A DNA stretch of 37,108 bases, from NCBI GenBank assembly GCA_937858275.1, contig CALLZK010000019.1, positions 1 through 37,108 on the forward strand. Direction: 5' to 3'. A model generated the notes under the pieces. That model was given only the letters and a program-made list of their open reading frames with translations. It made no database searches and was not told where the DNA came from. The stretch's first letter is position 1. The number at the start of each line of letters is the position of its first letter. Of the stretch, positions 1-37,108 are shown in pieces. A program made the translations under genes and the position numbers. Source of the DNA: an uncultured bacterium (GTDB lineage: Bacteria > Patescibacteriota > Minisyncoccia > Phycocordibacterales > JAACPR01).

Positions 1-71
1 ATTTATTAAATTTTAACAAAATAAAAAAAGTTTATATTTTATTCGTATTTATTTTGTGTAATACAAATCAG

Positions 72-146
72 TGGCGGGTCCACCAGGACTCGAACCTGGA
101 ATTTCGGTTTTGGAGACCGACGTTTTACCATTGAAACTATGAACCC
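72..146 (-). tRNA. trnW: tRNA-Trp (CCA anticodon)
   Basis: Read on the minus strand, this folds as a full cloverleaf. The acceptor stem is GGGTTCA/TGGACCC, the discriminator base is G, and the T arm is CCAGG-TTCGAGT-CCTGG. The anticodon stem TCGGT/ACCGA holds loop CTCCAAA, with anticodon CCA at 111-113, so it reads the tryptophan codon UGG. The terminal CCA is encoded (72-74), unlike the tRNA-Thr in this window. A weak -10 (TATATT, 158-163) lies 11 nt upstream of the mature 5' end. A hairpin separates it from rpmG upstream. Confidence 0.96.
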
Positions 147-182
147 ATTCGACAATCAATATATCACAAATTTTAAAAAAAT

Positions 183-205
183 AAAAACGGATCAGATCCG
201 TTTTT
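183..205 (-). terminator. Terminator after rpmG (bidirectional form)
   Basis: This is a perfect inverted repeat: AAAAACGG and CCGTTTTT around loop ATCAGAT. It lies between the rpmG stop and tRNA-Trp. The A/T-rich outer stem gives a U-run in either direction. Confidence 0.6.
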
Positions 206-230
206 AAAAAACACATTCAAAAAATATAAA

Positions 231-386
231 TTATTTTTTGACCTCCTTGAAAACAACCATCTTTTTTAGTTTTTTACTAAATTTTTTCAATTCAATCTTT
301 CTTTCTACCTTACGACGATTCTTTCGTGTCCAATACACTTCGCCAGTTTGCTTATTTTTTATCTGAATTAAATTGTCTTGTGACAT
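231..386 (-). CDS. rpmG: 50S ribosomal protein bL33
   Basis: A 51-aa basic protein of the large ribosomal subunit. It matches bL33: an N-terminal strand ending in GEVYWTRKNRR, then ERKIELKKFSKKLKK. It is the zinc-free C-minus type, because the four zinc-binding cysteines are absent. The frame stays open nine codons further upstream, but the chosen ATG at 384-386 gives the usual bL33 length and sits 10 nt downstream of a -10 box. A longer start would fall inside the promoter. It is followed by a hairpin terminator and tRNA-Trp. No Shine-Dalgarno is visible. Confidence 0.92.
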   Translation of the reverse strand: MSQDNLIQIKNKQTGEVYWTRKNRRKVERKIELKKFSKKLKKMVVFKEVKK

Positions 387-396
387 AATAAAAACA

Positions 397-425
397 ATAA
401 TAATACAAAACACTCAATAAAGCAA
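397..425 (-). promoter_or_regulatory. rpmG promoter
   Basis: TTGCTT (420-425), 17-nt spacer, TATTAT (397-402), then 10 nt to the rpmG ATG. The predicted 5' leader is only about 3-4 nt. Confidence 0.5.
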
Positions 426-447
426 GAAAAAATCTAAAAATTTGCAT

Positions 448-477
448 TTGACAAAGTGGTACTAAATATGATACAAT
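448..477 (+). promoter_or_regulatory. Promoter of the CARDB surface protein
   Basis: A consensus TTGACA (448-453), an 18-nt spacer and TACAAT (472-477) lie 8 nt before the ATG at 486. The expected start of transcription at about 484 makes the mRNA nearly leaderless. It also rules out the earlier in-frame GTG (456) and ATG (468), which lie inside the promoter. Confidence 0.65.
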
Positions 478-485
478 ACAGCAAT

Positions 486-1817
486 ATGAAAGAAGAAAAA
501 TCCATTAAAAGTCTTGTTTTGAGAGTTTTATTTATTGTAGCAATTGTAATTGTGGTGGTGATTTTGGCTTTTGCAATTATAAAAGTTATTCCGTATGCCC
601 TATCCTCTTTTGCATCAATGGGAAACATGTTCTCTTCTTCAAGCAAAAATGAAATAAAAATATCAGCTAGTAATGCTAATTTATTAGATGGGGAAAGATT
701 TTTATTATCATGGAATCATAGAACAGACAAAATTGGAGAGTACAAATTAACATACAAATGTATTGAAAATTTTAAAATTTCAGCAGTAACAGAAAATGGC
801 ATCCAAACTATTTTGTGTAATACAAGATATTCTTTACCAAACAACAAAAACAATATTGAATTAGAAGTTCAGTTAGACAAAATAAATTCTTTTTCTGATG
901 TATCTTTAGAAATATTATTTATAGAAACACAAACTCAAAACATAGAAGCCAAAGGAAATTTGACCATAACTGTCAGAAATGATTCAAATATTCCAATCGG
1001 AGAAAATGCAGCAACTAACATAACAACAGAACCAATAACAGAAAATCAGGTCAACAATCAAAATCAAGCAACCAGCAATCAACAAAGTTCTCAAATATCT
1101 CCAGCACCCCAAATTAGATTGGCTGATTTAGCTATTTCAAATCCGGTAATTTTAAATAACAGGACAATTCAATTTTCAATATCTAATATTGGTGGCACAT
1201 CAGTCGGAAACTGGTTTTTTACTTATTCTATACCCGGACAAAGAGTTGAAATGTCTCCAGTTCAACCACCGCTTTTACCAGGACAAGGTATTAGATATAC
1301 ATTAAACTTTGATTCATCAGTTCGCGGAGTTTCTGTAATAAATGTTGATCCTCTAAATACCATACCAGAGATAACAAAATCAAATAATATTTTATCTGTA
1401 AACATTGCCGGTGGCTCAACAATCAATAATCCCCCAATATCAAATATCTCAAAAGCAGACCTTGAAATAAGTAATTTAGAAGTTGGTAGAATGAGCGGTT
1501 CTCGTTTTATAGAAAGCAATTCAATAACAAGAAATCAAGAAGCGGCGGTTAGATTTATAGTAAAAAATATTGGAAATAGAGATTCTGGTAGTTGGAGATT
1601 TGAAATTTTAAATAGTCCGTATCAAGACGAAGAAGAATACAGATCCTCAAGACAAAATTCACTAAGACCAGGCGAATCAAAAGAAATAATAGTTAGATTC
1701 AATAGACCAGAAATTGGTAGGTATAACATAGAAGTTGAAATAGACTCAGATGATGATGTTGACGAAATTAATGAAAATAATAATTTTGATTCAATAACTC
1801 TTAGGGTTACAAATTAA
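486..1817 (+). CDS. Membrane-anchored surface protein with two CARDB domains
   Basis: A 443-aa protein that is probably displayed outside the membrane. Residues 10-34 form one strong hydrophobic anchor after a short basic tail. Residues 55-165 are a beta-rich region with two cysteines (92, 111) that could form a disulfide. Residues 180-207 are an Asn/Gln/Thr/Ser-rich linker. Two CARDB-type Ig-like domains follow (about 212-308 and 324-441). Each has the opening DLxISN, an internal NIG turn, a PG turn and a C-terminal DPLNTIPEITKSNN or DSDDDVDEINENNN strand-turn motif. CARDB is an adhesion-type module; no ligand can be inferred. It is transcribed alone, convergent with gyrB (11 bp between stops). 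The start was chosen from the promoter position. Domain calls are firm; function is open. Confidence 0.8.
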   Translation: MKEEKSIKSLVLRVLFIVAIVIVVVILAFAIIKVIPYALSSFASMGNMFSSSSKNEIKISASNANLLDGERFLLSWNHRTDKIGEYKLTYKCIENFKISAVTENGIQTILCNTRYSLPNNKNNIELEVQLDKINSFSDVSLEILFIETQTQNIEAKGNLTITVRNDSNIPIGENAATNITTEPITENQVNNQNQATSNQQSSQISPAPQIRLADLAISNPVILNNRTIQFSISNIGGTSVGNWFFTYSIPGQRVEMSPVQPPLLPGQGIRYTLNFDSSVRGVSVINVDPLNTIPEITKSNNILSVNIAGGSTINNPPISNISKADLEISNLEVGRMSGSRFIESNSITRNQEAAVRFIVKNIGNRDSGSWRFEILNSPYQDEEEYRSSRQNSLRPGESKEIIVRFNRPEIGRYNIEVEIDSDDDVDEINENNNFDSITLRVTN

Positions 1818-1828
1818 AAATACAGAAA

Positions 1829-3892
1829 CTAAATATCTAGATTTGCATTCTTGGCATTATTTGTAATATAAGCTTTTCTGGCAGGAACATCAGTTCCCAT
1901 TAACATATCAAACACCGCATCTGCTTCGATAACATCTGTTATTGTAACTTGTTTTAAAACTCTGTTTTTTACATCCATAGTTGTTTCTTTTAGTTCTCCG
2001 GAGTTCATTTCTCCAAGTCCTTTATATCTTTGTATTCTCCACTTTGCCTCTTTTTTTACAACTTCAGATTTTTTATCATCTTCAGAATTTTTTTCTTCAG
2101 AATCATTTTCTTCATCAGAATCTTGAAGGTCCAAAGAATCTTTACCGATTATTTTGTCTTTTTCTCTATCATCAAAAACATAATGAATTTCTTTTCCTTT
2201 CATTAATTTGTATAAAGGTGGTTGAGCAATGTACAAATATCCACCCTCAATTACTGGTTTGAAATATCTATAAAATAAAGTCAAAAGTAAAGTTCTAATA
2301 TGAGATCCGTCAACATCGGCATCTGTTGCAATTATAATTTTGTGATATCTAAGTTTTGAAATATCAAAAGTGTCACCAATGGCAGTTCCCAAAGCAACTA
2401 CTAAATTTTTTACCTGTTCGGAAGCAAGCATTTTGTCTAATCTTGCTCTTTCCACATTTAAAATTTTTCCTCTCAAAGGCAAAACGGCCTGAGTCCTTCT
2501 GTCTCTACCGGTTTTTGCTGTACCACCAGCAGAATCTCCCTCAACAATAAATAATTCTGATTCTGAAGCTAATTTTGTTTGACAATCAGCCAATTTTCCA
2601 GGTAATGTCATGCCTTCAAGTGCCCCTTTTCTCAAAACAGAATCTTTTGCCGCTTTTGCTGCCTTTCTAGCTCTCAAAGCCAACAAAACTTTGTTTATGA
2701 TAGATTTTGCATCATCTGGATTTTCTTCCAAAAAAGCATTGAATGATTCGCCAAAAATTGATTCTACAGCACCACGAGCTTCGGTTGAACCAAGTTTTGC
2801 CTTTGTCTGTCCTTCAAATTGAATTTCTGGCATTTTTATGGAAATAACAGCAGTTATCCCTTCGAGTACATCGTCTCCAGTAAAACCACCGTCGGCTTCT
2901 TTTATCAAATTATTTTTTTTACCGTAATTATTTAAGCTACGAGTTAAAGATGTTTTGAAGCCGGTTATGTGGGTTCCCCCTTCTGGATTGTAGATATTAT
3001 TTGCAAAAGCAGTCAGTCTTGGAGAAATATCATCAACATATTGCAAAGCAACTTCTACCTCAACACCAACATCTTCGGCATTTTTGTCGACATAAAATAT
3101 ATTTTTATGAACAGGTTTTTGAAATTTGTTTTTGAAACTAACAAGAGAAGCTAGTCCACCCTCAAAGTAAAATGATTTTGATGGTGCCTCGATATCACTT
3201 TCTTTTATATATAAAACATCATCTAAATTAATTTTTTCTGTAAAATTTCTAGCATCAATTGCTGTTATTTTTAATCCTTTAACCAAATAAGCCTGCAATC
3301 TAAGATGATCAACAACTCTTTTAAAATCAAATTCAACTGATTCAAATATTGTATTATCTGGCTTGAAAGTTATAACTGTGCCCGTATATTTTGTTTTTCC
3401 AATTTTTTTAACTGCATATTTTGGTTTTCCAATATTATATTCTTGACGATATTTTTCACCATCTCTGTGAACTTCTGCTATAACATGAACAGATAATGCA
3501 TTTACAACAGATGCTCCTACACCATGCAATCCACCAGAAACTTTGTATCCGCTATTTTCGCCGCCGAATTTTCCACCGGCATGTAAAGTTGTCATAATAG
3601 TTTCTAGCGCAGAGACTTTGGTTTGTCTATGTTTGTCTACCGGTATACCACGACCATTATCTGCAACTCTGACATATCCGTCTGGCAAAAGAGCAACTTC
3701 TATGTTGTTGGCATAACCACCCATGGCCTCATCTCTTGAGTTATCAAAAATTTCTGTAATCAAATGATGTAAACCATCAGGACCAGTAGTTCCAATATAC
3801 ATTCCCGGCCTTTTTCTGACCGGCTCCAAACCTTCCAAAACTGTGATTTCATCAGCATTATATAAATGTCCTGCTTTTTTATCTTTACTCAT
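1829..3892 (-). CDS. gyrB: DNA gyrase subunit B
   Basis: The 687-aa ATPase subunit of DNA gyrase, which introduces negative supercoils together with GyrA (not in this window). The GHKL ATPase domain shows EIFDNSRDEAMGG (48-59), DNGRGIP (78-84) and the lid motif SGGLHGVGASVVNALS (119-134). The transducer follows. The TOPRIM domain has EGDSAGG (451-457, catalytic Glu451) and DADVDGSH (524-531), and the C-terminal tail carries QRYKGLGEMN. DADVDGSH favours GyrB over ParE. A strongly acidic, low-complexity segment (about 585-616) replaces the short linker usual before QRYKGLGE in Gram-positive-type GyrB. The ATG at 3892 was chosen because a -10 box lies 11 nt upstream. The frame is open to 3970, but that extension would cross the promoter and the upstream gene's terminator. 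Confidence 0.95.
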   Translation of the reverse strand: MSKDKKAGHLYNADEITVLEGLEPVRKRPGMYIGTTGPDGLHHLITEIFDNSRDEAMGGYANNIEVALLPDGYVRVADNGRGIPVDKHRQTKVSALETIMTTLHAGGKFGGENSGYKVSGGLHGVGASVVNALSVHVIAEVHRDGEKYRQEYNIGKPKYAVKKIGKTKYTGTVITFKPDNTIFESVEFDFKRVVDHLRLQAYLVKGLKITAIDARNFTEKINLDDVLYIKESDIEAPSKSFYFEGGLASLVSFKNKFQKPVHKNIFYVDKNAEDVGVEVEVALQYVDDISPRLTAFANNIYNPEGGTHITGFKTSLTRSLNNYGKKNNLIKEADGGFTGDDVLEGITAVISIKMPEIQFEGQTKAKLGSTEARGAVESIFGESFNAFLEENPDDAKSIINKVLLALRARKAAKAAKDSVLRKGALEGMTLPGKLADCQTKLASESELFIVEGDSAGGTAKTGRDRRTQAVLPLRGKILNVERARLDKMLASEQVKNLVVALGTAIGDTFDISKLRYHKIIIATDADVDGSHIRTLLLTLFYRYFKPVIEGGYLYIAQPPLYKLMKGKEIHYVFDDREKDKIIGKDSLDLQDSDEENDSEEKNSEDDKKSEVVKKEAKWRIQRYKGLGEMNSGELKETTMDVKNRVLKQVTITDVIEADAVFDMLMGTDVPARKAYITNNAKNANLDI

Positions 3893-3903
3893 AAGTTCTA
3901 TAA

Positions 3904-3932
3904 ATTTTAACAAAAAAATAATATTTCCACAA
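3904..3932 (-). promoter_or_regulatory. gyrB promoter
   Basis: TTGTGG (3927-3932), 17-nt spacer, TAAAAT (3904-3909), 11 nt to the gyrB ATG. It starts immediately after the terminator of the upstream peptidase gene, which it needs if that terminator works. Confidence 0.5.
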
Positions 3933-3933
3933 G

Positions 3934-3961
3934 TAAAAAAGGTTCGAACGAATTCGAACCT
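3934..3961 (-). terminator. Terminator overlapping the stop codon of the C39-like gene
   Basis: A perfect 9-bp stem AGGTTCGAA/TTCGAACCT (3940-3948 and 3953-3961) with a 4-nt loop is followed on the minus strand by six T. The 5' arm includes two bases of the TAG stop (3960-3962) of the upstream gene. Confidence 0.75.
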
Positions 3962-4583
3962 AATCCACAAATATGGCCATTTTTCGCCATTTTTTTAAAA
4001 AATCAGATATTGATATTTTAAAATTAATTTTTTCAACAGAATCTCTAGAGTCTGGATCGTGAAAATACAAAAATCCATCAAGTAAATTATCGGGATTTGT
4101 ATTTTCAAAACCAGTCAAAACAATCAAATGATTGTCTTTATTATTAGAAAAATTTGGTCCAACAGAAACAATAACGGGCTTACCAGAACTGATTGAGGTA
4201 ATAATTTTTTTTATACCGAAAATTTGAATTTCGGGATAATTTTTACCTTCACTAAAAGTGATGCCGTCAATTTTGTCTACAATAACATGAATTGATCTAA
4301 ATTCTTGTGAATAAGAAATAACACCATGATTTCGAAGAATTCTAACCAAACCAAAATGGGACCAACCAGTTTTTTGTTCAAAAGAATTGATTGCTATACC
4401 CTCTTCTATAAGTTCTGATACTGTAAATGTATTCTTTGTAAAAGGTGAAATTAAAAGATTATTCTTGTGACAATAATCTAAAACCATTTTTATACATGCA
4501 ATTCCGCAAGACCTATTTTTCCAATCATCTAAAATATCTGACGAATTTTGTGACACAAAAGGAACTTGTAATAAAACTTTCAT
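3960..4583 (-). CDS. C39-like cysteine peptidase family protein
   Basis: A 207-aa protein of the papain-like peptidase C39 superfamily. The likely catalytic cysteine is Cys26 in RSCGIACIKM, with His152 in DNHLIVLTGF and Asp176 in FHDPDS. No signal peptide or membrane segment is visible, so it appears cytoplasmic. That is unlike the C39 domains of bacteriocin ABC exporters; stand-alone relatives of this kind are mostly uncharacterised. The ATG at 4583 was chosen because AGGAG (4592-4596) lies 8 nt upstream. Two upstream in-frame ATGs (4613, 4622) overlap a possible -10 (TATATA, 4613-4618). It is one of only two genes here with a clear Shine-Dalgarno. It ends in a hairpin terminator before gyrB. 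The substrate is unknown. Confidence 0.72.
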   Translation of the reverse strand: MKVLLQVPFVSQNSSDILDDWKNRSCGIACIKMVLDYCHKNNLLISPFTKNTFTVSELIEEGIAINSFEQKTGWSHFGLVRILRNHGVISYSQEFRSIHVIVDKIDGITFSEGKNYPEIQIFGIKKIITSISSGKPVIVSVGPNFSNNKDNHLIVLTGFENTNPDNLLDGFLYFHDPDSRDSVEKINFKISISDFLKKWRKMAIFVD

Positions 4584-4591
4584 TTTTGATT

Positions 4592-4596
4592 CTCCT
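4592..4596 (-). promoter_or_regulatory. Shine-Dalgarno deciding the C39-like start
   Basis: AGGAG on the minus strand, 8 nt before the ATG at 4583. With a possible -10 at 4613-4618, the leader would be about 20-25 nt. This contrasts with the leaderless layout of most neighbours. Confidence 0.6.
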
Positions 4597-4667
4597 GTAT
4601 TTTCTGTTTTCATATATACCAAATTAGGTTAAAAAAACTTTTAAGAAAAATTAAAATAAAAATAAAT

Positions 4668-7058
4668 TTACCGAACCTCAAAACCTGCTGATTTTATATC
4701 TTTGTATATATTATCCATAATCTCATTTACAAAAACATCATTGAGGGTTTTTTGATCTGACTGAAAAACTAATCTGTAGGCATAAGAAATTTTGTCTTCT
4801 TTTTGATATTGATCGAAAAGTCTCAAATTTACCAAAAATTCTGTTGAATTATTTTTTATAATATCAATTAATTTTTTTTGAGGAATATCTTTTGGTAACC
4901 ACACTGCAATATCTCTAATCACAAAAGGATAAACAGAAAATGGCTTGTAAACAACATCTATTTTTTCTAGTGGAATATATTCAAAATTTGTTAAATTATT
5001 TTGATATAAACTTTCCAAATTTATTTCTGCTATATTTTTGTCTTTATTGTAAATAATTTCCAAATCATTTCCAAAATTTTGTTTTAATTTTGAAATTGCC
5101 AATTCTAAAGTTTCTATTTCTTTTGGTTTTTTTATACCATTTTTGTTTAATACTCCAATGGCCAATCTACTGAATTCCCCCTTTTTAGAAAATATTTTTG
5201 ATATTTCAAAAATTTTAACAATATCAACACCAAGCAAATCGGCATTTTTGATATTTTTTTGAAGTGAATTTTCTAAACTATTCAACAAATTATTTCTCAA
5301 AAATCTTTTGTCTTCAGAAATTGGTTTTTCTGGGGAAATTTCACCATTTTCAACAAAAGAATATGTCATAACTTCATCAAAACCATCTTCGGATAATAAT
5401 TTTCTAATCAAATAATTAATATAATAAATTGAATTTTTCTTTGGAATAAAATTCGGCAATTGTATTTTTTGATCATTTATTTTTTCATATCCATAAACTC
5501 TCGCAATTTCTTCGGCCAATTCTGTTGGGCTTTTTATATCAATTCCAGAAATAGATCCAATATCCAAACGATATTTTGGAACAGTTACAACAAAATAATT
5601 TTCATCAAAAATAACTCTGCAATATTTTGGTGATTTTACAAAATCAACATGTTCAGAAAGTTTTGCAATTTCAACACCATTTTTATTGTGACTACTTGAA
5701 TGAATTATTTTGTCATCTCCAAGATATATACCAACATGATCAATTCCAGTTTTTATTTCAGTTTCTGGCAAAAATTCTTTTGTTTTAAAATGAATTGCAT
5801 TTTTTAGATCTCCAGTATTACAAAAAACCAAATCACCAGGCAACAATTCTTCTTTTGAAATTTCTTGTCCAAAAACAAATTGTTCTATAGACATTCTTGG
5901 AATTTGAATACCAAAATTATAATAAATATATGCAGTAAAAGAAGAGCAGTCAAAATAATTTGGTGAATCTCTACGAACACTAGCACCATATTTGTATGGT
6001 GTTCCAATATGTTTTTGTGCTTCATTAACTATCATATCTCTGGGCTTAACAATTTCATATTTAAAACCCAATAATTCTAATGTTTTTTTTATGTCTTCCA
6101 ACGGAATATTTATGCCCAAAATCTTTTTAAGAAAATTTGGTGAAATTCCGGTTTTATAAAGTGGCCATTTGTAGGGATAAAAATCAATTAAATCAGAAAC
6201 TTCAGTATTTTGGCTTGATGCATATTTTAAAATTAAATGTGTCGCTAATTCCATAGCATCTTGGCAAATTTCTGGTGTAATTTCATTTTCAAACCTTTTT
6301 GATGATTCCGTTGAAATATTTACTCTTTTTGAAGTTTTTCTAACCAAACTTGGCAAAAAATTTGCTGACTCCAAAACTATGTTTGTTGTTTTTGAATCTA
6401 CACCGGCCCTATTTCCACCCTTAACTCCGGCAATTGCCAAAGGACCAAAACCGTCAGCAATAACATGATCTTGTTGTGTTAAAGAAACTTCTTGATTATC
6501 TAATGTTGTAATTTTTTCACCATCTTGAGCTTGGCGAACAAAGATACTTTTACCAACTAATTTGTTTGAATCAAAAGCATGCATTGGTTGGCCAATTTCA
6601 AACATAACTATATTTGTAATATCAACAATATTATTTATAGATTTTTGACCAATTGATTTTAATTTATTTTTTAATTCAACAGGAGATTCTGAAACTTTAA
6701 TATTTTTTATTTCACGAATCAAATATCTTCGACAAAAATCAGCTTTGACATCAACAGAAAAATCACTTTTTTGAGTAATATTTTTTTTGGAAGAAGCATC
6801 TAAATTGTCTGCAAAATAAAAATTATTTTGTTTTAATTTTGTTCCATCAACCACGGTTGCAATTTCAACAGCGACACCGCAATGACAAAGACAATCATGA
6901 GATCTGTTTGGTAAAACATCTATACTAAAAATATAATCATCATCCCTTTTTTCAACCGATTCAACTTCAAATGATTTTGAATTCAAAATTTCCCCCAATT
7001 TTTGTGGTTCTGGTAAATTTTCTAAATATTCTTTTAACCAATTAAATGATATTTGCAT
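4668..7058 (-). CDS. pheT: Phenylalanine--tRNA ligase beta subunit with inserted NlpC/P60 domain
   Basis: A 796-aa beta subunit of PheRS. Domains in order: a short N-terminal B1 piece (1-40) running straight into the B1/B2 core without the OB-fold (EMAP-like) tRNA-binding domain; the B3/B4 editing domain (about 100-265, with GQPMHAFD, LAIAGVKGG and SSKRFENEI); the first half of B5 (about 305-337); an inserted NlpC/P60 domain (about 338-486); the second half of B5 (487-527, with VPKYRLDI and EEIARVYGYEKI); the catalytic-like B6/B7 region; and a C-terminal FDX-ACB anticodon-binding domain (about 708-796). The insert has the complete family pattern: GTPYKYG, YFDCSSF with Cys371, LLPGDLVF, DHVGIYLG with His441, and IIHSS with His453 as a likely third residue. 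The frame is continuous, so this is a real insertion and not two genes. It sits 1 nt after pheS. No signal peptide is present, so the peptidase domain should be cytosolic. Confidence 0.95.
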   Translation of the reverse strand: MQISFNWLKEYLENLPEPQKLGEILNSKSFEVESVEKRDDDYIFSIDVLPNRSHDCLCHCGVAVEIATVVDGTKLKQNNFYFADNLDASSKKNITQKSDFSVDVKADFCRRYLIREIKNIKVSESPVELKNKLKSIGQKSINNIVDITNIVMFEIGQPMHAFDSNKLVGKSIFVRQAQDGEKITTLDNQEVSLTQQDHVIADGFGPLAIAGVKGGNRAGVDSKTTNIVLESANFLPSLVRKTSKRVNISTESSKRFENEITPEICQDAMELATHLILKYASSQNTEVSDLIDFYPYKWPLYKTGISPNFLKKILGINIPLEDIKKTLELLGFKYEIVKPRDMIVNEAQKHIGTPYKYGASVRRDSPNYFDCSSFTAYIYYNFGIQIPRMSIEQFVFGQEISKEELLPGDLVFCNTGDLKNAIHFKTKEFLPETEIKTGIDHVGIYLGDDKIIHSSSHNKNGVEIAKLSEHVDFVKSPKYCRVIFDENYFVVTVPKYRLDIGSISGIDIKSPTELAEEIARVYGYEKINDQKIQLPNFIPKKNSIYYINYLIRKLLSEDGFDEVMTYSFVENGEISPEKPISEDKRFLRNNLLNSLENSLQKNIKNADLLGVDIVKIFEISKIFSKKGEFSRLAIGVLNKNGIKKPKEIETLELAISKLKQNFGNDLEIIYNKDKNIAEINLESLYQNNLTNFEYIPLEKIDVVYKPFSVYPFVIRDIAVWLPKDIPQKKLIDIIKNNSTEFLVNLRLFDQYQKEDKISYAYRLVFQSDQKTLNDVFVNEIMDNIYKDIKSAGFEVR

Positions 7059-7059
7059 A

Positions 7060-7755
7060 CTAAAATTGATTTATTAATCTAAGATCACCATTATAAAAAT
7101 TACGAACATCGTCTATTCCGTACTTGAGCATAACCAAACGATCTATACCGGCCCCAAAAGCAAATCCACTGTATTTTTGAGGATTTATTCCAACATTATT
7201 TAGGACATGTGGATGAACCATTCCGGCACCCAAAACCTCAACCCATTTGCCGTTTTTATTTTTCATATCAATTTCAATTCCTGGTTCAACAAATGGAAAA
7301 TATCCGGGCCTAAATCTTATTTCGGTTTTTTCTCCGTATAATTCTTTTATAAAAGAGTTTAGGGAAAATTTTAGATTTGCCATATTAATACCCTCGCCCA
7401 CAACCAAACCTTCAATTTGATGAAATTGAACTTCATGAGTTTTGTCTGTGGCTTCATATCTATAAACTTTTCCTGGAGCAATTATTTTTAGGGGTGGTCC
7501 ATTTTTTTCCATATACTTAATTTGAACATTTGAAGTGTGGGTTCTTAGAAGTCTTTTTGGATCTGTGGCCAACCAAAATGTATCTTGCATATCTCTTGCG
7601 GGATGATCTTTTGGAACATTTAATGCATCGAAATTGTGATATTCATCTTCTATTTCATTATCTAGTGCAATTTCAAAACCCTTTTGAACAAAAATTTGTA
7701 CAATGTTATCAATCATTCTGTTTATAATATGTATATGTCCGTCTTTTTTTTCCAT
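7060..7755 (-). CDS. pheS: Phenylalanine--tRNA ligase alpha subunit, N-terminally reduced
   Basis: The 231-aa class II catalytic core of PheRS, which forms phenylalanyl-adenylate and transfers it to tRNA-Phe together with PheT. The class II motifs are intact: DEYHNFDALNVPKDHPAR, LLRTHTSNVQ, FHQIEGLVVGEG (motif 2) and GFAFGAGIDRLVMLKYGIDD (motif 3). The protein begins at the point corresponding to GHxHP in Escherichia coli PheS. The roughly 100-residue N-terminal coiled coil that contacts the tRNA is therefore missing (usual length about 330 aa). Only 8 nt separate the ATG from the upstream stop, so no longer start exists. The mitochondrial single-chain enzyme also lacks this coiled coil. It is co-transcribed with pheT. 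Confidence 0.93.
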   Translation of the reverse strand: MEKKDGHIHIINRMIDNIVQIFVQKGFEIALDNEIEDEYHNFDALNVPKDHPARDMQDTFWLATDPKRLLRTHTSNVQIKYMEKNGPPLKIIAPGKVYRYEATDKTHEVQFHQIEGLVVGEGINMANLKFSLNSFIKELYGEKTEIRFRPGYFPFVEPGIEIDMKNKNGKWVEVLGAGMVHPHVLNNVGINPQKYSGFAFGAGIDRLVMLKYGIDDVRNFYNGDLRLINQF

Positions 7756-7763
7756 TTTATTAA

Positions 7764-8741
7764 TTAAAATTCTAATCGATAATATTTTCCAGCATCAGAA
7801 ACAATAATTTGTCCGCGGTCTTTTATAAATTTTATGTTTTCACCCAAATAAATTGGTTGAATATTTCTCTCCGAACGATCATCTATCTCAACGGCATAAA
7901 GCCCCTCTTTAACTAAAACAATTAAGACATCGTCTCTACCACTCAAAAAATCAAAAGCCAATATTTCATCAGACCAATCGACAATTATTTGATTGCGACA
8001 ATCATTCCATTCAAGACAATAATAGAAAGGAGGGGTTTTTCTTGTGTCCATCAAACTCACAACAACATTTCCGTTTTCAATCCATGCTACCTGATCACCT
8101 GCATATAGTAGATTTTTTAATGAGTCAGGATCAGAAACACCCAATCTTGTAAAAAATTCTGGAATTTGTTTTTCTGTTTTTTCTGTTGATGTGGCAGAAA
8201 TATCCAAACCTTCTTCTTTTTTATCTAAAATTGTTTTTTTGTTTTGTTGTAATTTTGCTGTTTCTGAATTAATTTTTTCTAAAGAATCTGTTGTGGTAGC
8301 CAAAGAAACATCTTCAATAAAACCAATATTTATGAGATATTGTAAATCTGTAATTTCTCTTTTTGGAATATTTATTGGCAACATCAAAACTCTTGCCTCA
8401 GTCACAACCGATGGATAAACTTTCAAAACTTTTCGCCAATCATGCAAGCCGTCTTTTTGAATAACTATTTTGTATTCTTCATCTGGAATTAATTTTTGAA
8501 TAAGTGTATTTCTAATTAACAATCCGTTACTCTCATAATATTTGTCATTTAAATAAATTCTAGCATTATTGATATTGGATTGAATAAATATTCCGCCAGT
8601 TTGAGTTATTTTGAAAATATCATCTATCTTATCCAATTTATAACCAAAAGATTTTGCCAATATAAAAGGAGTTATGATAAGAAAGACTATAAAAAGTCCC
8701 CAAAATAATTTTTTTCTTGTTTTATGTGGTAGCGGTTTCAT
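7764..8741 (-). CDS. Membrane-anchored PEGA-domain protein
   Basis: A 325-aa protein with a basic N-terminus, one membrane segment (about 12-30) and an extracytoplasmic PEGA domain (about 49-120). The PEGA domain begins GGIFIQSNINNARIYLND and carries the typical YKIVIQKDG turn. A Lys/Glu/Ser/Thr-rich linker (about 150-195) follows. The C-terminal part (about 200-325) looks like short beta blades (GDQVAWIENGNVVV, SDEILAFDFLSGRDDVLIV, GLYAVEIDDR), suggestive of a partial propeller. PEGA proteins are frequent in CPR genomes and are thought to be surface or sensor modules; the substrate is unknown. Its first 20 bases overlap the end of the upstream glycosyltransferase gene, so the two are translationally linked. 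The pheS start is 8 nt downstream. Confidence 0.72.
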   Translation of the reverse strand: MKPLPHKTRKKLFWGLFIVFLIITPFILAKSFGYKLDKIDDIFKITQTGGIFIQSNINNARIYLNDKYYESNGLLIRNTLIQKLIPDEEYKIVIQKDGLHDWRKVLKVYPSVVTEARVLMLPINIPKREITDLQYLINIGFIEDVSLATTTDSLEKINSETAKLQQNKKTILDKKEEGLDISATSTEKTEKQIPEFFTRLGVSDPDSLKNLLYAGDQVAWIENGNVVVSLMDTRKTPPFYYCLEWNDCRNQIIVDWSDEILAFDFLSGRDDVLIVLVKEGLYAVEIDDRSERNIQPIYLGENIKFIKDRGQIIVSDAGKYYRLEF

Positions 8742-10281
8742 TTTTACGATATTTGGGTGTTACCCAAAATTTACCAAAATATTTGCCAATCATCAATCTA
8801 GTCTGAGAATCAAGACCAGGAATTGATCCAAAGACAATTATTGAAAATGGAATAAAAATCCATTGTACAAACATTATAACAAATTTTCTTTTTCTTTTTG
8901 TGTAATGTTTTGGCATTGGTGGTAATAAACTAACAGAAACTATTGCTGACAAAACCAATCCAAGCATTGCAATTAACATTAAATTTCTAGTGATTATTGG
9001 TAAATTATAAGATAAAACCATTGTTCGAAATTCGTCACCACCCAAAACAATCGGCAACCAACCAAGTAATAAAATAAGTAGTGGATTTGTCGCAAGAGAC
9101 CAAAATCCGCTAATTTGTACAAATGCATATCTAAACTTTTTTTTGAAAGGAATTTTTTTGTTTTTTATAAAACCAAAAAGCAAATATGGAATATTCTCTA
9201 CCCCCCACATCCATCGACGATGTTGTTTGTAAATATTTTTCATTGTTTGCCATGTTGTCGGAGCCAAATTTGCATCCATTGATACTGGATATGAAAGAGG
9301 GACGGTTTGATAATTGCCATCATTTGCCAAAAATAAATTCCAGAATATTCTAGAGTCATCAGAAACCATATTTTTTTGCCAATAACCAACTTCGTAAAGC
9401 GACTTGAAAGGAATAGAATGTGATGAAAAAGTAACTAATTTTTCTGGTCTTTCTTGTTGTATCATTTGCCAAAATGTGCTGGATGTTGCGGCAATTCTAG
9501 ATAAAAATGGTGCTTGCCAAATATTATTATTGTAAAGTGGAACTGGCTGATAAGATGATTTTAGGGGGTTTTCTGCTGTCAAAAAATGATATGTTAAACA
9601 GGCAAAATATTGAGGTAAAATAACAGTATCAACATCAAAAGCAGAAACGATAACATCTTCATACTTCCAATTATTTTGATCGATTATTTTTTGTCTTGCC
9701 TGCTCTGTGGCAAATGTGATATTTGGACCTTTTCCAGAAATTTCACCGGGCAAATCTTTTGGATGAACTGTAATTAATATTTGTCCTATTTGACTTTCGT
9801 ATTTTGATTTTAAATTTCTAGCAATTTCTTGCGCATCTTCTCCAGCCCTTTCTTCTGTTGCCAAAACAAGATAGAGATTTCTACTTCGATATTTTGAATT
9901 CACAATGGACTTCAAAGACATTTCAACGACTTCTTGTGATTCATTATAAAATGGCAAAATTATTAAATGTTTTAGGTTTTCATATCTAAAATTTGATAAT
10001 CTTGAATACCAATCAACATCAATATTATGCCTCATTCTTCTCCAATTATAATAATGGTGAACACTTAAATCTACGGTTTTTAATAGCCAATAAACATCAA
10101 ATATAATTATAAAAACTGCAGCCCAAACTGGTTTATAAATTGACAGAAAGACTATACCAATAAGTGTTCCCCACGATAGTGCACCAGGAAATATTTCTAG
10201 TAGTCTATACAAGATACGATCCTTACCAGATAAATCTCTGGCATGTGCTACATGAAAATAAGGTGTATTTCTGTATTCCAT
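8722..10281 (-). CDS. Membrane family 2 glycosyltransferase (processive-synthase type)
   Basis: A 519-aa integral membrane glycosyltransferase. Two hydrophobic segments (about 33-70) precede a GT-A domain beginning HLIILPFYNES (105-115). The sugar-nucleotide/metal site is probably DVD (216-218), the acceptor-side acid is in VSDDSRIFW (306-314), and QHRRW (353-357) is the QxxRW motif of cellulose/hyaluronan-synthase-like enzymes. Four or so further membrane segments follow (about 385-490). It should use a nucleotide sugar on the cytoplasmic face and export or transfer the product; donor and acceptor cannot be read. The start codon lies only 7 nt after tRNA-Thr. The end overlaps the PEGA gene by 20 bp. 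The family is clear; the product is not. Confidence 0.8.
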   Translation of the reverse strand: MEYRNTPYFHVAHARDLSGKDRILYRLLEIFPGALSWGTLIGIVFLSIYKPVWAAVFIIIFDVYWLLKTVDLSVHHYYNWRRMRHNIDVDWYSRLSNFRYENLKHLIILPFYNESQEVVEMSLKSIVNSKYRSRNLYLVLATEERAGEDAQEIARNLKSKYESQIGQILITVHPKDLPGEISGKGPNITFATEQARQKIIDQNNWKYEDVIVSAFDVDTVILPQYFACLTYHFLTAENPLKSSYQPVPLYNNNIWQAPFLSRIAATSSTFWQMIQQERPEKLVTFSSHSIPFKSLYEVGYWQKNMVSDDSRIFWNLFLANDGNYQTVPLSYPVSMDANLAPTTWQTMKNIYKQHRRWMWGVENIPYLLFGFIKNKKIPFKKKFRYAFVQISGFWSLATNPLLILLLGWLPIVLGGDEFRTMVLSYNLPIITRNLMLIAMLGLVLSAIVSVSLLPPMPKHYTKRKRKFVIMFVQWIFIPFSIIVFGSIPGLDSQTRLMIGKYFGKFWVTPKYRKNETATT

Positions 10282-10288
10282 ATTTTTG

Positions 10289-10361
10289 AGCCACCTCGCG
10301 GATTTGAACCGCGGACCTACCGCTTACAAGGCGGTTGCTCTACCAACTGAGCTAAGGTGGC
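10289..10361 (-). tRNA. trnT: tRNA-Thr (TGT anticodon)
   Basis: A complete cloverleaf on the minus strand. The acceptor is GCCACCT/AGGTGGC with discriminator T, and the D arm carries GCTCAGTTGGTAGAGC. The anticodon stem ACCGC/GCGGT has loop CTTGTAA with anticodon TGT at 10326-10328 (reads ACA-type Thr codons). The T arm is CGCGG-TTCAAAT-CCGCG. No CCA is encoded (CAA follows), so CCA must be added. It abuts the stop codon of the upstream 131-aa gene exactly and lies 7 nt before the next ATG, so it is probably processed out of a longer operon transcript. Confidence 0.96.
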
Positions 10362-10757
10362 TTATTTTTCTACTTCATCCACACCATCTTTTTCCAAAAC
10401 AATGTTACCCTTTACCCTCTGCCAGTATACCGAAACTTTTCTTTTTTTGCCATCTTTTTTATGATTACGAATTTTTTCAAAATATCTGTCAATCTTGTTG
10501 GATATTTTTTGCCATAAAAAATGCAGAAAACCCTGTATTTTCTGGGGTATTATAGACAGAAAAGAATTTATCTTATTATTTATTTTATAAATCCAATCCA
10601 AAAAAGAATAAAAATTTTCTAAAATAAAAACATTGGTTTGTTTTCTAAAATTATCAGAAATAATTTTTTTACCACTAGATATCTCGTATAGACGATATAA
10701 AATCATCAATATCGCCAAAGTGAAAGTTATAGAAAATAACCAAATAAAATAAGACAT
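10362..10757 (-). CDS. Small single-pass membrane protein, function unknown
   Basis: A 131-aa protein I do not recognise. Residues 3-24 form one hydrophobic segment beginning right at the N-terminus. The middle (about 40-90) is rich in aromatic, Ile, Asn and Lys residues with an amphipathic look (SFLDWIYKINNKINSFLSII), suggesting membrane-surface helices. The C-terminal third is strongly basic (KKDGKKRKVSV) and then ends acidic. It starts 4 nt after the tsf stop and its stop codon touches tRNA-Thr, so it is likely part of the rpsB-tsf transcript. The position downstream of tsf may only reflect operon packing. Confidence 0.6.
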   Translation of the reverse strand: MSYFIWLFSITFTLAILMILYRLYEISSGKKIISDNFRKQTNVFILENFYSFLDWIYKINNKINSFLSIIPQKIQGFLHFLWQKISNKIDRYFEKIRNHKKDGKKRKVSVYWQRVKGNIVLEKDGVDEVEK

Positions 10758-10761
10758 TTTA

Positions 10762-11265
10762 TTATTCTAACACAGCAAATCTAGATATTCTACCTATTTC
10801 TATTTTTTCTCCAAACTTTTGTGATGCCTGATCTATTAGACCTTTTATGGTTATTTCTGGATTTTTAAAATATATTTGATTTAATAAAATTTGTTCTACA
10901 TCATCAGGCGAAACTTCCAAACCAGCAACATCTTCTGGTTTTACAAATTTTGGATTTGTTGCCACAACCTGAACTGCTATTTCGCGAGCCAAACTTTTGA
11001 AATCTTCATTTTTTGAAACGAAATCTGTTTCTGACAAAAGTTCGACCATAGAAGCAATATTGCCTCCAGCATGCACATAAGTAGCAACGGTTCCAGCCCC
11101 CAAAGATCGATCTGATTTTTTTGCAGCTGCAGAAGCACTTTTTTCTTGTAAAATTTGTTTTGCTTTCTCCATATCTCCACCGGCCTCTTCTAATGCTTTT
11201 TTGCATTGCATAACAGAAACTTGTGTTTCCTCTCTCAAGGCTTTTATTTGATCAGTTGTAATCAT
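10762..11265 (-). CDS. tsf: Elongation factor Ts (short form)
   Basis: A 167-aa guanine-nucleotide exchange factor for EF-Tu. The N-terminal UBA-like domain (1-50) carries KALREETQVSVMQCKKALEEAGGDMEKA. The exchange core has YVHAGGNIASMVELLSETDFVSKNEDF, the TDFV motif that contacts EF-Tu. It is much shorter than the roughly 280-aa E. coli protein because one of the two core subdomains is missing, as in other short bacterial forms. The ATG at 11265 was chosen over an upstream in-frame start at 11307, which would overlap the end of rpsB and add residues not seen in the family. It lies 7 nt after rpsB in the conserved rpsB-tsf pair. Confidence 0.94.
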   Translation of the reverse strand: MITTDQIKALREETQVSVMQCKKALEEAGGDMEKAKQILQEKSASAAAKKSDRSLGAGTVATYVHAGGNIASMVELLSETDFVSKNEDFKSLAREIAVQVVATNPKFVKPEDVAGLEVSPDDVEQILLNQIYFKNPEITIKGLIDQASQKFGEKIEIGRISRFAVLE

Positions 11266-11272
11266 ATTTGAT

Positions 11273-11974
11273 TTATTTTGTTCTATTAGATTTGTAAGTC
11301 TCAGCAATCAAATTCGTAAAGTAAGAAATACTTTTTATTAAAGAATCGTTTGCTGGTATAGGATATTTTATCATTGAAATGTCACAATCGGAACTGCAAA
11401 GTGCAATTATTGGAACATTCATTTTTATTGCTTCTTCTCTAGCGATTTTTTCTTTGTTTGAATCTATTATAAAAACAGCACCAGGTTTTGAGTTTAGATT
11501 TACAATACCTCCAAAAGTTTCTTCTAGTTTTTTGATTTGTCTTTCAATCAAAAGTCTTTCTTTTTTTGTATATTTTCCCAAAAGACCTTTGTCTCTTTGA
11601 TTTGATAAATCAACAAATTTGTTAACTCTTTTTTTGATTTCATCAAAATTTGTCAAAGTTCCACCAATCCATCTTCCAGAAACATATGGGGCTTCAATTT
11701 TTTCGGCGACTTCTTTTATGATACTTCTTGATTCTACTTTTCCTCCAACAAAAAGAATTTGCTTGTTTTCTTTTGCAAGCTTTGCAACAAATTCTAATGC
11801 AACTTGTAATTTTTCTTGAACTTTTTCTAAGTCAAATATCTCAACATTATTTTTTCTACCCAAAATATATTTTGAAACTGAGGGATGTCGACGAGACTTT
11901 GCATAACCAAAATGTACACCTGCCTCAAACATTTCTTTTATGTAATCTTTTTTATTATCTATTTTTGTATTCAT
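11273..11974 (-). CDS. rpsB: 30S ribosomal protein uS2
   Basis: A 233-aa small-subunit protein. The family signatures are plain: FEAGVHFGYAKSRRHPSVSKYI near the N-terminus, the VGGKVESRSIIKEVAEKI strand, YVSGRWIGGTLTNFDEIKKR, and the C-terminal PGAVFIIDSNKEKIAREEAIKMNVPIIALCSSDCD followed by PIPANDSL. Length is normal. The ATG at 11974 lies 9 nt from a -10 box, so a leaderless message is expected. It heads the minus-strand run rpsB, tsf, small membrane protein, tRNA-Thr, glycosyltransferase, PEGA protein, pheS, pheT. Confidence 0.96.
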   Translation of the reverse strand: MNTKIDNKKDYIKEMFEAGVHFGYAKSRRHPSVSKYILGRKNNVEIFDLEKVQEKLQVALEFVAKLAKENKQILFVGGKVESRSIIKEVAEKIEAPYVSGRWIGGTLTNFDEIKKRVNKFVDLSNQRDKGLLGKYTKKERLLIERQIKKLEETFGGIVNLNSKPGAVFIIDSNKEKIAREEAIKMNVPIIALCSSDCDISMIKYPIPANDSLIKSISYFTNLIAETYKSNRTK

Positions 11975-11983
11975 GTAGCAAAG

Positions 11984-12012
11984 AGTTTAGCAAATATTTG
12001 ACAAAATGGCAA
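11984..12012 (-). promoter_or_regulatory. rpsB promoter
   Basis: TTGCCA (12007-12012), 17-nt spacer, TAAACT (11984-11989), 9 nt to the rpsB ATG. The predicted leader is 2-3 nt, so the autogenous leader control known for rpsB in other bacteria would have no room here. Confidence 0.6.
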
Positions 12013-12023
12013 GATTTTAACAT

Positions 12024-13001
12024 TTAGGATGTTTTTCCGTCCTTTTCTTTTAATTTGGCCTGTATTGATTCGATAATATTATCAAGATCGCCATCTAAAA
12101 TCTCTTCTATATTATGCCAAGATTCGTTTATTCTATGATCTGTAATTCTGTTTTGAGGAAAATTATAAGTTCTAATTTTTTCTGATCTGTCACTTGTTCC
12201 AATTTGATTTTTTCTCTGATCACCAAATTTTTTGTCTTCTTCTTGTCTTTTCATCTCTTCTAATTTTGCAGTCAAAATACTAATAGCAGTTTCTTTATTT
12301 TTTATTTGACTTCTTTGGGAAGTTGATCGAACAGCTAGTCCAGTTGGTTTATGAATGACCCTAACAGCAGTTTCGACTTTGTTTACATTTTGTCCACCAG
12401 CACCGCCAGATCTTGATGTTTCAAATTCCAACTCTGATAAATTCAAAACGAAATTTGTTTTTTTTCTAATTGGTAAAATGGCTACAGAAGCAGTAGAAGT
12501 ATGAACTCTTCCCAATTTTTCTGTAATAGGAACTCTTTGCACCCTATGAACACCGGTCTCATTCATTAATTTTTTATAAATATCCCTTCCGTGTATTTCA
12601 AAAACAGCTTCTTTGTAGCCACCCATTTCATTTTCTGATTCAGAAATTCTCTGAACTTGCCAGCCGTTTTTTTCGGAATAATTTATATACATATTCGCCA
12701 ATTCAGCTGCAAAAATAGAGGCCTCGTCACCACCAGCCCCAGCTCTGACCTCCAAAATTATTTCATTTGGAAATTCTATTTCTTCTTTTTCTGATTCAAT
12801 AATTTGTTCTATTTGTTTTTGAATTTCAATAATTTGTTGATCAATTTCCAAAATTTCTTGTTCTGCCATTTTTTGCATTTCAGAATCACTACCAAGTAAA
12901 GATTGTGTTTCTTCTTTTTTTAAAAAAAGTCTTTCACATTCTTCAGCCAAATATCTGGTTTTGTGATTTTTTTTATATTCTTCTATTTTTGTTTTATCCA
13001 T
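12024..13001 (-). CDS. prfA: Peptide chain release factor 1
   Basis: A 325-aa class I release factor. The GGQ tripeptide (202-204, in [16 protein letters not shown]) drives peptidyl-tRNA hydrolysis. The codon-reading site is PIT (158-160, in [16 protein letters not shown]), equivalent to the PxT motif of RF1 and not the SPF motif of RF2, so it should read UAA and UAG. The N-terminal domain is a charged helical region somewhat shorter than in E. coli (360 aa). UGA stops elsewhere in the window imply an RF2 gene outside it. A TATAAT lies 18 nt before the ATG, so this gene has a slightly longer leader than most neighbours. Confidence 0.94.
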
Positions 13002-13036
13002 TTTTTAAATTTAAAAAAATTATATCAAATAAAATG

Positions 13037-13061
13037 AAAAAGCACTTGTTGAGTGCTTTTT
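13037..13061 (-). terminator. Terminator after rpmE2
   Basis: AAAAAGCACT (13037-13046) and AGTGCTTTTT (13052-13061) form a 10-bp stem with a 5-nt loop. On the minus strand the 3' arm ends in a T-run. It lies between the rpmE2 stop and prfA. Confidence 0.75.
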
Positions 13062-13074
13062 CTGTTTTGAAAAT

Positions 13075-13332
13075 TTAAGATTTTTTTGATTTTGCTTGAC
13101 GAGCCTTGAATTTTTCTACACGACCAGCTGTATCAACTATATTTTCTTTTCCAGTATAAAAAGGATGAGATGCTGAAGAAATTTCTACATGAATTGCAGG
13201 ATATTCTGTGCCGTCTGTCCATTTTTCTGTTTTTGTAGTTTTTATTGTTGAAGAAATAAGAAACTTTTCGCCACTTGAGGTGTCAAAAAATATGACTTTT
13301 CTATAATCTTTTGGATGTATATCTTTTTTCAT
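13075..13332 (-). CDS. rpmE2: 50S ribosomal protein bL31 type B
   Basis: An 85-aa bL31 of the zinc-free type B. It starts [24 protein letters not shown], carries the [28 protein letters not shown] signature and lacks the CxxC zinc ligands of type A. The C-terminus is Lys/Ser-rich. Its own promoter lies upstream and a strong hairpin terminator downstream, so it is monocistronic. In other bacteria type B bL31 can replace the zinc form under zinc limitation; whether a zinc form exists here is not visible. Confidence 0.94.
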
Positions 13333-13341
13333 TGTTAAGTG

Positions 13342-13370
13342 ACTATATCAAATAATTCAAAAAAATGCAA
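13342..13370 (-). promoter_or_regulatory. rpmE2 promoter
   Basis: TTGCAT (13365-13370), 17-nt spacer, TATAGT (13342-13347), 9 nt to the ATG. The predicted mRNA is nearly leaderless. Confidence 0.6.
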
Positions 13371-13404
13371 TATATTTATTTTTAATTAATGTTTTTTTAA
13401 AAAA

Positions 13405-14778
13405 TTATTCAACTTCAGCTAAGAAATCAATTTGTCTTTGAAATTCTGTAGCATGTGCCAAAACCGAATTTCCATAAAAAGCATTTTGTGGCAAATTCCA
13501 ATTACCGCCAGCATAATATTTGAGTGCGGCAGTTCTTTCTGCAGTATAACCACCAGCAGCTGCTCCATTATCCCTCATCAATAATCCGGTGGCCATTATA
13601 GAATGTTGTGGATTCCAAGGATCTGGATGTATACCAAAAATCTGTTTTAATCTAGCAATATACATATTCCAAGTAGAAGGAATAAACTGTGAGGGCCCCA
13701 TAGCACCACCATAACCACCACCAAAAGGACAAGAAACCCTTGTTTGCAATGGATCCTTTCCCAAATCTCTGACTATTGTTTGTAGCAATGGTAAATCTCT
13801 TGTTGGATGTATTCCATTATTAAATACAGTACCACTATTTATACCTCTAGTTCTTCCGCTTGCAAGATCGACAATAACACAAGAACCCAAAGACTTACCA
13901 AGATCACTTTCTTGTTTCAAAATAGCCAAAATTAAAGCAGTTCTAACCCCAGTTGCTCTTGATGCTGCTTCAGCATATCTCAAGGCCTCACCAAAAGGAA
14001 TTCCGGCACCATCTCTCAATTGGAACAATGCTGTTCTAATTGCACTAGCTTGAGCCCTTTTTTCTGATATAAACTGCTCGTATGCAGATTCTGATTTTTT
14101 GCTGATATTTAGCAATGTATCTTGTTCATTCTTTTTTACAGCCACAACCCCTTTTTGATTTTCGATTTCTTTTTTTAAATCAAGTTCTTTTCTTTGTTGA
14201 GCGGCCAATCTTTCTTTTTCGTCTTCGGTTTGATTTTTTATATCAAGTGTTTGATAAAATAATTCATCTAATTGAATTTGAATATTTGAAATAGAATCTA
14301 CATCTGTAAAAAAATCTGACAAATTATCATGTATTAATAAAATTTCTACTAAAGAAGTGTTGCTGGCTTTGTTTGATTGCCTAATTAATTGTGCTAAAGC
14401 ATTCTTGCTTTTTTCCATTTTGTTATTTAGTTCAGAAACCGTACCCTCTTTGACTAAAATATTTCCCTTAAGATTTTCAATTTCTAAGTTTTTGCGACGA
14501 ATATTAAGTTCGGCTTGTCTAATTTGATCATTTAAAATATTAACATCTCTTTGAATTGAGGCGGTTTTGGTTTTTTGTTCTCTCAAAGATGCCTCCAAAA
14601 TTGCCTGTTGTTCTTCTAGTTTTGCAAGCTCTTCTCTGAGTCTTCTTTCGGCTTCATCCACATTTACTTGTGCATTAACAGGGCTTAGATTAAAAGAGGT
14701 TGAATAAAAAATATAACCAAAACCCAAAAAAAGTATTGTGAAAAATATAAAATTTATTTTTTTAATAAAAAACGACAT
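13405..14778 (-). CDS. Secreted coiled-coil lytic transglycosylase
   Basis: A 457-aa exported cell-wall enzyme. A signal peptide or anchor (about 5-27) is followed by a long charged coiled coil (about 38-245, with a break around 140-165) and a C-terminal SLT/MltB-like transglycosylase domain (about 255-457). Catalytic Glu290 lies in LAILKQESDLG. The fold-specific GGAMGPSQFIPSTW (357-370) and the later AALKYYAGGNW motif are present. Two cysteines (300, 350) could pair. The layout resembles PcsB/CwlO-type hydrolases, whose coiled coil is controlled by FtsEX, but those carry a CHAP or NlpC/P60 domain where this has a transglycosylase. FtsEX control is therefore only a suggestion. A TATAAT ends 6 nt before the ATG. 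Confidence 0.85.
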   Translation of the reverse strand: MSFFIKKINFIFFTILFLGFGYIFYSTSFNLSPVNAQVNVDEAERRLREELAKLEEQQAILEASLREQKTKTASIQRDVNILNDQIRQAELNIRRKNLEIENLKGNILVKEGTVSELNNKMEKSKNALAQLIRQSNKASNTSLVEILLIHDNLSDFFTDVDSISNIQIQLDELFYQTLDIKNQTEDEKERLAAQQRKELDLKKEIENQKGVVAVKKNEQDTLLNISKKSESAYEQFISEKRAQASAIRTALFQLRDGAGIPFGEALRYAEAASRATGVRTALILAILKQESDLGKSLGSCVIVDLASGRTRGINSGTVFNNGIHPTRDLPLLQTIVRDLGKDPLQTRVSCPFGGGYGGAMGPSQFIPSTWNMYIARLKQIFGIHPDPWNPQHSIMATGLLMRDNGAAAGGYTAERTAALKYYAGGNWNLPQNAFYGNSVLAHATEFQRQIDFLAEVE

Positions 14779-14784
14779 ATGTTT

Positions 14785-14813
14785 ATTATAAAAAATTATA
14801 ACATATTTTGGAA
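14785..14813 (-). promoter_or_regulatory. Promoter of the lytic transglycosylase
   Basis: TTCCAA (14808-14813), 17-nt spacer, TATAAT (14785-14790), then only 6 nt to the ATG. Transcription would begin at or next to the A of the start codon. Confidence 0.5.
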
Positions 14814-14822
14814 GATGTAAAA

Positions 14823-15473
14823 CTATTTTTCTGATGATTGAGAATCTGCGGTATCTTCTTCTTTTTTACCCTTTGCTTCAACTTCTATAGATTCAAGATC
14901 AATTGGTTGTGGAGCTTCGTCTTTTTCTTCTCTTGGTGCTTGTACCAAAGCAATAACTTCGTTTTCGTCAATATCAAGCTCTACACCATTTGATAATTTT
15001 ATGTCACCAGTTTTTATTTTTGATTCAAAATCAACAAGAGATGAAATGTCTACATCAATATGATTTGGCAAATCTTTTGGCATAGCTTTTATGTTCAAAG
15101 AGTGCATAACTTTGACCAATACTCCGCCAAGAGTTTTTTCTGCTGGAGATTCTCCAATGAAATTTAGAGGAATAGAAACTTCTATTTTCTTTCCTTTTTC
15201 TATAACATAAAAATCTGCATGTATTGGTTGGCCAGAAACAGCATCAAATTGCACATCGTGTATCAAACACTCATGTTCATCTGAACCTTCTTTTAAATCA
15301 ATAATTGATGATTCACCAGCGGATTCATATGCCTTGATGAAATCTCCAAGTTTTATTTTTATTGGAGTTGATTTTTCTTTTGGACCATAAAAAACAGCTG
15401 GAACAAAACCACTTTTTCTTAAATTAATATTATTTTCTGAACTTTCTCTTTTTTCAGCTTTTAACTCTATCAT
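14823..15473 (-). CDS. rplY: 50S ribosomal protein bL25 (TL5/Ctc form)
   Basis: A 216-aa 5S rRNA-binding protein. The N-terminal L25 beta-barrel (about 1-95) carries LRKSGFVPAVFYGPKEK and CLIHDVQFDAVSGQPIHADFYV. The C-terminal TL5/Ctc beta domain (about 96-185) carries VSIPLNFIGESPAEKTLGGVL and the PNHIDVDISSL motif. An acidic tail follows. The ATG at 15473 was chosen; the possible TTG at 15482 falls inside the TATAAT box and so cannot be transcribed from this promoter. Length matches the two-domain form of the family. Confidence 0.93.
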   Translation of the reverse strand: MIELKAEKRESSENNINLRKSGFVPAVFYGPKEKSTPIKIKLGDFIKAYESAGESSIIDLKEGSDEHECLIHDVQFDAVSGQPIHADFYVIEKGKKIEVSIPLNFIGESPAEKTLGGVLVKVMHSLNIKAMPKDLPNHIDVDISSLVDFESKIKTGDIKLSNGVELDIDENEVIALVQAPREEKDEAPQPIDLESIEVEAKGKKEEDTADSQSSEK

Positions 15474-15481
15474 AACAGACA

Positions 15482-15509
15482 ATTATACATATTTATTTAA
15501 AAATAGCAA
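15482..15509 (-). promoter_or_regulatory. rplY promoter
   Basis: TTGCTA (15504-15509), 16-nt spacer, perfect TATAAT (15482-15487), 8 nt to the ATG at 15473. Near-leaderless. Confidence 0.65.
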
Positions 15510-15523
15510 ACAGTTAATAAAAT

Positions 15524-16561
15524 TTATTCCAAATATTCAAGTTTTATATCATAATCACCCGAATCTGCTAGGGTGTTTAATTTTAATCTTTTCAAAAACT
15601 CCCTTCTAGCCAAATCAACATTTTCATCTTTACCTTTCCAAATCCTAAGAGCACTTTCTTGCAATGCTCTGGCATAAGAAAATGCAATTTCAAAATCCAA
15701 ACCGCCAAATTCAACAATTGCATCAAAATGAGCTGTCGCTTCTACAGAAGTTTGACCGCCAGACAAAAAAACTACTCCGCCTATTTCAACAGGAACATTT
15801 TCTTTTAGAACTCGCACAGTTTCTTCGGCAATTTTTTGTGGAGAGGACTCATTTGGATTTTGATCTCCCTGTATAATCATACTTGTCTTCAAAATAAGTC
15901 CAGGAATAAAGGCATTAAATAATTTTAGTTTTTCAAATAATTTTTGTAAAACAGCAGAAGTTACCTCATAAGATTTTTCAATTGAGTGATTACCCAAAAT
16001 CAAAACTTCTGGTTCAACAATTGGAACTAATCCAATGGACTGACAAATTCCAACATATTTTGCCACCGCATCACAATTGGCATCTATACAAGCTTCTGTG
16101 GGTAAATTATTTTCTTGATCAATTTTTATAACAGCTCTCCATTTTGCAAATCTGGCACCATTATCAAAATATTTTTGGGCTCTAATACTCAAATCATCCA
16201 AACCAACAGTTATTTTTTCACCGGGAAAATTTGGAAAATCTTTTGCACCTAGATCAACTTTTATACCAGGAACTATCCCCTTTTCTTGCAAAAATTGAGG
16301 GTAATTAATGCCGGAATTTGATTTTTGCCAAAAAGTCTCATCATACATAATTATTCCACTGACATATTTTTCTATTTCTGTTGTCGCAAAAAATAATTCT
16401 CTATATAAACGACGATTTTCTTCTGAATTTGAAATTTCATAATCTGCCAATCTTTTTCCTGCCGTTTCATTTGATTCATCAGCTGCCAAAATTCCTTTTT
16501 GTGGAGACATTAATTGACTTACTGTTTTTAATAAAATGTTTTTGATATTTTCATTTAACAT
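15524..16561 (-). CDS. Class I fructose-bisphosphate aldolase
   Basis: A 345-aa TIM-barrel aldolase that reversibly splits fructose 1,6-bisphosphate into dihydroxyacetone phosphate and glyceraldehyde 3-phosphate. The class I signatures are in order: KGILAADES (22-30), ARFAKWRAV (136-144, catalytic Lys140), VPIVEPEV (179-186), the Schiff-base lysine Lys225 in LILKTSM, GGVVFLSGGQT and SYARALQESALRIWKG. It resembles the eukaryotic/bacterial FBA-I family and not the archaeal DhnA type. It is divergent from the PfkB kinase, with both promoters in the 95-bp gap. It supplies glyceraldehyde 3-phosphate used by the transketolase nearby. Confidence 0.94.
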   Translation of the reverse strand: MLNENIKNILLKTVSQLMSPQKGILAADESNETAGKRLADYEISNSEENRRLYRELFFATTEIEKYVSGIIMYDETFWQKSNSGINYPQFLQEKGIVPGIKVDLGAKDFPNFPGEKITVGLDDLSIRAQKYFDNGARFAKWRAVIKIDQENNLPTEACIDANCDAVAKYVGICQSIGLVPIVEPEVLILGNHSIEKSYEVTSAVLQKLFEKLKLFNAFIPGLILKTSMIIQGDQNPNESSPQKIAEETVRVLKENVPVEIGGVVFLSGGQTSVEATAHFDAIVEFGGLDFEIAFSYARALQESALRIWKGKDENVDLARREFLKRLKLNTLADSGDYDIKLEYLE

Positions 16562-16569
16562 AATTATTA

Positions 16570-16599
16570 ATTATATCAAACAAATTAAAAAAAGATAAA
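16570..16599 (-). promoter_or_regulatory. Aldolase promoter
   Basis: A perfect TATAAT (16570-16575) lies 8 nt before the ATG at 16561. The -35 is weak (best candidate TTTATC at 16594-16599, 18-nt spacer). Confidence 0.5.
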
Positions 16600-16617
16600 A
16601 TCTTGTTTAAAAAAATA

Positions 16618-16647
16618 TTGGCATTTTAAATTGAAAGTTGATAAAAT
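16618..16647 (+). promoter_or_regulatory. Promoter of the PfkB kinase operon
   Basis: TTGGCA (16618-16623), 18-nt spacer, TAAAAT (16642-16647), 9 nt to the ATG at 16657. The -10 lies inside a palindrome (16637-16656). Confidence 0.55.
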
Positions 16648-16656
16648 ATTATCAAC
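16637..16656. repeat. Operator-like palindrome at the PfkB kinase start
   Basis: GTTGATAA and TTATCAAC form a perfect 8+8 inverted repeat around AATA. It covers the -10 box and the predicted transcription start and ends directly at the ATG. It has no following T-run, so it is not a terminator. A repressor site is the simplest reading. Confidence 0.45.
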
Positions 16657-17670
16657 ATGTTTTCAAATTCAAAAAAAGAAAAACAATTAGACTTTGTCGG
16701 TGTTGGTGATGTGGTTATAGATACTTTTATAGAGTTGATTGATGCTTGGATAGAAACTGATAATCCCGAAAAACAAAAAGAATTATGCATGAAATTTGGC
16801 CACAAAATTCCATACAAAAACGAAACCGTAGTATTGGCAACTGGAAATGCTCCGAATGCAGCTCATACAGCAATGAAATTAGGACTTTCCGTTGGTGTAG
16901 TAACAAATATTGGTGATGATTTTAATGGTTCCCAAATTTTACTTGGGCTTTCTCAAAATCAAATAGATACGAAATATGTCACCATTCACAAAAAACACAA
17001 ATCAAATCACAATTATATTTTGAGATACAGAGAAGAAAGAACAATTTTGATTCATCACAATGAATATGAATACTCATTTCCGGACATAAACCCAGCTCCA
17101 AAATGGATATATCTTAGTTCCCTAGCACACAATTCACTAAAACATCATCACGAGATTGCAAATTATTTGAAAAAAAATCCCAATACAAAATTAGCATTTC
17201 AACCGGGAACTTTTCAAATAAAATTAGGTTATGAAAACATATCTGATTTATACAAAATGACAGAAATATTTTTCTGCAACAAGGAAGAAGCTCAGAGTAT
17301 TTTAAAAACCAAATCAACGGACATAAAAGAATTACTAAAAAATATAAAAGATCTGGGTCCAAAAATAGTAGTTATAACTGACGGACCTGATGGTGCTTAT
17401 ACTTTTGATGGAACAGAATTTTTGCATGGACCAATGTATCCGGATCCAGCACCAGCAGTTGATAGAACCGGTGCTGGCGATTCTTTCTCAGCCACTTTTG
17501 CAACCGCAATAGCATTAGGCAAAAGTGTTTCAGAGGCACTTATGTGGGGACCCATAAACTCTATGAGTGTAGTTCAATATGTTGGCGCTCAAGAAGGACA
17601 CCTGACAAAAGAACAACTTTTGGAATATTTAAAGAATGCACCAAATTATTATAAAGTAAAAAAAATATGA
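16657..17670 (+). CDS. PfkB-family carbohydrate kinase
   Basis: A 337-aa ribokinase-like sugar kinase. Family signature 1 appears as GNAPNAAHTAMKLGLSVGVVTNIGDD (63-88). Signature 2 is DRTGAGDSFSATFATAIALG (269-288), whose Asp275 is the catalytic base and whose GAGD forms the anion hole. The order and length fit ribokinase/adenosine kinase/KDG kinase relatives; the sugar cannot be told from sequence alone. An insertion-like N-terminal stretch (about 24-58) replaces the usual substrate lid region. Its neighbours are aldolase (divergent) and the pentose-phosphate genes (convergent). Its last codons overlap the start of a 49-aa membrane protein (ATGA). A palindrome at the promoter suggests regulation. 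Confidence 0.85.
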   Translation: MFSNSKKEKQLDFVGVGDVVIDTFIELIDAWIETDNPEKQKELCMKFGHKIPYKNETVVLATGNAPNAAHTAMKLGLSVGVVTNIGDDFNGSQILLGLSQNQIDTKYVTIHKKHKSNHNYILRYREERTILIHHNEYEYSFPDINPAPKWIYLSSLAHNSLKHHHEIANYLKKNPNTKLAFQPGTFQIKLGYENISDLYKMTEIFFCNKEEAQSILKTKSTDIKELLKNIKDLGPKIVVITDGPDGAYTFDGTEFLHGPMYPDPAPAVDRTGAGDSFSATFATAIALGKSVSEALMWGPINSMSVVQYVGAQEGHLTKEQLLEYLKNAPNYYKVKKI

Positions 17671-17816
17671 GTTTTGGAAGTATAATTTATTATATTTTAT
17701 GGCCCATAGTTGCAATTGCAATATTGATATATTGGGCTTTTTCAGCAATTTCTTTTTTCTTAGAATTATGTGTTGAGGTTGTAAGAGGTTTTCACGAAGA
17801 TATAAAAAAATTTTGA
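17667..17816 (+). CDS. Small single-pass membrane protein (49 aa)
   Basis: The ATG overlaps the TGA of the PfkB kinase gene (ATGA at 17667-17670), which indicates translational coupling. The product has a short N-terminus, one strong hydrophobic stretch (about residues 6-35, containing WPIVAIAILIYWAF) and a short C-terminal tail mixing charges (EVVRGFHEDIKKF). It ends with TGA, 9 bp from the convergent transketolase gene. I do not recognise the family. The coupling and clean membrane topology make it a credible gene despite its size. Confidence 0.6.
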   Translation: MSFGSIIYYILWPIVAIAILIYWAFSAISFFLELCVEVVRGFHEDIKKF

Positions 17817-17825
17817 AATAAAATT

Positions 17826-18827
17826 TTAATTTGTTTTTCTAGAAATAACTTTTTCTACAGATTCCAAAATTGCTGACTCGTCTATTTTGTATTGAGAAAA
17901 TAATTCTTCAGCATTTCCTGATTGACCGTATTGATCACTGACTCCAACAAATTCTATTGGTGTCGGTAAATTTTTTGCTAAAACTTCTGCAACTGCAGAA
18001 CCGAGTCCGCCGACTATTTGATGCTCTTCGACAGTTACTATGGCTCCAGATTTTTTGGCCAATTCTATTATAGCACTTTCATCAATTGGTTTTATGGTAT
18101 GAATATTTAAAACTTCTACACTAGTTCCGTTTTGCTCCAAATCGTTGGCAATTTTTAAAACTTTATGAAGTAAAATTCCAGTTGAAATAATTCCAACATC
18201 AACAGATTCTTCTTTTGATTCAAAAACTTTTATTGCTTTTCCAATTTCAAAAGGTGTATCTTTTGTTGTGATTTGTGGAGTTTTTTCTCTAGATAATCGC
18301 AAATATGTTGGATCTGAAGTTTTTGCACAAGCAATTGTCGCTTTTTTTGCTTCTTCATAGTCGCATGGGCAAATAACTATCATTCTTGGTAAAACTCTAG
18401 TAATAGCAATATCTTCTAAGGCTTGGTGAGTTCCTCCGTCAGGACCAGTAGTTAACCCGGAATGTGAACCAACTATTTTGACTGGCTGATCATTGTAACA
18501 AATTGTGGTTCTGATTTGTTCCCAATTTCTTCCAGGAGAAAACATCGCATAACTTGTTGCAAAAGGAATTTTGCCAACCGCAGCAAGACCGCTTGCGACT
18601 GATGCCAAATTTTGTTCTGCAATTCCAACATTAAAAAATCTATTTGGAAATTCTTCGGCGAATTTGTTTGCTCTCGTTGACTCTGAAAGATCGGCAGTCA
18701 AAACAACAATTCTTTCATCCTCTTTTCCAACTTCAACAACACCGTCACCAAAGCCATCTCTTGTTGGTTTTTTATCAATATTTTCTTCAAAAAGATCTGG
18801 ATTTAATTTTATTTTTTTATTTATCAT
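17826..18827 (-). CDS. tktB: Transketolase, C-terminal subunit
   Basis: 333 aa covering the pyrimidine-binding and C-terminal domains of a split transketolase. It moves two-carbon units between ketose and aldose phosphates. RFFNVGIAEQNLASVASGLA (63-82) carries Glu71, which activates the thiamine diphosphate aminopyrimidine ring. GPDGGTHQALEDIAITR and the C-terminal TVEEHQIVGGLGSAVAEVL are also typical. It functions as a complex with the N-terminal subunit encoded just upstream (40-nt gap, same strand). The two-gene form is common in archaea and many CPR bacteria. The gene symbol is only a convention for the split form. Confidence 0.93.
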   Translation of the reverse strand: MINKKIKLNPDLFEENIDKKPTRDGFGDGVVEVGKEDERIVVLTADLSESTRANKFAEEFPNRFFNVGIAEQNLASVASGLAAVGKIPFATSYAMFSPGRNWEQIRTTICYNDQPVKIVGSHSGLTTGPDGGTHQALEDIAITRVLPRMIVICPCDYEEAKKATIACAKTSDPTYLRLSREKTPQITTKDTPFEIGKAIKVFESKEESVDVGIISTGILLHKVLKIANDLEQNGTSVEVLNIHTIKPIDESAIIELAKKSGAIVTVEEHQIVGGLGSAVAEVLAKNLPTPIEFVGVSDQYGQSGNAEELFSQYKIDESAILESVEKVISRKTN

Positions 18828-18867
18828 ATTTTTTATTTTTTGAAATTTTACTATTTTTACAAAAAAA

Positions 18868-19740
18868 TTAATCTAGTTGATCACATTTTATTTTGCCTGC
18901 CAAAGTTCGCAATTCTTTTAGAGCATTTTTTGCTTCGTCTTTTGTTGGTGATTTTCCATGCCATTCTGGTTTTCTTTGAAAATCTTCAACCCCCTTTCCG
19001 GGAATGCTATTTGCGATTATTACCGAGGGTTTATCAAAAACAGATTTTGCATGACCAACAGCATCATCAATCATTTCAAAATTATGTGCATCAATTTCCT
19101 GAACATGCCAATTAAAACTTTCAAACTTTTCGTTCAAATCATTTAGGGGCATAACATCTTCTGTATATCCATCAATTTGAATATTGTTTCTATCAACTAT
19201 TAAAATAAGATTTTGTAAACGATATTTTGAAGCGGTCATTATGGCTTCCCAATTTTGTCCCTCGTCAAGTTCACCATCGCCAACCATGCAATAAACAAAT
19301 CTGTTAGTAGTTTTTCCATAATCAATTCTTATTCCCAAGGCCATTCCAACTGCTTGTGATAATCCAGATCCAAGTGGTCCTGATGATGTTTCAATTCCCG
19401 GCAAATATTCCCTGTGAGGATGTCCTTGTAGACGACTGCCTAATTTTCGCAAAGTTTGTAATTCTGAAACTGGAAAATATCCAGCATGTGCCATCGTGGC
19501 ATAAAGTCCCGGACAGATATGTCCATTTGATAAAACAAAAATATCTCTATCTAACCAGTCTGGAATTTTTGGATCGTGCTTTAATGCATAAAAATAAAGA
19601 TATGTAAAAATATCAGTCATACCAAGAGATCCAGCGGTGTGTCCTGATCCGGCTTCGGTCAATGATTCGATAATTGATTTACGGATTTCGGTCGCTTTTA
19701 GTTGTAATTCTTTTACTTTTTCGTCACTTATGTTTCCCAT
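18868..19740 (-). CDS. tktA: Transketolase, N-terminal subunit
   Basis: 290 aa covering the pyrophosphate-binding domain of thiamine diphosphate-dependent transketolase. The cofactor and Mg2+ motif is GDGELDEGQNWEA (154-166) with DRNNIQIDG downstream. SGHTAGSLG (32-40) and GPLGSGLSQAVGMALG (121-136) complete the active-site loops. It forms the working enzyme with the downstream C-terminal subunit. It has its own leaderless-type promoter. Genes for Rpe-like and RpiB proteins lie upstream on the same strand, so the four make a non-oxidative pentose phosphate cluster. No transaldolase is in the window. Confidence 0.93.
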   Translation of the reverse strand: MGNISDEKVKELQLKATEIRKSIIESLTEAGSGHTAGSLGMTDIFTYLYFYALKHDPKIPDWLDRDIFVLSNGHICPGLYATMAHAGYFPVSELQTLRKLGSRLQGHPHREYLPGIETSSGPLGSGLSQAVGMALGIRIDYGKTTNRFVYCMVGDGELDEGQNWEAIMTASKYRLQNLILIVDRNNIQIDGYTEDVMPLNDLNEKFESFNWHVQEIDAHNFEMIDDAVGHAKSVFDKPSVIIANSIPGKGVEDFQRKPEWHGKSPTKDEAKNALKELRTLAGKIKCDQLD

Positions 19741-19747
19741 GAGATTT

Positions 19748-19777
19748 ATTATAACAAAATATTTATTTTATAAACAA
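19748..19777 (-). promoter_or_regulatory. Transketolase promoter
   Basis: TTGTTT (19772-19777, inside the end of the upstream gene), 18-nt spacer, perfect TATAAT (19748-19753), 7 nt to the ATG at 19740. Near-leaderless. Confidence 0.6.
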
Positions 19778-20523
19778 TTTTTTAATTCTTCTATGGCTTC
19801 TTTTGGATCCGAAGAATTAAAGATAAGCGAGCCAGAAGCTAGAGCAGTAACACCAGCATCAATTAATAATGGTGCTGTTTGAAAATTTACACCACCATCT
19901 ACACTAATTTTGAGATTTGAATATTTTTGTCGCAAGATTTTTATGCTTTCTAAAATAGATGATTCAAATGGTTGACCCTGAAAACCAATTTTATTTATTC
20001 CCATAAATTGAACACCGTCAATTTTTTCTTCTGGTGAAACAAACTCGTCATTAAAATTTTCCAAATATTTTTCTAAAATAGAAATGTTAGTTGTTGGAAC
20101 AAGTGCCAAATATAATTCCACTCCGAAATCTTTTTTTAATTTAAAAAATTCTTCTTGTGAATTAGTATTAGGACCAGCACTTACATCTTTTTCCAGTGCT
20201 TCAACATGACAAATCACCCTTGAAACACCGGCAGAAATCCAATTTTTTGCTTCTACAATTTGATCTTTAACCATCAAATCTATTTCAAAATCAACCTTAT
20301 CCCAAGCAGGCAAACCTTCCTGCTGTGTCAAAAGATTTTGCCAATAAGTATCATTTGGAGAATTATATGGCCAACTAATTGAGGGAACAAATTGTCCATC
20401 CATCACATCAATTTGAATTGTTTTTACAAGATTTGCCACACGATTTATTTTTTCAATAAAATCATCTTGATCTGTTGGCATAACTGTTGGAATTATTTCT
20501 ATTTTTGTATTTTTTTCTGACAT
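19768..20523 (-). CDS. Ribulose-phosphate 3-epimerase-like protein with altered metal site
   Basis: A 251-aa TIM barrel of the Rpe family (ribulose 5-phosphate to xylulose 5-phosphate). IQIDVMDGQFVPSIS (36-50) aligns with the family IHVDVMDGHFVPN motif. FEIDLMV (79-85) aligns with DVHLMV, GFQGQPF (180-186) with GFGGQKF, and KISVDGGVNFQTAPLLIDAGVTALASGS (205-232) is the phosphate-binding end. The two catalytic aspartates are kept (Asp39, Asp209). Both metal-binding histidines are changed: the first is Gln37 and the second Asp82. It may use a different metal geometry or act on another ketose phosphate. Its place between transketolase and RpiB supports epimerase activity. The N-terminal extension and two short insertions are also unusual. 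Confidence 0.78.
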   Translation of the reverse strand: MSEKNTKIEIIPTVMPTDQDDFIEKINRVANLVKTIQIDVMDGQFVPSISWPYNSPNDTYWQNLLTQQEGLPAWDKVDFEIDLMVKDQIVEAKNWISAGVSRVICHVEALEKDVSAGPNTNSQEEFFKLKKDFGVELYLALVPTTNISILEKYLENFNDEFVSPEEKIDGVQFMGINKIGFQGQPFESSILESIKILRQKYSNLKISVDGGVNFQTAPLLIDAGVTALASGSLIFNSSDPKEAIEELKNCL

Positions 20524-20570
20524 TTTTTTAAAAATTATTTAAAGTTTATTTTATATTAAAAATTTTAAAA

Positions 20571-21050
20571 TTACATTCCAATTTGATCTATTTTGTTAAT
20601 TCTACGAATATGTCTTTCATCTCCAGAAAATGCTGTATCAAGCCACATTTCAACTGCTTCTTTTGCTTCTTCGATCGATAAAAATCTAGCACCCAAAGAC
20701 AAAACATTGGCATCATTATGTTGCCTTGATGTAATAATTTCCTGCGGAACTTCTCTACCATCAATTGGTTCATATTGTCCATTAAAAACAACTGCTCTTA
20801 TACCGGGAATTCTATTTGCAACAATTGCTTCCCCTTGTCCTGAGCCACCAATGACAATACCAAAAGAATGCTGATCTAAAGAAACTTCTTTTGCAACTGG
20901 AAAAATAAAATCCGGATAATCATCATTTTCGTCATATTCAAAAGCACCATGATCTATAACCTCATAATCTTTTTTTTGTAAAAAATCTATTAATTCTTTT
21001 TTTAATTCAAAACCAGCATGATCTGCTCCAATGTGAATTTTTGTTGGCAT
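20571..21050 (-). CDS. rpiB: Ribose-5-phosphate isomerase B
   Basis: A 159-aa RpiB/LacAB-family isomerase interconverting ribose 5-phosphate and ribulose 5-phosphate. The N-terminal IGADHAGFELKKEL (7-20) carries the Asp10/His11 ring-opening pair. The active-site loop is IGGSGQGEAIVANR (67-80), which is the mycobacterial type. There a glutamate (here Glu74) serves as the base in place of the cysteine of E. coli RpiB. SRQHNDANVLSLGAR supplies the conserved His/Asn. It heads the rpiB, rpe-like, transketolase N and C run, and has an extended -10 promoter 8 nt from the ATG. Confidence 0.94.
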   Translation of the reverse strand: MPTKIHIGADHAGFELKKELIDFLQKKDYEVIDHGAFEYDENDDYPDFIFPVAKEVSLDQHSFGIVIGGSGQGEAIVANRIPGIRAVVFNGQYEPIDGREVPQEIITSRQHNDANVLSLGARFLSIEEAKEAVEMWLDTAFSGDERHIRRINKIDQIGM

Positions 21051-21058
21051 AATAATTG

Positions 21059-21067
21059 ATTATAGCA
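21059..21067 (-). promoter_or_regulatory. rpiB extended -10 promoter
   Basis: TGC followed by TATAAT (21059-21064), with the ATG 8 nt downstream. The TGn extension may compensate for the lack of a clear -35. Confidence 0.5.
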
Positions 21068-21123
21068 AAATAGATAAGAATTTAGAAACAATATAAAAAT
21101 AACGAGTAAAAAATATAATAAGA

Positions 21124-21152
21124 AAACCCCCACCCTGGTAAAATGGGGGTTT
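21124..21152 (-). terminator. Terminator after the 184-aa gene
   Basis: A 9-bp stem AAACCCCCA/TGGGGGTTT (21124-21132 and 21144-21152) with an 11-nt loop lies directly after the stop at 21160. It is followed on the minus strand by a T-rich stretch. Confidence 0.65.
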
Positions 21153-21159
21153 CAAAACT

Positions 21160-21714
21160 TTACAAAAAATCATCTGAATTAGTAATTTTTCTAGACAAAT
21201 TCCAGGAACCCAGAGATTCAATCTCTGGAATCGTGGCATCTCGAAAATTAATACCTGCAGGAAGTGGTCTGCCCTTCAATTTGGTCTGAAGTAAAATGCT
21301 GGTAAAAAATACCGCATTCCAATCATTTTGATTTATTCCTAAAGGAGCCGAGAAAACACACTCAGTCGGTGTTCTTTCAAACCCAAATGGCCACAAAAAA
21401 TCTGATCGAGCTAGTGTGGCTGGATTAAATTTCAATGTAAAATCAATCGTTCGAGAAAAATCTTCTTCGTGATGATTTTTTAAATACTCAACAATCAATG
21501 AGTTATGATCCACGATCCTAATCTCAAGAAATCGTGGACCAGATAAATGATTCTTGATTCCGCTCAGGGGAGAAATTTTTTTTCTTTTATCTTTAGTAGG
21601 AACAAAAATTTCCACCACCCAAGCATACGACAATGGATATTGTACACCGCAACTACTATCTTTGGATGGATAAATCCAATCGCCGCAATTAACACTAAAA
21701 CGATGCGGGTTCAT
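21160..21714 (-). CDS. Unknown 184-aa protein
   Basis: I do not recognise this protein. It has no signal peptide or membrane segment. It is mixed in composition, relatively rich in Pro, Trp and Phe, with two cysteines near the N-terminus (10, 22) and alternating hydrophobic stretches (YAWVVEIFVP, FLEIRIVDHNSLIVEYL, WNAVFFTSILLQTKL) that suggest a small alpha/beta or beta-rich cytosolic domain. A strong AAGGAG lies 8 nt before the ATG, whereas most neighbours lack a Shine-Dalgarno. It has its own terminator and a 17-nt palindrome in the leader. The different start signals suggest a gene acquired separately or regulated at translation. Confidence 0.65.
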   Translation of the reverse strand: MNPHRFSVNCGDWIYPSKDSSCGVQYPLSYAWVVEIFVPTKDKRKKISPLSGIKNHLSGPRFLEIRIVDHNSLIVEYLKNHHEEDFSRTIDFTLKFNPATLARSDFLWPFGFERTPTECVFSAPLGINQNDWNAVFFTSILLQTKLKGRPLPAGINFRDATIPEIESLGSWNLSRKITNSDDFL

Positions 21715-21722
21715 TTATTAAT

Positions 21723-21728
21723 CTCCTT
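21723..21728 (-). promoter_or_regulatory. Shine-Dalgarno of the 184-aa gene
   Basis: AAGGAG on the minus strand, 8 nt before the ATG at 21714. It is the best ribosome binding site in the window. Confidence 0.7.
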
Positions 21729-21748
21729 ATTTTTTTGTTTACATATTG

Positions 21749-21765
21749 CCAAAGAACATCTTTGG
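21749..21765. repeat. Palindrome in the leader of the 184-aa gene
   Basis: CCAAAGA and TCTTTGG (21749-21755, 21759-21765) are perfectly inverted around 3 nt, 35 nt upstream of the ATG. It could be an operator or an RNA hairpin in the leader. There is no T-run, so a terminator is unlikely. Confidence 0.35.
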
Positions 21766-21826
21766 TTTTCTAAATGCAAAATACTATATAAAATAATTAC
21801 AGTCAAATAATTTTAATATAAAACCA

Positions 21827-23320
21827 CTACAAATTCTTCTTAAAAATTTCGGCTAAAATCTGCGGATTCGCTGAACCTTTTGTTGCTTTCATTCCTTGAC
21901 CAATTAAAAATTGTAATGAGGCGGTTTTTCCGGAACGATATTCTTCGACAACTTTTTGATTATTGGAAATTATATTTTTGACAATTTCTTCTAGAGCACC
22001 AGTATCTGACTGTTGTAAAAGATTATGTTTTTCGGCAACCCCTCTGACAGATAAATTTTGGGAGTTAGAAATTTTACCCGCCGCTTCTCCTTTTACCAAA
22101 ATAGCCAAAATATCTTTTGCTCCACGACTAGATATTTCATTTTTTGAAATCATTTCAATCAAATCAAAAATATTTTCAGGGCTAATATTTGAAGGACCTG
22201 TTTTTTCAAGAGAAAGCAAGTCAGTAGTCAAATAATTTGCTGATAATTTTATTTTATTTTTACTATCTTCTTCTGAAATATTTTTTTGATTATTTATTTT
22301 TTGACATACATCATCAAACATTTTGGCCAAACGAAAATCATTAATGAAAATTTCAATCTGATCTTTTCCAATATTTAAATTGGATAATCTTTCTCTTTTT
22401 TCCCAAGGCAACTCTGGCAATTCGGATTTTAATTTATCAGCATCAAATTCGGGCAATTCTGAAATTTTTAATTTTGGCAAATCGGGTTCTGGAAAATATC
22501 TGTAATCATCGCTAGTTTCTTTTTTTCTTTGACTGAAAGTTTTTTGTTTTGTCTCATCCCAGCCGCGAGTTTCTTGAACTATTTCATCTCCATTTCCAGA
22601 TTCTAACAAATCAATCATTCTCTCTATTTCATAATTAATCGCTTTTTCAACAACCTTAAAAGAATTTAAATTTTTAACTTCGACTTTTGTGCCGAGTTTT
22701 GAAAAATCAACTGTTCCATCAGAATTAACTGAGTCTTCTGGTCCAACAGAAATATTGGCCTCAACCCTCATTTCACCCTTTTCCATATTTGCATTTGAAG
22801 CATTTAAATATCTAAGTAGTAATTGTAATTCCTTTGCAAAATCTGCGGCATCTTTGGCAGAATGAATAACTGGCTCTGTCACCAATTCCATAAGTGGAAC
22901 ACCCGCCCTGTTATAATTGAGTAAAGAAAAATCTCCTCTATCGTGAATTGATGTTCCCGTATCTTCTTCAAGATGAATTCTGGTTAATTGCACAGAATGT
23001 ATTTTTCCACCTGAAACTAATGGATATTTGTATTGAGAAATTTGATAACCTTTTGGAATATCTGGGTAAAAATAATTTTTTCTATCCCATTCTGTATAAT
23101 CGGCTATTGTTCCACCGACAGCATGACCGATTTTTAAAACTAATTTTATAGCTTCTTTATTTAGTGTAGGTAAAGTTCCAGGATGACCCAAGCAAATTGG
23201 GCAAATATTTATATTTGGTCTTGATTCATCAGGATTATTAATACAGTCACAAAACATTTTTGTTTTTGTATTTAATTCTGCATGAATTTCAAGCCCTATT
23301 GTGGGAATGTATTTTGTCAT
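21827..23320 (-). CDS. gatB: Asp/Glu-tRNA(Asn/Gln) amidotransferase subunit B
   Basis: The 497-aa B subunit of GatCAB. It phosphorylates the misacylated Glu or Asp on tRNA-Gln/Asn and receives ammonia from GatA. The N-terminal catalytic cradle shows IGLEIHAELNTKTKMFC, CPICLGHPGTLPTLN (zinc-type cysteines in FCDC and CPIC), DRKNYFYPDIPKGYQISQY, EEDTG and NYNRAGVPLMELVTEP. EVKNLNSFKVVEKAI and ETSDDYRYFPEPDLP follow. The C-terminal helical and YqeY-like tail domain (about 355-497) ends in QFLIGQGMKATKGSANP. Length is normal. It starts 9 nt after the secA stop. GatA and GatC are not in the window. Confidence 0.96.
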   Translation of the reverse strand: MTKYIPTIGLEIHAELNTKTKMFCDCINNPDESRPNINICPICLGHPGTLPTLNKEAIKLVLKIGHAVGGTIADYTEWDRKNYFYPDIPKGYQISQYKYPLVSGGKIHSVQLTRIHLEEDTGTSIHDRGDFSLLNYNRAGVPLMELVTEPVIHSAKDAADFAKELQLLLRYLNASNANMEKGEMRVEANISVGPEDSVNSDGTVDFSKLGTKVEVKNLNSFKVVEKAINYEIERMIDLLESGNGDEIVQETRGWDETKQKTFSQRKKETSDDYRYFPEPDLPKLKISELPEFDADKLKSELPELPWEKRERLSNLNIGKDQIEIFINDFRLAKMFDDVCQKINNQKNISEEDSKNKIKLSANYLTTDLLSLEKTGPSNISPENIFDLIEMISKNEISSRGAKDILAILVKGEAAGKISNSQNLSVRGVAEKHNLLQQSDTGALEEIVKNIISNNQKVVEEYRSGKTASLQFLIGQGMKATKGSANPQILAEIFKKNL

Positions 23321-23329
23321 AAAAATAAA

Positions 23330-25849
23330 TTATTTTTTTAGCCAACCATCTTTTAAATATTCATCTATTTTTTTAAATTTTATTTGTATTTCTTTGTCAC
23401 CTTTTACCATTGTTATTTTATCATTTCGACCAATTTTTTCTTGCGAATGAGAGATGTTTGTATTTACGACATTATTTTTATCGCCAGAATTCATTTGGGC
23501 TAATTTGACACTTTTTTTCAATCTTTCTTCGGCCTGAATAAATGCTCCAGCTCCAATATTTGGTAACATTTTTATAACCTGTTCATAAATTGCTTCTTTC
23601 AATTCACCAAATAATCTTAATCCTTCTTTTTTGTATTCAACTAAAGGATCTCTTTGACCATATGCTCTTAGATTAACACTTGATCTTGTATAATCCATGG
23701 TTTCCAAATGATCAATCCAAAATGTGTCTATACTTTGCAAAAGTAATCTGCGAATCACTTTATAAAATTCTTCGTCACCCAATTCTTGTTGTTTTTGTGC
23801 AACAATTTTTGAAATTTCTTCTCCACCCCTATTTTTTATTTCTTGAAGTTCATTATCTATTGTTTCTTTATCTAATGAAAGAATCTTTTTTCTTCTTGAA
23901 TAAATTGAATTTCTTTGAGAACTTAAAACACTATCAAATTCCAAAATATGTTTTCTTGCATCAAAATGAAATCCTTCTATTTTGGTTTGAGCATTTTCAA
24001 GTGATCTTGTGATAATTCTATTTTGAATTGGCTCGTCTTCTGGTAAACCAAGTTTTGCCATCATGCTTTTTAATGTTGGTGAGGCAAATACCCTCATCAA
24101 ATCATCATCAAGAGAAACAAAAAACTGAGTTGCTCCAGGATCGCCCTGACGACCAGATCTTCCTCTTAACTGATTGTCTATTCTTCTGGCCTCATGTCTT
24201 TCCGTTCCAATTACAAATAATCCGCCAACTGATCTTATTTCATCTGCCTTGCTTTTTTCATATGGTTCTCCACCAAGTTTTATATCAACTCCTCTACCGG
24301 CCATATTTGTAGCGATTGTAACTGCACCCTTTTTACCTGCCTGAGCTATTATTTCGGCTTCCCTTTCATGATTTTTTGCATTCAAAACTTGATGTGGAAT
24401 GCCGTTTCGTGTAAGTAATTCAGAAATTATTTCATTTTTTTCTATAGAAACAGTACCAACCAAAATCGGTTGTCCAGTTGAATGTATTTCTTTTATTTTT
24501 TTTACCAATGCCAAAAATTTTCCTTTTTCTGTTTGATAAATAAAATCATCATGATCAATTCTAGCGATTGGTTTGTTAGTTGGAATTGTAATTGTTTCTA
24601 ATTTGTAAACTTTAAAAAATTCTTCTGAGGAAGTTTTTGCTGTACCAGTCATTCCGGATAATTTTTTGTACATTCTAAAATAATTTTGATATGTAATGGA
24701 AGCAAAAGTTCTTGTTTCTTCGCCGGTCTTTAGTCCCTCTTTGGCTTCTATGGCCTGATGCAAACCCTCTGACCATCTTCGACTTGGTTGCATTCTGCCG
24801 GTAAATTCATCAACAATAATTACTTGTCCGTCTCTAACTACATAATGTTTGTCCAAATAAAATAATGCCTTTGCTCTAACAGCAGTTTCTAAATGATGAA
24901 CATATTTTACACCTTTTTCAGTATAAATATTTCCAACTCCCAAAAACTTTTCAGCTTTTTCAATTCCCTTGTCGGTCAAACTTATGGCTTTTAATTTTTC
25001 ATCAACTGTGTAATCCTCATTTGGTATCATTTTTTTTGAAATATCGGCAAATACTTCGTATAAATTTTCTGCCTCAGTTGAAGGTGCTGAAATTATAAGA
25101 GGAGTTCTAGCCTCATCTATTAAAATAGAGTCTATTTCATCAACAATTGCAAAATTAAATTCTCTTTGTCTTAATCTTGAAGTTTCATATTCGATATTAT
25201 CTCTTAGATAATCAAAACCAAATTCACTATTTGTTCCATAAGTTATATCAGCATCATAAGCTTCTTTTCTTGAAATTGGACGAAGATAATCGTAGACAAT
25301 ATGATATGAACCCTTTTCATCTCTCTCTTTATCTTTTTCGGTATCGGTGTGTGAAGGATCATATATATATGAATTATCTTGATTTATAACTGAAACAGAA
25401 AGACCAAGAGCATGATAAATTTGTCCCATCCAAGCCACATCTCTTCTTGCTAAGAAATCATTAACAGTTACAACATGAACACCCCGACCAGATAAAGCAT
25501 TTAGATATGCAGGCAAAGTTGCAACCAAAGTTTTTCCTTCACCAGTTCTCATCTCGGCAATATTTCCATCATGAATAACCATACCCCCAATCAATTGAAC
25601 ATCATAATGTCTTTCGCCAAGTGTTCTTGTGCTAACTTCTCTAACAACGGCAAAAACTTCTGGCAAAATTTCTTCTAGACTACTACCTTCTGCTAATTTT
25701 TTTTTAAAATAAAAAGTTTTTTCTTTTAATTGTTCGTCAGATAGTTTTGAAATATCTTCTGTAAAAGAATTTATTTCTAATAATTTATTTTGATATTTTT
25801 TTAAAAGTCGAGAATTTTCATCTCCAAAAAATTTACTGAAAAATGACAT
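23330..25849 (-). CDS. secA: Preprotein translocase ATPase SecA
   Basis: An 839-aa motor that pushes preproteins through SecYEG. Walker A is MRTGEGKTLVA (100-110), the DEAD-box equivalent is VDEIDSILIDEARTPL, and the second helicase half has TNMAGRGVDIKLGG and DNQLRGRSGRQGDPG. The helical scaffold and wing domain follow. Between GLSVSVINQDN and the conserved DITYGTNSEFGFDYLRDN there is an extra charged segment (about 160-195, rich in Asp/Lys/Glu), of a kind I associate with CPR SecA proteins. The C-terminal zinc finger that binds SecB is absent; the protein ends in a short basic strand. It is followed by gatB at 9 nt. The promoter -35 lies in the terminator stem of the gene upstream. Confidence 0.96.
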   Translation of the reverse strand: MSFFSKFFGDENSRLLKKYQNKLLEINSFTEDISKLSDEQLKEKTFYFKKKLAEGSSLEEILPEVFAVVREVSTRTLGERHYDVQLIGGMVIHDGNIAEMRTGEGKTLVATLPAYLNALSGRGVHVVTVNDFLARRDVAWMGQIYHALGLSVSVINQDNSYIYDPSHTDTEKDKERDEKGSYHIVYDYLRPISRKEAYDADITYGTNSEFGFDYLRDNIEYETSRLRQREFNFAIVDEIDSILIDEARTPLIISAPSTEAENLYEVFADISKKMIPNEDYTVDEKLKAISLTDKGIEKAEKFLGVGNIYTEKGVKYVHHLETAVRAKALFYLDKHYVVRDGQVIIVDEFTGRMQPSRRWSEGLHQAIEAKEGLKTGEETRTFASITYQNYFRMYKKLSGMTGTAKTSSEEFFKVYKLETITIPTNKPIARIDHDDFIYQTEKGKFLALVKKIKEIHSTGQPILVGTVSIEKNEIISELLTRNGIPHQVLNAKNHEREAEIIAQAGKKGAVTIATNMAGRGVDIKLGGEPYEKSKADEIRSVGGLFVIGTERHEARRIDNQLRGRSGRQGDPGATQFFVSLDDDLMRVFASPTLKSMMAKLGLPEDEPIQNRIITRSLENAQTKIEGFHFDARKHILEFDSVLSSQRNSIYSRRKKILSLDKETIDNELQEIKNRGGEEISKIVAQKQQELGDEEFYKVIRRLLLQSIDTFWIDHLETMDYTRSSVNLRAYGQRDPLVEYKKEGLRLFGELKEAIYEQVIKMLPNIGAGAFIQAEERLKKSVKLAQMNSGDKNNVVNTNISHSQEKIGRNDKITMVKGDKEIQIKFKKIDEYLKDGWLKK

Positions 25850-25856
25850 AAATTAC

Positions 25857-25885
25857 ATATTATCATAAAAAAACAAAGCTCTCAA
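25857..25885 (-). promoter_or_regulatory. secA promoter
   Basis: TTGAGA (25880-25885), 17-nt spacer, TAATAT (25857-25862), 7 nt to the secA ATG. The -35 hexamer is part of one arm of the terminator hairpin of the preceding gene. Confidence 0.5.
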
Positions 25886-25902
25886 TGTTCTTGAGAGCTT
25901 TG
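25867..25902 (-). terminator. Terminator after the Lys/Ala-rich gene
   Basis: A perfect 12-bp stem CAAAGCTCTCAA/TTGAGAGCTTTG (25874-25885 and 25891-25902) with a 5-nt loop is followed on the minus strand by seven T (25867-25873). Confidence 0.85.
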
Positions 25903-25928
25903 AATTCTTCTATTATAGAAAGTAAAAT

Positions 25929-26033
25929 TTATCTTTTTTTACTTGCTTTTTTCTTTGAAGATTTTTTTGCTGATTTTTTTGCAGCTTTTTTTGTTGCTTT
26001 CTTTACAACTTTTTTTGTTTTTTTTGCAGCCAT
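25929..26033 (-). CDS. Tiny Lys/Ala-rich basic protein (34 aa)
   Basis: The frame from ATG (26031-26033) to TAA encodes MAAKKTKKVVKKATKKAAKK followed by a similar Ser/Lys-rich end. More than half the residues are lysine and nearly all the rest are Ala, Thr, Ser or Val. This resembles the disordered tail of histone H1 and bacterial H1-like nucleoid proteins, so binding to DNA or RNA by charge is likely. It has a strong terminator of its own directly downstream, which supports a real transcript. Lysine codons are mostly AAA, so base composition alone could produce such a frame. The regular AAKK-type periodicity and the terminator argue against chance. The exact role is unknown. Confidence 0.65.
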   Translation of the reverse strand: MAAKKTKKVVKKATKKAAKKSAKKSSKKKASKKR

Positions 26034-26199
26034 TGTTTTTTTGTTAACTAATAATTAGGAAAATTGTTTCCCTACTTAATTATCGCAACAATATTTTTTT
26101 CTGAAAAGCATTTTTGCAAAAAAAATGTGGATAACTTTTTTTTAAAAATTTTTTGAAAAAATAAAAAATTATTTATTATAAATAAATTAAGTTTTTAAA

Positions 26200-26299
26200 A
26201 AACAAAACACCTTTTTTCGTTCTTATCCTCGTTTCCTTTTTTAGTCAAGTTACACTTGACTAAAAAAGACTGCGGAGGAACTCAAAAGATGTTTTGTTT
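26200..26299. repeat. 100-nt imperfect palindrome
   Basis: The outer arms at 26200-26215 and 26284-26299 pair at 15 of 16 positions. The inner arms TTTTTTAGTCAAGT (26237-26250) and ACTTGACTAAAAAA (26254-26267) pair perfectly over 14 bp around TAC. A middle TCCTC/GAGGA helix (26226-26230, 26275-26279) lies between. It could be a structured RNA, a bidirectional terminator or a small mobile-element remnant. No transposase or flanking target duplication is visible. Confidence 0.6.
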
Positions 26300-26378
26300 A
26301 GAAAAAATTATTTTTTATAATCTAAAATAAAAATAAAAGCATGTTCACAAATTATTGACATGAGCATCAAAATAAAAC

Positions 26379-26408
26379 TTGCCTAAAAAATATAAAAGTT
26401 GTTATAAT
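26379..26408 (+). promoter_or_regulatory. Promoter of the + strand small RNA
   Basis: TTGCCT (26379-26384), 18-nt spacer, perfect TATAAT (26403-26408). The predicted start is near 26415. No reading frame of useful length follows. Confidence 0.6.
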
Positions 26409-26414
26409 ATGAAG

Positions 26415-26545
26415 GTTGAAAAATTGTGTCTTGTGGTGGTCAGTGCATCGCACTCACAAATAGATATTCGTTGGAGCTAGCGCCCACTGACCGCCAAAGG
26501 ACATAATTTAAAATACCGCTTATTTAAGGCGGTATTTTTGTTTTT
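26415..26545 (+). ncRNA. Probable structured small RNA, about 130 nt
   Basis: It lies between a good promoter and a strong terminator, with no coding frame. Positions 26428-26445 pair with 26485-26502 at 17 of 18 positions (two of them G-U; the single mismatch is 26433/26497), closing a 39-nt loop that contains CACTCAC and AGATATTCGTT. A long closing stem with a large internal loop is reminiscent of 6S-type RNAs, but I cannot match it to 6S, SRP (no GGAAG/AGCA tetraloop pattern), tmRNA or RNase P RNA. Its identity is unknown. Confidence 0.6.
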
Positions 26546-26546
26546 T
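26511..26546 (+). terminator. Terminator of the + strand small RNA
   Basis: AAATACCGC (26511-26519) and GCGGTATTT (26529-26537) form a 9-bp stem, followed by TTGTTTTTT. Confidence 0.8.
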
Positions 26547-26555
26547 AGCATTTCC

Positions 26556-26584
26556 AAAAACACAAATCCCCGCCGAAGCGGGGA
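26556..26584 (-). terminator. Terminator with TTCG tetraloop
   Basis: Minus-strand TCCCCGC-TTCG-GCGGGGA (26567-26584), followed by TTTGTGTTTTT. This is a very stable hairpin. Confidence 0.75.
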
Positions 26585-26627
26585 CTTATGCAGATATTCG
26601 TTCGTGAAGACTAATGCCTACACTCAC
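26556..26627 (-). ncRNA. Probable small RNA, about 70 nt, convergent
   Basis: On the minus strand a promoter (26634-26662) is followed by about 45 nt of non-coding sequence beginning GTGAGTGTAGG, then a TTCG-tetraloop terminator. It contains GTGAGTG and AACGAATATCT, the exact complements of two elements in the loop of the facing + strand RNA. The product is unknown; a role as an antisense or partner RNA is only a suggestion. Confidence 0.45.
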
Positions 26628-26633
26628 CACAAT

Positions 26634-26662
26634 AATATAGCAGATATTTCAGAAAAAAGCAA
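26634..26662 (-). promoter_or_regulatory. Promoter of the minus strand small RNA
   Basis: TTGCTT (26657-26662), 17-nt spacer, TATATT (26634-26639). The predicted start is near 26627. Confidence 0.45.
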
Positions 26663-26714
26663 GTCTTTTAAAAAGATGGGGTGTGGATATCTTTAATGGC
26701 ATTATTGAACATCA

Positions 26715-28991
26715 TTATTGAACTTTCAAGGTTCCCGAAATGACATCTTTTTTCAAAATTTCAATTTGATTTTTTAAATTTGGAAATTGTTCTGAAACCA
26801 AATCCAAAACTTTTAAAGAATTTTCTATATCACCTATTCGATAATAAAAAGCGGCTAAAGAAACTTTTGTTTGGGCACTGGTTGGATTTTTTTCTACTAA
26901 AATTTCTAAAAACTTTTTAACTCTATGAGATTTGTTTTCTTCAAATGCTTCTTCCAAAATCAAATCAAATATTTTTTTATCATATTCAAAAGATGCTTTT
27001 GCATATTCTAACCAAATATCATCATGACTTTTATCTAGCAAATATGTTTCTTTTGCAAATTCATATGCTTTATCTTTTTGGCCAGATAATTGATAAACCG
27101 AAATTAACGGTAGTCTGGTGGCTTGTTTGTTTGGGGAAACTTCCAAAAGTTCGTTGAAATATTTTTCAGACATTACATAATCACCGAACCTTGCAAAAAA
27201 CATAGCGACTAAATATTTATATTTTGCATCATAAGGAAAATCTTGTGCTTGTTGTATCATTTCATCAATAGCAGTTTGCAAAAAACGATCTTTTATTTCT
27301 TGCGAGTTCTCATCATCTATCAACAAAACATTTTCTGAAATTTGAAACATCTTTTGTCTTATTTCGGAATTTCCAAATGTATTTCTATCAATAGCTTTTT
27401 GGAATAAAGACAGGTTTGTGGCAATTCCTTGAGGATAAAAATACTCATACAAACCAGTTTCTTTTGATTGTTTTATAAGTTTTGTAGCATTGACGGTGTC
27501 TTTACTTGAAAGATAACTTGGAATATTTATATAGTAAATAAAAATTGGGATTGATAAAATAGCCAAAACAGCAAAAGATTTTTTGGAAATTTCTGATAAA
27601 TCTTTTTGCATAAAATTTATTTGAGTAGCAGATATCGAATGTGCATAAGCCAAAATCATAAAGAAAATAAAATAACTAACAATTGTGTCGAAGACAAACA
27701 GATTGTGAATAAAATAGGCAGACAGAAAACCAAACAAAACTGATTTTTCTAATAATTTTAGATTATTTTTTCTTGACCAAATGGTGTAGATAAATGAATC
27801 CAAAATTAATAAAAACAAAATTAATCCAACAAAACCACCGGCAATTAACCAATCAAAAATTATATTGTGGGCACGATCAAAAAAGGTTTCATTACCATGA
27901 AGTGCTGGTAGATAATATTTATCGAAAACCAAATTATAGTTGCTCTGTCCCCAACCCAAAATTGGTCTTTCAGAAAATCCCTGCCAAGCAATTTGCCAAT
28001 TCAAAATACGAGCATTAGCAGTACCCTCTGATAGATTAATGCTTGTTAGTCTACCAAAAGCAACATTGTTTTTTATAAAATCTGAATCTTTATAATAAAA
28101 AATTGCAGAAATAAAAATTATCAAAACGACTATAATTAAAGAAAAAATCCATTTTATATTTTGACGAATTTTTATAAAAATATTAGCAAGGAAATTTGTA
28201 CTTGATTCTGTTTTTGTGTTTGTAATATTTTGCTCAATTTGTTTTTTGGAAAAAATATCTCCAAAAATGCCGATAACAGCAAAAACGAAAAGTCCAACAA
28301 ACCAACCAATCATTGCACCCCTTGTACCAGTTTGAAATAAAATTATGGTTTGCAAAATGAAGGCGATTTTATAAAAAGCAATTAAATAAATTGAGATTTT
28401 TTTTGAAAAATCAGAATTTGCAAATTGTCTGATCATCATAAATAGAGAAATAAAAGAAAGCATTAGCATATATCCACCAAGATAGGTAGAGTTTCCAAGT
28501 CTTGTGTCTATTCTATATCCAAAACCATTTTCAAGCATTTGAGAAAAAGCTGATATGATAATCAAAAAGCTGGACAATATTAGACCATTAAAAAACCAGT
28601 TCCAGTGTTTTTGGGTCTTTAAAGTATGGCTAGCCACCAAAAACAAAGCGAGAAGATGAATGATGGTTATGTAACCTTCCATTCTTTCATAATTACTCCA
28701 AAAACTAGCAGTCCAATTTGGGCCTAAAATATTTGAGATCAAAATACTAACACAAAATGCTAATAGAGAGTAAAGTATAAAACTTTTTTTTGGTCTATAT
28801 TCCCTATCATAAATTGCCAAAATAACCCACAAAAAGAAAATGGTGGTTACTATTATCCTGAAAAAATAAGCTTTGCCGGTAATGTATGGAAATAATAAAG
28901 AATTAGAAACGATGAAGGGTGTAAATAATAATGCACCGATTCCAATATAAATTAAATATTTTAAAATATTTTTAAAATCTTCTGTTGTCAT
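26715..28991 (-). CDS. Wzy-like O-antigen polymerase/ligase with C-terminal TPR repeats
   Basis: A 758-aa membrane protein. About ten to twelve membrane segments lie in residues 12-485. The Wzy_C/WaaL-type loops are present: RLGNSTYLGGYM, TGTRGAMIGW (221-230), Arg329 in NARILNWQIAW, RPILGWGQSNYNLVFDKYY (342-360) and FDRAHNIIFDWLIAGG (371-386), whose Arg/His residues are the usual catalytic-site candidates. A soluble C-terminal region (about 500-758) consists of TPR-like helical pairs (YKYLVAMFFARFGDYVMSEKYFNELLEVSP, RIGDIENSLKVLDL). It should polymerise or transfer lipid-linked glycans outside the membrane. It is divergent from the Wzx-like flippase. Polymerase and ligase cannot be separated by sequence here. 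A TATAGT lies 9 nt before the ATG. Confidence 0.85.
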   Translation of the reverse strand: MTTEDFKNILKYLIYIGIGALLFTPFIVSNSLLFPYITGKAYFFRIIVTTIFFLWVILAIYDREYRPKKSFILYSLLAFCVSILISNILGPNWTASFWSNYERMEGYITIIHLLALFLVASHTLKTQKHWNWFFNGLILSSFLIIISAFSQMLENGFGYRIDTRLGNSTYLGGYMLMLSFISLFMMIRQFANSDFSKKISIYLIAFYKIAFILQTIILFQTGTRGAMIGWFVGLFVFAVIGIFGDIFSKKQIEQNITNTKTESSTNFLANIFIKIRQNIKWIFSLIIVVLIIFISAIFYYKDSDFIKNNVAFGRLTSINLSEGTANARILNWQIAWQGFSERPILGWGQSNYNLVFDKYYLPALHGNETFFDRAHNIIFDWLIAGGFVGLILFLLILDSFIYTIWSRKNNLKLLEKSVLFGFLSAYFIHNLFVFDTIVSYFIFFMILAYAHSISATQINFMQKDLSEISKKSFAVLAILSIPIFIYYINIPSYLSSKDTVNATKLIKQSKETGLYEYFYPQGIATNLSLFQKAIDRNTFGNSEIRQKMFQISENVLLIDDENSQEIKDRFLQTAIDEMIQQAQDFPYDAKYKYLVAMFFARFGDYVMSEKYFNELLEVSPNKQATRLPLISVYQLSGQKDKAYEFAKETYLLDKSHDDIWLEYAKASFEYDKKIFDLILEEAFEENKSHRVKKFLEILVEKNPTSAQTKVSLAAFYYRIGDIENSLKVLDLVSEQFPNLKNQIEILKKDVISGTLKVQ

Positions 28992-29000
28992 AATAGAAAG

Positions 29001-29006
29001 ACTATA
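29001..29006 (-). promoter_or_regulatory. -10 box of the Wzy-like gene
   Basis: Minus-strand TATAGT, 9 nt before the ATG at 28991. No clear -35 is seen. Confidence 0.4.
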
Positions 29007-29085
29007 TCAGAAAAAAATGATGTCGGCTAATGTCTTTTGAAGTTTTGTTTTGGTGAAAAATAAGATATGCTTAATAATATTATTT

Positions 29086-30339
29086 ATGAGTTTTGATATA
29101 AATTACATAAAAGAAAAATGGCGACATGCCGGTTTTCAAAAATATCTAAGAAATACGGGCTGGATGTTTTTTGGAAGAATGTTCTCATTGGCGGTGTCTT
29201 TTTTTGTGGGAGCATATATTGCTAGATATTTGGGACCGGCAAATTATGGCTTGATGAATTATGCGATTAGTTTTGTTGGATTATTTGGATTTTTGGCATC
29301 TTTTGGTATTGACGGGATTGTAAATAGAGAAATTGTAAAAGATCACAATAAAAAAGATGATTTGATTGGAACGGGTTTTTTTATAAAACTTTTTGGAGCA
29401 TTTTTGACAATTTTGTTAATTGCAATAGTTTCATTTCTGACAATATCTGATAATTTTACCTTGATTTTGATTTTGCTTTTTTCATTAACTTTTATTCCGC
29501 AAGCATTTAATGTTATAGAAATATATTTTCAATCTCAAGTTTTGGCAAAAAATATAGTTAGATCTCAAATAATTGCAACAATAGTTGCAGTTTGTTTAAA
29601 AATATTAGTCATCATTTTGAACAAAGGAATTTTTTGGTTGATTTTTATATTTTTTGTAGAAGCTTGTGTATTGGCAACTTTGTTTATATTGGCTTTTTTG
29701 AAAAACGGTCATCATTTCAAAAATTGGAAATTCAAAAAAGAAATTGCTATTTCTATTTTGAAAGATTCTTGGCCGCTAATGTTTTCAGCGATGGCAATTG
29801 GTATATATATGAAAATTGATCAAGTTATGATAAAACACATGCTGGGAGACGAACAGGTCGGCTTGTATGCTGTAGCAGTAAAATTGACGGAGGTGTGGTA
29901 TTTTGTGCCAGGAATAATATGTGCCTCACTATTCCCCGCGATTGTTAATTCAAAAAAAATAAGTAATGAATTTTTTGAAGCAAGGATGAAAAAACTGTAT
30001 AGACTGATGTTTGGTATTGCTATTTCAATCGCCATCCCCATGACAATTTTTGCCGAACAAATAATTAGTGTTTTGTTTGGAGAAAGTTATGGGGGTGCGG
30101 TGCCTGTGTTGAGGATTTATGTGTGGGTGTTGATTCTATTATTTTATATACATACTAATATATATTATTTAATAAGCATAAATAAAGGCAGCATTTTAAT
30201 AAGAACCACTTTTATTGGTGGAATATCTAATGTTATATTTAATACAATATTTATACCCAAAATATGGTTAAGTGGTGCCGCCGTATCAATAATACTGTCA
30301 CTTATAATAATGTCGCTATTTATAAAAAACCATAAATAA
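29086..30339 (+). CDS. Wzx-like polysaccharide flippase
   Basis: A 417-aa MOP/MATE-superfamily membrane protein with about 12 hydrophobic segments. It begins with a short amphipathic stretch and NTGWMFFGRMFSLAVSFFVGAYIARYLGPANYGLMNYAISFVGLF, the usual first-helix pattern of oligosaccharide flippases (GxxNYG). A second half follows with MFSAMAIGIYMKIDQVMIKHMLGDEQVGLYAVAVKLTEVWYF. It should translocate lipid-linked oligosaccharide units that the downstream glycosyltransferases build. The ATG at 29086 was chosen; an in-frame TTG at 29050 would add 12 residues and overlaps the likely promoter (TTGGTG at 29050-29055). It opens the + strand glycan operon. Confidence 0.88.
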   Translation: MSFDINYIKEKWRHAGFQKYLRNTGWMFFGRMFSLAVSFFVGAYIARYLGPANYGLMNYAISFVGLFGFLASFGIDGIVNREIVKDHNKKDDLIGTGFFIKLFGAFLTILLIAIVSFLTISDNFTLILILLFSLTFIPQAFNVIEIYFQSQVLAKNIVRSQIIATIVAVCLKILVIILNKGIFWLIFIFFVEACVLATLFILAFLKNGHHFKNWKFKKEIAISILKDSWPLMFSAMAIGIYMKIDQVMIKHMLGDEQVGLYAVAVKLTEVWYFVPGIICASLFPAIVNSKKISNEFFEARMKKLYRLMFGIAISIAIPMTIFAEQIISVLFGESYGGAVPVLRIYVWVLILLFYIHTNIYYLISINKGSILIRTTFIGGISNVIFNTIFIPKIWLSGAAVSIILSLIIMSLFIKNHK

Positions 30340-30353
30340 TGTAAAATTACGCC

Positions 30354-31130
30354 GTGAAAAAAGAATTTAAAAAAATATTAGGATTTCCCTTATTCATATA
30401 TAAATTAATTACTGGAAAATATTTCTTATTGCCGAAATCGCAAATAACATATGCGCATGATTTATTGTACACTTATCACAATGCTGATTTTATCAAAGAC
30501 CCATTGTTTATAGAATCATATCAATTAGGAAAATCAACTGATAATGGAATGTTGTTAAAAAATTATGAAATATTCTGGAGAATACATACATTGTGTTGGG
30601 CCGCCAAACATGCCTCAAAATTAGATGGTGATTTTGTAGATTGCGGAGTTCATACGGGAATTTTTGCAAGGGCTGTGATAAATTATATTGACTTCAATAA
30701 AACAAATAAAAAATACTATTTACTAGACACTTTCGAAGGTTTAGATGAGAGATTTAGTAGCAAAAAAGAAATGGAAAGAAATAAAAGTATGTCTTATGAA
30801 GATAGAAAAAATTTATTTGAGGACGTTAAAAAAACCTTTGAAAAATTTAATGTAGAAATTATAAAAGGTGCCATTCCAGAAACTCTAGAATTGGTAAAAT
30901 CACAAAAGATATGTTACCTATCTGTGGACATGAATTGCGTTCAACCAGAGTTAGCCGCATTAAATTTCTTTTGGGATAAAATGGTCAGTGGTGGTATAAT
31001 TATAATTGACGACTATGGATATGCCAATTCGCATAATGAGCAAAAGAGTGGGCATGATGAATTTGCAAGATCAAAAGGGATTGAAATACTTTCTCTGCCA
31101 ACTTGTCAGGGTTTAATAATTAAACCGTGA
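30354..31130 (+). CDS. TylF/MycF-family O-methyltransferase
   Basis: A 258-aa SAM-dependent, probably Mg2+-dependent sugar O-methyltransferase. The signatures are VDCGVHTGIFARAV (SAM site), YYLLDTFEGLDERF, the metal-binding CYLSVDMNCVQPELAALNFFWDKMVSGGIIIIDDYGY, and a C-terminal GHDEFARSKGIEILSLPTCQGLIIKP. TylF-family enzymes methylate deoxysugar hydroxyls in macrolides and, in many bacteria, surface glycans. The start is GTG, 14 nt after the flippase stop. The protein ends with TGA, confirming the standard code. Its place inside a glycan operon suggests methylation of a surface sugar. The acceptor is unknown. Confidence 0.82.
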   Translation: MKKEFKKILGFPLFIYKLITGKYFLLPKSQITYAHDLLYTYHNADFIKDPLFIESYQLGKSTDNGMLLKNYEIFWRIHTLCWAAKHASKLDGDFVDCGVHTGIFARAVINYIDFNKTNKKYYLLDTFEGLDERFSSKKEMERNKSMSYEDRKNLFEDVKKTFEKFNVEIIKGAIPETLELVKSQKICYLSVDMNCVQPELAALNFFWDKMVSGGIIIIDDYGYANSHNEQKSGHDEFARSKGIEILSLPTCQGLIIKP

Positions 31131-31153
31131 TCAAATAAATCATTTTTTATTCA

Positions 31154-31861
31154 ATGATTATAAAATATTTAATTATAAAAAAAATGTTTAAAAAAATTAA
31201 AAAAATATTATTAAATCTCAACAAAAAAGAGAGTGGTGAAGAAAAATCAAAAAAATCTGTATTTTTTGACACAAAAACTATATATAATGGTCACCACAAA
31301 ATAACATACAGAAACATAAAGGCGATTAGGTGCCCGTTTGACTATGTATTATATCAAATGATCATCTGTGAAATAAAACCAGATCTAATTATAGAGATAG
31401 GAACAAATATTGGTGGAGGTGCTTTATATTTGGCCGACATATTAGAAACTATTGGAAATGGTATTTTACATACAATTGATATTAAAGATCAGTCTAATTT
31501 TATTTTAAAACAACACAAGAGAATAAAAACATTTTATGATGGTTGGCAAAAATATGACTTAAAGCAAACAACTGGATTTAAAAAAATTCTGGTTATAGAA
31601 GATGGTTCGCATACGTACGAAGAAACTCTTGGTGCGCTTGAGAAATTTTCGGAGGTGGTTTCGTTAAATTCATACTTCATTGTGGAAGATGGGATCATAA
31701 ATGAATTGGGCTTATCAAAAAAATATAATGGTGGGCCAATTAGAGCAATAAAAGAATTCACTGCTAAAAATACAAAATACATCGTGGATAGAAAGTGGTG
31801 TGATTTTTTCGGAAAAAATGCCACCTTTAATGTGGATGGTTATCTAAAAAGGATACGTTAG
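31154..31861 (+). CDS. CmcI/rhamnosyl O-methyltransferase-family protein
   Basis: A 235-aa protein of the cephalosporin hydroxylase (CmcI)/rhamnosyl O-methyltransferase family. After a basic N-terminus come KAIRCPFDYVLYQMIICEIKPDLIIEIGTNIGGGALYLADIL (typical PFDLxxYQ plus SAM motif EIGTxxGG), the LHTIDIK acidic loop, ILVIEDGSHTYEETLGALEKFSEVV and YFIVEDG. In mycobacteria, members of this family O-methylate rhamnose on phenolic glycolipids. With the TylF-like gene before it, this points to methylated deoxysugars. The start could be 31154 or the in-frame ATG at 31184, as no ribosome site decides. Confidence 0.78.
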   Translation: MIIKYLIIKKMFKKIKKILLNLNKKESGEEKSKKSVFFDTKTIYNGHHKITYRNIKAIRCPFDYVLYQMIICEIKPDLIIEIGTNIGGGALYLADILETIGNGILHTIDIKDQSNFILKQHKRIKTFYDGWQKYDLKQTTGFKKILVIEDGSHTYEETLGALEKFSEVVSLNSYFIVEDGIINELGLSKKYNGGPIRAIKEFTAKNTKYIVDRKWCDFFGKNATFNVDGYLKRIR

Positions 31862-31885
31862 TAAATTTATTTTTAATTTAAAATA

Positions 31886-32581
31886 ATGATTAAGATAATA
31901 AAAGTTATATACGAAATAATAATATTCAAAATGAGAAATTATTTCACACTAGAAAATGGGGGTGAGAGGGTTGATATAAAATATGATAATATAAAGAAAT
32001 ATTCAAATTTTAACATTTATCAAAAATCTCATTATAAAAGATACGAATTTGCTAATAAAAATATATTTGCGGGCGACATTGTTGGTGATATGGCTTGTGG
32101 AACTGGATATGGTTCTGTTTTAATTTCTGAAAAAGCCAAAGAGGTCGTAGCCGTTGATATAGATAAAAAATTAATTGATAAAATTAAGAAAAGATACAAA
32201 CATGTAAATAACACAAAATTTATTTGCATGAATTTACTAGATTTAAAATACAATAACTATTTCGATAAAATAATTTCTTTTGAAACAATTGAACATTTTG
32301 AAGAATCCCAAATATTAAATGTTTTAAGCAATTTCCACAATTCAATGAAACAAGGGGGCATGTTGATATTTTCAGTACCATATATGCAAAAGAATGATTA
32401 TGTTGCCAGAAAAATGGGTTTTCATAAAACTTTTTTAATTGATGAAAATAAAATAAAAAAATGGCTATTTAAAACAAAATTAGAGCTTGTATCAATTAAT
32501 TATCAAAATTACCAAGATCACCAAATAATTGATGAAATTGAAAAAAAAGATTTCATAATAATTACTTGTAAAAAAAATTAA
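31886..32581 (+). CDS. Class I SAM-dependent methyltransferase
   Basis: A 231-aa Rossmann-type methyltransferase. Motif I is DIVGDMACGTGYGSVLIS, motif II is VVAVDIDKKLIDKIKKRY, and the post-motif regions are FDKIISFETIEHFEE and MKQGGMLIFSVPYM. This is the Methyltransf_11/25 pattern. The substrate cannot be read; its position between the other methyltransferases and glycosyltransferases suggests a glycan or lipid-linked sugar. The start may instead be the ATG at 31931, which would remove a hydrophobic N-terminus. It is followed by a glycosyltransferase after 1 nt. Confidence 0.8.
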   Translation: MIKIIKVIYEIIIFKMRNYFTLENGGERVDIKYDNIKKYSNFNIYQKSHYKRYEFANKNIFAGDIVGDMACGTGYGSVLISEKAKEVVAVDIDKKLIDKIKKRYKHVNNTKFICMNLLDLKYNNYFDKIISFETIEHFEESQILNVLSNFHNSMKQGGMLIFSVPYMQKNDYVARKMGFHKTFLIDENKIKKWLFKTKLELVSINYQNYQDHQIIDEIEKKDFIIITCKKN

Positions 32582-32582
32582 C

Positions 32583-33476
32583 ATGTTCAACAATTCAAAT
32601 ATGGTAAGTGTCTGTATACCAACATTTAATAGAAAAGAACTGTTAAAGGGTGCGGTTGAAAGTGTAGTAAATCAAAGTTATAAAAACATTGAAATAATCA
32701 TATCCGATGATTGTTCAACAGTCGAATTAGATGATGTGATTAATTTTTTTAATGATAATAGGATCGTATTTTTTAGACATAATAAAAATATTGGTTTTAT
32801 ACAAAATTGGAATTTTTGCATAAAAAAATCTAACGGTGCATATATAAAAATAATGGGAGATGACGATCTATTAAATAAAAATTGCATAGAAGACGAAATC
32901 AGAGAAATTACAAAAAATTCAGTCGATTTTATATGTTCAAATTATGAAACAATAGACGAAAATTCAAAAAATATAAACAACAAAATTTTTAACGCTAGTA
33001 GTTTTAAAATATTACCATTTTCTGGATTGGTAGATAAAGAATATTTTATGCTAAAATATTTTTCCGGAAAGATAAGAGTTGGTTTGCCGTCATCCATAAC
33101 TTTTAAAAAAAATATTGTGCAACAAGTTGGTCTATTTGATGAAAATATGGGATGTGCAGCTGACATAGATATGTGGATCAGAATGATAGATAAAAGTAAA
33201 CTATATTATAATGATAAAATTTTATTAAAAATGAGAAGACACAAAGATAATTTATCTAAAAAAATACAAAGTAATTTTTTTTCATTTCAATCCGACATTG
33301 ATTTAATTTATAAACATAAAGATAAAATAAAAAATAATTTACTATATAAGATAATAATTTTTTTAAGATACAGTAAAATAATGATGTTTAATGTTTTTGA
33401 TATAAGATTTATTAAGTTTAAAGATAAAAAAAAGATATTAGTTTATTTTATTAAGATTTTTAAAATTTTATTATGA
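32583..33476 (+). CDS. Family 2 glycosyltransferase
   Basis: A 297-aa GT-A glycosyltransferase. The N-terminus is VSVCIPTFNRKELLKGAVESVVNQSYKNIEIIISDDCS, the metal/donor site is IMGDDDLLNKN, and the probable acceptor-side acidic motif is GCAADIDMWIRMI. The C-terminal third is Lys/Ile/Phe-rich with a hydrophobic patch that may lie on the membrane. It adds one sugar residue to a glycan precursor; donor and linkage are unknown. Its stop overlaps the next ATG by four bases. Base composition here is extremely AT-rich. Confidence 0.85.
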   Translation: MFNNSNMVSVCIPTFNRKELLKGAVESVVNQSYKNIEIIISDDCSTVELDDVINFFNDNRIVFFRHNKNIGFIQNWNFCIKKSNGAYIKIMGDDDLLNKNCIEDEIREITKNSVDFICSNYETIDENSKNINNKIFNASSFKILPFSGLVDKEYFMLKYFSGKIRVGLPSSITFKKNIVQQVGLFDENMGCAADIDMWIRMIDKSKLYYNDKILLKMRRHKDNLSKKIQSNFFSFQSDIDLIYKHKDKIKNNLLYKIIIFLRYSKIMMFNVFDIRFIKFKDKKKILVYFIKIFKILL

Positions 33477-34252
33477 AAAAAATAGAAATAAAAGGTGGTC
33501 TGGGTAATCAAATGTTTCAATATGCATATGGAAGAGCCTTAAGTGTTGCTGGAGAAAAAATATTGTTTGTGAAAAATTTTCCAAAAAATGGAATGAGGTC
33601 TTTTAGGTTAGATGTTTACAACATATCTGATAAAATAAATTTTATAGATAAAAAAAATAATTATATAAAAAATAAATTTGAGGCGATATTGAGCTATTTA
33701 AATATAAAAAAAGAAGATGGTTATTATCAAAGTGAAGATTATTTCAAAAATATAAAAAGCCTAATAAAACAAGAATTTTCACCAAAGACAATTTCTTCAA
33801 CAACAAAAGAATTAGAAAGTAAAATTAAAAATTCGACAAATCCTACAGCAATTCACATAAGAAGATCGGATTATCTAAATAAAAATAATATTAAACTTTT
33901 TCATATTTGCGATAAAAAATATTATATTGATTCTATAAATCAAATAATAAATTTGAAAAAAGAAAAAAATACTGATTTTTTTATTTTTACAGACGATATT
34001 AAATGGGCAAAGGAAAACTTATCAGAAATTGAGAAAATATTTTTTATATCAGATAAAAAATTACAAGAATACGAGGAAATATACTTAATGTCAGTTTGTA
34101 AAAATAATATAATTTCGAATTCCACATTTGCATGGTGGGGTGCGTGGTTAAATAAAAATGGTGATAAAATAGTGATAGCTCCAAAATACTGGTTCAAAAA
34201 CAAATTGACTACAAATACGAACATAATACCAAAAGAATGGATTACAATATAG
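33473..34252 (+). CDS. GT11-family alpha-1,2-fucosyltransferase
   Basis: A 259-aa family 11 glycosyltransferase. All the family blocks are present: KGGLGNQMFQYAYGRALSV at the N-terminus, the GYYQSEDYF block, AIHIRRSDYLN (GDP-fucose-binding HxRRxDY motif), FFIFTDDIKWAKENL and NSTFAWWGAWLN. GT11 enzymes transfer L-fucose from GDP-fucose, usually in alpha-1,2 linkage to galactose. GDP-fucose synthesis genes are not in the window, so the donor is either made elsewhere or taken from a partner cell. It overlaps the previous gene by ATGA and the next by 16 bp. Confidence 0.88.
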   Translation: MKKIEIKGGLGNQMFQYAYGRALSVAGEKILFVKNFPKNGMRSFRLDVYNISDKINFIDKKNNYIKNKFEAILSYLNIKKEDGYYQSEDYFKNIKSLIKQEFSPKTISSTTKELESKIKNSTNPTAIHIRRSDYLNKNNIKLFHICDKKYYIDSINQIINLKKEKNTDFFIFTDDIKWAKENLSEIEKIFFISDKKLQEYEEIYLMSVCKNNIISNSTFAWWGAWLNKNGDKIVIAPKYWFKNKLTTNTNIIPKEWITI

Positions 34253-35028
34253 AACAAAAAGAAAAAATTTCAGTTATATTGCCCGTATACAACGGTGAAA
34301 AAACATTACAAAGAGCAATTGATAGTATTTTGAATCAAAGTTACAAAAATTTAGAAGTTATTATAATTAATAATGCTTCTATTGATAAAACTCAAGAAAT
34401 AATTGAAAATAATAAACAAAAATATAAAAATATAATTTCCATAAAAAATGAAACCAATTTGGGTCTACAAAAATCATTAAATATTGGACTGAATGTGGCA
34501 GCAGGAAAATACATCGCTAGAATAGATTCTGATGATGAGTGGGTAGATGTGGATAAAATAAAAAAACAATATAGTTTTTTTGAATCAAATACAGAATGTG
34601 TGTTAATTGGAACTAATATTATTTCTGTAGAAAAAGATAGAACTAAAAAAGTTTTTAATCCAGAAACGGATGAAAAAATTAGAAGAAAAATTATTGGTAG
34701 AAATTGCTTTGCACATTCTTCTGTAATGTTTAAAAAAGAAGTTGTAAAAATAATTGGTGGTTATTCTGAGAATGATTCAGAAAAACATGTAGAAGATTAT
34801 GATTTGTGGCTAAAAATTGGATCATTTGGCAAAATGTATAATATACAAGATTTTTGTGTAAAATACGAAAGCGGACCAGAATCTATAAGTAACAAAAATA
34901 AAAACCAGCAAGTAAAAAATCATTATTTATTAGTTAAAAAATATTTTAATATATACAGAAAAAATATTTTAATAAATAAATTTAAAAACTATCTGCGATA
35001 TATTTACTATATCTATATAAAAAAATGA
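34237..35028 (+). CDS. Family 2 glycosyltransferase
   Basis: A 263-aa GT-A enzyme: ISVILPVYNGEKTLQRAIDSILNQSYKNLEVIIINNAS at the N-terminus, NLGLQKSLNIGLNVAAGKYIARIDSDDEW with the DSDD metal/donor site, and KHVEDYDLWLKI with the acidic ED motif likely to hold the catalytic base. The C-terminus is basic and aromatic with YIYYIYIKK, probably membrane-associated. It is translationally coupled on both sides (16-bp overlap before, ATGA after). Donor sugar unknown. Confidence 0.86.
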   Translation: MDYNIEQKEKISVILPVYNGEKTLQRAIDSILNQSYKNLEVIIINNASIDKTQEIIENNKQKYKNIISIKNETNLGLQKSLNIGLNVAAGKYIARIDSDDEWVDVDKIKKQYSFFESNTECVLIGTNIISVEKDRTKKVFNPETDEKIRRKIIGRNCFAHSSVMFKKEVVKIIGGYSENDSEKHVEDYDLWLKIGSFGKMYNIQDFCVKYESGPESISNKNKNQQVKNHYLLVKKYFNIYRKNILINKFKNYLRYIYYIYIKK

Positions 35029-35894
35029 TATTAATTAAAACAATAAAATACTTTTTTAGAATAATTAAAGAATTTTTATATATTTTGATTATTCGTTTAA
35101 TTTATTTTAAAAAATATTTAAATATAAATAATCCGGGATTATACAAAAAATACATAACCACAAAAAAAGACATTGGGTTAAGTTTAGAATATGGAATTTC
35201 TGGTTTTTATAGAGTTAAAAATGAAGAAAAAACATTAGAGTTATCGGTGGAATCACATATAAGATATTTAGATGAGATAATTATTGTATATAACGATTCA
35301 AATGACAACACCCCTCAAATTGCTTTAAATTTACAAAAAAAGTACCCAGAAAAAATAAAAGTTTTTGAATATGAGCCGAAAGTTTTTCCGCCAGAATCAC
35401 TAGAGCAAATTTTGGCAAAAAATAACTCCGTTTACGGATTGGCAAATTATTATAATTTCACAATATCAAAAATAACAAAAAAAATAGCAATAAAAATTGA
35501 TGCTGATCATATATGTATAGAAAATGAATTTAATAAAACAATACAAAAAATAAAATCCGAGAGGCTTGATACAATGATATATTTTTATGGTGTAAATGTA
35601 ATAAAAAAAGATAATAAAATATTTGTTAACAAAAACAAACCCTTTACATACGGATTTGACTGTGGCTTTTTTCCCCTATCACAAAAAACATATTTTATAA
35701 ACAGACAAAAGTGTGAAACTCTTGTTTTACCATTAAAAATGTACTTTACTAGAAAATCTGCTGGGGTTTTATTTTATCATGTTAAGTTTATGAAAAAAGA
35801 CTTTGAGTTAATCGAAAATAATATGATAATTTGGGGTATGGCAAAAAACAAATATTCAAAAATGTTATACAATATTCCGTATCCTAAAATATGA
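35025..35894 (+). CDS. Family 2-like glycosyltransferase with N-terminal hydrophobic segment
   Basis: A 289-aa protein with a hydrophobic N-terminus (about 3-27). A GT-A core follows with GISGFYRVKNEEKTLELSVESHIRYLDEIIIVYNDSNDNTPQI and KIAIKIDADHICIENEF, where DADH is the metal/donor motif. The pattern resembles the WaaE-like branch of GT2, in which the RVKNEE segment stands for the usual PxYN strand. The second half (GFDCGFFPLSQKTYF, VLFYHVKFMKKDF) is less typical, so the acceptor site is uncertain. It overlaps both neighbours by ATGA. Confidence 0.75.
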   Translation: MILIKTIKYFFRIIKEFLYILIIRLIYFKKYLNINNPGLYKKYITTKKDIGLSLEYGISGFYRVKNEEKTLELSVESHIRYLDEIIIVYNDSNDNTPQIALNLQKKYPEKIKVFEYEPKVFPPESLEQILAKNNSVYGLANYYNFTISKITKKIAIKIDADHICIENEFNKTIQKIKSERLDTMIYFYGVNVIKKDNKIFVNKNKPFTYGFDCGFFPLSQKTYFINRQKCETLVLPLKMYFTRKSAGVLFYHVKFMKKDFELIENNMIIWGMAKNKYSKMLYNIPYPKI

Positions 35895-37051
35895 AAACGT
35901 CACCAAAAAACAAAATACTTTTTATAATTACGAAATCAAACTGGGGTGGTGCTCAAAGATATGTTTATGACATTGCCACAAATTTAGATAAAAATAATTT
36001 TGAAGTAGTCATTTCAGCAGGTCAATCGGGCGACGATAAATTATTTGAAAAAATAGATAAATATAATTCAGAAAATATTTCAAATATTCAAACAATAAAA
36101 TTGTCATATTTAAAAAAAGAAATTATTTTTTTTAAAGAAATAAAAGCAATCAGAGAGATATTGAAAATAATTGATTCGGAAAAGCCAAAAATTATACATT
36201 TAAATAGTCCTAAGGCTTCGCTACTTGGTTCAGTAGCTGGAACAATTTATAACATACATAATAAGCAAAAAATAAAAATCATCCAAACAATACACGGCTT
36301 CCCCTTTCTTGAGCCAAGATCTATTATTTGGAAAACCATAATGTGGATAGGTTCATATATAAGTTTACTTTTATCTGACAAAAATATTTTTATTTCAAAA
36401 AATGATTTAAATATTTCAAAAAAAATGTTTTTTGTAAATAAAAAATCAATTTTTATCCAAAACGGCATTTCAGAAATAAATTTTATTTCAAAAAAAGAAA
36501 CCAGATTAAAGATGCTTAGTTATGATTTTGACGGTATTTTAATTGGAACAATTGCCGAATTAAATAAAAACAAGGGTATAAAATACTTTTTAGAATCATT
36601 GGGATATTTAAAAGATGAGAAAATAAAATCTATCATAATCGGTGATGGGGAAAGTCGAAGTGAATTAGAAGAATTAAATAAGAGTATAAATACAGGAACT
36701 ATTTTTACTGGGCAAGTTGATAATGCGTACGAATATTTAAAAGCTTTTGATATTTTTGTACTACCATCACTAAAAGAGGGTTTGCCTTATGTATTAATTG
36801 AGGCCGGATTTGCAGAATTACCAGTTATTTCAACAACAGTGGGTGGAATACCAAATATCATAGAATCTGGTATTAACGGAACATTAATACCACCAAAAGA
36901 TTCAAAATCTTTGGCGGTGGCAATAGAATTATATTTAAAAGATGATGCCATGAGAAAAGAGCATGCAAAAAAATTACACAATTTTGTAAAAGAAAGATTT
37001 AAAATTTCTGAGATGTTAAAAGAAACTGTTGAAATATATAATAAATCATAA
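35891..37051 (+). CDS. Family 4 glycosyltransferase (GT-B)
   Basis: A 386-aa GT-B glycosyltransferase. The N-terminal domain opens with KILFIITKSNWGGAQRYVYDIATNL and contains KIIHLNSPKASLLG and IIQTIHGFPF. The donor-binding domain has IGTIAELNKNKGIKYFLESL, IIGDGESRSELEEL, and the E-x7-E region DIFVLPSLKEGLPYVLIEAGFAELPVISTTVGGIPNII. Start and end are intact. It is the last gene of the coupled run (ATGA with the previous gene), converging on a minus-strand gene 9 bp away. Donor and acceptor cannot be read. Confidence 0.9.
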   Translation: MKTSPKNKILFIITKSNWGGAQRYVYDIATNLDKNNFEVVISAGQSGDDKLFEKIDKYNSENISNIQTIKLSYLKKEIIFFKEIKAIREILKIIDSEKPKIIHLNSPKASLLGSVAGTIYNIHNKQKIKIIQTIHGFPFLEPRSIIWKTIMWIGSYISLLLSDKNIFISKNDLNISKKMFFVNKKSIFIQNGISEINFISKKETRLKMLSYDFDGILIGTIAELNKNKGIKYFLESLGYLKDEKIKSIIIGDGESRSELEELNKSINTGTIFTGQVDNAYEYLKAFDIFVLPSLKEGLPYVLIEAGFAELPVISTTVGGIPNIIESGINGTLIPPKDSKSLAVAIELYLKDDAMRKEHAKKLHNFVKERFKISEMLKETVEIYNKS

Positions 37052-37060
37052 CCACCCCCC

Positions 37061-37108
37061 CTACTCCACCCCCAAAATCTTTCTCAACTCCCTTTCTGGA
37101 ATTTCTTT
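37061..37108 (-). CDS. C-terminal end of a truncated gene at the window edge
   Basis: The minus strand is open from the window end to a TAG at 37061-37063, giving KEIPERELRKILGVE. The charged, helical composition looks like a normal protein end and not random AT-rich sequence. It would converge with the glycosyltransferase. The family cannot be told from 15 residues. Confidence 0.4.
   Translation of the reverse strand, partial: KEIPERELRKILGVE

Follow-up and report, generated by a model that had tools for sequence, protein, structure and literature searches.

Why should the beta subunit of a phenylalanyl-tRNA synthetase (PheRS) in an uncultured member of the Patescibacteria carry a papain-like hydrolase domain, and what could such an enzyme be doing there? 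The question is raised by a stretch of 37,108 nucleotides, the whole of which we call the window, whose minus strand holds pheS, pheT, and a gene for a C39-like protein, and then a gyrB-type gene. The pheT gene is a single open frame (4668 to 7058, minus strand) that encodes 796 amino acids without a stop or frameshift. Pfam recognizes in it the B3_4 domain (residues 109 to 280, E value of 6.6e-61), an NLPC_P60 domain (residues 352 to 469, 1.1e-19, or 1.3e-21 when the insert alone is searched), CLM, and FDX-ACB, so that the original prediction of a complete NlpC/P60 domain inside one PheT frame was borne out. By the NCBIfam model TIGR00472 (pheT_bact) the protein is a bacterial PheT, scoring 423.6 against a cut-off of 402.65, and a single B3_4 match indicates that it is the only copy in its genome.

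Much of the usual PheT layout surrounds the insert. The B3/B4 editing domain (6219 to 6734, minus strand) has both the His equivalent to b261 and the Glu equivalent to b334; editing activity has been located at the B3/B4 interface (PMC3275996). The B5 domain, for whose bacterial form DNA binding has been suggested (PMC6035289), is split into an N-terminal half (6051 to 6155, minus strand, from alignments and an AlphaFold2 model of the B5-NlpC region) and a C-terminal half (5481 to 5606, minus strand, Pfam B5 at residues 482 to 524), and the FDX-ACB (B8) anticodon-binding domain lies at 4674 to 4937 on the same strand, as identified by Pfam. Both PheRS subunits in the window are reduced: PheS (7060 to 7755, minus strand, 231 amino acids) is a catalytic core only, its N-terminal coiled coil missing, and PheT has no B2 OB-fold, with residue ~40 aligning to residues ~156 to 160 of staphylococcal PheT.

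The inserted domain belongs to family C40 and occupies the tip of the B5 wing (5601 to 6047, minus strand, PheT residues about 336 to 486). Its bounds come from a pair of loci within one genus, L064 and L105, in which 488 of 643 PheT core residues are identical and the short turn of the empty site (FQFVWKK-DGDQFVVTVP) is cleanly swapped for the domain in the filled one (FGFEWKK-domain-DNEERFVITVP); the first estimate of residues 338 to 486 was right to within a few residues. The domain scores 70.8 bits against PF00877 (cut-off of 23) and is the sole match to that profile in the window genome (600 kb, 97.8% complete). AlphaFold2 gives the B5 plus NlpC region a mean pLDDT of 93, and the model is closest among solved structures to the Clostridioides difficile autolysin Acd24020 (7cfl, TM score of 0.87 to 0.92 by target length) and MepS. 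The papain-like site foreseen at the B5 turn of this cytosolic synthetase is complete, with Cys371 (codon at 5946 to 5948, minus strand), His441 (5736 to 5738, minus strand), and His453 as the third triad residue (5700 to 5702, minus strand). These residues also recur in homologues, the check that the original prediction called for: an alignment of 50 B5-NlpC sequences, which includes both embedded and stand-alone forms, has no exception at Cys371 and His441 (50/50) or at Gly408 and Asp409, and the third position is His in 45, Glu in 2, and Asp in 2. One divergent version (L092:5064-7319, genome G081) has lost a loop of ~24 residues before the catalytic His and keeps the Cys and both His residues. 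Export to the envelope is not indicated, as the insert lies within PheT and most stand-alone forms, read by eye, start at a B5 half.

Several other identities for the insert were considered and set aside. An intein or other self-splicing element was rejected, as the insert matches only NLPC_P60 and weaker papain-like families and has no Hint fold or splice motifs. A scan for phage origin returned only three unrelated phage NlpC proteins, and a defense system was dismissed on finding no PADLOC profile match for PheT, the C39-like protein, or the stand-alone NlpC proteins.

How widespread is the insert, and how did it come to be there? Profile A1, built from 14 inserts, gave strong matches (E values up to 1.4e-40) in 63 of the 297 genomes of the window's order, 53 of them within PheT frames, one of which is truncated where its contig stops, and 10 in genes of their own. 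Three further PheT frames (G081, G216, and G187) hold divergent versions, which brings the order to about 56 insert-bearing frames. PheT itself, recognized by B3_4, is present in 216 of the 297 genomes, and none was seen in the other 81. The strong form was not found outside the order in a sample of the phylum; eight genomes from other classes have a more distant NlpC homologue at the equivalent B5 position, in longer PheT frames of ~920 to 965 amino acids that include B2. A search of PheT homologues, on which the original prediction hung, recovered the insert well beyond the window. Because of the shared site and the placement of these domains among NlpC relatives in the insert tree, we favor one old insertion over two.

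The PheT of the window's nearest relative, G002, has no insert, as might be expected if the window held an assembly artifact, a chimera, or contamination. We regard that explanation as vanishingly improbable, and independent genomes rule it out: the frames just described, both within the order and in the eight genomes of other classes, carry the insert without stops, and the GC content of the window insert (28.4%) is close to that of the remaining pheT (26.9%). A second idea in the original prediction, that the domain structurally replaces lost tRNA-contacting domains, did not hold up. On the one hand, the insert is present at L144 to L151, where PheT is full-length, B2 included, and stands beside a full-length PheS of ~335 amino acids; on the other, PheT of the 650-amino-acid type, which is just as reduced as that of the window, lacks it.

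Carriers and noncarriers are interleaved in a tree of the PheT core from which the insert was cut out, with 12 changes on the best tree and a minimum of 7 if only supported branches are counted, numbers that on the tree alone cannot separate gain from loss. The window PheT groups with insert-less PheT of its own family, that of G002; among named relatives, the nearest with an insert is Loclat_bin-14315 (L022), a bin from an uncultured organism, and Parcubacteria GW2011_GWA1_40_21 (L023) does not have it. The window DNA thus most likely comes from a Parcubacteria-like member of the Patescibacteria (CPR). Among carriers, distances between inserts track those between cores (Mantel r of 0.80, reached in 0/5000 permutations), which disfavors independent re-insertion of a homing-like kind, and mean identity is higher for the insert (48%) than for the core (44%). 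In our reading, the insert was inherited vertically and was lost, or its gene replaced, many times. Judged from dN/dS in close pairs, saturated silent sites having given no value, the insert is under purifying selection (0.10 to 0.18, compared with 0.09 to 0.20 for the core). These comparisons show that an NlpC/P60 cysteine hydrolase domain entered the B5 wing of PheT in Patescibacteria long ago and has since been passed on together with the PheT core.

Is the inserted enzyme still active? The wing turn evidently tolerates insertion, presence is patchy, and the second His is replaced by Glu in the relatives at L093 and L094, all of which would suit a catalytically dead structural or regulatory passenger in a tolerant loop. 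Such a passenger is quite unlikely given that the Cys and first His show no substitution in the 50 aligned sequences, that dN/dS is low, and that on no fewer than three occasions the domain has survived in a gene of its own. Conservation of the catalytic residues, low dN/dS, and the fold match together strongly suggest catalytic activity.

The stand-alone genes provide a different view of the same domain. The 10 separate B5-NlpC genes are open frames of 209 to 257 amino acids. Eight are in genomes without PheT (no B3_4), and in seven of these eight the gene directly adjoins a one-chain PheRS of mitochondrial type (~380 amino acids), within 4 bp of it or overlapping it on the same strand in five genomes. 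For example, G052 (L043; three contigs, 100% complete) has no PheT; its PheRS is a 382-amino-acid chain of alpha core plus FDX-ACB whose best PDB match is mitochondrial PheRS (1.4e-59), and next to it is a 226-amino-acid protein made up of a B5 half, NlpC, and a B5 half. The gene lies beside the one-chain PheRS on the same strand, with gaps of 3 or -4 bp, in G161 (L083), G245 (L084), G097 (L085), and G196 (L091), and at 37 to 39 bp on the opposite strand in G218 (L086) and G153 (L087). On its supported branches, the insert tree requires three or more changes from one form to the other, embedded or stand-alone, and because the stand-alone proteins keep B5 remnants, we read these changes as escapes from PheT.

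Since the domain persists without the rest of PheT, mostly beside PheRS, we conclude that selection maintains it there, and its retention by several lineages next to a replacement synthetase after PheT was lost makes a real job probable. Retention is nevertheless the minority outcome, the close stand-alone form occurring in eight of the 81 genomes without PheT. Three of the stand-alone genes also count against a tie to PheRS: G101, which lacks B3_4, has no PheRS seen adjoining the gene, and G133 and G172 have a copy away from PheRS in addition to an insert-less PheT. On balance, we think it probable, with good confidence, that B5-NlpC is catalytically active in the cytosol as a cysteine hydrolase, in a role that is linked to PheRS yet independent of the rest of PheT.

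Other NlpC proteins of the phylum were also observed. A separate stand-alone family, 'YRAVGNRCAV...', of ~200 to 240 amino acids, is found at unrelated loci in several families and classes, and its flanks resemble degraded B5 halves (L049, L050, L096, L097, L099, L152, L154, L155, L156, and L158). A distant NlpC protein without B5 flanks overlaps a one-chain PheRS by 4 bp at L100 (G136), a 4-kb contig from a genome that also has an ordinary PheT, so that contamination is possible. Another such protein without B5 flanks, at L098 (G299), is separated by 2 bp from a C39-like gene.

The window has a C39-like gene of its own (3960 to 4622, minus strand), which encodes a papain-fold protein with a Gln-Cys-His pattern, no evident signal peptide, and matches to Peptidase_C39_2 (2.2e-11; 45 bits against a cut-off of 24 for PF13529). 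Its predicted fold is closest to the ComA/PCAT peptidases and phytochelatin synthase. Gln11, Cys25, and His151 of alignment A2 are invariant in 11 C39-like sequences, and the papain-like site is completed by an Asp that is usual in an HDP motif, with Glu or Ser variants nearby. Profile A2 gave 41 strong matches (E values below 1e-37) in the 297 genomes. The gene occurs in 39 of the 63 insert carriers and in 2 of 234 noncarriers (p of about 1e-29, a raw count that ignores kinship) and is absent from 24 carriers. It lies on the contig and strand of pheT-NlpC in 39 of 40 carrier cases (one a contig-end fragment), 36 of them within 2.5 kb downstream. As for the noncarriers, the gene directly follows an insert-less PheT in G140, and in G022 it lies at the very end of the contig. 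In phylogenetically independent pairs the link runs in the same direction in about 4.6 of 6, which is not significant (median p of 0.22).

What, then, might the enzyme cleave? We tentatively prefer a mechanism, still short of an even chance in our judgment, in which PheRS carries a Phe-releasing peptidase. With PheRS as its carrier, the NlpC site, together with the C39-like enzyme where that is present, would cleave small peptides or Phe conjugates that the cell had imported or recycled, and the freed Phe would be supplied at its point of use by PheRS in cells unable to make it. The occurrence of two peptidase-type folds (NlpC and C39) and retention beside either type of PheRS are in keeping with Phe release, and the added domain of Mycoplasma penetrans MetRS supplies that synthetase's own amino acid (PMC7694997). 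Prephenate dehydratase was not found in the window genome. It was found in 1 of 17 carriers and 9 of 42 other genomes, so its lack is only weakly tied to the insert, and Phe auxotrophy as the driver was set aside, the difference being in the same direction and not significant (p = 0.25). Counted against Phe supply, it leaves the patchy presence of the domain and its restriction to PheRS unexplained.

The same retention beside a one-chain PheRS, which has no B3/B4 editing domain, could instead reflect quality control, with the NlpC Cys deacylating mischarged tRNA-Phe (e.g., D-Phe, D-Tyr, or m-Tyr) in cis as part of PheT and in trans where it adjoins the one-chain enzyme. At b334, the Tyr-sensing Glu has given way to Ser in 9 of 41 PheT with the insert and in 1 of 23 without it, which would fit such a role; yet the editing His is kept in 41/41 and the Glu in 32/41 insert-bearing PheT, which leaves ordinary Tyr editing intact in most cases. 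D-aminoacyl-tRNA deacylase (DTD, PF02580) is found in 0 of 59 order genomes, leaving a vacancy, but it is missing with or without the insert, and replacement of DTD by the insert was rejected for want of any contrast. Quality control also leaves the second papain-like gene unexplained, the domain is lacking from most PheT-less genomes, and we know of no papain-like aminoacyl-tRNA deacylase. We consider this role unlikely. Two related observations stand apart from it: the PheT with Ser at b334 (L004, L005, and related sequences) seemingly form one clade, which suggests altered Tyr editing there, and replacement of peptidyl-tRNA hydrolase was rejected on finding Pth in 54 of 59 order genomes, carriers included.

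The sequences and folds closest to the insert are those of D,L-endopeptidases, MepS, and dipeptidyl-peptidase VI, and this resemblance raises a further alternative: a cytosolic hydrolase for cell-wall peptides (muropeptide recycling) or another non-Phe substrate, for which PheT would be a convenient carrier and co-expression partner. The copies of G133 and G172 away from PheRS, the distant 'YRAVGN' relatives at unrelated loci, and the polymorphism of carrier status within one genus are all easily accommodated by an unrelated substrate. It is less easily squared with the seven of eight stand-alone copies that still adjoin PheRS in PheT-less genomes, and we rate it as a lesser possibility, rather unlikely on the whole. 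In other classes, a PG_binding_4 plus YkuD L,D-transpeptidase gene follows pheT with or without the insert (L144, L145, L146, L148, L149, L151, L161, and L163 to L166). A wall link through this gene was rejected, as it is equally present without the insert, following insert-less pheT in five of seven control loci (in the remaining two, that stretch is truncated or unreadable).

A long shot is a tRNA-coupled aminoacyl transfer, in which the NlpC Cys would take Phe from Phe-tRNA or Phe-adenylate in the same complex as a thioester and pass it to an amine acceptor (a peptide, protein, lipid, or wall precursor), with the C39-like enzyme trimming or removing the product. If true, this would be a papain-fold enzyme drawing on a synthetase, and to our knowledge there is no earlier one. 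The Phe-releasing peptidase remains the mechanism that we prefer.

Synthetases with added enzyme domains are already known. In the literature searched, from which most subscription journals fell outside the scope, we found no description of an NlpC-PheRS fusion and, among work on synthetase fusions, nothing on a papain-type hydrolase inside a synthetase; domain databases could already contain this architecture as an uncommented entry. What is unusual here is a papain-type hydrolase within a synthetase, at one spot across a phylum, that repeatedly became a separate gene where PheT was lost. The system amounts to a natural experiment: the domain occurs both in the presence and in the absence of PheT, and a single genus has PheT of both kinds, filled and empty. 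It also ties protein synthesis in uncultured, host-dependent bacteria to a putative cysteine-hydrolase reaction that is testable on purified protein.

Comparison with known systems places these features in context. Bacterial PheT of the alpha2-beta2 PheRS (TIGR00472) has B1, B3/B4, B5, CLM, FDX-ACB, and the editing His and Glu in common with the window protein, whereas in the window's order B2 is missing and an enzyme domain is carried on the B5 wing. The C40 (PF00877) enzymes Acd24020, MepS/Spr, and dipeptidyl-peptidase VI share the fold and the Cys-His-His triad with the insert at an identity of at most about 30% over the domain; unlike them, the insert is embedded in PheT and not exported, and it has loop variants of its own (GASxxxDAPxxFDCSS and an extra conserved segment preceding GVDHxG). 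The C39-like peptidases (ComA/PCAT and Peptidase_C39_2) and phytochelatin synthase have in common with the partner protein a predicted papain fold and the residues Gln, Cys, and His, but the window gene, in contrast to ComA/PCAT, adjoins pheT-NlpC without an ABC transporter and with no export signal seen. The mitochondrial one-chain PheRS (FARS2 type) has the same layout of alpha core and FDX-ACB as the synthetases beside which NlpC became a separate gene, although the order's version is bacterial and paired with a B5-NlpC gene; replacement of the two-subunit enzyme by a one-chain PheRS in this order may bear on the origin of mitochondrial PheRS. Finally, the MetRS of Mycoplasma penetrans, with its aminotransferase domain, is likewise a tRNA synthetase with a second enzyme domain in a genome-reduced bacterium (PMC7694997). 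However, that domain is unrelated, was added at the N terminus, and was reported as unique to one species (PMC7694997), whereas PheT-NlpC is an internal insertion that is phylum-wide and has stand-alone descendants.
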